A stretch of DNA of 64,000 nucleotides from Tubulanus polymorphus (lineage: Eukaryota > Nemertea > Palaeonemertea > Tubulaniformes > Tubulanidae), in NCBI RefSeq assembly GCF_964204645.1, contig NC_134029.1:23950450-24014449 (forward strand). The letters are read 5' to 3'. Below are positions 1 to 64,000 of the stretch, piece by piece. The notes beneath the pieces are model-generated. The model was given only the letters and a program-made list of their open reading frames with translations. It ran no database searches and was not told the DNA's origin. Numbering within the stretch: position 1 is the stretch's first letter; each line of letters opens with the position of its first letter. Position numbers and translations under genes: made by a program.

Positions 1-1270
1 CCCCGGAAGACGCAAGAGATTCTATTTCCTTTTGATCTGAATCATTAGCTGTTTCTCCCTTATTCATCGCACTGCAGTGACCAGCGGCTGCGGCTGATGC
101 CCCGGCACATTTCTGAATATAAGCTTTTTTATCATTGAATTCAAAGTAATATTTCTGAAAAAGAATAAGTTGCTTCTGTATACATTGGGTCTAATTGTGA
201 ATTCAGCTCACAGCTGAACCATTCCAACCGGATAGAAATCGTGTCACGTGACGCTTACCAGACATGTGGCACATTGAATCATCTTCGGTTGCGGACAAAC
301 AGGGACGTTCTTACACACATTCTCAATACAACTCAACCCCTGGGTGCCTGAAAGCAGTTTCATATTATGCCTTTCATTTCTAATATCGTGTTTATTCGTT
401 TTTTCCAGGAATAAATGAAAATAATGCACAACAGCACGTTGAATTGAAACCAGTTGTCACGCACTGTGAAGGGGTGTATTCATGATTTATGAAATAATAA
501 CTGTTTACAGTACAGATATATAACCTTGAGACAATGACATTATTTCAGACATCGAATTTAGGCGCAAACAGAAAAGCTCAGTTTAGTCTTCTTTTTGGAA
601 TTGTTTAGATTTTTCGCGAAAAGCGTTTGTTCATCTTCAACTAAAGTTCGATCTAGATTTTTTTTCTCGGTGTCAGGGCGTTTCCTAAATGGACACGTTT
701 TCAATCCTTTTTGACCGGATAAAACAAAGAATTGCTTTTTTTATTATCAGAGTTTCCAGTTACTAGGTGCCATTTTGAGGTGGTCTCGTGGGACCCGCGT
801 TGTTGGATAGATCTATACATGTTTTAAACTAAAACCATATGCACGAGTCGCCCATCTCTCCCTAGTTAAAAATAGAGTTATGTGTCGTTGGAAAGGTGAA
901 AATTTCTATTTTCTGATGAGGTGTGTTTAATTTTTTCGGCTGCAATAATCGAACACAGATATACAGTTTAAAAGAAATGTCACTTTTAGTATAAGAAATT
1001 GTTTTTTTTTTGGGTAAAAAATGTTAAAATCTGTCCAGCCAGTGCGACCCAAAATGGCACAACGAAACTTTCCTATTTCATTTCAGCTACCGGACTAAAT
1101 ATATATTCGGAGAATCATTTTTCCTTGTTTTAGATCTAAAGTTTTCTAGCGTCCGGCCCGTAACGGCCCGAATCAACCACTAATACATTCCAATTCAGTG
1201 TATGTAACTTACCTCCATAGCACAGAGCTGATAAAACTGCAAGAATGACGATTCCGCGGATGAGCGACAT
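1..1270 (-). CDS. small secreted cysteine-rich protein, 3' end beyond window
   Basis: Three minus-strand exons join in phase: 1270-1213 (ATG at 1270, donor GTAAGT), 347-259 (acceptor TTTCAG, donor GTAAGC) and 112 to beyond position 1 (acceptor ATTCAG). The first exon encodes a classic signal peptide (MSLIRG, then a hydrophobic core ending SALCYG). The mature part starts around GTQGLSC and shows cysteines spaced C-x4-C-x5-C-x7-C-x2-C-x2-C-x10-C, followed by an Ala-rich loop and a polar, acidic stretch that stays open to the window edge. I do not recognise the family. The chosen ATG has AAAA just before it; an upstream in-frame ATG at 1330 would bury the signal peptide and is less likely. The gene starts about 760 bp downstream of the ACE stop, in the same orientation. 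The splice model is strong, the function unknown. Confidence 0.6.
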
Positions 1271-1560
1271 TTTGGCTTTATTCGGTTCTCTCTCGAAAGA
1301 TCGAATATCGGCAATGTGGGTATAGGGCAACCATTCACTAAACTAGTTTCATTCAATTTCAACACAATGCACTGTAGAATTCACTTTCAGAAGGGCTTTG
1401 TAATTGTTAGCCGTGGTACTGACGGTTAATTTGAAATATGTAATGCAAAAAAGTATTCGCTTGAGATCGAGTAAACATATATAAATAGATTCAATGAACA
1501 AAAACCGGAAGAGGGGCAAAAGTAAGGAGGTGGTAGGGAAAGAAAATCATATTTCTAACC

Positions 1561-1676
1561 AGGCCTCAGTTTTACAGTTGCGACTTCAAGTACATGCATT
1601 GTAAGATTAGCTATAGAACAAAGATGGTCTTAGGCTGGTCTTGAAGTCAAATTTTGGCTATCTTACAGGTCCCTGA
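1561..1676. repeat. palindromic MITE-like element, copy A
   Basis: About 116 bp between the ACE stop and the next gene. The left end (AGGCCTCAGTTTTACAGTTG then CGACTTCAAG) is mirrored by the right end (CTTGAAGTCAA ... TACAGGTCCCTGAG). It shares the internal words TAGCTATAGAAC and GGTCTTAGGCTGGTCTT with copies at 14.7 and 56.7 kb. Degenerate. Confidence 0.5.
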
Positions 1677-2028
1677 GTTCACAAAAACGAGATTGACAAA
1701 AATGAGGCAAATCATATGACGTAAATATATTCTATATTTCTCTCGCGATTTATATTCAACAGAAACGTGTTTGTATAGAAATGAATCGCCAGAAGTCAGT
1801 CAGAATTCAAATGTGTATGAAAAATAGATGTTACAATTTCCGAATGAAGAATAGTAGTACGCCTTTGTTACTGAAACCAACGACTGTAAGAACAACTTAT
1901 TACAAGGAAGAACCCTGCTGGCCTTCAGTCCAAATATTGCTACATTACTGACACACAGTCTGATACGGAATCATTTCTATTACGAATCCAAAATCAAAAC
2001 AAAATTAGGAAAGGCGGACATGAATTCA

Positions 2029-5000
2029 TTAATCCCAACCGACTGGAATACCCCTCTTCTCGTTATGGCCTTGTAGCCATTCATGAAGAGGAGCAAAATA
2101 ATTTAGAATTGCGGATGCATCTAATTTTCCACGTGAACTTGGGTCAAAGTCTTGCATGGTTTCTTGCCACGGAAGAGCAGCTCCTTTTGACAGCATTTCT
2201 CTGGAAAAGAAAATAGCACCAAACTGTTTCCTGAAGAGAGTCGGATCCAGCGCCGGAGTTGACATACGACGCAGAGTTAACTCATTGAAAATGAACTAAA
2301 ATCTAAACTCCAAGGTAACTCTTACTGGCGGCCCTGGAACTGGATCCTGATTTGTTAGACAATCGTTACAGAAGGACACCTGGTATACTTACAGAAATTT
2401 ATTCCCAGCCGCTTCTGAACCATATATGTCGCAATTGTGAATCGGGCCGGTTTGTCGGGCACAAGAGCAGAGCTTTTTTTGGAATTGGAATTGAATTATG
2501 AAACTGATGAAGTATCTGAAAAAGAAACGATTCTTGCTTTTCAAATGAAACCAGGGTAACAGAATATACTTGATATGGTAAAATTCCAGTTTCTTTATTT
2601 TCAGGATATCCATCTTTACACAATCTAAATGCGTGGTGTTGGAAGAATAGCCGAACTCTGACGTGGAAACAGTTTAAACCCAACTATATAGGTGTGACCT
2701 GACGATCGAGAGTTCTCGTAACTCCATTATTTTGGTTTATTGAATTTTGTTTTTTATCTTTAAAATTCTCTGAATAGTGGGTTTTGAACTTATTATACGT
2801 AATATTGTATTTTTACCTAATATATGGTGTAAATTGAGCCACATGATACTTAGAAATGGCGTCAAAATCGTTTTCAGTGCGTTCCACTGGTGGACCTAAT
2901 CCCTGAAAATATTTCCTGCAATAAACCCAGTTTATATGTTATTATCCATGCTGATACCTTTCATGCATTCATTTTTCAATATGCAATAGAAAAATTCGTA
3001 ATCGTTTTCTAATCCAAAGGAAAGAAATGAAATTTTAACGATCAGAAATATATCTTCAGTTGCTATAGGCTAACCTGTATTCCCACCAAGCTTGGTTGTA
3101 ATTCTGCTCAGAAATACTACCGTTAAATACAGCCCAGCGCCACGTCTCAACAGTCAAACTATACGGTAGGAAAATAATTTTGGCCATAGCTTGACGGAAC
3201 AGATAGTTGATCATCATACCATCTAATGAAGAAATTTAATAAAATCAATTTAGAACTGTTAGCGTTCGTTTTTAATCTCAAGGAGCCGGTCCCATAGTCA
3301 TGGCTTAAACTTAAACACTGGTCTAAGATCATCTTAGTTCTATAGCCAATCACTTTCGGACTTAAGTCTCGGCTACGGAATCGGCTCAACATGTTTTATA
3401 AACTATGCAATATTAACTTACAATCGTCAAATCTATCGGTTTCAGCTAATAAGCCAAGTTTCTTTAGGTGTTTAGGCGTTGTAACAGATAGCGCGATAGT
3501 ATCACCGACTGCCTCGTGAAACCCGGCGTTGGCTCCCGATCGATATAAAGCAGGTAGATTACTGTACGCCATATAATACTGAACGTGGCCCATCTCGTGG
3601 TGGACGGTCTTCAGGTCATCCATGTTGATTTTTGTACACATCATTATCCTGAAAACATTGACGACAATAATATCAAATTTATGTGTATTATGTCGATGGG
3701 TGTGAATGGTGGTCCGGAAAGTGGTTGTTAGATGGAAACGGCGGGGTCTGATGTGATATGTAGAAACCTGCAAGTGAAACGCGACAGTTTCTTTTATTAC
3801 CATTAATAAAACATGAAGGCGATTCGTGATGACGAAGACGAGCTTTTCAAGTAGAGAGTAAATTAGAGAAAACCTATTGACCTTAACCGTTGCGCGTTGG
3901 CCAGGTGTGACAGTCCCACGCCTGGTGGTGGACACTTTTACCAGACCTATCTCTGTTTATTGCGGTTAGAAATGAATGACTGGGATGTTCTTATCATTCG
4001 ATGAAAAGTAGTTGTCGGCTCGGTTTTTAATTTCACCAGTACTAAAACGTATTTGGAACTCGTGGGAATCAATTTAAAGTCAATATCGCGATGAAGTCTA
4101 CAACGCGTGATATATGCTCGAGATGGATTCACACGAGTCCCAAATACACCTGGGTTCCAGTTATGTATCCAATGCATCGGGGAGAAGTGAGTTACTATAG
4201 GTCTATACCTGTAATCATCCCTATGCGGAGAGTTCATATCCCATGCAGTACCGTGACAATTTATCCGTCTGTTCTTTGGTTTTTGGATATCGCTATTTTT
4301 CCAAAACTTGCTCGTCATTTCGTTCATTCCGATCGATTTGTAGAAGTCTTCGGCCATTTTGAACATGCGCAGTGGAGTGTATTTCTTCTTTTTCATTGTA
4401 TCGCTTACGTCTAGAGAGGGGGCATTCGGATAGGGCCACATCAGGTCTACAATATCCTGCCAATTTTGAGCCCACATATTACCTGAAAGGAGGATTCATA
4501 TAAACACATTCATACGTCTTCGGAACAGTAAAGGTTATTCAAAACAGATAGAAATAGATATGAAAAATGAAAAAATTGGTCAAGGAAAGAAATTCTGCTA
4601 AATTACTTCATTTCGATTATATTTACCCAGTAAATGAGCTGGAATAAGACCTCGGGCGGGGATCTTATGCGGATAAACCTGACGTAGTTTCCAGCGTACG
4701 AATGCGTGCAGCTGTTCGTACAACGGTTTGACCTGTCGCCAAATATTCAACGATTCCGTATCGAAACGTTTGTTAGCGGTATCGCTCTCGCGCCAGAACT
4801 CACCGTAATCCGCGTAACCTGAATATCAGAAAACATTTATTAAGATGAATAAGTTTATGATATCAAAAAGTACATTTTTGTATCATACAACGCAAACACA
4901 TAATATTTTAGGACGGGTGGAAAAATCTGATAGAATTTACTTAGATATTCAAGTTTCCTTGGAAGAGTGATTGGTTCTGGTGGAACGGTCAATGTTTGCA

Positions 5001-7448
5001 CAAAGACAAGTGAAAAAGTAAAAGATTTTTGAAAACGTGGACAAGAGTTGACGAGGAATATGTTCAGCATTGACCATAATCATGTTGGACTTTCCTCCAG
5101 GCGAACTAGTGTAATTAGACAGAAACTCTTAGCTATCCATCGAACAAAGTTAATTAGTCAAACGCCTCCAGTATCGAATTGATTCTTTGATTCAATTAGT
5201 CAAACGGGTGTCGTTGATAAGGTCCCGTTCTCTGTGTCTGTGTTCCCTGAAAGTCACTGAAACAGTTACATCGAAATCCAAGCAAAATACCGAGAAAACC
5301 ATGGAAAACTCTCATATATGTGGAATTCATAAAGACTACAAAAGTAATTCCTCTTCAGGATACAATATTTTCTTTTTTGTCGAAATCATGTGCGGATTGC
5401 AGTTATAGCGCAGGTTGTTTATTTAGTCGCCAGCTGTGTAAGTGTAAATATACCGTCTCCGTTGACAAAATAATGGCCTATTAGAAAGCACATCAACTCA
5501 CCAGTAACACAACGACAGAATGACCGCACGCTGTTTAGAAACGTGTCATCGCAGAACAAGCATTTACTAAAGGGAGCCATATATAAGAAGTTTAGCGTTT
5601 GACTACAATTTAGCCTCCTGTGAACACCGGGTATCTAATCACAACGATCTTTTCAGTTTACATATTCAAATTTTCAAAAACCGAATTCACTACGTAATTT
5701 CCGGTAAAACCGGAAGTGAGCGTACCACGTGATCTTAGCCAAGAACAATTACACGCCTGCACAATAAACACAATTGAACGCGCTTGTGTCAAGACAAACC
5801 AATCTCATTGGTTTTGAGAGGAACACGGCGATGATGAGTTGATTGCGTGTCAGCAAATAACGCTATTTAGTTAATTGCTCATACGGCAAAGACTGCAAAT
5901 ATCTAGTCTGTTTCTGAGGAAATATTCCACATTTCTCGGATTCACCGTTTTCTATATACAAAAACTTAAAAGTCTTAGATACTGACCATGTTCGCGCGCG
6001 CCTTTGTTCAATAATTGAACAACTTCTGGGAAGAGCTTCCTTGATTTCGGTCCGGTCGCGTCTCGCCAACCTTTCCAAACTTTCAGCAGCTTATCATAGT
6101 CTCGAGAATTGGACAAAATGTCCGACAAATGGGTCAAGTGTAAGCAATCTTTGGTCCCGTCGTCATCGTCGACGCAAACCGTTGCGTCATTATAAATGAC
6201 TTCCAACTGTTGCGATAGTTCTTCCACTATCCTGTGCAAAAAAAACGCAACCATAAAATCGTAACGCACTTAAGTGTGAAATATAGAAACATTAAATACC
6301 TTCTAAACGGGTGAAACTTACTTGACATCATTTTCACTATGCAATGCAGCTGATAGAGTGATGAGTTTGAATTGTCTACGGACATCATCGCTTAAATGCA
6401 TGAAACGAGTGGTGAAGATCTGCGCTTCGTTGACTTTTCCCTTGCACCATTCAACAAACTGAACTCCTACATCCAAACTCTAACAAAAGCGAATCAAAAA
6501 TTAATTAATTATATGAAATAAACTACAATTTACGGTAGATGAATTCGCTAAGTTTCGAATATACATTCGAAGTTCAACGTCCTATTTTACAATATTTTGT
6601 ACTAATTCCTACTACTTTAAATTTTCATTTAATTCGTAAATAAAACATTATAAGTTACAATCAAAATTAATTAATTATATGAAATATACTACGATTTACG
6701 GTAGATGAATTCGCCAAGTTTCGAGTGATTTATGACACTTTCTCTATCCAAACGGTGTTTAGTTAGATTCGATTGAAGATATCTTACTATTTTTCTTAGC
6801 TCTTCATTACCGAGATCGTCGTCGGCGTTAAAATCAGCTATGGATTTTCTACGCTTCCAATTGGTTAGACCTTGGTCGTATTGTCGCAGCCATTCCTCGG
6901 CACCTTTAAGGTGAAATAAGACGTGAACGCGATTGGAAGTTTAGAAAATTCGACACCGAACAGTTATTTTAAAGGCCTGCTGTTAAGTAGCACCGATAGT
7001 GCAATGAGCTTTATGTCAAATGAAATAGATGGACTCGATTTTGCAGAAGAAGTTCTTTGGAACTGCAGGAGATGCGCTCCGCTGCGGTTTATAAGAAAAC
7101 ACCTGCTACTCGGTATAGACAGGACAGATTAGTTATTCAACTTCAAGACTTCCAAGTGGAAAACACCTGGAAGCTACAATAATTCAATTCTTTACTCAAC
7201 GATAGTTTCACCGAGGTTTCCCGACGTGATCACTCGAATATCACTAATTCTTGAGCGCTGGTTTAGGTCACGGAGAAAGGGAATCGCGCACACTGGAAGT
7301 GTCTCTGAATCAACTTACTTTCCTGCTCACGTAGCACTCTTTCAAGGAATTCATCTTCCAACCTTGTTAATTGGCTGCATCGTATTTCCAGCAAAATCAA
7401 CGACACACATAACAAACCAATGGTTAATCGAATAAATCCATGGTTCAT
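2029..7448 (-). CDS. angiotensin-converting enzyme-like M2 metallopeptidase, secreted, 11 coding exons
   Basis: A zinc dipeptidyl carboxypeptidase of family M2 that would cleave dipeptides from peptide C-termini outside the cell. Coding exons: 7448-7319, 6903-6788, 6479-6322, 6231-5987, 4818-4627, 4482-4209, 3648-3422, 3222-3075, 2915-2817, 2515-2393, 2200-2029. Every junction has GT/AG borders and compatible phase, giving 1884 nt or 627 aa, the size of one ACE domain. Residues about 1-24 form a signal peptide (MNHGFIRL to EIRCS). HEMGH lies at about 389-393 and the third zinc ligand Glu at about 417 in FHEAVGD, with the 28-residue His-Glu spacing known from human ACE. The KYH and YIRYF motifs, which bind the substrate carboxylate and chloride in mammalian ACE, are present, as are three conserved disulfide pairs. 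The protein ends PVGWD with no hydrophobic anchor, so it should be secreted like insect Ance. A TTTTTTTCAG about 40 bp upstream of the ATG suggests a 5' UTR intron. Confidence 0.95.
3282..3388. repeat. palindromic MITE-like element, copy B, in an ACE intron
   Basis: About 107 bp in the intron between the zinc-site exon and the next ACE exon. The ends GGAGCCGGTCCCATAGTCATG and the mirrored GGAATCGGCTC pair with each other. Inside are ACTGGTCTAAGAT and TTAGTTCTATAGC, as in copies C and G. It interrupts no coding sequence. Confidence 0.5.
6492..6724. repeat. duplicated ~66-bp segment in an ACE intron
   Basis: A 66-bp block at 6492-6559 (AATCAAAAATTAATTAATTA through ACGGTAGATGAATTCGC and AAGTTTCGA) recurs at 6660-6724 with a few substitutions, in direct orientation about 168 bp apart. 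It lies in the intron between the second and third ACE coding exons. Confidence 0.8.
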
Positions 7449-10400
7449 TTTATAAGTTCGAAACTTCTTTTCTTAAAAGTAGATCTCTGAAAAAAATGAA
7501 TTACGATAATATGATGTTAAACTATTTCTATTACTATGATATAAACGTATCATTAAGCCTTTTTCTCTCAATAGGCCTGAACGTCTTAGTGATTGTACAG
7601 CCTTGAGGGCTCTGTTCAGGTCCTTATCATCAATCTACTAATTCTGTCTGTTATTTTGTAATCGATTTAATTGATGATGAAATACATCATTATCATTATC
7701 AATACTATCATTATTATTATTATCCTCAAAGAAAACGATACCGACTCGAACTCACTGAAGTTACGCAAATAAGAGGAGTATATTTTGCTGCTGTATTTGG
7801 TTTCATGAGTTCGGAAATGTGTTTATTTCAACATGTGGTATCGACAACTGATTCGTCGAACTCGTAGTTGTTCAAATCTCTTCATACGCGTTCGATGCGC
7901 CCGAAATGCACGTAGCTATCCACCGAGAACCATTTATAGGACTTCTCCGAAATCATTGATAAGAGACAGGATTTCAACCGTTTCTTTACGCGGATTTATT
8001 TTTAATCACAGCGCTGCTGAATATATATACACGTATATACAACTATCACGACACGAGCTGACAAAATAATCTTTGTTCTAAGGAAGTTGTGACCGCCATC
8101 GAATTGCTAAATACGACACCGCTCCGCAAACACGTATCGCTAAAGATTTCTGGCACGAAATAGCCTTCAGACGAAATCGTGGTCCGATTATCGAGAGGTG
8201 TCGGATAATTCTTCAGTGATGTACACACACACAAACACACGATGTTTTTGAGGGAAATGTTTATTGCTTAGGCTATACAGAGAAGATGACAGGATCTGAC
8301 GATGAAAGGGATTTACCAACATAGCGCGCCTTTAATCTGACATTGTTTTTATCTCCACACCGACTGCTGACCGGCCGACGCGACAGAATCCTATCATCGA
8401 CGTGTAGCTAGTTCTACTTGTCTAAGAGACGAAGAAAACTTTGAAATGAAAGCAAATGTCGCCTCGAAAATCGGTTTAGTAAAGATTGTGGACAATCTAT
8501 TTATAATTCCATTTAACAAATGAAATTACGAGATGAAAGGAAATGCGCCTATTTGATTATTAGAACGGACAGTAAACCGGATAGATTCGCTTTATCCATA
8601 TCTCTATTATTATCATATAAACATGCAGAGGAATTTATTCTAAGAATTTTCCCACAGGTAGAAACGAGATATTTACGAGTAAAAGATGGCAATATATATT
8701 CTGAATATCAGATACAGATAAGTAGGCGACCGTATAGATTGACACAGAACGCGAACGAATAAAGATTGCTGGAATCAAACCAAGAAAAAAAAACATTTCT
8801 GGAATTTGATTGGTTTCATTTCCATTATATGTGCAGCTGATATTTGGATATAATGGTGAAATAGAGTAAAATTCTAACACAAAAAGTAAAGCCGCATAAT
8901 TAATCGGTCAAATCCGTTAGAATATTATTATGTGGTAAATATTCTGCATCAAATTTTCTGAATTATCAATTCATTTAATTGTCAAAATGGCAACTTGTGC
9001 GCGGTTTCATACGCGTAATTAAACTATATTTCATATAGTGGATTTGCATTATTTTTCGTGTGCGATCGTTACTTTGTCATCGAACCCACGACCGTAAACT
9101 TTCAACAGTATTCGCAAGGTCGAGGTATAACACAAAAAATGAAAATTTTGTTTTTTTTTCTTCATAATTATAGATTGAAAATGAAAATTTCGGTTATAGT
9201 TAAGCCTACGACTCACTCATTCTCATCACCATAATCATTATCATTAACAGTATTTTACAGAAGCTCCATATAAACATTAGTTATAGATTAACGACTTCTG
9301 GTATTTATTCGATTCACCTGTTTCAGCTGTGTCAATATTGGAACGAACAGCTATTGCTAAAGTGTATGACCAGCAGCCAACAATCATAAAACCATGGAGA
9401 ATTTGATATCTAACGTTAGAAACGTGCAACGAAACGAAAATAAATCTCTTATCATTGTATATTACTAGGTTTACTAAAATGGGATATGAGCTAACATCCG
9501 TAGGAGAAAGTTTCTCGAAGTCTCAGAGTTATCAATCCGATATATAACGAATACTTCACTAAAACTATATTCAGAAATGAAAATTCTTCGACTGAAATTT
9601 TATAGATGATTCAGAACTGTACAAAAATTACCCCCGAGTTTTAGATCTGCGGATATACAAATCATTTACATTGCGATCGCTGATAAACTACGTACCTCAT
9701 ATATACGAAACGTTCTTCACGTTCGTTCGAAAAATCTCTTAAACAACTAAAATCCACGAGAAACTTTCATCAAACTGATCAGAGAGCGAAACAGTATTTT
9801 AGATGTCAATTATATCCAGAATGAGCGGCGTTTACAGCTGTGCTACTGTTTAACGCGCCTATTACGAGCTGTTTATATGATGAACGCGACACAACCAATG
9901 ATGATCGAGCTCCACGATTCAACTTCAGTTCGAATCACAAGCAAAAGAAAACATTTCCATATTGAACCATCGTCGGTAGATGATTCTCAATTACTGTCGT
10001 GTAATTTGGATAAAACGTAATTTCTAATATCAGTTTATGATATGATATGTGATATGATATGATTAATTTTTTTCATATGAAATCTTAACAGAATCAATGA
10101 ATAAACAGTATATATGTATATATTGAAAATGTAATAATATTAGATGAAAGACTGCTTTGAAGCAACAGTTAGCTTGTACGAGAAAGCAGCCCTAGAAAAT
10201 AAGGAAAATGCAATAAGATAAAGAGAAGAGAAGACAATTGAATAAGAAAAACGACATATAGTTTAATACGAGCAAGCTTAGACGGGCTGAAAAGGCTAGA
10301 ACAAAAAGGGCAGCGACTACAAACAAAACAGGATGAACTCGAGATACGTACATTTATTTAATTATGATGATTGAAAACATTTTTAGAAGATAGAGGATTT

Positions 10401-13400
10401 TAGACAAAATCTAACTGTGAACATAACTATAGAAGGATTCAGTATACCGTCATTTGTTTATTTCATGGGAATTAGAAAGGACTAAAACAAATGTGCATTC
10501 ATTCATTTATTCTGACTGGTTCACATCAGGAAATGTTTACCTTGACCGGAAGTAATAGCCGGGTTTTGTCTTCGTTGTTCTCAGTTGACTCTCGACTATT
10601 GCTGTGGTGAATATACGCAATACCTCCAGTTGTATTATACCAGACGCGTAGAAAATCATTCTTATTCATGATATATTCTTATCAATCTCAATCGTGAATT
10701 ATTTGATTCCATGACAAAAAATGACGTGGAATGCGAAATTTCCTACGAGACCCCAAATTGATTCTTCAGATTAACATCAGAAAAATTTCAAAAAAGTAAA
10801 AAGTACCAAGTAAAAAAAAAGCTTTAAATATTTTAATTAGTAAAGGCTTCAATACTCAAAATGAAACTAAAACGGGAAACTCGTTTAACGGTTATGCGGT
10901 GTACGGCACCAATACGGTAATTCCGGTTAAATATTTGGACTGGTTAATGGATGCATATCAATATTCATCTGGCGCTGGCCGTCATTTTATCAACTGATGT
11001 TCGAGATATCCCCATCACGTGGCTAAAAACGTAATATTTACCGAACTCTTATTGAGTAAATGACTCTCGCGAAACTCAGCCGATGCCCATCGTCAATCTC
11101 ACGGGGATCGAAACGTTTTATAGGGAACACTTCGGAAAATATCACAGCCGTTAAAACTATAGTGCGTTCTCTATATTTGACTATAAAATATTATCTTATC
11201 GGTTGAATTGTTTTGACGGAATATTATTACAAATGTTATTGGTGATTAACAGGCATCGTTGATGCAAACGAAATAAAATAAACCCGGATATTGCTGATTA
11301 TTCGTGAAGCAAAGACTCGATGGGATACAAAAACGACCAAATCGGTCCCGTAATGAAACGACGTTACTGTCGAGTGAATATATCATGTAAATATTAGATT
11401 TACACAATTCTAGCGAGCAAAATTTCATTACTTTAATCCATTTATTGATTCAGCCAGAAGGCGAATAAATACACGCGAGACTAAATCATCTTTAAAAATG
11501 AGAATCGTTGATTACGTAAGGTATTCAGTACTTTAATGCCGCAAACTCATTATTCAGTTCACTCCCGCATTAACGAATCGTAGTGGTTTTTTTCGGCACC
11601 ATTTTCCCGCCTATGTAGCGTTACCAACGGATACTGACCCGATTCGGTCGTGCGCGCGAAACCGTGAAGCGTAAACTTATCTTAGAGACCTTCTATTTTC
11701 GTAATGCGTATTAGCAGAAAAGTACCGAATCATATACACGTAAGACACATAAGTCTGATATTGACCGAATTGTCGAGGAAACACGGTTTAAGCTCAACGA
11801 ATAACATCACCCACCAGTCATCATATATATGTAGGATCTTACGAGAGCGGCTTATTTCGGATCAACCGATTTTTTCTTTCTCGGAGAGTCTCCCTTCATC
11901 TGGCTGTCTGTTTGCGCGATTTGTGAACATAAGCCAACCTTAAATATTAGATAAACAAAGCGTAGAGTGCGTACGTTTCTCTACCGGAGACGGTTTCGAT
12001 TTTTGTAGCTTAGATTAGTTTCCTGTAGTTTCTTCATCGTTAAAACGAACTAAATAACCATCATTTGATCGAAGGTTGCCACTAATTCGTTCATCGATAT
12101 GTTTATTCGGGTTACGACGGACGGAAATAGAAAAATCAGACGACACTGTGTAAATTGTTTGCGCAGTCTTCTTACTTTGACTTGAAACCGTAAATTTTTC
12201 ATGACTTACTGAAAATTCTACGTTCATTTCTATGATATCCCCACATTCATTTTTATGGACTTTTGCGGAGACTGTTTCAACCAGTACGGTGTATATGGTG
12301 TAGGACAGAAGACGAATTAATGGCGATGTGAGACAATAAATAATCAGGGGTAGATTTAAGGGGATTTCGAGGGTCGGGACCCACCTTATTCCAAACTGAC
12401 GTCGCCCAAGACAGAAATCGTTATAACCTGCCAGTTTGACTCTTATACTCTCGAAAATTGCATCTTTTCTGACGCATTTCATCAAAAACATCTACGTTCA
12501 CTTCCTATTTTCCTGCACATTTAATTTTTGTAGATCTATCCCTGATAAACACGTTACTAAATGTTCACACACGTGTACGATTTTCCGATGTCTTATTTTG
12601 AGATTTGTTCGTCTGACTTTCCTATAAATAGTATCATAATACGTATATCCAATGATAGCTCATTCAAAGCGGGACGAAAAGCTTTTACTCTAATCATCAT
12701 CGGAGAATTCATACATAATAAACACTATCAAACACGCTGCAGCTCCCTCCGTCATGCGCCAGTGTCCGCCGATAATAATAATGATCATAGATTATTAACT
12801 GATTCTCGTTTGTGAGGAGAAACTGTGGGTTTTAGTGTAAATCTGTATAATTGATACATCGTGTATTGTTTCGCTATATTGTGAATACTCAGTTTCTCAC
12901 AGAATCGAAAACAAAGGAAATCATTGTATTTGACAGTGGAACTTCGGTGGAACGATCTTCAGTCACTTCAGCCGGTCCAGGCTCGATCGAAGATTGTTTA
13001 CACAAACCGAAATTTCCACTTTTTTAAGAAGAAGGGAAAACGTTCGAACTCGACCATTGACGTAAAGTCTCTTGATACATTAATGATTCGACCAATCGTA
13101 CAACTTTATATGTACTTCGATTTCCAATTTCAAATATCCCGTTTAGTTTCCGGTAGGTGTGGAGGATTTGTAGAGGACAAAAATCCAAACCGAATCAAAA
13201 TTCGGTCAATCATCAAATGTAGAGGGGCAATTCCCGCTCATTCAAGATCAAATCTTCACCTTTTCGCACAATGCAACGCTACTAGCTGAACATGGTCGAC
13301 ATTTCTTGGAAAATCATTATATAAACGTTTTTTGGTAACGTAGTGAAAACTGGTGGAATAAATTGAACGGATATTAGCTCAGTGACTATCCGTACACTCG

Positions 13401-14726
13401 CATGATAAGCTTCATAATACAGTATACCAATTGCAATTGGAATCCAAAATATCAACATCGATCGGTAACTGAAGAGGTTGGATATTACACCGTTCTATTT
13501 ACTGTTGTTCGATCCGGTAATGTACATATATACATATTTCCAGTTTATTCGAAAGCTTCGAAAGCGTGATCGTTTTCACTACATTTTATCAGAAGAAATA
13601 AAGATCGTATTAGTAATTTCTGATGTTTTACCTTGTGGTAGATTATTCGCTGAACGAAGTAATCGAAGTATATCATCCCAGTTCAAGCCGATATGAATTC
13701 AATTACTAGCGCTTTAATATCGAAGAACGGCCGAATCGACAGGAATAAGTAGCTCTTCTGTGGAGCCGTAGATTCGGAAATGTTGACCTACCATGACAGA
13801 CACTTCAGTCGCTGACTCGAGAAATATATATTTATACGTATATAGAATAGACATATGTTTCGTTACCACAGCGAGCGAGTTGAGTATTCATTACGTAACA
13901 CATTGTGTATCATACAGACAAAGGCATTGGATTAGAGAATCGTGTTACAGCTTATTTTCTGATTCGGGCGACAGAAAAAAGCTCGAGTTGAAAAGGAAAT
14001 ATAACCTATCTCTGCTGCGTATGTAAAAAGTATATATTAGGTATAAGTGACCAGAGAGCAAAGTGACGATGGCCAATTTGTTGGATACCAGTCATATTTT
14101 GAAGGAAGTTGAATCCTACCTTTGGGCAGGTACCACACTGACGAGTTATCGGGTATAATTCCATTTACAAGTTCAGTAACGTCATCAGTACAAGTCACAC
14201 GGGCGATACTGCAGAGAGCGGAAACGCTACCTTCTGGCAATGTGTCATTTTCTCTTCTCGATATTCACAGCTGATATCAGTAGATTAGCAAAATGAAGCC
14301 AAACGAAATCTAATTGGTTTCTCTATCGCAAACGAAGTTGACATTAAGCATCGAGGAAACCAATTGAAAATCGTTAACAACCATTCATTATTACTGTTTA
14401 AGTCACCAGTGCGTAAATGTTTGAAGTTGAAAAAAATTTTTTATGTATCAATTGTTTTAGCCTAATGTTTATTTATATCTAACTCGCCGTTGATTGACAT
14501 CAAAACAATTTACCAATATGACTTATTCATTTCAATATTCGGATACTCGACCTGACTTATCGAAAATGTACGATTGTGTAGTAGGATAACCGACAGCGAA
14601 ACCTTGTTATAACGACTTCAATCGGTTTAGAACGATTTATCTGCTTTTACAAACCCAGCATTTCGTCGCAAACAGAACAATTCTAATAGTTTCGCTCTAG
14701 ATCTAACAAACTGTCGGTTATAACCA

Positions 14727-14866
14727 GGGGCCAGTTGCACAGTCGTGACTTAAGTCCAAAAGTGGTCTTAAATCTTAAGACTGGTCTTAAGTTGTTAGAA
14801 TAGCTATAGAACTAAGTTGGTCTTAGACTGGTCTTAAGTCTAAGCCATGACTATGCAACCGGCCCC
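14727..14866. repeat. palindromic MITE-like element, copy C (best preserved long form)
   Basis: A 140-bp inverted repeat. The left end GGGGCCAGTTGCACAGTC is matched by the right end, whose reverse complement is GGGGCCGGTTGCATAGTC (two mismatches in 18). Inside, GTGGTCTTAAATCTTAAGAC and TTGGTCTTAGACTGGTCTTA repeat the ACTGGTCTTA word in both halves. Non-autonomous, no coding capacity. Confidence 0.75.
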
Positions 14867-15352
14867 TGCAGTCTCCTGAAGTTCGTTGTAACCCGGTTTA
14901 ACCGACAAGTTCTTTCCTCGTTTTTGTTATTACTGAAACACCGAAAAGCATCTTATTCTACCGTGGAACCTTTTCACGATTCTTGTTTTAGACGAAATCC
15001 GAAATTCATCACGACGATTTCCAGCATCTCAGCTATGTATCTATATCAATCGAGATTTGGATGTACATTGTACGACCATCGTAATAACGAGCTAGTTCCA
15101 CTGTATTTGACGATAGAAAACCTCTTACTGAGAACAGAAAGATCCAAAGCGACGTATAACGTAAAATACCGGACAGTTTTAGATTTATTAAAAATAAAAT
15201 TCATTCAAATTTTATACATTTTACATCATTAGATATAATCATTTAATAATACGATAATATATTGTTACTTCAGGGTTATCTATATAATACATATTTACAT
15301 CGTGCTTAGGGAACACAAGCCTATCAAAATTCTGTTATATATGAAACTTAAA

Positions 15353-15664
15353 CCAGTGTTCTCCGTATGCTGGAGTTTTGAAGCATTTATTGATAAGTCT
15401 AAGACATTCGTAGCTGCTGAAGTAGCGAGGCTATCGATCCCCCTAAAAATATAGAAAGTTCGAGCTCAATGTTTGGGTTATCCGCTACTTTTCGCATAAC
15501 CTCAATATATTTCCAAGTAATATTATCAGCACTCATAGAATATTGACCTCCACGCTGGTAGAGGCAGAAGATATTTCTTTAAGGGGTGGCAGATTTTCAG
15601 AGGGATGGAAGTGAAAATTGAAGGGGTGGCCGCCCCCTCTAAAACCTGTTGTGGAGAACACTGG
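15353..15664. mobile_element. 312-bp non-autonomous element with 12-bp perfect terminal inverted repeats
   Basis: CCAGTGTTCTCC at 15353-15364 is exactly reverse-complemented by GGAGAACACTGG at 15653-15664. The terminal CAGTG is reminiscent of hAT-type ends, but the flanks show no clear 8-bp target duplication, so the superfamily is not settled. No open frame of note lies inside. A GGGGTGGC word occurs twice near the right end. Confidence 0.6.
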
Positions 15665-16806
15665 CAAGCTGAAACTGATAGTGATCAAATCACCGGATTA
15701 TTAGATTTTATACAAGTATTTTTGGTGCGTCTTCGGGAAACGGTTTACTGAATTCCAGATATAATTTATTAGTTCTTAAAAAGATACGTACATTTTAAAC
15801 ATGTAACCGTTTTTACACATTCTTAGCTAAGAACTCAAATGAAGTATACAAAAAGATTTTCAAGCGCTTCGTAGCGCGGTTCATCGGAAAAAATGATGGA
15901 AGCCACGAAGACCTTGTACCTGTATAATCTTGATGAGCTGTTACAATAAACGCGTCTGAAATATTTCCTATAGCTACCAGTTCATTTCGACGTATCAACT
16001 ATATCCTTGTAGTCAAACAGAGAATTCCTGATGATGACTAAAATAATTGAATATAATCAAAACATCGAAATAAACTACATTTCACAGACTCATTTTTTCT
16101 TTGCGGTATTCTATAGTACCTTGTACCCAGTGAAGGCTGATAGCGAATTTATTTCATCAGCAGATATAAACAAGCATTTTTTTTCCATTCACAAGCAAAA
16201 TCTACAGACAACTCGAGGAATAATTCTACCAAACCGTATCCAATACCGTCTCAAAGCGCCACAGACACGAACGAAATTATAGGACATTATTTATAGGTAA
16301 TGGAATCTATTTGACTGTAGAACGTTTCAAGCAGACGAACTTGGCCCCAAGTAGCACATGAATCACACGTACGATTGTAATCGACGAATTTGTTACTTTT
16401 CATTAGCAGCGAACACAATAATTGATATTCAGTGATATGAATTTTCTTTTTTTAACCCGTGGAAAATATGGAATTTTACAGTTAAGACTGGATAAACTCG
16501 TTTATAATATATTACGATCAGGTGTTTATACAGTACTACAGTGGGTTGAATAATCGTAGACAAAGAATCACTCTGAATTTAGCGCGGTCAAATAAACCGG
16601 CCCTGAACGATATAAATTCTCTAGATCAAAAGATACTAAATATCGGGTAAACAGGTCCGTTTTCAAAATATCTCCGTTAAAACGACAGGTCGCACATAAT
16701 TGACCGATTTATTCGATTTCGATCAAAGCTTATCAACCAGTGCACAATAAGCCAATCTGAATACGATGCAAGAAGCAATTCAATTTCAAAAGCTTGCATG
16801 CACATC

Positions 16807-16874
16807 ATATATATATATATATATACACATACATGTATACCGGTACATGTATATATATATATATATATATATAC
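16807..16874. repeat. TA microsatellite pair flanking a palindrome
   Basis: Two (TA)n runs (16807-16826 and 16849-16874) flank ACACATACATGTATACCGGT, then ACATGTA. The centre TACCGGTA is self-complementary, so the whole tract can fold as one hairpin. Confidence 0.85.
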
Positions 16875-17484
16875 ACTTCATATACATATAGAATGCTATG
16901 ATAATAATTTTTTAAATAGTAGTGAACTTATCTACACAGACATCTATACACGTGTTCACATCCATAGCTGTTTAAATAATAACAAGTAATGTTTATTCAA
17001 GGTCTATAATTTAATTCAATTAGCGTTTCATATATTCATAATCACTGAACTGCATATGGCGCTTCTAAATAGCCATGATTATACGACATTTCAGTGTCGC
17101 ATGCAATCAGGGCTAAAATAACTCCAGGGGCCTAGCTTTCCCAAAATGTATCATTCTTATCAAATTCACGATATATTTGTACGGTTATAAGCTTCAGATT
17201 CACATCCAGTTATACTTTACTTTACTTTGTTAATTTCTTTACTTTTTCTCGAATTTCGATATAGTTTTATTAACTTAGTTTTCATAAACGTACAAATGTA
17301 CATGTATGAATAAATGTACATGTACTCTTTTAATTTCTATTCCGGTTTTCCTCAAAGCAATTCTGGGTACCGGGTATATACGATTTAATACATAATTGCA
17401 TATCTTTTTTTCTTCCATACAAAATAAATAAATCCGCATCATGTCGTCCACCTGTTTATCGTATATTTGCCTGGTGATTTAAGT

Positions 17485-17655
17485 ATGATGTTGCAGGTTT
17501 CAGCCTTGAACATTATATGTGCATCAGCAAGAATTGGCCAATTCGGCCGCAGCGTAAAATCTGGTGGAACACAGGAGTATGAAAATATTCCATATGAAAG
17601 TTGTGCCGTGGTTCCTGATATTGATGCCTATTTCTACCATCCCCATCTCCCGTGA
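17485..17655 (+). CDS. possible terminal coding exon, unknown gene
   Basis: A plus-strand open stretch follows a weak acceptor-like TTGCAG at 17497 and ends at TGA (17653-17655). Its C-terminal part (GGTQEYENIPYESC, then VVPDIDAYFYHPHLP) is compositionally protein-like, with tyrosines resembling cytoplasmic docking motifs, and AATAAA occurs within about 100 bp downstream. No upstream exon or known family could be identified, so this may be a chance open frame. Confidence 0.15.
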   Translation: MMLQVSALNIICASARIGQFGRSVKSGGTQEYENIPYESCAVVPDIDAYFYHPHLP

Positions 17656-18203
17656 ATGCACATTTTACTGAATGAATGGCCCAAACACCATCAAATTACA
17701 ATTTACAAAAATCTCTTCTTAATCAGGCAAGAAAATAAACATCATATATGCGCAAGTGTGCATGCGACTAGTTCGCGCGTTAGAAACATAATTTTCTCAA
17801 AGTTATCACAATCGAAATTAATGAAATAAGCTGCAGTTTTTTAATCCTAACTAACTATGATGAACAGGTCTAGATTGGTGTATAGTGGAATTTTCAAATC
17901 GTTGACAGTAGTTGAGGCTATAATTAATGATTATCCTTCACTGTAGGGACAAATATTAAGCTTGCAGATCATCGAGGGTTCACTGTATATCCGAGATTAA
18001 ATTTACAGTTGATTCGATATGGAATTTTGAAATGTACGAACTTCATAAACACGATATAGACTAGGCACAGTAAACATCATAACTAAATTTGTAGGAAAAT
18101 TATGCTAGGATTTTCCAGTAATTAGGAAATTATACTCGATACTCAACACTTTCTAATAATTAGTTATAGTTTTTAATACTCTTCGTTACTCGTTTAAAAT
18201 ATT

Positions 18204-20149
18204 CTAATCATTTTTGGATTTATTTGCATCGGTTGATGTTTCGTCGTCGATGTCAGAATATTCGGTTGGAGATTCACCCGCTTTCAATAACTTCCCAACG
18301 TAATCGTACTTTTCTGGAAAAAAAAAGATAATTAAAATAAATATCAAGTTGGTCAATGTTCGAATTTCATCGAAAATGAACCAGATTTTCGTTTAGGAAT
18401 AACCAGGCCAGGGTTACATAGATGTGGGATGATGTGGAAGAAAAATAGTCCCTGGGAATGTTTTGAAATTCGTCAGTTAATGGTTAATTCATGGTTTCTC
18501 ATTGTTACTACGGAGGTTGTCACCCAAATTGAGGATTTACCCCTAAGAATAACTTTGATACTCAGTCTATGAAACCGGGCCCAGGTGTTTTGTTGCGCCA
18601 TCTGGTGAGTGCCAGTATCACATTCAACTGATTCAATTCTTCTACTAAATCAATTCACACCCAGTTTTACGTAAATCTAAATCCAATTAGAAGCAGTTAT
18701 CTGGGGGAAGTTGCACGCTAAAATTTAGTGTAGACCCTAGATGGGCTTAGACTGGTCTTAAATCTAAACATTTAGAATGTTTAGATTTAAGCCCATCTCA
18801 GGTCTAAATGCAAACATAAGATTTAAGACTTCTTATGGACTCGAGTCTCACCCTAGGGTCTAGTTTTGAGTGGAATTTTCAAATTTTTGGTATATTGCGA
18901 TAACGCGATGGAATCTCTGCAAGGAAATTGTAATCGAACCTGTAAATTGCATTTCCCATTCTCGAACGCTTTCCATCTGCATACTGTTGAGATCGCTGAG
19001 ATCATCGATATCATCCTTCAATACGTCAGGAGTTAGAGAGAATGTCGCTAGACCTCTGGAAGCATCGCGTCCAGCAAAAACACCGTACGGCCCACCTGTA
19101 TATAAACAAACAATACCATTTACAATCAGTGGTCAGTGACTGGTGTCTAACCATAACCTAACCATAACACTAATATCACTTAGGCCTATGACACTAGTGT
19201 AGTGGGAAATCAACCCAAACACCAGTTAGACAAACTTAGCTAAATTCGACCAGCTTATAACTCAATGCATTAATCAGAAAAACCTAAAGAAAAGGAGCCC
19301 TGAAAGTGCACCAAATATGAGTTAAGATTTCAACTTAATATTTCCTGGGGCAAGGAAAGATATCTCCAATAAAACTGATATTAAAACACTTGTTTGAAGC
19401 TTAGAATTCAGTTGTAATTTAATAACTCCTGTAGTTTTATACTTCAGCTGATCAGGGGTCCGTTGAAATAAAAAGCATATACAACGCTGTTGGATGGGTG
19501 AACATGACAAATTTGTCCAAAAGTGGGTAAGAGTTAACCAATGGATAGTTGTCTTGGTGACAATATTGTAAGCTCACTGTTCTATGATATTCAACCATTG
19601 GTTGCCGTCTTTGAGCAACTGGCCCCTGATTAGAGATGCACGTGCCACTACAGATAAACTGAAATATCTATGAATTTAAATCGTCTGGCATCTGTCGCAC
19701 GTATTTTGACTGGTTTGTTGTGAATATTGGTAACAGGTGTTTGAATGTTTATCACACCCCGGCCCGGGCCTGCGCTGCGCTCCAGGACCAATTAACATTT
19801 AAACAGAGATGCAAAAATAGGATCATCACTAACCTGGTCCGTAAAATCGTTTTCCACGAGTTACATCGAATACTTTGCCGTTGACAGCCATCAGAATTCT
19901 GCCGTGTTCACCAGTGCCGTCAAACTGACGTAATTCGTTCAAATAGAAATCCCGTTTCTTCAGTTTCGGTATTTCTGGTTTTACGACCGGTTTCGATCTG
20001 TTGCGGGAAGAGAAGATTTTATAAATCAACACGAGACATATTACTAGTAATATTACGTTGATCGGAGACGTCAATAGTTCGGCGAGAACGTCCGCAACTG
20101 CTCCGTTTTCTGACGTGTCTTTCTCGATCGGTTTCGCCTCGTCCGCCAT
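18204..20149 (-). CDS. PGRMC: membrane-associated progesterone receptor component (cytochrome b5-like haem protein), 3 exons
   Basis: Exons 20149-19834, 19095-18940 and 18313-18204 join in phase (GT/AG borders) into 193 codons, against about 195 in vertebrate PGRMC1. Residues 1-30 are acidic and lumenal or extracellular. Residues about 28-46 form one transmembrane helix ([19 protein letters not shown]). The cytochrome b5-like domain follows: [35 protein letters not shown] (split by the first intron) and [16 protein letters not shown]. The second half reads [10 protein letters not shown], then [14 protein letters not shown], and the tail ends KSKND like vertebrate PGRMC. The tyrosines in KVFDV...FYGPGGPYG match the region that holds haem in PGRMC1. 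The family binds haem, supports cytochrome P450s and occurs in ER and other membranes. Whether it is the PGRMC1 or PGRMC2 orthologue cannot be told; one invertebrate copy usually predates that split. Confidence 0.95.
18703..18860. repeat. palindromic MITE-like element, copy D, in a PGRMC intron
   Basis: About 158 bp in the second PGRMC intron. It starts GGGGAAGTTGCACG and carries GGGCTTAGACTGGTCTTAAA and a perfect central hairpin (TCTAAACAT / ATGTTTAGA). The right end is degenerate (CTCACCCTAGGGTC). Related to copies C and G through the ACTGGTCTTAAATCT word. Confidence 0.5.
19511..19626. repeat. palindromic MITE-like element, copy E, in a PGRMC intron
   Basis: About 116 bp in the first PGRMC intron. 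The right end reads GAGCAACTGGCCCCT and the left end, though degraded, retains CCAAAAGTGGGTAAGAGTTA then ACCAATGGATAGTTG. This is the same sub-family as the cleaner copy at 42782-42910, which has AACCAGTGGATAGTTGACAT at the same place. Confidence 0.6.
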
Positions 20150-22370
20150 GTTGTTTTATTCGATGACGCTAAGGGTTAGTTCACACCTAACAGCGCAGGA
20201 TCGATGAGTTGAGTTCGAGTCCCGTTATATATTATGACACTATTCCGATTCCGCCGATTAACGGTACGTATCGAGTTTGAGTTAAATAAGTTTAATTTCA
20301 CCACGCCGTATAACGTTGCGGTCACAATTATTAAGTCTGAATCTTTGACAATAATCCTCTAACGTTACCAAATATAGGAGCCTACTCATATATTCAGTCC
20401 TCCCCTTGTCCCTCGCGCGGCTGTCCTCGAGATCAGCCGACTACGTTTCCCCGCCCAAGACACGTGACTGTGACAAATCTATAGTGGTTCTAAACTGCAG
20501 TATACTTTAGTGCTCGCTTCGACAAATTTTGAAAATCTAGCCATGTCCATAAAAGGATGGCGGCCAGTTGTATCCAGTGTGCGCAGAAACTTGAACTTTT
20601 TGCAAAAAAACAAATGGATTCGACCGACCCTAATCCACAAAGATACGTCCATAGGATACTCGCGTATACTTACAAATCCTGCATAAATACATATATACTT
20701 ACGCCATCACTTTTCTGGGATTGAAAATTGAAGAATCAATCTACAGAGAGACCTAGTAGTTCTATCGACAGCGCTGTGGTAACTGAGATGATACGCGAGA
20801 AGATCTCATCGTGTTGCCAACCGTTCAAGATCGATAGCTACGTGGTATACATAATTAGAAAATTCCCATTAAGTTTACGGTTTTTGTTAATGTCATCAGA
20901 AAAGGTGATTTATTTCTATGAAGCAATTTGTCAATTTTATGGTCGTCTAGTTTGTGAGGCACGTAGTTTTTACCATATTCTGCTGTATTTCTACTCAATG
21001 GAACCCAGTTCGAACTTCGGTGACTCGATAGTGATGACACCATTAAATCATCAAAATATTTCACTACTCTAATTTATACGTCCATGGATAAAGCAATGCC
21101 GGTGTGGATTTGGCCAAACCTGCGTACTAGGGTACCTAGTCCTATAAATCAGTGTTCAATATGAATTGTTTTCTTTTTGGATCTATAAGTGTACTGATAT
21201 ACTTATAAGTCCATTACGTACGCATAAACTTAGGCCCAGGTTACGTTCGCCACAGATTTTTTCGCATTCCCGAAACCTACGCGCTATGATAATCAAAACA
21301 CAAATAACCCGCACTGAAAGCTTCCGTGTTAATGTCTAAGAAAGTGTAGACCCAGTGTAGCTGGGCGAGATTTTTCTGATTAGCTGTTTTCCTTTCATCA
21401 ATCATCGACAGTAGTAATTACTACGTCATCTCAACCAGCCTTATTAACGTACCTGTATATATATATACCTTTAATGGATTTCCTTTCATTCTCAGCCGGG
21501 TATGAAACAACTGCAACCCATTCAATGTACATTTCTTGCTATTCCGAATAAATTCGTTGAAGATTCATTGATCAGTGTATATCATTGTGTACGAACAAAA
21601 CATGGTTGGATAACTTGATTATCGTCCGTATATTTTCCTTTCACTCCGAGCGTATGAAAAACGCATAGTTTTTTTTCTTTGGGGCAGGGTTTGCGTCCAC
21701 TCCATCCACTGAACCGACTTGGAAGGGTCTATTGACGTGCAACTTTCGGCTGAGTGTAAAATACAGGTGCAAGATTGTAGGAACATATTTCATACGTTAG
21801 TAGTGAATCGGATCTTCATTTTGACGTGATTCGAAGATTCGCCGACTGTGATACCACTGGTGGCTGGGTGACTGGGTGACTGTGTGACTGGGCGACTGAG
21901 TGACTGGGCGACTGGGCGACAGGGTGACTGGAACTTCTTAACCGCGGATTCTAACATTTGACCGTTTCTTGTGTTCAGAGTACACCCATATGAAGAAACA
22001 TCAGAAACTTTTAACTATCACGGACATCTCAACAATCTAATCATCAATGCGAACTTGTTGAGCAACTCATATGAACTTTTCATATCAATATTGTAACTAA
22101 CAATGTACCTCGTAGGCCAGACTTTTCCCATCTTGTTACCGAGTTTTACAATCAACTAATATTGATATCTATTTATGCTCGTGTGATTTTAAAAAGTAGC
22201 GGTGAATCTTGAAACAGTTTTTTTGTCGCAAGAAAATAGTGGCGCCGTATTGGCTGCATACAACTAAATCGTTATCGCTAAATAATTGATTATGGATATC
22301 TGATTCATAATAATGGGCATTATGGATTATTAATAGTTTTTTATTTGCTGAGAATAAGGTTAGAGGAATA
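20150..22370. other. divergent intergenic region between PGRMC and the GPCR
   Basis: 2.2 kb lie between two genes transcribed away from each other, so both promoters should be here. No coding exon could be supported; the open frame at 20728-21072 has no recognisable domain. It contains an 8-bp tandem repeat at 21864-21931 and a short TA run near 21460. Confidence 0.5.
21864..21931. repeat. 8-bp tandem repeat, ~8.5 copies
   Basis: The unit CTGGGTGA is repeated about eight and a half times with single-base variants (CTGTGTGA, CTGGGCGA, CTGAGTGA, CAGGGTGA). It ends about 440 bp upstream of the GPCR start codon. Confidence 0.9.
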
Positions 22371-23405
22371 ATGATGTCATCGACATTTCCGAATCAGTCG
22401 TCGAATAGTGGTAACGATTCCACTATTGCTCTCGTCGACCCGACCTACTATGGCTTGCCACTTTACACGTCCATTGTACTGGACACGCCGCGCAGTCAAA
22501 CTGCCACTTCTTCTATGCGTTATTACAATCTGATCGTGCTACCAATCGTCGCTATAGCCGGGATATTCGGTAACATTTGCAGTTTTCTCGTGATGACAAG
22601 CCGTAAATTCCGCGTTTTCTCCTACTCCCAGTATCTCGCCGGACTGGCTGTGTTCGACATGATCACTCTGTTCGCCTATACAGTTCCCTTTCTGAACTAC
22701 GTATCTTTGCCTCGCTTCGTTATGACATACTCCAGTAATATCTCATGCGCCGTTCACGAATATATCTGCATGGTGAACGACACTATCAGTTCTTGGATGG
22801 TAATCGTTATTACAGCCGAACGTTTCGCTATCGTAGTCTGGCCATTTTCGGCTAGAACTATCGCAACGCCTAGCTTCTCGCGGAAAGTCGTCGTCGCCCT
22901 GGCGGTCATCATCTATTGCGTCTATATCTACTTATTAATCATAGTCGAATACAAGCATCATATCAACAGAAAAACGTGCGTCATGGCGAATCGATGGAGA
23001 AGCGTTCATTTTCAAATAGCGACTGTTATCACGGTTTACTTTCCCACATTCTGTATCCTTGCTCTTAACGCTATGTTGTCGATTATTCTGCGACGAAGCC
23101 AGTCTTTTGGTGCTGGTGCCACGAAGGCAGCTTCGACTAGGAAAGCGACGGTTATGGTAATGACGGTATCCATATTATTTGTAATTTTCACCTATCCAAC
23201 TGCGTCGTTTATGCTTATTTCAACATTTATTAGTATTTCACCCGAAGCGATCATGGTCGGATCTTCGATTACCGGTAGTCTATACGCCGCTAACAGTGCC
23301 ATCAATTTCTACGTGTATATTCTGGCCGGGGATGAAGTGAAAAACTTCGTGGTCGAAAAAATCCGAAGTTGGATCGACTCAATGCGACACTTCTGTAATC
23401 ATTAG
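22371..23405 (+). CDS. intronless class A (rhodopsin-family) G protein-coupled receptor, ligand unknown
   Basis: 344 aa in one exon, starting ATGATG; the second Met is equally possible. The extracellular N-terminus (1-52) has two N-glycosylation sequons (N8, N15). Seven hydrophobic segments follow: about 53-76 (GN motif, N68), 86-108 (D96), 129-152, 174-192, 215-240, 259-283 and 296-319. C126 at the top of TM3 and C203 in the second extracellular loop should form the conserved disulfide. TM3 ends ERF instead of DRY, TM6 has FTYP in place of CWxP, and TM7 has NFYVY in place of NPxxY, followed by an amphipathic helix 8. This pattern fits the divergent peptide-type receptors expanded in many marine invertebrates, but the sequence does not reveal the ligand. 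Candidate AATAAA signals lie near 23822, 23854 and 23923. Confidence 0.9.
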   Translation: MMSSTFPNQSSNSGNDSTIALVDPTYYGLPLYTSIVLDTPRSQTATSSMRYYNLIVLPIVAIAGIFGNICSFLVMTSRKFRVFSYSQYLAGLAVFDMITLFAYTVPFLNYVSLPRFVMTYSSNISCAVHEYICMVNDTISSWMVIVITAERFAIVVWPFSARTIATPSFSRKVVVALAVIIYCVYIYLLIIVEYKHHINRKTCVMANRWRSVHFQIATVITVYFPTFCILALNAMLSIILRRSQSFGAGATKAASTRKATVMVMTVSILFVIFTYPTASFMLISTFISISPEAIMVGSSITGSLYAANSAINFYVYILAGDEVKNFVVEKIRSWIDSMRHFCNH

Positions 23406-24133
23406 AAAATGTACACGAAACATGAAATCTATGTACAACATATAGATACACTTTTTAAGGAGGAAAATAGCCCCAGGCGATGTTTGGATGTTTTTGATAT
23501 TCACAGCTGGTATGCTTAGGTTAAAATATCCCGAAAGTTGGAAAATATAGATTTGATAAGTAAATTACATGCTATTACATGTTTACAGTAACGACAGGAG
23601 GTTCACAATTATGTATCATTACACCGCGAGATTGAAACATCGGACCACAAACATAGACACGCGAACTATCGATTGCAGAAATGGATTCTTTTTTAATGTT
23701 ATTTGAATATTTGATTAGGAGTCAGGTTAGTGCATTGTGAAGATCAATAGGTGTTTTACATGCGTACATGAAGTACATTTGGACAACAACTAAATATCCG
23801 ATATTATACCAGTTCTGTACGAATAAAAGGGATTGTCTACTTTATAATCAAGTTGAATAAAAGAAAAAGCCCTCATTTTGTGAAATTTCCATGCTAACTA
23901 TATAAAGTTGTGGGGTCACAGCAATAAAATCAGGGTGTCTGCGTCGGTAACATCAGATATAAAGGTTCGTGGTCAATGTCCGCCATACTTGCTTCGAATC
24001 TTTAAATGCAAAAATTGCTCAATGGAAAGATTGAATAAACGAAGATTTGAAAAAAATTCAATAGAACTGTTTATATTTTGATCAAAATGATACCGTCATG
24101 AGAATGGTGTTCACCTCAAATTGGGTGATCGAA

Positions 24134-24895
24134 TCATTTCGCACGAAATTCATCTAAGTTGAGAGACATGTGTTGGATACATATCATAAAAACAGAACGA
24201 AATCGTTCGTATTCAATTAAACCACGTTTGAATCCGTATCTTGAATACAGCCTTAGACCTGCTATTTGTTCGGTCACCGCGGACAGGTGAATCCTGTCAT
24301 AGTTATTCTGTTTACAGAACTCGACGCAATGATCCAGTAATTTACGACCTATTGATAAACCTCTAAACGATACATCAACCACCATTCGCTTCAGTTCCGC
24401 TATTTTTACATCGCTATCGACATCGGAATCCAGTTTCCCGCTGGAGACGTTTCTATATTTCGAATATTCCTCCAACCGTTCGTGCAAAGAATCTTCATTT
24501 ACGATAGCCGCATAACCGACAATTCTACCGTTTATTTCAGCTACGAAAAAGTTCGAGTCCGGTTCTGATTGATAAACATTCTCTATATCTCTCAAATCGC
24601 CGCAACAGAATCGAGGAAAAGCACCGAAATACAAGCAATAGTATAAAGTTCTTACGAATAGAAATATCAGCGGTGCAGCTAACCCCAGTAGAAATGAACC
24701 AGTCACCGCAAAAGTGACCAGCGCCAAAGAGAGTAAAATCACTTGAATATAAGTTTGTTTCACGGCATTCGGAAGTCCATCCGTGTAGCCAGTTCGATAG
24801 TTATTAGCGTCCAATATATGAACTATCCGTTTTATATCGTCGTAACCGTGTCGATAAGGACGTACTGAAACTTCCAATTGATCAGAGGCAGACAT
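24134..24895 (-). CDS. NAT8/camello-like GNAT N-acetyltransferase, array copy 1
   Basis: 253 aa, single exon, ATG at 24895. The N-terminal cytosolic segment (VSVRPYRHGYDDIKRIV) is followed by a hydrophobic hairpin (about 52-90) that would anchor it in a membrane, as in NAT8/camello proteins of the ER and Golgi. The catalytic GNAT fold follows: NFFVAEINGRIVGYAAIV (beta strands 2-3), an acidic variable loop (about 150-165), then the acetyl-CoA motif A LKRMVVDVSFRGLSIGRKLL (R178-G183 as the pyrophosphate loop) and the C-terminal RLYSRYGFK. Family members acetylate cysteine conjugates or lysines; the substrate here is unknown. It is the left-most and most diverged intact copy (TM region and C-terminus MSLNLDEFRAK). 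About 340-650 bp upstream is a tract with repeated GTCAAA. Confidence 0.85.
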   Translation of the reverse strand: MSASDQLEVSVRPYRHGYDDIKRIVHILDANNYRTGYTDGLPNAVKQTYIQVILLSLALVTFAVTGSFLLGLAAPLIFLFVRTLYYCLYFGAFPRFCCGDLRDIENVYQSEPDSNFFVAEINGRIVGYAAIVNEDSLHERLEEYSKYRNVSSGKLDSDVDSDVKIAELKRMVVDVSFRGLSIGRKLLDHCVEFCKQNNYDRIHLSAVTEQIAGLRLYSRYGFKRGLIEYERFRSVFMICIQHMSLNLDEFRAK

Positions 24896-25229
24896 TAAGC
24901 TTTAAATCAAAAGCAGATCCTACTACAAGTGGACGGTTACTCTTCAAGCCTTTGTGCTTCTATAATCTGTGACCGAAATAAAAACAGCACCAACGACCCT
25001 ATACCAGAACGGAGCTTTATCTAGACTCGTGATCTAGACTATATATCTATAGATTCTAGTCGTGATCTAGACTAGTGTCACGGCCATATAGTGCCATACA
25101 AATGTCAGTGTATGCACTTGACGTCATAGTGCACCTTATTGGCAAACCGCTATCCGAGACAAAGGTCAGAATAACATCAACTCAATATGAATGAATTTTC
25201 CGTATTGTTACTAGTCTAAATTTCGAGTG

Positions 25230-25545
25230 AGTCAAATAACTATGGCATAGATATCCTGTCAAAATTAAACATCAAATTCACTCGTCAAACTTTCATATTT
25301 TACCCGTCAAAATTAAACATCGAATTTTCTCGTCAACTCAACATAAAATGGTCGTCAAAACATCGTATTTGACGCGTCAAATATGATCTCGCATTACCTA
25401 GTTGCTATCGTAGATATACTGTCAAAACTCGTTATCATTTGACGCGTCAAAATCGCTATCGTAGATATACTGTCAAAATTCAAACTTCGTATGTACCAAT
25501 TACCCGTCAAAATCACCGTTTTTACCCGTCAAATTACGCATCAAA
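25230..25545. repeat. GTCAAA-rich decayed repeat tract upstream of acetyltransferase copy 1
   Basis: Eleven plus-strand GTCAAA hexamers occur in about 310 bp, mostly as CGTCAAA or CTGTCAAA. They include two TTTGACGCGTCAAA palindromes and a 24-bp segment (CTATCGTAGATATACTGTCA and flanks) that occurs twice about 51 bp apart. It looks like a decayed minisatellite but sits in the promoter-proximal region of the minus-strand gene to its left. Confidence 0.7.
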
Positions 25546-26631
25546 CCACGTATTTGGATGGGTATTTGGACCAGGTTTTGCACGGTGGCGCATAATTAGG
25601 AAGGCAACCAGTCTATTGTTTTAGCATACGGCGAATCTAGAAACATTAAAACTCGTCAGTTTTGTATCATATCAACGATATTCCGTGATCCATTCGATAG
25701 ATTGTTATTCGTCGATTATTGAAAACATTTTGGAGTGATAAATTCAATTGATTCAAATACCAAGATATTTAGCATTTCGTTACTTCGATTTTACAGCAAG
25801 AAATATTTTTGACCTTTCAACTTCGGACCAATAGAATAATCTAAGTAAAAATTCAAAAAACGTTCAAATTGCTTGTTTTTGTTTTAGTTTTAGTTTTGAA
25901 TTTATTTTGCATTTCAAAATTCCATTACAAAATAGAAAAATTGACAGGGTTTCGTGTGAATTAATTACAATATAGAGTAATAGTGAAAATGCAGGAGACC
26001 CAGAGAAATCAAAAAGTGACTTACACGAATCCGGGCCCCCTAACTCGAAAAAGACGCACGCACGCACTTAATAAACTTATTCTATTCAAACTATACTAAA
26101 CCTATGCGCGATAAGACTGACGGCTGCTACCGCACGAGGTAGAACGAATGTAAGACAAATGAATCAAGTTGATTTCGTGGAATTGCTTTGATAAGAAGAA
26201 CACTTTATTTCCTTCGAACGGCGAGAGACGTAAATAGTGCAACTAGAATAAACCAGAATTCATCATGTGATTTCCATAAACCGGTTATCAATATTCAAAC
26301 AGAACAAAATAAATATGAACGAGTTGACATTTATTGTTCTTGTAAATTTCCTGGACGACGACCGCATGGATTGTAAGGAGGGATCATTCTAAAAGTAAAT
26401 GATATTACGCCAGAAACGATAAGAGAAATGTAGAGCACAAGTTTTGCACTAGAAACGAGACGCGATATTCAAGTATCTTGTGACATTACAGATAACACGA
26501 TCATCTTTGGAATCTAGTTAATTCTACTGATAATCTAAATTACTATCACCACTGTGAAGTATTTGCCGGTAATTTTCCATTTAACCTCAAAGCTATAAGT
26601 ATCTGAACACATCAGACGCTTTCTTCGTGCT

Positions 26632-27374
26632 TTAAGATTTATCAATTAAAGATAAAGACATGTGGTGCATCCATACCATCAGTATGTGGAATCTCTTTTC
26701 ACATTCAATAAAGTCTAGTTTAAATCCATATTTTGAATAAAGCCTTATGGCTGCTATTTGTTCACTGGATGTAGTTAAATGAATCCTGTTATAGTTATTC
26801 TGTTTACAGAACTTGACGCAGTGATCCAGTAATTTACGACCTATTGATAAACCTCTAAACGATACATCAACCGCCATTCGCTTCAGTTCAGCTATTTCTA
26901 CATCGTTATCAGAATCTAGTTTTCCACTGGAGACGTTTCTATATTTCGAATATTCCTCCAACCGTTCGTGTAAAGAATCCAATTTCGTAATGGCCACACA
27001 GCCGACAATTCTACCGTTTATTTCAGCTACGAAAAAGTTCGAGTCCGGTTCTGTCTGGTACAAACCAGCGATATTGTTGAAATCATCACAGTAATATGTA
27101 ACTAAACAAAGAAATGATAAATTTGTAAATTGTTCTCACGCAAAGGAACGTAAGGTACGCTTGCTATTCCTAAAATAAGTGAACCAGTCATCGAATAGAT
27201 AGATAACAATATGATGAAAACATACGCGTGTGTAGAAGTCCTTTTCAGCGCATATGGAAGCCCTTGTGTGGACGGAATTCGACAGATACTTGTAGTGTAC
27301 ATAGGAATTAATTCGTCGACATTGTCACTATTGTTCCCGTATGGACGTACCACCACATCCGTTTCAGAATACAC
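26632..27374 (-). pseudogene. NAT8-like acetyltransferase pseudogene, array copy 2
   Basis: Homologous along its whole length to the intact copies, but broken. The position aligned with the other start codons is GTG rather than ATG (27374). The N-terminal frame (SETDVVVRPYG ... GSLILGIAS) runs into TAG at 27102 just after the transmembrane hairpin. The catalytic half (YQTEPDSNFFVAEING to HHMSLSLIDKS, 27063-26632) continues in another frame, so at least one net frameshift lies near 27100; an intermediate third-frame stretch suggests two indels. The catalytic half keeps motif A (DVSFRGLSIGRKLL) almost unchanged, so decay is recent or this half was refreshed by conversion. Confidence 0.85.
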
Positions 27375-27720
27375 TAATTCACTAAACAGATAGACGCACC
27401 GTATTTTTGGTTTTGAACGAGTGATTTAGAAACGAGTATATACAATCACCTGGATTAGCTTTCATCATCTCAAAATCCAGAACAGAGAGGTCGGAAATAG
27501 TTGGCAAACAGGTTTTGTACACATGCCACAAATAGCTGATTACATAAAAAAGCTATTTAATCTGCACCCAGAAAAAGTGATCAACCAGGACATAAAATAA
27601 ATATGGTTGATTCCGATTGTGCAGTCTATGTACTTGTTGGTCTTGTCTAGCTGAAATTACTTCAGCTAATTACATGACATGAGACTGACTTGAATGATAA
27701 TGATTTCTCAAAATGGTATT

Positions 27721-28467
27721 TTATCTACTAAGAGATAGAGACATGCGATGTGCATATACATGTAATACTGATAAACTGAATTCAGTTTTTACTGAGTCCA
27801 GTTTGAATCCGTATTTTGAATACAATCTTTGGGACGCTATTTGTTCACCAGTTGTCGTTAAATGAATGTTGTCATAGCTGTTTTGTTTACAGAACTCGAC
27901 GCAGTGATCCAGTAATTTACGACCTATTGATAAACCTCTAAACGATACATCAACAACCATTCGCTTCAGTTCCGCTAATTTTTCATTGTTAACAACATCG
28001 GATTCTAGTTTTCCATCGGAGACGTTTCCTTTTCCTTGTATCGAATATTCCTCTAATTTTCCAGGCAAAGATTCCAAGTTTACGATGGCTGCGCAGCCGA
28101 CAATTCTACCATTTATTCTAGCTACGAAAAAGTTCGAATCGGCCTCTGTTTGGTACAAATCAGCGATGTTCCGGAGGTCATCGTAACAGTATTTCATATA
28201 ATAAAAGTAAATCATGGATTTATATAAAGTTCTCATGCACAGGAAAGCGAATGTGGCTCCTAATACTAAAATGAATGAACCCGTCAACGCGTAGGTTGAT
28301 ATTGATAGAATAAGTAAAATCACTCGAATATAAGTGTGTCTCAGTGCGTGCGGAAGCCCCTCGGTGAAAGCGATCTGGTAGTAACTTGTTTTGAAAATAC
28401 GGATGATCTGTTCAACATTGTCGCCTTGTCGATAAGGTCGTATCATAATTTGCGAATCTGTAGACAT
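27721..28467 (-). CDS. NAT8-like GNAT N-acetyltransferase, array copy 3
   Basis: 248 aa, single exon, ATG at 28467. It has the same architecture as copy 1: IRPYRQGDNVEQIIRIF, a membrane hairpin (VILLILSISTYALTGSFILV), NFFVARINGRIVGCAAIV, then ELKRMVVDVSFRGLSIGRKL and YGFKLDSVKTE, ending HRMSLSLSR. It carries an Arg in ARINGR where the other copies have AEINGR, and a longer loop (YSIQGKGNVSDGKLESDVVN) before motif A. Its N-terminal half is closest to copies 7 and 8, while its C-terminal tail is its own. Confidence 0.85.
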   Translation of the reverse strand: MSTDSQIMIRPYRQGDNVEQIIRIFKTSYYQIAFTEGLPHALRHTYIRVILLILSISTYALTGSFILVLGATFAFLCMRTLYKSMIYFYYMKYCYDDLRNIADLYQTEADSNFFVARINGRIVGCAAIVNLESLPGKLEEYSIQGKGNVSDGKLESDVVNNEKLAELKRMVVDVSFRGLSIGRKLLDHCVEFCKQNSYDNIHLTTTGEQIASQRLYSKYGFKLDSVKTEFSLSVLHVYAHRMSLSLSR

Positions 28468-28950
28468 GTTTAGCAGGGCTTATGTTAATTGGCTTTGGCA
28501 CCAGCAAGCAGAAAACAGGTCCGTTCGAATCTAAAATGAACAGATTAAGGCCCGATGAAATTAATACCTTCATATCCAGGTAACGATGGTTTTCTCCTAG
28601 CGAGGAATTGATATCTCCATAAATTGGGAGAGTATTATTTTATAGATTGCAGATTGTGCGCTATATCTACGCACAACATTCATTAACAGAAGTTTATATG
28701 CTTATCAGGATCGAGTTATAGGAACAGTGTAGTAGTTGGCTTGCATATACATGATCACTGTTGGCAATATGGCAGTAAAATGATTTGGTATCATGCACCA
28801 GAGTTTGCTATGCTCGGAAAAAAGTTCAAAACATGCCATTTGACCAGTAAGTAGGTCATCAGTTGGCCATCTTGAATCGCACCTCCCGTTAATGGTTCAA
28901 TTACAATTAGTATCACTGTTTCAGATTCAGAATGTCATCAGGAATTCATT

Positions 28951-29380
28951 ACAGTGGTTTATTTTATGAAATCTCTACTAGAAGGTAGATTTTTAGCCTG
29001 GATTTTGTCTCGAGATTGTTTCGACCTTTGAACCAGACACCATATTGGATGGGTCAATCTAAAGTGATAGAATATTTGCTGAAACAATGTTTCATGACCC
29101 ATTCAACTTGAGGAAGAAAATAAAACTTTCTTGTCAATTTCAACAATTGCATCAGACAATTTGGCTAGCATCAATAACCCCGGTGACAGTTGACAAACAT
29201 TGGATTAGTTTTATGCACTGATTACCCTCACGTCGTTTCAGCAAATACTGAAGATAAATCATCACTTCAGATTTCCCAATCCAATATGGCGTCCTATTGA
29301 ATGATCGTCACGATTCTGAGATAAAAACCGGGCCAAAAATCTACTTTCTAGTGAAAGTATATCATAATATAAAGCAGTGC
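28951..29380. repeat. 430-bp fold-back element (inverted repeat, ~140-bp arms)
   Basis: The left arm (28951-29085) and right arm (29235-29380) are imperfect reverse complements. Shared blocks include AGAAGGTAGATTTTTAGCC, CACCATATTGGAT, AAAGTGAT and TATTTGCTGAAAC, each found inverted in the right arm. The loop is about 150 bp, and partial similarity continues into it. No coding capacity. It sits between acetyltransferase copies 3 and 4. Confidence 0.8.
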
Positions 29381-30199
29381 ATAGGATTCGGTGAGACTTT
29401 CTGAAGCTAGAACAGTGATTGATAATTCAGTAAATTGCCTCAATCACGAGAGGTGCGGATCTGCACTTTTACACACAGCGATTAAAAAACACATCGCACG
29501 AGTAAACGCACATTTTTGAAAGTTTGACGGTCTACCACAGTGTGTGCCTTTATCACTTCATCCTGTAAACTATATCACCAGTACTCAACGTTATAAATAA
29601 TTACTTACTTCGTAAAATAAACGCTTAACCAAAAGGAAAATTGGCCCAAAGAATCGGCCTGTTATAAGTCGAAAATAGTGCCAGTATAAATGCGCGTGTG
29701 CTTCGCCCAATGGTAAGTGTATATAGGATAAGAGACATCTTCACCTGTCAAGGGATTCGAACCCACTACGCTAAAGCTGTTCGCCGAACTGGTGGAAGCG
29801 AGTTCGGAAGTGATACCAGACCCCTGGCAAGCGAGGATGGATAAGAGAAGAAGGGGACAGACACAGACAGGTAAACAGGCAGACAGTAAGTATATGACCG
29901 GGTATACGTTTGCGTGTCCACTCTACTCCAGTCAAAACAAAAAATTCAACGTATTTGCTCTATTGAAGAAAGGTAAAGGCTCTAACAAAACCAAACCTGC
30001 TCCTGAAGTTTATTCGTGTGTCCAATATTCTACCCTGCCGTGATGATTTGTTGTACAACAGACTGAATGGGGAAGGCAGACGTCCTGACTGAAAAATTAT
30101 ATCCAAAAAATTACCTACATTCATCAACGTCTGAACGATAGAAAACTATTTTATTTGTGCCGGACATACCAACAAGAAAAATAAAAGAGGGAATTGATA

Positions 30200-30845
30200 G
30201 AACAAGTTTATAACTGAGTGAAAGAGCTTGTAGTGCGCATATACCTATATAAAACAGGCAATATCCTATTAACTCAAGTTTGAATCCGCATTTCTTATGC
30301 AACCTTTGAGCTACTAACTGTTCGCTTGCGGTAGTTAAATGAATCAAGTTATAGTTGTTTTGTTTACAGAACTCCACACAATGATCCAGTAATGATCCAG
30401 TTTTCCACTGGAGACGTTTTTACGTATTGTGGAATATTCCTCCAATCTTTCGTGCAATGAATCCAAGTGCACAATAACCATTCTACCATTTATTTCAGCT
30501 ACGAAAATGTTAGTGTCCGGTTCCGTTTGGAATACACCAGATATATCATTGAAATCGTTACAAAAGTATAATATATAGAAGCTATAATAGCTCATCTTGT
30601 AAATAGTCCTCAGGAACAAGAAAATAAGCGCAGTTGTCGATGCGAGAAGAAATGAACCGGTCGCAAGGTAAGTTACTAGCGCTAGTGCGAATAAGATCAC
30701 TTGAGTTCAAGTTTGTTTCAGCGCGTGTGGTCCCTCAACAAAAGCGATTCTGTGGTAAAAACTGTCATTAAATATCTTTATTATTTGTTCAACGATGTCT
30801 CCCTTTCGTTAAGGGCGTATTGTAACTTCCGTTCCCGAAGACATC
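30200..30845 (-). pseudogene. NAT8-like acetyltransferase pseudogene, array copy 4, missing motif A
   Basis: Several independent lesions are visible in a recognisable copy. The ATG survives (30845, MSSGTEVTIRP) but is followed by an in-frame TAA after codon 11, by loss of the Leu codon in EGLPHAL, and by TGA where the others have KQTYIQV. The transmembrane part and EINGR motif follow at 30700-30480. A deletion of roughly 90 bp then joins the SSGKLD region to the LLDHCVEF region, across short CTGGAT homologies at about 30390-30405. It removes ELKRM...RGLSIGRK, which is the acetyl-CoA site, and changes frame. The 3' part (NLIHLTTASEQLVAQRL) is out of frame and its normal stop is lost. Confidence 0.85.
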
Positions 30846-31000
30846 TTATCCGACCCGATATAAACCCAGTACCTCATAGCATGTAGTAAACCACTAAAAA
30901 TCACCTTATCCCAGCACACGATTTCACGAAGAGAAAAAATCAGTTCTACGCAGTTACGTATATTCTACGCCTGGATTCAACGACTCATACAGAAGCCAAA

Positions 31001-31726
31001 TCATCCAAGACATAGAGACATGTGATGCGTGTTTACGTATAAAAGAGGCAATAGTCTTTCACATTCAATAAACTCAAGTTCAAATCCATTTATTGCATAA
31101 AATCGTCGACCGACTACTTGTCCAGTTGTGGAGGTTAAATGAATCTTGTCGTAGTTGTTCTGTTTACAGAACTTGACGCAATGATCCAGTAATTTACGAC
31201 CTATTGATAAACCTCGAAACGAAACATCAACCACCATTCGCTTCAGTTCAGCTATTTTTACATCGCTATCGTGGTTCCCACTGGAGACGTTTTTACGCAT
31301 CGAATATTCCTCCAACCTTTCGTGCAAAGAATTCAAGTTCAAAATAGCCACATAACCGACAATTCTACCGTTTATTTCAGCGACGAAAAAGTTCGAATCC
31401 GGTTCTGTCTGATACACACCAGATATATCAAACAAATCACTAGAACAGTATAACACGAAGAACAAATAGATACCGAATGTGTATAATGTTCTTAGGAGTA
31501 AAAAGGCGAACGCGGATGTTAATCCGAGAAGAATTGAATCAGTCGCCGCGTAAGTTATCAGCGCTAGGGAAACTAAGATCACTCGAATATAGGTTTGTTT
31601 CAGTGCGTGTGGAAGCCCCTCGGTAAAAGCGATCTGGTTGTAACTTGTCTTGAAAATACGGATGATTTGCTCGACATCATCGCCTCTTCGATACGGACGT
31701 ATCAAAACCTCTGTTCCTGAACACAT
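31001..31726 (-). CDS. NAT8-like GNAT N-acetyltransferase, array copy 5
   Basis: 241 aa, single exon, ATG at 31726 (MCSGTEVLIRPYRRGDDVEQ). It has the membrane hairpin VILVSLALITYAATDSILLGL, NFFVAEINGRIVGYVAIL, a short loop (RKNVSSGNHDSDVK) and intact motif A VDVSFRGLSIGRKLL. After motif A it departs from its neighbours (TTGQVVGRRFYAINGFELEF), changing the usual RLYSxYGFK signature, so substrate preference may differ. Ends HMSLCLG. Confidence 0.85.
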   Translation of the reverse strand: MCSGTEVLIRPYRRGDDVEQIIRIFKTSYNQIAFTEGLPHALKQTYIRVILVSLALITYAATDSILLGLTSAFAFLLLRTLYTFGIYLFFVLYCSSDLFDISGVYQTEPDSNFFVAEINGRIVGYVAILNLNSLHERLEEYSMRKNVSSGNHDSDVKIAELKRMVVDVSFRGLSIGRKLLDHCVKFCKQNNYDKIHLTSTTGQVVGRRFYAINGFELEFIECERLLPLLYVNTHHMSLCLG

Positions 31727-32589
31727 CCAGACAGCGTGTAACCCTGCTAAGTCGATTACAATGGTTAAAGGTTATGCTTACACAGCAGCTGCTATGTTTT
31801 TATATCGAAGTCATCAATATGAACTAAGTGCAATGCACACTGAGTTATACGTATGATAAACAGGTGACCCTTATCATTCAATCACTGATGTCATTTTGTT
31901 CACTGATGAACAATATCAATATATGTCAAATGGAAGTTCGTTCCAGGGTGAATGAACCCCATTATGGGCTCATTATTGGCTGTAATATCATAAAGCTAGA
32001 AAGAATAAATGAGGTCCTGTGCGTATCTTGTTTCAGATAATGTTTGGAAGTTCTTCAGTAATGGCAATCCAGTTAAAACATTCATTTCAAAAATGTCACC
32101 TTCGACAAACTAAAACTTTTGAACATATTTTTCCACACTCGAGTCGTGAATGACAAACAATAACACGAAGACTATTAACCTTTTTCACGAGTGGTTTTAT
32201 TTTACTGCTCAAAGTTTCACATCTAAATTATACTGAACCAAGAAATCTGTGGGACGAAACGTTTATTGAAAGTAAGCCTAGCCGGAACTTCGCAGGTTGC
32301 TAAGTCTTTAAAAACTTGGAGATAAGTTGAGATAAATTACTCGTGGCCTTGTCATTTCTTGGGACCGAGTTCTTGGGACCGAATACTTGTTTCTACTGTG
32401 TTTGGCTGTGGGCTTAAAACTCTCTTTCAACGTGGACTGTTTATCATGATACATACAGTCAATGAAGCATCATTAATAAATATGAAACGATCAATTACTA
32501 CAAATCAAAAGAACATTGGATGAAATTGTAACTAAATAAGTTATCGCTGACGCGACTTTACTTTAGTACAGATTATCAGTCGCTTGAGG

Positions 32590-33330
32590 TTATTGAATAA
32601 ATAAAGACATGTGATACACGTATACGTGGAATAGATGCATGAAAATATCACTTTCAATGAAGTCAACTTTGAATCCGTATCTAGTGTACAATCTTTGGGC
32701 AGCTATTTGTTCACCTGTTGTGGTCAAATGAATCCTGTTATAGTTATTCTGTTTACAGAACTTGACGCAGTGATCCAGTAATTTACGACCTATTGATAAA
32801 CCTCGAAACGATACATCAACCGCCATTCGCTTCAGTTCCGCTATTTTTACATCGTTGTCGACATCAGAATCCAGTTTTCCAGTGGAGACGTTTCTATGTA
32901 TTGAATATTCCTCGAATCTTTCGTGTAAAGAATCCTCGTTCACGATAGCCGCGCAGCCGACAATTCTACCGTTTATTTCAGCTACGAAAAAGTTTGATCT
33001 AGCGTAGGGTTGTTGATATACCCCGGCTATATCATGAAAGTCATCGCAACAGAATTTAGTGTAGATTACATAAGCGATACTCTTGTAACAGGTTCGAATA
33101 GCTATACCGATCAATATGGAGAATAATCCAAGAATATACGAACCGGTCGCCGCGTAAGTGACTAAAGCTAGAAAGAATAATATCACTTGTATATAGGTTT
33201 GTTTTAAAGCGTGTGGAAGTCCTTCAGTATGAGCGATTCTGTAGAAACTTTCATTAAATATCTTGATGATTTGTTCAACATTGTCGCCCTTTCGATAAGG
33301 GCGCACTAAAACTTCTGGTGTCGGAGACAT
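32590..33330 (-). CDS. NAT8-like GNAT N-acetyltransferase, array copy 6
   Basis: 246 aa from ATG 33330 (MSPTPEVLVRPYRKGDNVEQ). The frame is open further upstream to 33399, but homology to the other copies begins here. It has the hairpin VILFFLALVTYAATGSYILGL, an unusual insertion (VYQQPYARSNFF instead of VYQTEPDSNFF), NGRIVGCAAIV, motif A DVSFRGLSIGRKLL and the tail RLYTRYGFKVDFIESD, ending HMSLFIQ. An inverted-repeat element lies about 210 bp upstream. Confidence 0.85.
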   Translation of the reverse strand: MSPTPEVLVRPYRKGDNVEQIIKIFNESFYRIAHTEGLPHALKQTYIQVILFFLALVTYAATGSYILGLFSILIGIAIRTCYKSIAYVIYTKFCCDDFHDIAGVYQQPYARSNFFVAEINGRIVGCAAIVNEDSLHERFEEYSIHRNVSTGKLDSDVDNDVKIAELKRMAVDVSFRGLSIGRKLLDHCVKFCKQNNYNRIHLTTTGEQIAAQRLYTRYGFKVDFIESDIFMHLFHVYVYHMSLFIQ

Positions 33331-33539
33331 TTTTACACTGTAAAATGGAAATAGACTGAGGTATTTATTCGTTGCGTAATAATAATTGACAAGAATCAAC
33401 AGATGATAAACAAACGTTATTAAACACTAAGTAATTACCTCTGGTGGATGTAGTCCTACTGCATGCAAAGGCAATGTGAGCATTACGTCCCAAATCAGCA
33501 GACAAACGGTAAAAAACAAGGTTTAGGGTAAACAAAAAT

Positions 33540-33731
33540 GATACCTTGTTTCTCCGCAGCGGCCGGGTCATTTTTGTAAAATATGATAAAATTTATAAAC
33601 AGTTCATTTCTATAGCGGCCGGGTCTATTATGGTAAAATTGATCACGATTTAAAAAAACCTAATGTATAGGGTAGATAGGCGGCCGGCCGGGTCAACATT
33701 TAAGCTCAGCAGAGCGGAGAAACAAGGTATC
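33540..33731. mobile_element. 192-bp element with 18-bp perfect terminal inverted repeats and internal GCGGCCGGGTC repeats
   Basis: GATACCTTGTTTCTCCGC at 33540-33557 is exactly reverse-complemented at 33714-33731. The match extends outward by several bases with one mismatch (AAAAAT / AATTTT). Three GC-rich motifs of the type GCGGCCGGGTC, two of them shortly followed by TTxTGGTAAAAT-like sequence, occur inside otherwise AT-rich DNA. No coding capacity. It lies between acetyltransferase copies 6 and 7. Confidence 0.8.
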
Positions 33732-33945
33732 AATTTTTTTTTGCCTTATCACTGACGAAACTTAAAAAATGCAGACAAGCACGTGATAGTTGTGTCTAAG
33801 TGTCATAACTTTATACAGTCGGTATAGATTAAGTACCCATATCTAATCAATAGGCAATATCGGCAAGATAGAAAGGGCAAGTGAGTTCAAGGATATAATG
33901 AAATCGTCAGAAATATGAGACTTTAATTATGATGATCCTCCATCT

Positions 33946-34665
33946 TTATTTGAGATTTAAATACATGTTATGTATGTACGCAAATGCGATATAAACTCTT
34001 ACACGTACAATGAAGTCAAGTTTGAATCCGTATCTCGAATACAATCTTTGGGCAGCTATTTGTTCACTGGATGTAGTTAAATGAATCCTGTTATAGTTGT
34101 TCTTTTTACAGAACTCCACGCAATGATCCAGTAATTTACGACCTATTGATACACCTCGAAACGAAACATCAACAACCATTCGCTTCAGTTCCGCTACTTT
34201 TTCCACCTTCGCATAAGAATCTGCCTTACTACGGTACAACGAATTGTTTTCTAATTTCTTGTGCATAGATTCCTTATTAACAATAGCCAGACAGCCGACG
34301 ATTCTATCATTTATTTCTGCTACAAAAAAGTTCGAATCCGGTTCAGTTTGGTACACACCAGATATATCATCAAGGTCACCAAAAAAACAAAGAATGTAGA
34401 AGACAAAGCCACCGAATTTGTAAATAGTTCTCAGAAACAGGAATACGAGCGCAGCTAATGAGCCTACAAGAAACGAACCAGTCAACGCGTAGGTTGATAT
34501 TGATAGAATAAGTAAAATCACTCGAATATAAGTTTGTCTCAGCGCGTGTGGAAGCCCCTCGGTGAAAACTATCTGGTAGTAACTTTTTTTGAAAATACGG
34601 ATGATCTGTTCAATATTGTCGCCTTGTCGATAAGGTCGTATTACAATTTGCGATTCCGCACACAT
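33946..34665 (-). CDS. NAT8-like GNAT N-acetyltransferase, array copy 7
   Basis: 239 aa from ATG 34665 (MCAESQIVIRPYRQGDNIEQ). An upstream in-frame extension to 34722 is open but not homologous to other copies. It has the hairpin VILLILSISTYALTGSFLVG (identical to copy 8), NFFVAEINDRIVGCLAIV (Asp replacing Gly in the NGR turn) and a remodelled loop (NSLYRSKADSYAKVEKV) in place of RNVSSGKLDSD. Motif A reads DVSFRGVSIGRKLL. Tail: YGFKLDFIVRVRVYIAF, then MYLNLK. Confidence 0.85.
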   Translation of the reverse strand: MCAESQIVIRPYRQGDNIEQIIRIFKKSYYQIVFTEGLPHALRQTYIRVILLILSISTYALTGSFLVGSLAALVFLFLRTIYKFGGFVFYILCFFGDLDDISGVYQTEPDSNFFVAEINDRIVGCLAIVNKESMHKKLENNSLYRSKADSYAKVEKVAELKRMVVDVSFRGVSIGRKLLDHCVEFCKKNNYNRIHLTTSSEQIAAQRLYSRYGFKLDFIVRVRVYIAFAYIHNMYLNLK

Positions 34666-35258
34666 TTCAACTCCTAAATAGAAAAATGTACAATGAACTA
34701 GGATTCTGATGACGTGAGACATTAGCGAACTCTTCGAACTTCGTCAAAGATATTCTGAAGACGTTTTTATGTACTTACCTGTGTTCAGTTAAAAAGTGGG
34801 TCCTTGTGTGACGTTATAAATCCCTAGTATTGATGATTTTTAAAGCTTTATCGTATTGTCAGATAATGGGAAGTTAGTAGTCAGTCGATAAAGATGGACT
34901 TTGATATGCTCAAAGTTCAGATGTCCAGAAACGACTGTTAGAATCATTCCATGGTTTCGTGATTTTTTTCACCCGGAGAGTAGTAACCTATTCTAACTTC
35001 AGCTATACATCAAAAATATCTTATATAAAATAAAAATATCTAATATTCTGAAACAAAGACGAATTGTTTTATTCGCTTATTACTATCAGGTGTTGCTTAC
35101 GAACCGAAGATAAAATACTGACGGTAGAATACAAGACCGTCTCGGAACTGAAATAACAAGTCGTCAACAACGAAGATTTGTTCATAATCCTTTTAAGTTT
35201 ATGTAAGGTTTAGGTACATGTCATGTATGTATACAAACAGCACGGATAATCTTCGGCT

Positions 35259-35924
35259 TTAACAAATAAAGTCAAGTTTGAATCCGTATCTTGTGTACAG
35301 TCTTTGGGCCGCGATCTGTTCACTTGTTGTAGACAAGTGAATCCTGTTATAGTTATTCTGTTTACAGAACTCGACGCAATGATCCAGTAATTTACGACCT
35401 ATTGATAAACCTCTAAACGATACATCAACCGCCATTCGCTTCAGTTCCGCTATTTTTATATCAATATCAAGATCATCAGAATCGAGACTACGGTACAGAG
35501 TATAATGTTTGAATTTTCCACGCAAAGATCTTTCATTGACAATAGCCGCGCAGCCGACAATTCTACCGTTTATTTCAGCTACGAAAAAGTTCGAATCCGG
35601 TTCTGTCTGGTACAAACCAGCGATATCATTGAAATCATCGCAGTGACAGGAAATAAAGTAGATATAGTTGCTAAATTTGTATATAGTTCTCAGAAACAGG
35701 AACGCGAGTGCAGCTGTTAATCCTACAAGAAATGAACCCGTCAACGCGTAGGTTGATATTGATAGAATAAGTAAAATCACTCGAATATAAGTTTGTCTCA
35801 GTGCGTGCGGAAGCCCCTCGGTGAAAGCAATCTGGTAGAAACTTTTAGTAAACATTCGATATATTTGCTCATTATTGTCGCTACGTCGATAAGATCGCAC
35901 GAAAACTTCCGATTCTGGAGACAT
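35259..35924 (-). CDS. NAT8-like GNAT N-acetyltransferase, array copy 8, C-terminally truncated by a stop
   Basis: 221 aa, ATG at 35924 (MSPESEVFVRSYRRSDNNEQ). It contains the hairpin (VILLILSISTYALTGSFLVG), NFFVAEINGRIVGCAAIV, motif A (DVSFRGLSIGRKLL) and RLYTRYGFKLDFIC, then TAA. Reading past that stop in the same frame gives a further 20 or so codons that align with the normal tail (FVYIHDMYLNL) and end at a second stop, so this is a nonsense change and not a different family member. The lost part is the last GNAT beta strand, so activity is doubtful. It could be a recent pseudogene or a segregating allele. Confidence 0.75.
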   Translation of the reverse strand: MSPESEVFVRSYRRSDNNEQIYRMFTKSFYQIAFTEGLPHALRQTYIRVILLILSISTYALTGSFLVGLTAALAFLFLRTIYKFSNYIYFISCHCDDFNDIAGLYQTEPDSNFFVAEINGRIVGCAAIVNERSLRGKFKHYTLYRSLDSDDLDIDIKIAELKRMAVDVSFRGLSIGRKLLDHCVEFCKQNNYNRIHLSTTSEQIAAQRLYTRYGFKLDFIC

Positions 35925-37599
35925 CTTTAATTCTGCCAGGGAAGTGTATCACACTTCCCTGATTCTGCAAAAGACGAAAAGCGCACTACTGCAACACACG
36001 CATCTACCTGGTATCCACTAACGCCATTGGTTAGGTCTTCTTTTTTCACCCAGAAAGCTGCCGCGCGCTGATTCTTTGTAGCTGTCTCGGTATTACAAGC
36101 GGTATAGTGAACTACTTCCAGACTGAATTTACTCAAGCCGATAATTTAGAAAACATTTGTCCACCTACCTGTGTTAAATAGGTCTACGCGTAAATAATCA
36201 TAGCACAATCCCACTGGACATTCGTTATCTGTCATTTGACCTTGTTTATGAGTTCAAAGATTTAACACTCAGTGCCCAAATAGGTAGGTTTATTACCAGC
36301 ACTACTAGATTAACTTCTTTATTCTCATTTTTTAACGGATAATGACCAGTAACAGTGACCTTTTATCTAGTTTCCTAATTGTTATCTTGTGACGTTATTT
36401 GGCTTCTTTTTAGTGATTATTATGATTCTATCCGATACATGTATTTATTGCTGAACGGTTGTAAGACTAGATGCCGCTCTGAGCTTTCGGGTTCCACCTC
36501 GATCCCTGTCACTGACCTCTGCGGGCAATCGAATCAAAGTTCAAACGTCGTGCATTCTCTCCTATTCTAAAAGGTGGCGCACTATGTACAGCTCGAATTG
36601 GGACTTTTGAAAATACAAAACGATGCATTAAAATTATTGCGAAAAGCTTTTCCGAGTTCGTAGACGAATCGGTCGTGTTTGAGCTGTTCGATATTCGAAC
36701 AACATTTTCAAACATTTTCCATCGTAATTCATCTGACCTTTGGCAATAATGTTCACTTTTGCAGGCGCGCCATGTCAAAGGACGCGTTCAGAATTTGCTG
36801 GTTGATTTTCCTGTTGTTTTATTAGTATCCGGCTTTTATTGTAGCAGAACGTGATATCGGCTACATAGACTCGTCGCCAATCTGAAATTAATGTCCACAT
36901 ATTCATCGGCGGTCGACTCCGAGATTATGGTATTATTTGATGGACGATTTTGGCGATGATTGCAACATCCTGTCGACTGGTGCCGTAACCCGTCCAACTT
37001 CGTGTGATCTACGGCGTCAATGTCCGGTATTGTGTATGTTATTCATCGACGTACATTTCCCGCTCAGTACTGGCGCTGGATTATAAATGCGAATATTTCG
37101 GAATAAACGCGATTTGTCCGTGATTTATGGCGCTTTGAAAAGCGATTATTCGCTTGCGCTGCGCCGCGAGATGAATTCCGTTTATGACAGAGAGACGACC
37201 ATTTGTCGATTTACCATTTACAGACTAACTGTTTTAATCTTCTTCGGAAACGTATTTGCATATTGTTGAAAGATGTTTGCCAGAGAAAATGTAAAGTCGG
37301 CTCAAGCAGTGAATGATATTTTCTGATTAACCGAGTCGTTGTGATTTATTACAGGCAATACCGGTGTTTGTGCGCCGGATTTTTTTTGTGTGGCCGTGCA
37401 CAGCCACTGATCAGTGACGTCTCCAGTACCATACATCTATTATATCCCTCACAATATTTCAACCAGACGTTAAAAATGAAATACACAACACTTCGCTCAA
37501 GTCTAATCTTTTGAGACCGTAAAAATGTGTCCGATTTCAGACTCGTTGGATGTTATGTATTTCATAAATAGTGTCACAAAAAATATTTAAAAAAAACAA

Positions 37600-37783
37600 C
37601 CGAGTTGAACGGTTAACTCCGAGTTGAATGGTTAACTCCGAGTTGAACGGGTAACTCCGAGTTGAACGGTTATCTCCGAGTTGAACGGTTATCTCCGAGT
37701 TGAACCGTTAACTCCGAGTTGAACGGTTAACTCCGAGTTGAACGGGTAACTCCGAGTTGAACGGGTAACTCCGAGTTGAACGG
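37600..37783. repeat. 19-bp tandem repeat, ~9.7 copies
   Basis: The unit CCGAGTTGAACGGTTAACT is repeated almost ten times with few substitutions (GGGTAACT and GGTTATCT variants). Each unit contains GTTAAC or a near-palindrome. The array ends in a degenerate unit followed by CTTGAACGGAGT. Confidence 0.95.
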
Positions 37784-38489
37784 ATTCGACTTGAACGGAG
37801 TCTACCGTAACTTGTAAACTATAAAAACAAAAGAAAGTTGCGCAATGCTCATGAAATATGAAACTCCGCGCGGGCAACAAAAATAATTTTCGACTCGACA
37901 TCCATTAATACAACAACAAGTCTATATGTTGGAGGCTATTTATCATCGTTTTGCGAAATAAACGTCTCTAGTGCACTGGACCCGCAGAGACAACAATAAA
38001 TCATCAGCGGTGACAATATATCATTGTTGATGAGTTATCTTAAAACGCTATCAATAACTGATTTGTTCGCGAAAATTTCCTGGACACATAGCTGGACAAA
38101 ACGGTAACGCACCAGGTATCCGAGGCGATACCGGTCGCTGCCGAAATCATCATCGAGCTTCCGCGACTGTTTCGGGGCTTAAAACAACAAATCCATCAAA
38201 TTATAGTCACTGTCACCATCGGAGATGAATAGCGTGTTTTCATTATGCGCGCTTCCTTTGTGATATTTTGTTTTGTCTTGTACGTTAGTTTCTTTTTAGA
38301 CAGTCGCTCGGTCCGCGGGAAATATTGCGGATTGTTCCTTTAAATTCTATCTAAATGAGGCGTAACTGATCGCGTCAGAATAAAACCACACGTTTCATAC
38401 GCGTAGAATTTAACGTTGTAATAGTTTGTCATTCGATAGTTTGAAAATACCGATCATCTAGCAGAACTATATTTGAATAAAAATGCAAT

Positions 38490-38716
38490 CCCCACTGGTC
38501 TCACCGATTCCACTCGCCCCGGATCCACTGGTTTTACTGGCCCTACTGGCTCCACTCGATCCACTCGATCCACTGGCCCCATTGGTCCCACTGGTTTTAC
38601 TAGCCCCGTCGGTTTTTTTTACTGGTTTCACTGGTCCCACTGGCCCCACTGACCTTCAATGGTTTTACTGGCCCTGCTGGCCCCACTAGCCCCACTGACC
38701 CACACTGGTTTTACTG
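38490..38716. repeat. 9-bp-periodic minisatellite (CCACTGGCC type)
   Basis: A degenerate 9-bp unit, CCACTGGCC or CCACTGGTT, with variants (CGATCCACT), is repeated over about 225 bp. The period is a multiple of three and G-rich on the minus strand, so that strand's frames read as irregular Gly-x-x collagen-like text. With no splice signals or flanking collagen sequence, I treat it as a tandem repeat, not a gene. Confidence 0.8.
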
Positions 38717-39400
38717 GCCTCCATCTTTAGTTTGACCATCTATTCGAATGTTGATGGATATGATTTGTTGTATACAAGCAAAGAGCCAGTAGTGAAATAT
38801 ACCTTACCTTATGCGTGTACATTCACATATAGATGTTAAGTAATGTACCGTGTATCAAGTTTGAAAACAATTGGATGAGAAAGAGGGATTCGATTTGTCG
38901 ATGTAACTGATGGTAAGACACGGCGGTCGCTGACGCCTGCGGTTTATATTTTACCGGCAAAATGTGAGCATCCTGTTTTGATATATCACCAGAACATCAA
39001 CTAGAGAAGGACTAGCCCGCAGACATGTAACCAAGTCCATTCGTGAACAGCCACAAACAGATCGGATGAAACTCACTCGTTAAAAATGTTCCGTTCGGAC
39101 AGTAATTTGTAGGCCCTCCAGTAAGTCATTAGATGCACGATGTTACTGACGGGCTTCAGTACTGACAGCTAAAACTAAAGCTACATAATGAAAGGCAAGA
39201 TTACATCGGAAACAGTGAAACATCGCCAATATGCCCGATAGGCATTCTTTCCATTTTCCCGGTCTGTATGGACGTAAATGGATATCTCAGAATTGAAATT
39301 GACAATGTCAGTAATAATCCCAAAGTCGGCAAACTTGCGCAGTAATGCAATCAAATGCCAATGTGTTGAAAACTTACTTCTTTCTTCATACGTACATTGC

Positions 39401-39598
<198 letters not shown>

Positions 39599-41563
39599 CA
39601 TTTTTTCGAAGAAAGGTGAGGAGCAAAACGTGAAGAAAGACAGTACAGCGAAATCACAGATAAATGAAAACGTGAATAACTTTCCAGTGAAAATAAGATT
39701 AAAGTATAATTTTATATCCTTTCGTAAGCTATCGATAAGTATAAAGAAAATTCACAGTTTTGAATTAAATCAGATTTTAATTTGGAAAAAATTCCGAAGA
39801 CTCATTCTGCGTGATCGGTATAGAGTGCATTGTCTGAATGATTTAATGAATCTCTTGAAGCGCGGCTGTCTAACGGCGAATGAAATATCTTCCGATGGTC
39901 AATGAGAAAATCGTATTTATCGCCGATACTAAATCTTTCCACGTCGATAATTACCAAACCCGAGACAGAAACACGAAAGAAAAATAATAAAACGCTTTGG
40001 TCGCGTCGGCTATTGTGGGAGCACTTTCAAAAAACAACGGTGAACGGATTCCTGCGCGTCTCGGCACAAATGAATCCAAGACAAGCAGCTGGTCCAGTTG
40101 AATATTATAAATGCATCGCGTATGATTTGAGATAAATCCTGACTATTGTCAACTCGTAGGCCGAAAACGTCGAAACAATTCCAAACGGATATTTTCAGGT
40201 ATCACAACCGCTATTTTATTTCCGATGGCCTTTCATCATTCAATATACTTAGGTCGGAGAAGGTCTTCGGGCGGGAGAGGTCGTCTGCAAGAAGTGCCGT
40301 CGATGTATAGCCGATAGAAAATATGCGATAGACTCGAATGAATGGAAATTCAATATACAGCATCGACAAAACAATAAATTGTACCCTCCCTCGACGACGT
40401 CGTTGTCAAATTTTTCATTCCGTCAGATATTTTAATGAGATATAAATAAGCTTTTCATACATCAAAAAATAATCGATGAAAGGAATTTCGCCAGATGCGC
40501 CACATCTGAGCTGTGATTGTGCGTAAAAATCTGAGACCCGCCGATGATATTATTTTTAGAAAAGCGATTCGAATTTTTTGAATCATGAGAAAATGATTTT
40601 CCCGATTCACGTTTGGCCGGTTTTACATATGAATCGTAAAATTTTTCATACATAGCCAGATTTTAAAACGATGATTAATTCACTGTGAAAGGGTGTGGGC
40701 CGATGAAATTCACGAGATACCTAATTATCTGACGACAACGTGTAATCACTTTTCACCTTTAGATAAACTTTATTCGCATTTTCTCATCAACACTTGTATC
40801 TTCATGAATATTATATTTGCTTCGATGAATAATCAGCCTTTTGTTTAAGTCAATTCAATTTCGATTCAATTCAATTTATATCATATTAAGAGAAAGCATG
40901 ATGTTAAGATTTTAGATTTAGTATAAACGAACACATAATCCAAGTGATGAAAAATAATGACATCAAAAAAAAATTAATAAAGAGATTGGAAGTAGATTGA
41001 GAAGGCTTTCTCGTTAGCGCCGATCAAAAGCCAAAAGGAAACTGCGCAAAATAATGCAAAACACCCCCTGGTGGCCACTGCATCCAAAATGTCCCTAATG
41101 GCTTCATCCGAGGAGTAGGAAGTGGGATGAAGCGCCCCCAGTTAGTCATCATGCGCTAGTTACACCCTAAAGTCTTTTAGAGCAGGTAATACGCATATCA
41201 CAAAGTCGGCCATATTGGAACTGCGTCCGAACTCAAGTGACTGTATACTCATTCGCATTTCCAGGTTTTAGTTCGGACTAGCTGATATTCGATTTCACTT
41301 AGTTCGACTATGGTCGACTCGACTAACGACGAAAACCGAAGATCGAAGTTCATCCATTCTGTAAAAACAGAGTCAGAAAAAGACAATGATGTATAAAATG
41401 TTTCGAATGAATGGATTTGAGAGAAAGATATTCATCATATTTCCATCTAACTGAGAATTAGCGAAACCTCTGACGACTGTCGATCTCACGACTGTCGATC
41501 TCACGAACACTTCTGCGGTTTCTAATTTTTACTTCAATCGATGCCGCAGCGATCACCGAGACA

Positions 41564-41603
41564 ACAGCAGCAGCATCAGCAGCAGCGGCAGCGGCAGCAG
41601 CAG
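41564..41603. repeat. CAG/CGG trinucleotide repeat
   Basis: A short run of CAG units with CAT and CGG interruptions. On the minus strand it gives a poly-Ala frame, but no gene context supports coding use. Confidence 0.85.
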
Positions 41604-42781
41604 AAATAAATGGCAATGTTTCCAGATTAGACACTGTTTGCAAATGAAAGAGAATAATAAATTTGATTTGATGTATTTTCCGATATCGTAATTGCTTGAA
41701 TAGGATACGTAACGAGTAGTAATCATATCTATCCATTTCTCTTAATATCCATATTACACACGGTCTCCGCCATCGTTACCGTCGTCGCTACCGCAATCGC
41801 TTTGCAATTGCTCTCTGAAACCCGGGTCTATGATTGGAAACGTTAGTTTTATCATTGATACGGACAAAAAGCGATGAATCCACAACAAGCGCCGTCAGAT
41901 CGAACGTCGAGAATTTGAATCCATGCACCGATAAATTTGCCATAACGCAATAATCAGTGTCGTTTATCAGTTCTCGATTTGTTTCTCGTTGTCGTTTTTC
42001 TTGAGAAAATTGCTATCACTGATATTAATAGATTTATATAGTTTTTGATATGTTTCGTATGGAATTTCATTTGTCAATTTATGAATGATAGAAGATCTGT
42101 TTGGAAAGGATGTAAAGAATTTCATCATCGAAGTCGAAGTTCTGAACTTTCTCTCAGAAACCTCTTTAATGAAAATGATTACAATACTTTTATTGCTAGA
42201 TTAGTGAGCTCGGTGGGTTCGAACCCAACACCTCTAGGTTGTGAGTAATCCACGAAGACAGGGCCTTTTAGGTGATCCTAAGGTTATTCGATTAATCCGA
42301 TTTCAATTTTTTCAGGAATTTTCAAATGCAACCCAAAGCGCAGTGAAGTGATGGAAGAAGATGTGGTTTGCGCACGTGCATCGCTCGCGCCCAATTCAAT
42401 AGTGAGTTTCTTTTGTTAAAGAATTATCTTCCTTTGGATTCTCAAAGAACTGAAGAAAAACTGTCTTTGTAACTCGAGGGGACTGGTTGAAAAACCACCT
42501 CGTCAATGAAAAGTACGTACTCGGTGAAAGTTGATCTGAAGTTGATTTCATTGATCTTAATCATCGGGGTGAAAGTTCACGAAATGATAGCTGTTTTGAA
42601 ATGTAGTTTTTTGGCAAATCGCTTACGAGTGATTTGAAGAATTCTGGATCCCGTTCGCTCGTATTCAAAAATGGCGATGAAAATTTCGGATGACGATGAA
42701 CAATTTGAAAGTGAAATTTGAAGTCGTTGTATAGATTGGACACCCGTAAACACGAGAAACAACAGGCTCACCATAACACCA

Positions 42782-42910
42782 GGGGCCAGTTGCTCAAAAG
42801 TTGGCTTGAGTTAACCAGTGGATAGTTGACATAGTGACAATTGAAATTTCATTGTTGCTATGGTATTTATCTGCCGGTTATCTTTAACCAACTTTTGAGC
42901 AACTTGCCCC
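42782..42910. repeat. palindromic MITE-like element, copy F (short-stem sub-family)
   Basis: A 129-bp inverted repeat. The left end GGGGCCAGTTGCTCAAAAGT then TGGCTTGAGTTAACC is mirrored at the right end (GGTTATCTTTAACCAACTTT then TGAGCAACTTGCCCC). Same sub-family as the element in the first PGRMC intron. Confidence 0.8.
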
Positions 42911-43130
42911 AGACTTGCTGTTAATGTTACTAAACTCGTTTGCTCCAGGGATTTTATGTCTTACGCACGTGGAATTTCCTTCCCCAATCGTTATGCGAAT
43001 GCCTATCATTGTTTTAAATCCGAACTTAAAACTTATCTTAGCTTATTTTCAAACTATTTCTGCTGATTGTGTGGTGTGGTTTGTTTTAGAATATCGTCTT
43101 ATTTTCTCATAGGATGTAAAGTGCAGAGAT

Positions 43131-43186
43131 TATTATCATTATCATTTTTATCATTACTATTACTATTATCATTATCATTTATTATC
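43131..43186. repeat. ATT/ATC simple repeat
   Basis: Alternating TTATCATTATCATT and TTACTATTACTATT units over about 56 bp. Confidence 0.85.
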
Positions 43187-45380
43187 GTTGGTTTCCGTGT
43201 TTCCCTGCGTCATGAAACACGCGCCGAGAGAAGTCGTTGCTATTTTCATGCGGAAATGTGCCCTATCGTCTGGAGTCATGGGACTCATTTTTTGTGAAAT
43301 CGATAACGAAGCCCGATAGTTTATTGTGCGGAAACCAGCGCTATTTTCCGATGTAAATGGCAAAATTAATGAATCATGAAAATGCTGGTCTCTTTGAATG
43401 GCCATTACATTAATAGCAATGCTGGTGCGGTTATGATAGAAGCGTCCCGGAGGTATTCCTCGCTATACGCTTTCTTGGGCTGCGGTATTTTAGTCGTTAA
43501 CTCGATCACGTGTTCTCTTAATTAACCGTATTCACCCTAGAACTGCAGTTTTTAATCTCCGATGAAAAAAAAACCCGATATGATGCACACTCGCGTGCCG
43601 GGGTCGGAATTTCATTCATAAGCGCAAAAACGTCACGATCGAATTGAGAATTTTTTTCGTGTTTATGTTTCATGGATAGCAAGGAAAGGAAAAATATATA
43701 TTGGCTGTAGGGAACAGTGCGAGAGCGCCCCCCCCCCACGTGCCTTACTGTCTCAAAAATCTGGAACAACCGTTTCAGCGCATTGTGTCTGATAGCATCA
43801 AGATGCCATCAAAATGCATCGTGGATCATTAGATTCATTTTCAACTGACAAATCGACCCTGTTTTGTTGGTGCCCCTGCGTCCGACCCTGTATGGAACTT
43901 GATGATTCTGGAATTCGCTGGATTCGATTCCGTACCTATGACTATTACAAGACAGACAACTGATTCATTGAGTAGAACTCGGTCATAAAACGCCCAATGG
44001 ACTGCGCTAAGGTCACGAGCGTTGAATTCACCATTATTTTTATCGGCAGCTCATGTGTCATAGGTTTAAGTAGCGCACTTGTCACATACAATCGCCGGTA
44101 AATACAATAATACCAGTAACTGCGACAGTCAATGCTGTTAACAATACAAACTGTATAAATACCCTACTGCGACAATTGGCCGTAAAAAGAAGCCATAAAA
44201 CGGTATCATTCTCGATGCCAGTCAAGATGCGATTTATCGAGATCGCGTTGAGCGTTATTGTTGCAATTGGCACTCAATTGCCGTTCAAATAATAACTCGA
44301 TTGTTGCCGCTGTATAGAGTTAGCGGCGGCGGCGTTTGCGTCTCGTAGTAAAACGTTGTCGTGTGTAGTACTGACACCGGATTCAGCGCTGAAGTTAAGA
44401 CGGTGCAAATCCATTACGCTTCGCTCAGCGGCGCTATACTAATAAAACAAGTGTTTCGCTCATCGGTTTCTCTCTTTTTTCACCCTATTCGTCCTAACGT
44501 GGAAAAACGGTTTTCAAAAATAAATACTAAATATCAAACAATCTCTCTTGAACGTATTTGTAACTGTACGCATAAACCCGAGTTAATACGTCCGCGAATG
44601 ATGTACGTAACGTTACGTTTCTTTTAGATCTATAAAAATAAGCATAAACTATTGTCTGTTTTAATTCGCAATACGATGAGAGCTGAGCATCATTAAGAAT
44701 CGCAGCGCATAAAAATATACACATCTATACGTGTTAACTATGTATAATTGACTGAAACGAATCTTGTTCACGCGAAAGACATTTTATCAATCAGTTTCCG
44801 AAATGGAAATAAATATAATGTGACCGAGTGCATTGCAGTCTTAAAGACACTTCAATTGCAATTATTCGCGCAGTGACTAAAAGCCATGCTTCACCGAGTA
44901 ACTGATGAGTATACTTTGGTAGTGAAACGTTGGAGAGATCTGCACCCGATATCACTCGAAATGACACTCGAGCCGAGTCAATTTGAAATAAGTATGAATT
45001 CCAGTATCAATATTAGTGCAATGCGCGACAACTTTACATTCAGACTTATTACGTATGTTACTAATTTAGAAATGTTTCAGTTGCAACAAGTGACGATGAC
45101 GATGACGATGAAGATGACGATGACACCCGGATTTATAAGACTGTAATATTATCAGTCATCGTGTTTTACAATAAAGTATTTCCGAATGCATCATTTCGTC
45201 AATAATTTCCTCGGTTCAAGAAATTCTATACTCTCTATATGAGAAACGCGACGAGAAACATAGAGTTTATTGGTGTAGATCGTGAATGATATTCTGCTGC
45301 GGAGAAAGATGAAAAGGAGAAGGTTAAACAGTTGTTGAGCCATAATTCTTCTTGAGAAAATGAATCTTTTTTTTATTACG

Positions 45381-45696
45381 TGGCATTGAAGTCCGGAGCA
45401 TTCTGATACTTCACCCATGAACTCTAAAACGTTCGTTGGTTTTTGAGTCCATGGTCAACCTTAGAAAATGCTGGGTGACTTTTCGTAAGATGGTTGGAGA
45501 AAATGAATATCTTTTCTATAATCACAGTGACTGTCTCCACCATGTCTTCAAGATAAACAGAAATAGAGCGATATATTGCATGGCATTGAAGTCCGGAGTA
45601 TTATTTACATCGCCGACTCTAAAAAATGTTCATTGGTTTTTAGAGTACAGAGTCCACCTAAGAGAATGCTGGGTCCACCTTTCCTAAGACTGTTGG
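45381..45696. repeat. ~117-bp direct repeat, two copies 200 bp apart
   Basis: Copies at 45381-45497 and 45581-45696 share TGGCATTGAAGTCCGGAG, then ACTCTAAAA, GTTCxTTGGTTTTT, GAATGCTGGGT and TAAGA-TGTTGG. They differ by about one base in six and by small indels. No coding potential was seen. Confidence 0.75.
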
Positions 45697-47082
45697 TTCC
45701 TGTGTGAGTTTAGACAGCAGTGTATATACATATATGATGAATTTGCTAATCAGTGCTGTCTCTCATTCTCAGACTCTCCTGTGATCTAGCCAAACGACAC
45801 ATATCGATTTGTTCCGCAGATAGAAGAACAAGTCGGTCGACTAAAGGAATGGGATTTACTTGCTAATGATAGACAAACATTGCACAATGCTCACAAATGA
45901 GCAAAATTAAAGAGCCGAAGATTCTGTCGCTTGTAACGATACATGAATGAAGTCAGCGTGTTACATTTGATCTTCAAACGAAGAAACGAGCTTTATTAAG
46001 ACTGCCATTCAATTAGAGAAATATCGGGGCTCGCGACGGGGTCTTTTGACAGACGGTTTTGACGTCTTTTAAGAGTTGAATAAAAGGTAAAAAGACGTAA
46101 CAAGGAAATGTTTTCTTTGATCTGAGGACGTGTATTAAGGACGCATCCTGAATGCTTACTTTATTGTATTCCCCCGAGCGCATTTCTGGTTGTAAAACCT
46201 CTTTCCTTAATTTGCCATCGCAGTGCTTTCACAAGCTATTTGCGACGAGATCGAAAATCCTGACGGCATAAACTGAAAGATACAAATAAGGAAAATTGGT
46301 ACTTTTCATCTAATTTACTTTCGATGGTTCAGATTATAAAACATGAAATGACAACGATGAAATACCGTTGGAGATCAGGTATAACCCTTATCTTTATTAC
46401 CTACTCGACGGTTCAGCCGAACGAAAAGCATCCATTTACAAAAACATATTGCGGTGAGACTGGCGAGGCTTAGAGGTTAGCCGAGCTTTTTAAGGCTTAT
46501 AACTTTACCTGGAGAAAGTACGCAGACATTCTTATTTCAATTACTGTCGGTTTGATAACTTTGATAGGATTGCATTCTTTGGCGCTCAAGAGGTATTCGA
46601 TTAAATCCATTTTTGCTCTTCGACGTTTCGTCTAAGCCGCCACATGTTCTTATTTTCATTCCCCATTATGTGATTTGCCATGCGCGTTCTAAACGATGCG
46701 TCTCTCTTACTTCCAGTAATCCGAAGATGCATTTAACAATCTAATTCTACTCGGCTCTCTCCACCGCGTAACCTTTGGTCGTCGTCATCGTCCGACTTAA
46801 ATAACGTTCCCGGTTTCTCGGAAAATATTTCTATCATTATCACCGACCCATTTTTTTTAAATCTTAAAATAGGGATTGTCCCTGTTATTTATTTGGTTGG
46901 TAAATTTCGTTGGATTTTTTTGATTAAGTGTCCCTTACAGACCCACCACACCTGCCGGGAGCGAAACAGGGGGTTTGATTTTGAAATCGGAAATCATAGA
47001 GTAGATATTTTCTGGTTTTTCTTTTTTTAATATCAAAAACTGTGTTACACAAATACGACAAGCTTTACAAGCATTTTCAAGT

Positions 47083-47154
47083 GCATTAATTTTATTGGTC
47101 TTCTTCGGGTGTTATATCAAGTACGAGACCCCGGGTTCGACTCCCGGTGAATGC
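47083..47154 (+). other. tRNA-like sequence with intact T arm (tRNA remnant or SINE head)
   Basis: CCGGGTTCGACTCCCGG at 47131-47147 is a perfect 5-bp T stem with a TTCGACT loop. Taking 72 nt, the ends GCATTAA and TGAATGC pair in six of seven positions, as an acceptor stem should. The D and anticodon stems do not form, so this is not a functional tRNA gene. It could be a decayed tRNA or the 5' part of a tRNA-derived SINE. Confidence 0.4.
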
Positions 47155-47458
47155 GCGTTGTAGAACCCAAAGTTGATCTCACGGTAATACCTCATCCCGC
47201 ATGGACGATAGGGAAGGTATCTGTTAATGTAATAATGATACATATTGATATAAATCTAGTGAATACAGCTGGAATTAGAGTGTAGGGCTGTAGTATAACA
47301 CATCAACCTGTTCTATCAACCATCGCCTCTAAATAGTTACAACTGATCGATCTTTCGCGCCGTGGACATAAATACGTGCGCGCGAATCTTTTGAGACGGA
47401 TTTTATCTTGAAGGGAATTGGACCTCACAGAAAACTAGCCACCGCCGACACTGCCACC

Positions 47459-47479
47459 GCTGCTGCTGCTGCTGCTGCT
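47459..47479. repeat. GCT trinucleotide repeat
   Basis: Seven GCT units preceded by CCACCGCC-type sequence and followed by CCCGCCGCTGTTGTT. No open gene context. Confidence 0.85.
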
Positions 47480-50400
47480 CCCGCCGCTGTTGTTATCAGT
47501 TGACCACTGAGACACATAACATATAAATTATTCATTATTTCGCCATGTGATCATAAAATGACTGCGGTTATGAGATCGAGAAATGACTGTTTATTCATCA
47601 GCGACGGTTCCTGCGACGATCTGAAGCAGACGTTTCTTTATAGGTTCGCGACAATCATATAAACCTCTGATAACACGCTGTCACGATATCAACCGGTTCG
47701 GTAACGTCTAGATAACGTTAAGGATGAACCAGTCTTAATTTTACATCAATAGTCACGAATTCTATCCGAGCTCAGGTAATATTTCTTATGTTTGTTAGTG
47801 TTTCACTTGTGTATCACGCTAAGACTTTCTACTGTATCCGGGGCCTGCGAGGCGTGGAATGGACAGAGATCAGCGCAAAGGGCGCTTCTCTATATCAGTG
47901 GAAATTAGTTGCCCGTTTCAGTAAATCCTCGTAAGACGATTGTCAACTGGGAATCTAGTCCGATCTCATCCATTTGTTTTATAATTAATGGCGATAATAG
48001 AAGCCAATCGATCATCCTCAGTAACAATTCCACAAGAGGTCAAGAAGAACTCGCGTCGCCACATTCATTATATCAAATGAATCCTGCGCATAATCGAGCG
48101 AAAAACAGACAGTTTCCAAATATATTTGCCGCAATATCGTTCGTTTTGTCGCCGAAATGCAGCCGTTTCTCGGGAATTTCAGGTCGACCTATCTGGTGAG
48201 CGTGTCGGTATAGTGTGTCATCCATCACAGGGTGCATAATCCAGAAACAGAGCAGTTAATAACATTCCTTTAACCTTTATATCTCATTATATCATGTTAT
48301 ATCATTTTATATCATATCATATAAAACGGTCGCAATTAATTCTAATGAATTCTTCAATACTTCCTATTATCGCAATATAGAGTAGAAGAGCCATACTCAG
48401 TCGTGAGGAATATATCATATAAAGTTTAAAATTCACTATGTACAAATCTAAAAAAACAATTTTTTTTCAAATTAATCACTCAGAAATGAATAACAAAAGA
48501 CACACGGACGTTCTTGGGACATTTTGAATTCAAAACGACTCTCTAAGTTCCCCGGAAGATATATAATCGGCTAAACTAATTTCAAATATTATTTCGATAA
48601 TTCAGCTCTTCATATTTTCAAATATGTTTCTAATGCGGTTTTGAATGAACTTTCATCTCGATGCCTGTCGAATGAACTCCTGCGCGCGTATATTTCTACT
48701 ACTTTTAGTGGCCGTGAATAAATAGGGCACCGGAACATAAACCGGATTAAAAATAATGCGCGACAGGCGTCATCGAATTTGCAACCGTTTTTTGTCGACT
48801 CTGAATGTAACGATTCGAATATAATGTGGAAAACGGTGATTTATTTCTCAGCTTAACTCCACTGTGGTCCCCTCGTATTGTGACAGTTTGAATTGTGACT
48901 GGAAAAAACGATTTAATTATTTTGACTACAATGACGCGACTGAGCCGCGAGCGTGACTAATTATCTAAAATTTCGCATAATGACGCAACTTTTGAGGTTA
49001 TTTCTTCTCGATTTGAATAGCGAGCACTTTTTTCATGCAACGACGCGACTATTTCTATGGGTAATTGAATCGTCATAATGGCTTCTTTTATTGTGCGATG
49101 CTCTTTTTTTGAGAATCTAAAAAGACGCAATTCCGAAAAGGTGACATCTGTGCCGAGAAATCGCGTAACTCGTATTCAAAATCGTGGATTGTGGGGTACA
49201 GCCTGACCTCGTCCGGACTGAGGCGGCGACGTCTTCGAAGACAAAGTCGTATAGAGCATCGCCTCGAGGATATAAATCTGTGCGCGTTGAACACACCCCG
49301 CGCGCGGATCGCCGCTTATTCACGGATCGACAAAGTGCCCGTCGTTCCAGCTCATCAAATCCAAAAACTCTTGATAATATCCAGCAGCTGGTGTCATTTT
49401 TTATCGGATACACGTTCAACCGCAGTTATTTTTTGGGCCACAATAACCACGCGAACAATCGGTTACTATTGTACGGTCGGGTCAGCGCCATCTTAAAAAC
49501 GATGAGTGAATCGCGGCGCTATCCTCCCTGTAAAGAAGAGACTCGCTTATAAATAACTGTAATATCAATTTTCTTTGTCACCGCATTTTTTCTATTCGTG
49601 TCGTTATTACAATGGCTACACTCAGTCACGCGAATTATTGTTATACTATAAGAAGGACATTGACCGTTATTCGGGATGATCCTCCGCCATCTGGCAAAGA
49701 TTTCTTCCATAAAACTCTGTTCTTGCTCATTAATTCATATATGCACTGATTGTGGAGTTCATTCATTTAAGTGTAGTTTAATGGGTATTTGTGGCGATTG
49801 TCTGTTTTCTAATTTATGATCATTTATGCCAGATATTTTTGCTTTGAATTTTTCAATTGAAGGTTTCTTTAGAATTTGACATTCCCATTCGCTATTAATG
49901 CTAAGTATTATGAACAGATCAAAGAAGAGTCGCTTCGTTCTAATTATCATAATTTGTTTTAATCATTGAAAATATTGATCAAAAATGTAAGACTGTTTTT
50001 GAACACAATAATACCGATATTTTTCAAATGAATTTTTGAAAATTCTAACAATATGATTTACTAACGTTCTGAGATCAAGGAACCTACGGTAGGTAAACCG
50101 ACGGAAATCACATTACAATCTCGTGTATTTCTCCGAGATCTGCCAAACAATGAAATAAACCTTTCCGATGTTATTCGTTCTCGGTTACATGTAATTTGTA
50201 ATACGATACACTCAGTTAAACAATGGATCTTATTAATTCTTGACAATTTGAATTCGAAACTGCAGCATTTCCAGTGCTGTTTTAACAATTAAGCAGCATT
50301 AAAACGAGATTCACTTTCTACCGGTTAACGGACAAAAGACATTCCGTGTCTTATATGCGAGCTTTTGTCAATGTTTACATCAAAATCATTCAATGTCGCC

Positions 50401-50544
50401 CGCTGACAAGAGAGCACGTGCACACAATCATTGGGAAATGGTCCCTCCTCTTCAGTGTTTCATTCAGTGATTTCGACCAATAGCGCGAGGCGGCTCTGCT
50501 TCTACTTTGCTATTACATGCCAGCACGTCCATGTGCAAACACAG

Positions 50545-51035
50545 ATGACTTGTCACATGCGTGCTATGAACATTATGAATACAATGTTGAACGGACGTAC
50601 GGCGCTCAGCCCTGGGGCTTCGCCTCCCCATCACGCTATAAATCCGGCCCTGTACCGCGAAGATATTCAGCCGCTCAGTCTGAAGATGGAGAAACCTAGT
50701 TACAGCAGTCCTCCGCCGGTCGCTTCGAATCACCCGGATAACAATGTTTGTAAAATGATCGAATACCGGGGCGCGAAAGTTGCCGCGTTTTCAGTGGACG
50801 GGCGCGAGCTTATCTGTCTGCCCCAAGCTTTTGAATTGTTTCTAAAACACCTGGTCGGCGGACTTCATACGGTTTACACAAAACTGAAACGTCTGGAAGT
50901 TACTCCGATCGTCTGCAACGTCGAACAAGTTCGAATCCTGCGGGGATTAGGTGCCATACAACCGGGCGTCAATCGGTGTAAACTCATCTCGTGCAAAGAG
51001 TTTGATATTCTTTACGACGACTGCACGAATTCAAG
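50545..51035 (+). CDS. dac: dachshund (DACH) transcription cofactor, first coding exon
   Basis: 163 codons plus two bases, ending at a donor (TCAAG|GTAAGA, 51036). The first in-frame ATG is 50545; the frame is open upstream but without ATG, and four more Met codons follow within 13 residues. Residues 1-66 are low-complexity (SPGASPPHH, PSYSSPPP). From about 69 the SKI/SNO/DAC domain (DACHbox-N) is nearly identical to vertebrate DACH1/2: YRGAKVAAFSVDGRELICLP, QAFELFLKHLVGGLHTVYTK, PIVCNVEQVRILRGLGAIQP, then GVNRCKLISCKEFDILYDDC. DACH proteins act in the nucleus with Six, Eya and Pax factors in eye, limb and neural development, and this domain binds DNA or partners. The remaining exons, including the C-terminal DACHbox-C, are not in the window. 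Confidence 0.93.
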
Positions 51036-54000
51036 GTAAGACAATATTTCCATATTTCCTCTTTCGAGCTGACTTACAAAACAAGTAACGAGATGATTCA
51101 TCTTAATGAAGGTGTTCATTAGTAAGCAAAATATGTGTATAATCTTAAGGTAAGCTGGGACCAAAGTTAGGAATAATTGGAGAAATTATCAGGTATTCTA
51201 TTAGGATGAACTAATATTCAATTTAAACGACAGGATGATAAATTACGTGTGTTAATAAATGAACTGACGGTCGCCCAGCGCGTGTCGGGTCAGAATAACC
51301 GTTCGGTAATGAATAGCTAATTTTTAAGCGCGCGACACCGCGTATACGTATCGACTGTCAACGTCGTTTTATTAACATTATTATTAAAGTCGAACGTTTT
51401 AACGGCCGTGAAAACTAACAACAAAAACTAGATGGCAAAATGTAATTACACGTTAAATCCTGACTAATCGAGTTCGGTAGGTGTCGATTCATATGGAAAT
51501 ATCATTCGCGAAGAACAGTCGAAATATAGATTAACCGAGTGAATAAGAGAAAATCATTTCTATTATTTGGTTATTAATGGCGTCGGAGGATGTTCATTTA
51601 TCATGATCTATGTCGTATTAGCACTATGTGGCTCGTTTCTTTTGTTGATAATTGTCGGTTGCCTAAGAAGATTAAGTCCTAAAAGCGTCAACGTGCACCT
51701 CTACCCCGTCCCGTATCGACGATCTACGACACTTTTTCTTCCTCAACTCGTTTGTCGGCTTGCGTCACATTCATTTATCTTTTTAGTACGAACATTTGAA
51801 AAAATAGCGCTAACAGATTGACGGTTTTTGAATGTTGCTCACGAGAAGATGGAGATTTTAGAAAGGTTTCCAGTTGATGACTTAAGACTGAGGACGAATG
51901 ACGAAAGTATTAATGACTAAGTTTACCTTTGATGATTTGGCATGGATTTCAAATACACTAGATTTGAGATTTATTTACCTATTTACAGCAGGTGATAGGT
52001 ATCACGTAAAACCAGTTCCCCGCAGCACTATATAATGCCTGAGCGCCAACGAAAAAAACTTCACTGGGAAAAAGTCATAAACATGATGATTACAGCAGTT
52101 TGAGATGTTATTTCTTAGTGCGAACTGAATGAGGCGAGCTATTATTCTTTTTGACATCTCTAGTATCAAGTTTTCACAGAAACAATAAGTTTATTTCGCC
52201 TCGTCGACATCTTTTCTTTATCTCAACTATTTGTTTCGTTTTCCGGTTGGTTTTGTGGTTTTCTAACGAGGAGCTTATAATATAATAAAGAGTTTCTTCA
52301 GTCGGATTTTTGACTTCCTCAATCTACAATCGTCCACTATAGGCAACAGGTTTTCTGAGGAGAACACAGCCCATTTCGATTATTTACAATTGTTTTAATT
52401 GTAATTGTGGATGCGATTGTGGTTCTCATTTGGATGGGAACTCGATGTGAACTGCATTTGGCCTATAGTTGTCATTTTATTACCCATCAAAAAGGGAACC
52501 TCAAAATATAAGACACTAAAATGATAACATATTCGACAAGTTTACTCACAAAAGAACATTCAACCAAAAGTAAACTCTGTATACAATGACGGGTTTCTAA
52601 TTATCTTTCTCTGCATTGCGCTGTTGGCTTGAATAATTTCCATAGATATTGTTTTTCGTCTTTTAGACTTGGGTAAACATTTTTTTCTAGATTAAGTATA
52701 TCTTAAGTATTCTTTTCTTTCGCGAAGCACCGAATACTTATCGGCTGGCAGAAATCAATGAACACGGATACTGCAGAATGGATGCTCGTTATTATTCGTA
52801 TTTTCAACTCGACATAATTATATTTTCAATAATTCTTATTGAAGTACTGCTCTAACAGCGCGAGCCTGCTGACTATACATAGCAGTGCTTGTGATTTCAT
52901 TAATTAACATTCCGCGTCCTGTCACCCCTACCGACAACGACTGCAAAAGTAATCTTTAAAATCTTCGGCATCGAAAAATTCAATCCTCTCTTAAATTTTC
53001 ATATTTCAGTCCTTTGTTATAAGTGGTGGTAGTTGCAACGGAGTGATAGGCATAAATCATGTCAAGTTTTGTCGCATATTAGAAGGCAAATAATAATTGT
53101 AAACATCGCCTGATAGACAAAACGAAAATATTGTTCTAAGTATTCAGTTTTGAGTGGGATTTGTTGTCTTTTCTATTGTGAATGTAGCGCATTTTGAACA
53201 GTACTTAACGCGCGATCAGCTATTTCGTTCAGTTTGTCTTGTTTGCAAAGCACTAGACAACATCGACAGAATAGCAATGTAATGTTCATTCGAATTCAAA
53301 TTGAATTTTACAGATTGACGTAAAAATGTTACTGAAGGGCCTATTTATAAAAAAGAGTTCGAGTTACAATGCCGATGAACTAAACAGCGTTCGTTGTTTG
53401 GCCAAGTTTGAATATAAAGGAGCTGCGCCCGACGTTACAACATCTGTCGTGAAAAAAAAAAAAACAACTCAGTCGATTAAAGGAAGGAAATCCGATATAT
53501 TTCTTGTCGCGGTGAAACATCCGCGTAAACAATCATAGATAAACCGAACACACGCCTATTTTCATATACATTGAAAACAAACTTCGTTCCAAACATTCGT
53601 GGAATGAGGCTCGAAAACTATGGCCTGATTTTCCGTGAAAAAAAAAAACAAACATTCGAACAAATCAATAGCGATTCAATAGAATATCAACACATTATTC
53701 GTTTTGAATTCTGACTAAAACTGCGGATAATTTACTGTCGAAACGTTTGAATTGTAACAGACTGTAATTGATATTCTTTACGTCGCTATTTCGTCTTAAA
53801 AACGATCGTCGTTATTAGTTCTATTTAAGGATAATTGCACGAATTCGAAGAATAAACTCGAATTCTCGAAAGAACTCAAAATACATAGATCAAAATATTC
53901 GTGTGTTGTGTGAACACACACATCTCTCGCCGTCCTTGCACAATAAAACATACCTGAATAACCAGAACATGCCAACGACGTTATTTGCTAAAGAAGATTT

Positions 54001-56694
54001 ATTTTCCTTTTGCACAAAAGTCAAAATTACTTTGACTGACTTTTTTATCGCATAATAAAAGTCATCCCGGTGCAAAAGTAGATTGCCCGGGTCGTTTTAA
54101 CATTTGAATGATCCCTGTCCAACGAGCGCGGGCTTGACACTTCAGCGCCTTAGAAACACTTCATTTCGCGTTATTCGAACTTATTCCAAACTAGGTTAAT
54201 TGTCATAAAATGCATAAATATGTAAAGTATATATTTATTTTTGTGTGAATAAATCATGATATGTTTGATTGTAAGTAAATTGAGGTATCTCTTGATCCAG
54301 TTTTTACCATACTGCGTCATCGACTCTCACACGTTTTAAGTATGATATACACCGTTCAGAATTGACCTCTTATGCAGCCGCCAAAGCTTTAAGATTCAGC
54401 CGAGCCCAAAGCGAACTTCGGATGAATAAAAATAAATAGAAATGTGAACGAGTGAATAATCTATTTCGTCGAATCGGTTTAAATATCGTAAATTTTTCAT
54501 ATGAATTCCTTCGAATTGACTCGAATATCGTTATTTGTAATTTTCGAATGGAAATATTTCAGTGCTTTTATAAAGTGCTGATATTCTGATTCGCTTAATG
54601 ATAATAACAATACTAATAATGCAGTAACAATAAATTACATCGATCTGACAACATTAATGAAAAAAGAAATGTCTTCAAACCGGTTCTATGGAAATAGATC
54701 TCGTTTCGCGTTTGACTCATTCTATTTTTCGGGCACGTTTCAATCGTAAATTATGATTATTTTCGTTCAAAGGAAAACAAATAAAGAAATCAACTCGAAC
54801 AATTGCTATTTGATATAGATAAACCTGAAAAGATATGCAATGACACAAATATATCATTGACTCAGGAATGAAAATGTGTTCTATTCAAATCTTTAAGGCA
54901 TTCGTAGTTCGTGACATTTTGCTCCGAAACAAGTTTCAAACAGTGATAATATGATTAGTTTCCTGCAGGGAGGATTTCTAATCTGATAATCATTCCGTAT
55001 TAATCTTGTCAATGTCCAGAAAGGGGATTTCAGTTTTTAGTATCGATCGTCAATATTTTAGTTTTTATATCAATAGAATTTCCATTCACTTATCGCCCAT
55101 TCATAGTCTTCAGTTTACGTGATGCGTGAATCGTCGATAATTTTCCATTCGACTTGAGACCTGAGCGCTAATTCTACACAAGTCATGTCTACAGTTGAGC
55201 AAACGATTCTTCCACCGATCTGCTAAAACGTTAAAACCCCTTATTTATAGAATTACTACAATAATGTCCCTTGATGATTTTAAATACGCAGAAATGAATA
55301 TAAATACTGACCGATTTAGTGTGTGTTTATCATCTGAATGACTGAGCATTCAGTTCATTTATATATAATTCGCTCCTCTTTCGCGGGGCTCATTAATCTC
55401 TTCGAAGTCACTGGAAGCACATTTTGTATCAACAACTTTGCCGTTCTAGCCTCGAAACTTAAACACAAATGAATAAATTAATTTCACTGTCTATTTGTTT
55501 ACGTGATCAATAATATCGTAGCGTATCCGTCATTAACCAACGGTGCGTCGGGTTCGGAACGTTAAAACAGGATGCCACAAGATTATTTTGAGAAATAAAG
55601 ATGAAAGGTCTCTGCTTAAGTGGCTTCGAGTGTAAGCTGTATGCCGTGGAAGTTTTTGTGTCTGTTGGTGGCGCTCAGTGAATGCGCTGTAATGATCGAA
55701 TAAAAATGAAATAATTGATAGAAGGAATGTCCAGTGCAATGACAGTGAAGTGGTCACTATAGTTGGTAATTCGGTCACACGATTCGCTCTTCGCTGTTTA
55801 GTGGTGAATATCATGTGCACTTTCTGAACCTGCTCACTCGACATAGGACACCTATTTCTTATACTCTCGTCTTTTTCATTCGTATATTTGTTGATTTGTC
55901 ATTACCGGTATAAGGGTCGACGAACGTTCACTGAGCTGGTGTTAAAGATGCTCAGAGACAGATGCTCGAGCTAAAACGCGGGCGAACGGTTAGAAAGCAT
56001 TTCAATGTTTGTAAATCAGAAATTCGCCTCGGTTTCTATTGCCCGATAAACAGATGAATGTTGATGCGGGTTGGAGTTATTTGTTGAGTCAATTTGATAT
56101 GTAAACAATGATCAAACCGGTGACAATTCCGAGTCAATACGAAAGCCGTTGACTTTGTCGTTCAGTTTCGGTCATTTCTTGCTAGTGAAAGCCGACAATT
56201 TCGTACTAAGTTAATTGATGAGTTTCGACTTTGTCACGGAGAGCTCTTTGTATTGTTTCACTGGCTTTGTTTGAAATAACTAAATAGCGGCAAAGACGAA
56301 CAAAGAAACTCGAAATCGTTCCACAATTAACAGAAAGCCAGTTTACCTTTCCATACGTTCGTTTGCTTAGATAAACAAATACACACGGCTCGCTAGTTTC
56401 TCAAACTCACGTTGTTGTTTTGAGAGTAAATTTTGTGCTAGTGATTTCTATTTGTTTGAAATCTAATGATAGTGTATTTACGTAGGTTAATAATCCCTAA
56501 TGGATATATGCACGAGAGGCTTAGTAACTTGTGACACTTTGTGTTAATGAACCCCACCTTGCGTTTGTTGATTCGGAGGGATTGTTTGGACCGAGCGTTC
56601 ACATGGCGACTCGATACTCAACATCACCGAGAAGTAAAACCCATATCGAAAATTGGACACTCATTTTAAGGGGGTTTTGTCTGGGCTGACCAGA

Positions 56695-56820
56695 GGGGTC
56701 AGTAGCACAGTCATAGACATCTAAGGCCAGTCTAAGACTATATTGGTTCTATAGCAAATATAACAGCTAAAGACCAATCTTAACCATTTTCGGACTGAAA
56801 CCAGGACTGTGTAACTGGGA
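56695..56820. repeat. palindromic MITE-like element, copy G
   Basis: About 126 bp. The left end GGGGTCAGTAGCACAGTCAT pairs with the right end, whose reverse complement is TCCCAGTTACACAGTCCTGG. Internal AGTCTAAGACTATATTGGTT then CTATAGC matches copies A-C. Lies in the dachshund intron. Confidence 0.6.
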
Positions 56821-58805
56821 TCTGAAAAGCGTCTAGATTTCGTTCTCATTACGTCTGCTGACGACGCTGCATCATTGATGACGTCATAGAGTGGCGACGG
56901 ATGCAAGTGCACACACACCAAACGTCTGCCCGTTTTGTCAGAACGAGGCGTCGACGTGCAATTCAATCTTTTAGCAATATTATTATTAATTTCAGTGGAT
57001 GATGAATGCGATTGCGTGAGCGAAGCCATGCACGCCCGGTCGAGTTTACCGAGATCGAAATCGGAGTAATTTATATCAAATCGAATTACAAATAAAAACG
57101 AGGCCATTATAACGTATATACGCGTAATAATCAATCATATCGCGGTCTATAATGGAATTCTATATCTTACCGCATTGCCATAGAAAATGACTTAAGAGTT
57201 TGTGTTTCAAACGGCAATAAACACACGCTCAATAATTTCCTCGGTGTATGTCGTGCAGATCTGCAATGTTTAATTGGATTGTTATTTTCCATCTGTTTTC
57301 GCCGGGGCCATGATTAATTAAATCTAAACAAATGAAATATCACTCAACCGATTCTTATTCATTATAAATGAGTTCGGGCCATGAATTGTGTTTGATACGC
57401 GTGCGCCGCGCGCACACCGAATACTAGAAGAAGCGCGGGTGTGTGCTTCGAGGCGCGCACCGTGCCCGCCGGAGCGCGGAAATAGAAAATATCCATTGCT
57501 TTAAGATTGATTAGTAATAAAAGGATTGGCCACGCGTTTTATTCCAATTCATTTCTGTAGATTGTGTAAATAATTAAACAGCGATAAAGGTACAAATATG
57601 GCTGCAGCGGCGACGACTGGTGCGCGGAAGGCTGCTGCGCTTGTCACTATTAAAGATTGATTTTCTCTCGGCGTTTAAAAGCTTTTTGAGTCAACATCAG
57701 GAATCAGATTTTCCAATTTGTTCATTCGAATTGATGACTGTTTGATAACGTCGGATTTCATTTTTACGCGTGTCTCCGTAACCAATCTATCGAAATTATT
57801 TACCATTTAGATTAAAGAAAAATCCCTATTTATTATTCATTTCGTGCTTTGTGAATTGTAGAGTCCTGAGTTGTTTGAGATAGAAATCTAGGATCAACGA
57901 AAACAATTATCTAGCCTGCGGTCTGCAGATTATGAAAGTTCTAGAAAACGGACAATCATTCATCTCATTTTGATAGCGGCGGATTCTGTAGACACGGAAA
58001 AGGCTACGTGTCCACTCGTGTTTGCGGTTCAGAATATTTGAGAATTCGATTGTCGAATTCTAATCCTGGATAACACGTGTTCTATCTCTCTATCTCTCTA
58101 TCTAGTTTTCTTACTTCTCTTCGTTTCATGAGAAATCATCGTTATATACCCGGCGCGCACCTCAAACCCCGATAAGAAAGACGTTTTTACAGTTGTTATT
58201 TTCTTCGTTTGAGCCGAAAATTTATCTTCTCTCGCGCGGATTAAGCAACGAACGAATCGACGGTATGAATACGATTGGCGCGCGGCGTTATCCAAACCAC
58301 TGCGAGATTAGAAGCTGCGGTCATTAATGACTATTTGATCGTCGAGATAGAACTCGAATTCTAGAGCGATATCGTGTCACTGATGCGTGTGATATTCACT
58401 CGAACTGCGCTCTCTAATCTTCGATCTAAACATCGACTCCTCAAAACACGTGTATATAAAGAAATCAGTAATAGTTTTTATTCGTCAATTAATCAAACGT
58501 TGAGTGAACTGTAAAGCGCCTATTGCCGCAAGTATCTAGATAAAAACGACCGATTTATGTTCCGATTCCACCTGTCTGTGTTATAGTAAAGCGTTATGAT
58601 AAATGTAATAAACCACGACTGTTGTTATGTAATTACCACCAACTCTCAAGATTTTCAGACGTGAGCAGTTTTTTTTAACGTTCATTTCTGGTCTGTATCA
58701 GCAGTCGATAGACGAGTGAGCAAAAATATCACGTCTTCTCAGTGTCACTCGGTGCACGATAAACTTCACGTTAAAAGTTTAATGTATAATATCGAATAAT
58801 CTCAA

Positions 58806-58873
58806 TATGTATGTGAGTGTCTGTATGTATGTGAGTGTATGTGTGTATGTGAGTGTATGTGTGTATGTGTGTG
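58806..58873. repeat. TGTATGTGAG-type simple repeat
   Basis: Alternating TGTATG and TGAGTG units over about 68 bp, purine/pyrimidine alternating, in the dachshund intron. Confidence 0.9.
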
Positions 58874-59291
58874 GAATGGACAGATGTGTGAACGGGTAAT
58901 TGCTTCAATTACTGTAAAATCTTAATTTGGCGGTGAACAAAAAACTAAAACAGATGGGCCGTGAGTCGGCTTTCCAGTTAAATGGCAATTAAAACGGATA
59001 GAAATCTTAAGAATTTTTCAGAACTATTGAAATTGAATGCTAGAATAACAATGAATGCGGTTTTCGGATTTTGGATTTTATTTTTCGCGTTCTCGTTCGA
59101 ACAATGGATACATTACTGCTAGGCTACTTTACAATAAGTGATGCCGCGGGTTTATACACAGACAAAGGCGTGATCCTGTTGGAAAAATCACAGCATCTGA
59201 CAGATTCTAAATAATAGCTATTTCGTTTTTTTCGTCGATTTATTAATGTCTACGTAGCCAACGGTTTACTGGGACAATTGCGGTTTTTAGA

Positions 59292-59394
59292 CGGCCCAGT
59301 TCCACAGTTGTAGGTTTACAGTTAAATCAAGATTAGTTCTTTCAATGTTTTAACCCTCGAGTCAAATCTTAACTTACAACTGGTGGAACTGGTT
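59292..59394. repeat. palindromic MITE-like element, copy H
   Basis: About 103 bp. The left end GGCCCAGTTCCACAGTTGTA then GGTTTACAGTTAAATC pairs with the reverse complement of the right end (AAACCAGTTCCACCAGTTGT then AAGTTAAGATTTGAC). A third sub-family with CCAGTTCCAC ends. Confidence 0.7.
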
Positions 59395-62300
59395 TGGATA
59401 GAAATAACCGGTCTGATGAAACAATGACAAGCCTTCGCACGATTAGGGTTAATTGAAAAACATTTCTATGATTTAGTCGTTATATTTTCTGGGTTGGGTC
59501 TGTTAGTTCTAGGTATAGTTATAACGACGTGACTTCTTGTCTTTCTTCATTGGCTTAGCATCGGAAACAATCGAGTCGCAGTTGAAACGAATTGACAGTA
59601 TGATTCCTGTGTAAACAGCAATCAACGTTTTTCCTGTCGAGCGGCATTCATTCAGTCACATTTCCTCAATTAATTCGACATTTCGCCGAATCATAAAATC
59701 ATATTTGCTCGAGTTCTGTATCTGATTTCGCGACGTCGCGCACTTGATGGAATCGTTTATCAATCTTTGTAAATGTAGACGTGTTTGAGACTTGACAGCG
59801 AATATCTCTTAATGGTATTTAGATGAGAAATTTAACTATTGAATCTCATCGAATCGACTTCCGCGTTGTTCCTTGGTAATGGAATATTCAAATATCAAAA
59901 CATTCAGACGTTTCTTTTTTGGTAAAGGTCTCAGTATAAGAAATCCGTATGATTTATGCAAGTATTCCTGACGAGCATCGAGAATATTTTTACCGCGAAA
60001 CACTTTGTTCTTCTAATAGCAAAGCGATGTCACGACACAATACACAACTATTCCGACTTCAGACGAAATCTTTTAACAGTAAAAACAACCGCCAAATCGC
60101 AACATTTATGGCTCTCAGTTGGAAAAACTGTTTTCGTTTGGTTTCTGAAATATTCTCGGAAACGCCGCGCGCGGCTCATGCAGATTAATTCGATTCGTTG
60201 CATTAGAAAAATAACTACTTAAGACTTCAACTTCGGAGTGGCTCAGTTTGCCGCGGCGGAGAAAATATTGTGTTACATTTTCTGCAAAGCAAATGGATTA
60301 AGAGAGGTATGCTTTAATGGATCAATATTTGCATTTGATAGAAACCTTACTATCTTTCTCTCGCTGTGATTCAGCATTTTGCAAATAGCTTTACTGATAC
60401 GGATGCTATACGCGCTTATTAATTGCCTGTCGAGTGATGATATTCGTTTGATTCGCGAAAGCTGTATTTTTTCCGAAGTGACAAGATGAAGATACGTTCA
60501 CCTGTTCGGTGTTCACTAGCGCGTAACCGTATTGATAAAATGATCCTTTCACCGGCGCCGAATAACTCTTATTTCAGACGCAGATTTGATTTTGATCGTC
60601 GGATAATGATCACGTGCAGCGGGCGTGATCCGGTCAGTTGATCTCATCCCATTCCACACACAATCAACAGTAATTTTGACGTAGTAAAAACCTGTACAAA
60701 AATGTTCCATTTCTAACTACTCTGCGTTATTCAAGGGATTGTGTGTATGTCGAGTTGTGCATTACGTCATCAATATTGGCTTTTCAAAAACAATTACGAT
60801 TGTGGAAATTGGCGTTAATTTCACAATTGATTAAATCTCAGGACACTTTTTTCCTATTCAATAAATCTTCATATTTTGATAATGAATCTTGAAAGCAATG
60901 GAAATATTGTGGATGTGCACTATACGTCATCGATATTGGGGCTAGGCTGTTTGCCAATCAATTCAATTGTCGATACAAATTCAAAAGTAATTTACTGATC
61001 TTTTATAAGATGTTATCCATTTTTGACGAGGTGTGTTAGTTTTCAAGGCGTCAATAGACTTTCAGGTTTTGTTTTTTTGTTGTTTATCACATTTAGGCTG
61101 AACAAACAAAGACCGAACTGCACCAGTGGAGAATTATTAATCACAATACGAGCCGCCGAGAATTATTAACACGACGAAAATGCGGTTTATATTCAGTGAT
61201 TTATGTTTAATTAAAAAAACTCCCAATCAGATATACGATAATAAAAGTCATGAAATAATTCACCGATTCTACGATATTACAGGTAATAATCAGACCGTCG
61301 ACACACCCCTGCACATCAGAACTCTTATCTTTTGCCATCTAACGCCATTGTGATATTTCCGAGTGGCTTTTTAGTGGCAAATTAATCCGCCATCGTCATC
61401 ATAACAATAATTTACAGGGTTTGGAGTTATTGCTCGTGAGTGGTGGCGTAGGCCAGATTTAGCGGAGTTAGTGTTATTATTATGCGAGGCCAGATGACCG
61501 TTCTCACGATATCACGCGTGCTAGTCGACTATCCGAATCGAGCACAACTCGCAACCAATCTGACATTGCGCAGTTCATTTAGCAAGATTTATGGCGAAAC
61601 GACCAGAGAAGTTATTATATTAAAGAAAAGAAACAATAACGGCTATTATTACGTTTCCAGGTACCAAATGCCCGTGATGTTTGGATTGGCCATAAAAATA
61701 GTTCGAACGCGAATAATTGGCTGCCGGCGATGATTGGCGTAATATACCGCCGAAATATAGTCTCCGTGGTCAACGTCAATGCATTTCTACCCACTTACGT
61801 TATCACGAAGCTTTTTCTAGATCTAAGTCAAAGTTCCATCTTGTTATATTCGCGACTCCAATGCGGCCATTTTGAAATCGATTATCAAACTCGGAACGTG
61901 ACTTGTCGCCGAGAATTTCATATCATATTATGAAGCATTACATTCGAAATTAAGATTTATCATTTATATCATTTATACTTCTTAGAAGTTGCTCGTGAAT
62001 ATCGCTGAGCAGATATTGAATTTTCGATGCCAATCTTGTTATTCTATTATCTCGCATTATGGCGTTTTACGACGCTATAACTACGTGTATATTTTGACCT
62101 CGGCAAAATGGAATACTTTGTAATGCGCAGTGCTAATAATTATATCCGACGACATTTATTTCTCGAGGCATATGATTTGTTTGTGATAGGGAACCGGATT
62201 GCCACATAACATCTGATTTAAGTGGAAAATTTATACGCCGCCGAAGCCCTTGGAACGATAAATTAATGGTCCGACTACAACAAAGTTGACAGCCGAACGC

Positions 62301-64000
62301 CGAAGACTGTGCGTCTCTTTGAACTCGTAGCCGACAATCCTCCGGAATCCGAATTATTGCGCTTTGTAGTGCGATGATTGACTCTGCCTCCACTAGTTCT
62401 CGCTATTCGACGCTTATTAAATATTTTAATTGAATTTCGTCTGTCTTGTCGTTTAATGGCGTAATACGATACGGCTTAACCAACGCCCCACAGCATCAGA
62501 CACAACCGGTGTCTGCGAAAACAAACCCAACGTTCTTTCATTATTTCTCGAATATAGCCTGTTATCAAAGCGTCGTCTTGTCTTCTTTAGGAAGTCTGAT
62601 CTGCAGGTTGCGAATAGTTCTTTCGATATCGAATTTCTTTGACCGATTTCGGATTCTCAGGTCGAGGGGATGCGTGTACTGTCCGATCAAACCTTTTCCA
62701 ATATCGTATAGCCTTTCTAGTTTTCCTAAATGTTTTCGGCTTAAAAAAACAATATTTTCCACGTGTGGCGTTTTATTTCTTTTCACAAAAAACTATTCGA
62801 TACTAATCTGAGATTATGAATTGCGTGTTGAAATAATCTGTAATCTTGAGATCCAATTTCTGAGAGAAGCAACTCGAAGATTAACTCACTGATTGAAGGC
62901 GCAGTTTTAGTCGCTATTGTTCGTACGGATTTCTTTGTGTAATCCGAGAGACAAGATTTATTTCTTTTCATTCGACGATTGAAAATTTGACTTTCATTTC
63001 AATAGGTTTTAAAAAAGATTTCGGGTCGTGCGAGTTGCGTTATTTGTTCAATTTAGAGTCCAAATGTTACCAACTCGTATCCGATTAAGGATATTTTCGT
63101 TTCGATGCTCGTACGAGACTGAAGCGATTTGATGAATGGGATTTGAAGCAAAACCGGTTTCTCGAATCTGAAAAATAACTGCCTTAAGTAGCTTTTTATC
63201 TACACGACCACGTTTGACAGAAGCTATAATTCTTGCAGCAAAACGCGAAATAGGACAAGACAAAATTCATAGAATGCGCAGAAGCATCAAACGTTGTTTT
63301 TTTCTATAATGTTTGCCGCAGAAAATTTAGATGACTCAAAATGTAAACAAAATGAATTCGAAAAATTCAAACCCTAAACGTGACGAACAATAGAATCATA
63401 AAATTAATGTATTTCTGGTATCGTTGACACGCCAATTCATGTCGACACTTGAAAAAACCCCGACGGTGCGCTTTCTTTCCACGCAAACTCATATCTACGC
63501 ATTCGAACACAGAATACTAGAGTACACGTGTAAAATACTCGAAATCTATTGTATATCATGACCGTTGCTGACTATTATTTACGATCTTTACCCTTATCAG
63601 CTATTCAAACCGGGAAAAGAAATAAAACTAAAATTCACGAACGAGCCGGAATGATTTTTTGTTATCATTATCGGCACTCGGGGTTTTATTTGTGAGCCAT
63701 TAAATTTCATGTTTTAATGGAACGGCTTTAAAAAACGCCAACAGATAACGAATAAAAAGCCTTCTGTTTGTTGAATGCAGTTGATTTGCAACTGATAAGA
63801 ATTTATGGACAAATGTTTTTATTATAGCCAGGCGTCGGGAGATAAATGTCGGTTTTATGAATTTCTGTAACTAAACAGTTACACTAACCCAATCACAAAA
63901 TATACATAAAGTTCTGTTCTCTACTTTTTAACTCGTACTAGAATATCTAGGATAGGGAATTTATCCTATATCACCAGAGCAGTGAAGATCAGATCCGTTG

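Follow-up and report, generated by a model that had tools for sequence, protein, structure and literature searches.

A tandem array of putative NAT8/camello-like acetyltransferase genes in the nemertean Tubulanus polymorphus, with copies that appear to have exchanged coding segments

Introduction

Mammalian NAT8 and Cml proteins are GNAT acetyltransferases that carry an inserted hydrophobic hairpin and whose coding sequence lies in one exon. Members of the NAT8/camello family are located in the endoplasmic reticulum (ER), with cysteine S-conjugates, lysine, or aspartate as substrates, and NAT8 and NAT8L catalyze the N-acetylation of small amines or amino-acid conjugates. The textbook form of GNAT motif A is [RQ]xxGx[GA].

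In mammals, NAT8 and NAT8B are linked duplicates, one of them broken, and conversion from NAT8B to NAT8 is proposed in PMC2330028. The array presented here shares with NAT8, NAT8B, and rodent Cml a GNAT protein with a putative inserted hairpin, coding sequence in a single exon, linked duplicates that include a broken copy, and a proposal of gene conversion. The array differs in its greater number of copies, a longer loop before motif A, and a Ser in place of the first motif A Gly. The conversion proposed in PMC2330028 concerns the promoter region, whereas that in the array concerns coding sequence. Tandem expansion of NAT8/camello genes in invertebrates was not found among the titles listed in the open-access literature, although such reports may exist in print; neither NAT8 nor camello occurs in the text of PMC7790372.

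Results

Layout of the array

In the window (the whole stretch of DNA analyzed, 64,000 nucleotides of T. polymorphus contig NC_134029.1), eight NAT8-like homologues lie side by side on the minus strand at positions 24134 to 35924. They comprise five intact open reading frames (ORFs), one shortened ORF (c8), and two pseudogenes (c2 and c4).

c1, 24134-24895, minus strand, intact NAT8-like ORF from ATG to stop, 253 aa
c2, 26632-27374, minus strand, pseudogene, with GTG at the expected ATG and a frameshift in the hairpin with TAG at 27102-27104
c3, 27721-28467, minus strand, intact ORF from ATG to stop, 248 aa
c4, about 30237-30844 (limits approximate), minus strand, pseudogene, with early stops TAA and TGA, a deletion spanning motif A, and a frameshift
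c5, 31001-31726, minus strand, intact ORF from ATG to stop, 241 aa
c6, 32590-33330, minus strand, intact ORF, 246 aa counted from the ATG at 33330, with a core tract in common with c1
c7, 33946-34665, minus strand, intact ORF, 239 aa counted from the ATG at 34665
c8, 35259-35924, minus strand, ORF of 221 aa, with TAA at 35259-35261 after ...YGFKLDFIC

An earlier note had counted eight same-strand homologues, five of them intact, one shortened, and two pseudogenes, and this count was upheld by the ORFs, the lesions, and a genome search. With c3 as the query, the search returned c3 itself at an E value of 2.2e-162 and the other five open copies at 1.5e-96 to 3.8e-81, and chance resemblance is therefore excluded. 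The copies are adjacent, fall in a single clade (c2 and c4 being outside the tree), and include both intact and broken members, as birth and death would produce. Comparison by eye of 200 bp of flanking sequence on each side gave no convincing alignment between copies, so the limits of the duplication unit could not be set.

In c2, the reading frame of the GNAT half (26632-27063) is still open. A recognizable homologous tail continues past the c8 stop to the next stop at 35199, and c8 ends at the aligned residue at which an unbroken relative (L009) ends, so the product of c8 may be functional despite its early stop.

The description of these genes as intronless stood for the coding sequence and was qualified for the noncoding part upstream. 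Sites resembling splice acceptors were found 5 to 8 nt before the start codon, or former start codon, of c2, c6, c7, and a dispersed relative located on contig C3. Such sites thus occur in 4 of the 10 members of the array clade, compared with 2.4% of 1777 control ATGs, which hints at a noncoding upstream exon or a trans-spliced leader in some copies. A second in-frame ATG of c7, at 34722, lies upstream of its acceptor-like site.

Relatives elsewhere in the genome

At least nine further relatives were found in the genome beyond the array. They include, on other contigs, an intact relative, the C3 copy, which is the closest kin of c1 (73% identity), and a broken pseudogene (contig C7). A separate cluster, L012, has four members. 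L009, a singleton, shares the contig and strand of the array, lies at a distance of 64 kb, and adjoins an NAA10 gene; it resembles the array in its identity to c3 (33%), its layout, and its end residue, but differs in its canonical motif A (RKMGIG), its shorter loop, and its position in the tree. Relatives were also sought on viral contigs, where none of 32 pattern matches was confirmed.

Family assignment

All seven array proteins scanned (the six open copies plus the GNAT half of c2) matched Pfam Acetyltransf_1 (PF00583) above the curated cutoff, with E values of 4.4e-14 to 1.6e-18. NAT8 and NAT8L were represented by provisional reference sequences, not database entries. An array profile matched these provisional sequences, NAT8L (E = 1e-18) scoring above NAT8 (8.6e-11), while NAA10, the single outside control (identity established by a PDB match at 6e-94), was not among the matches listed. 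By BLASTP, the provisional NAT8L was matched by all six open copies (27 to 33% identity over 125 to 163 residues) and the provisional NAT8 by five, c6 being the exception. E-L-x-R-M is common to NAT8L and the array, as is D-x-x-D-I except in c3 (D-x-x-N-I). In the tree, the array and the C3 copy formed one clade apart from the other nine proteins (bootstrap, 80), and it was L009, not the array, that grouped with the provisional NAT8 and NAT8L (bootstrap, 79). No NAT8-specific family model was among the matches listed for eight proteins in Pfam and five in NCBIfam, and no solved NAT8 or NAT8L structure was named among the PDB sequence matches (49 at E ≤1 and 14 at 1e-3).

Motif A reads R-G-L/V-S-I-G in all six open copies and in the C3 copy, with Ser replacing the first Gly, and so departs from the textbook definition. 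The bacterial GNAT 3d8p was the best PDB match both by sequence (2.3e-9) and by fold (E = 4.5e-4, from a weak model); its motif, R-N-L-K-I-G, is likewise without the first Gly, and the textbook form therefore does not strictly define a GNAT. The 163-residue chain of 3d8p aligns to the GNAT core alone (c3 residues 163 to 222) and, judged from its length, probably has no membrane hairpin.

An inserted hydrophobic segment (Kyte-Doolittle mean of >2.0 over 19 residues) starts at residues 49 to 60 in all six open copies; a second segment (mean of >1.5) was found in just two, c1 and c5. A low-confidence predicted structure (pLDDT, 57.8) placed helices at 40 to 62 and 65 to 104 ahead of a strand at 114 to 119, and Foldseek with this weak model (mean pLDDT, 57.8) gave 2 of 872 matches at E ≤0.001. 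The Foldseek result supports a GNAT fold and nothing beyond it. Array proteins belong to the GNAT superfamily on the evidence of their sequences, and the narrower NAT8/camello-like assignment of the earlier note, which survived the Pfam, hydrophobic-segment, profile, and tree comparisons, is probable rather than proven.

Regional divergence

Nei-Gojobori estimates (hand-coded) of dN were 0.07 in the acetyl-CoA core, 0.39 in the hairpin, 0.43 in the loop before motif A, and 0.63 in the C-terminal tail, in agreement with the claim that amino-acid variation is concentrated in the latter three regions. The claim that the acetyl-CoA motif is nearly invariant likewise held for amino acids but required qualification, since dS was also low in the core (0.30, versus 0.86 to 1.01 in other regions); core invariance alone is therefore no evidence of conserved chemistry. 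The ratio dN/dS was 0.39 in the hairpin, 0.44 in the loop, 0.63 in the C-terminal tail, 0.23 in the core, 0.19 in residues 96 to 130, and 0.33 over the whole protein.

These values bear on the proposal of one chemistry applied to diverging substrates, under which purifying selection on motif A would keep the chemistry while the hairpin, loop, and tail diversify adaptively. In its favor, dN/dS in the hairpin, loop, and C-terminal tail exceeded that in residues 96 to 130 in 98%, 98%, and 99.75% of bootstraps, respectively, and that in the core in 89%, 93%, and 98%, and the loop is longer than in the provisional NAT8 and NAT8L. However, the intervals overlap (0.34 to 1.05 for the C-terminal tail and 0.10 to 0.48 for the core), and no region was shown to exceed 1, so relaxed constraint fits equally well as new substrates. 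Furthermore, homogenization of the core at silent sites means that amino-acid invariance overstates selection, the core does not fall below residues 96 to 130 in dN/dS, and the array includes two pseudogenes and the shortened c8. This proposal is supported in part but is judged unlikely.

Silent sites and gene conversion

Core pS was 0.25, compared with 0.54 elsewhere, and none of 20000 column permutations was as extreme. A test for shared third-position tracts, conditional on polymorphic sites, identified 4 of 21 pairs (global p <0.05); core tracts were shared by c1 and c8 (p = 0.006) and by c1 and c6 (p = 0.026), pairs that are not nearest relatives over the N-terminal half. In approximately unbiased (AU) tests, N-half data rejected the core tree (p = 0.0015), whereas the N-half tree was compatible with the core data (p = 0.14), and the topology test is weak evidence of conversion. 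The third-position runs suggest gene conversion, by which the array copies appear to have swapped pieces, and we infer that it is conversion, as opposed to some other process, that accounts for the low dS of the core.

Low core dS could instead reflect constraint at the nucleotide level, through codon choice or an overlapping element, and the effect does extend beyond the array. The dispersed C3 copy had core dS values of 0.31 to 0.83 and remainder values of 1.27 to 1.73 against five array copies (0.31 and 0.57, respectively, against c1), which needs conversion before its move, ectopic conversion, or some silent-site constraint; in L012, pair a/c had its lowest dS (0.04) in the motif A block, the same direction as in the array. 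Yet c1 and c8 differ at 2 of 29.2 silent sites in the core, compared with 77.7 of 133.1 outside it; for c1 and its sister C3, the core figure is 7.5 of 29.9. GC3 is similar in the core and the remainder of the seven sequences. L012 pairs a/b and b/c showed the opposite pattern, with dS of 1.04 and 0.87 in the motif A block and 0.17 to 0.26 in alignment columns 80 to 160, and silent conservation therefore does not always accompany motif A. Nucleotide-level constraint is judged unlikely.

That the copies are mostly nonfunctional relics, with the odd working gene at most, would suit c2, c4, the shortened c8, and the broken C7 copy but is very improbable, given that five frames remain open at a non-core dS of 0.58 to 1.32, an age at which neutral copies should hold stops, and given the overall dN/dS.

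Discussion

The array is probably a lineage-specific family of NAT8/camello-like GNAT genes in tandem, shaped by birth and death together with gene conversion and encoding membrane-held acetyltransferases. Its origin is ordinary gene duplication and decay, to which the apparent swapping of pieces adds a twist.

We infer the membrane placement, topology, activity, and substrate class of the array proteins. Products of the intact copies would be anchored in an internal membrane (the ER, by analogy with NAT8 and NAT8L) by the hydrophobic hairpin, which would be inserted after the first strand and helix and before the remainder of the GNAT fold. The predicted enzymes would, like NAT8 and NAT8L, use acetyl-CoA for N-acetylation, with a small amine or an amino-acid conjugate as the substrate.

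When a motif is invariant across a tandem array, the cause may be gene conversion and not selection on chemistry, and silent sites therefore need checking before function is read from the motif. A more speculative and, in our judgment, improbable extension is that the copies form a cassette-like set, in which conversion keeps the acetyl-CoA core common while the hairpin, loop, and tail diverge and the motif A Ser alters acyl-donor preference. If so, T. polymorphus would possess several membrane-bound acetyltransferases differing in substrate or acyl-donor preference. In this animal, the array is a multicopy expansion of a gene family to which detoxification and neurometabolite enzymes belong.

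Array composition and genomic relatives

Eight homologous genes were found on the minus strand at positions 24134 to 35924 of the window (c1 to c8, numbered along it), as the earlier note had counted: five open, one shortened, and two broken.

c1, c3, c5, c6, and c7 (minus strand): five uninterrupted ATG-to-stop frames
c2 (minus strand): GTG in the expected place of the ATG and a frameshift within the hairpin, the inserted hydrophobic part near the N terminus
c4 (minus strand): two early stops, a frameshift, and a deletion spanning motif A
c8 (minus strand): TAA stop at 35259 to 35261, with tail sequence still recognizable as far as the next stop, at 35199

Between c6 and c7, a MITE-like inverted repeat of 33 nt was present (33525 to 33746; 88% complementary, arms 156 nt apart). 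A single-exon, rhodopsin-class GPCR ORF of 344 aa (22371 to 23405, plus strand) adjoined the array on the opposite strand. Elsewhere in the window, an angiotensin-converting-enzyme (Peptidase M2) gene was represented by two exon-like ORFs (3396 to 4477, minus strand), and one exon encoded a Dachshund homology domain of the SKI/SNO/DAC type (50431 to 51039, plus strand). This gene content (ACE, Dachshund domain, GPCR) points to an animal genome. Two simple repeats were also present: a tandem repeat with a 19-bp unit in 9.7 copies (37600 to 37783) and a stretch in which TA was repeated 99 times (39402 to 39598).

A search of the genome (267.8 Mb in 77 contigs, the window belonging to contig C5) recovered at least nine further related loci, locus counts being lower bounds.

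C3 copy (contig C3): intact, 73% identical to c1
C7 copy (contig C7): broken
L009 (2270 to 3551 of its own locus, minus strand; on the array's contig and strand, 64.2 kb away): NAT8-like singleton without the C-terminal tail
L011 (contig C7): singleton
L013 (contig C1): singleton
L012 (C5:3914000-3920500, genes at C5:3.915-3.919 Mb): independent NAT8-like cluster of three full-length members (a, b, and c) and one shorter open frame

L009 lay directly downstream of, and on the same strand as, an NAA10 gene, identified by its PDB match to human-type NAA10 (6e-94). A tree was built from 16 proteins: seven from the array clade, seven others from this genome, and provisional reference sequences of NAT8 and NAT8L. 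It omitted c2, c4, the short L012 member, and the C7 pseudogene, and it split the array and the C3 copy from the other nine proteins (bootstrap, 80). The copies therefore group together and do not represent separate old families.

Family assignment

All seven array proteins scanned matched Acetyltransf_1 (E values, 4.4e-14 to 1.6e-18); no NAT8-specific family model was among the matches listed from the profile libraries searched. An array profile matched the provisional references for NAT8L (E = 1e-18) and NAT8 (8.6e-11; search space, 100000); the NAA10 control was not listed among its matches, and L009, L011, and L013 scored above or about as high as NAT8L. By BLASTP, all six open copies (c8 included) matched the NAT8L reference (27 to 33% identity), and all except c6 matched the NAT8 reference. 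In the tree, the NAT8 and NAT8L references were joined by L009 (bootstrap, 79) and not directly by the array. The NAT8/camello-like assignment has good support from these comparisons that falls short of proof because the references are provisional.

The C3 copy shared with all six open array copies the motif A sequence R-G-L/V-S-I-G, in which Ser replaces the first Gly of the canonical motif. This Gly was present in L009, the three L012 copies, NAA10, and L011 (whose first residue was Lys) and was replaced by Lys in L013; 3d8p, a bacterial GNAT of solved structure, likewise lacks it. The order of elements in the array proteins fit a strand, a helix, a hydrophobic hairpin, and the remaining GNAT domain. 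Because the structure model had low confidence and only two of six open copies exceeded the threshold set here for a second hydrophobic segment, a single-pass or re-entrant membrane arrangement is possible.

Variation along the gene

Nei-Gojobori estimates were obtained for seven sequences (c1, c3, c5, c6, c7, c8, and the C3 copy), pseudogenes being excluded.

Divergence by region (dN; dS; dN/dS)
N terminus, 1 to 44: 0.28; 1.01; 0.27
Hairpin, 45 to 95: 0.39; 1.01; 0.39
Residues 96 to 130: 0.18; 0.90; 0.19
Loop, 131 to 160: 0.43; 0.96; 0.44
Core (acetyl-CoA-binding part around motif A), 161 to 204: 0.07; 0.30; 0.23
Residues 205 to 225: 0.24; 0.86; 0.27
C-terminal tail: 0.63; 1.00; 0.63

Both dN and dN/dS confirmed that variation is concentrated in the hairpin, loop, and C-terminal tail, whose ratios exceeded that of residues 96 to 130 in at least 98% of bootstraps. 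The tail was the least constrained part (interval, 0.34 to 1.05), and no region's ratio was shown to exceed 1. L009 and c8 ended at one shared position of the alignment, and L009 had AATAAA 92 nt past its stop; given this shared end and the weak constraint on the tail, c8 may be a working short form, and "truncated" should not be equated with dead.

The near-invariant core described earlier stood at the protein level (dN, 0.07), but silent sites were also low there (dS, 0.30). Across 216 of 256 columns (any-gap columns, and hence the tail, removed), pS was 0.25 in the core (43 columns) versus 0.54 elsewhere (173 columns), a difference matched in 0 of 20000 column permutations. Core invariance is largely common to silent sites and is thus confounded as a sign of selection.

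Probable gene conversion

The low silent divergence of the core is probably due to gene conversion. In a Sawyer-type test (166 polymorphic third positions, 1000 permutations), global P was <0.05 for 4 of 21 pairs: c3/c7 (0.000), c3/c8 (0.003), c1/c8 (0.006), and c1/c6 (0.026). With all sites, it was ≤0.0017 for the ten pairs listed of 21 (600 permutations). The c3/c7/c8 tract is less telling, since those three are also close relatives over the N-terminal half; c1/c8 and c1/c6 are not. Silent differences between c1 and c8 numbered 2 of 29.2 sites in the core versus 77.7 of 133.1 elsewhere. Two results count against conversion: the topology test was significant in one direction only, and low core dS was common to the C3 copy too.

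In L012, pairs a/b and b/c had few silent differences in columns 80 to 160 and not in the motif-A block, and a/c was low throughout (minimum, 0.04, in the motif-A block), a partial contrast that is noisy because it involves only three full-length members in 40-codon blocks. The low silent divergence outside motif A in two of the three pairs suggests that L012 has conversion tracts of its own.

Coding exons and start sites

The coding sequence was one exon in all six open copies, the sense in which "intronless" holds. An acceptor-like site (YAG, pyrimidine fraction ≥0.65, within 10 nt upstream of the start) occurred at 4 of 10 array-clade starts (c2, c6, c7, and C3; 5 to 8 nt upstream), compared with 2.4% of 1777 control ATGs. 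The c8 site fell narrowly under the threshold (0.643, 8 nt), and none lay within 10 nt of the start in c1, c3, c4, c5, or the C7 copy. Among eight other starts, only NAA10 had one. A trans-spliced leader or a 5' noncoding exon is plausible for some copies.

Functional implications

The array is real, correctly described, and ordinary, and its family was correctly assigned as far as testable. Human NAT8/NAT8B, described as linked duplicates with one broken copy and proposed gene conversion, offer a precedent for all three features (PMC2330028). Cysteine S-conjugates are reported as the substrates of NAT8, and aspartate as that of NAT8L (PMC12219266). By analogy with the family, which guides the prediction of catalysis, membrane location, and substrate class, the array proteins would most likely be membrane-held, acetyl-CoA-dependent N-acetyltransferases acting on small amines or amino-acid conjugates. 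To the earlier proposal of one chemistry applied to diverging substrates, this analysis adds a qualification: silent sites in the invariant core have also diverged little, probably through gene conversion, and this confounds the core's invariance.
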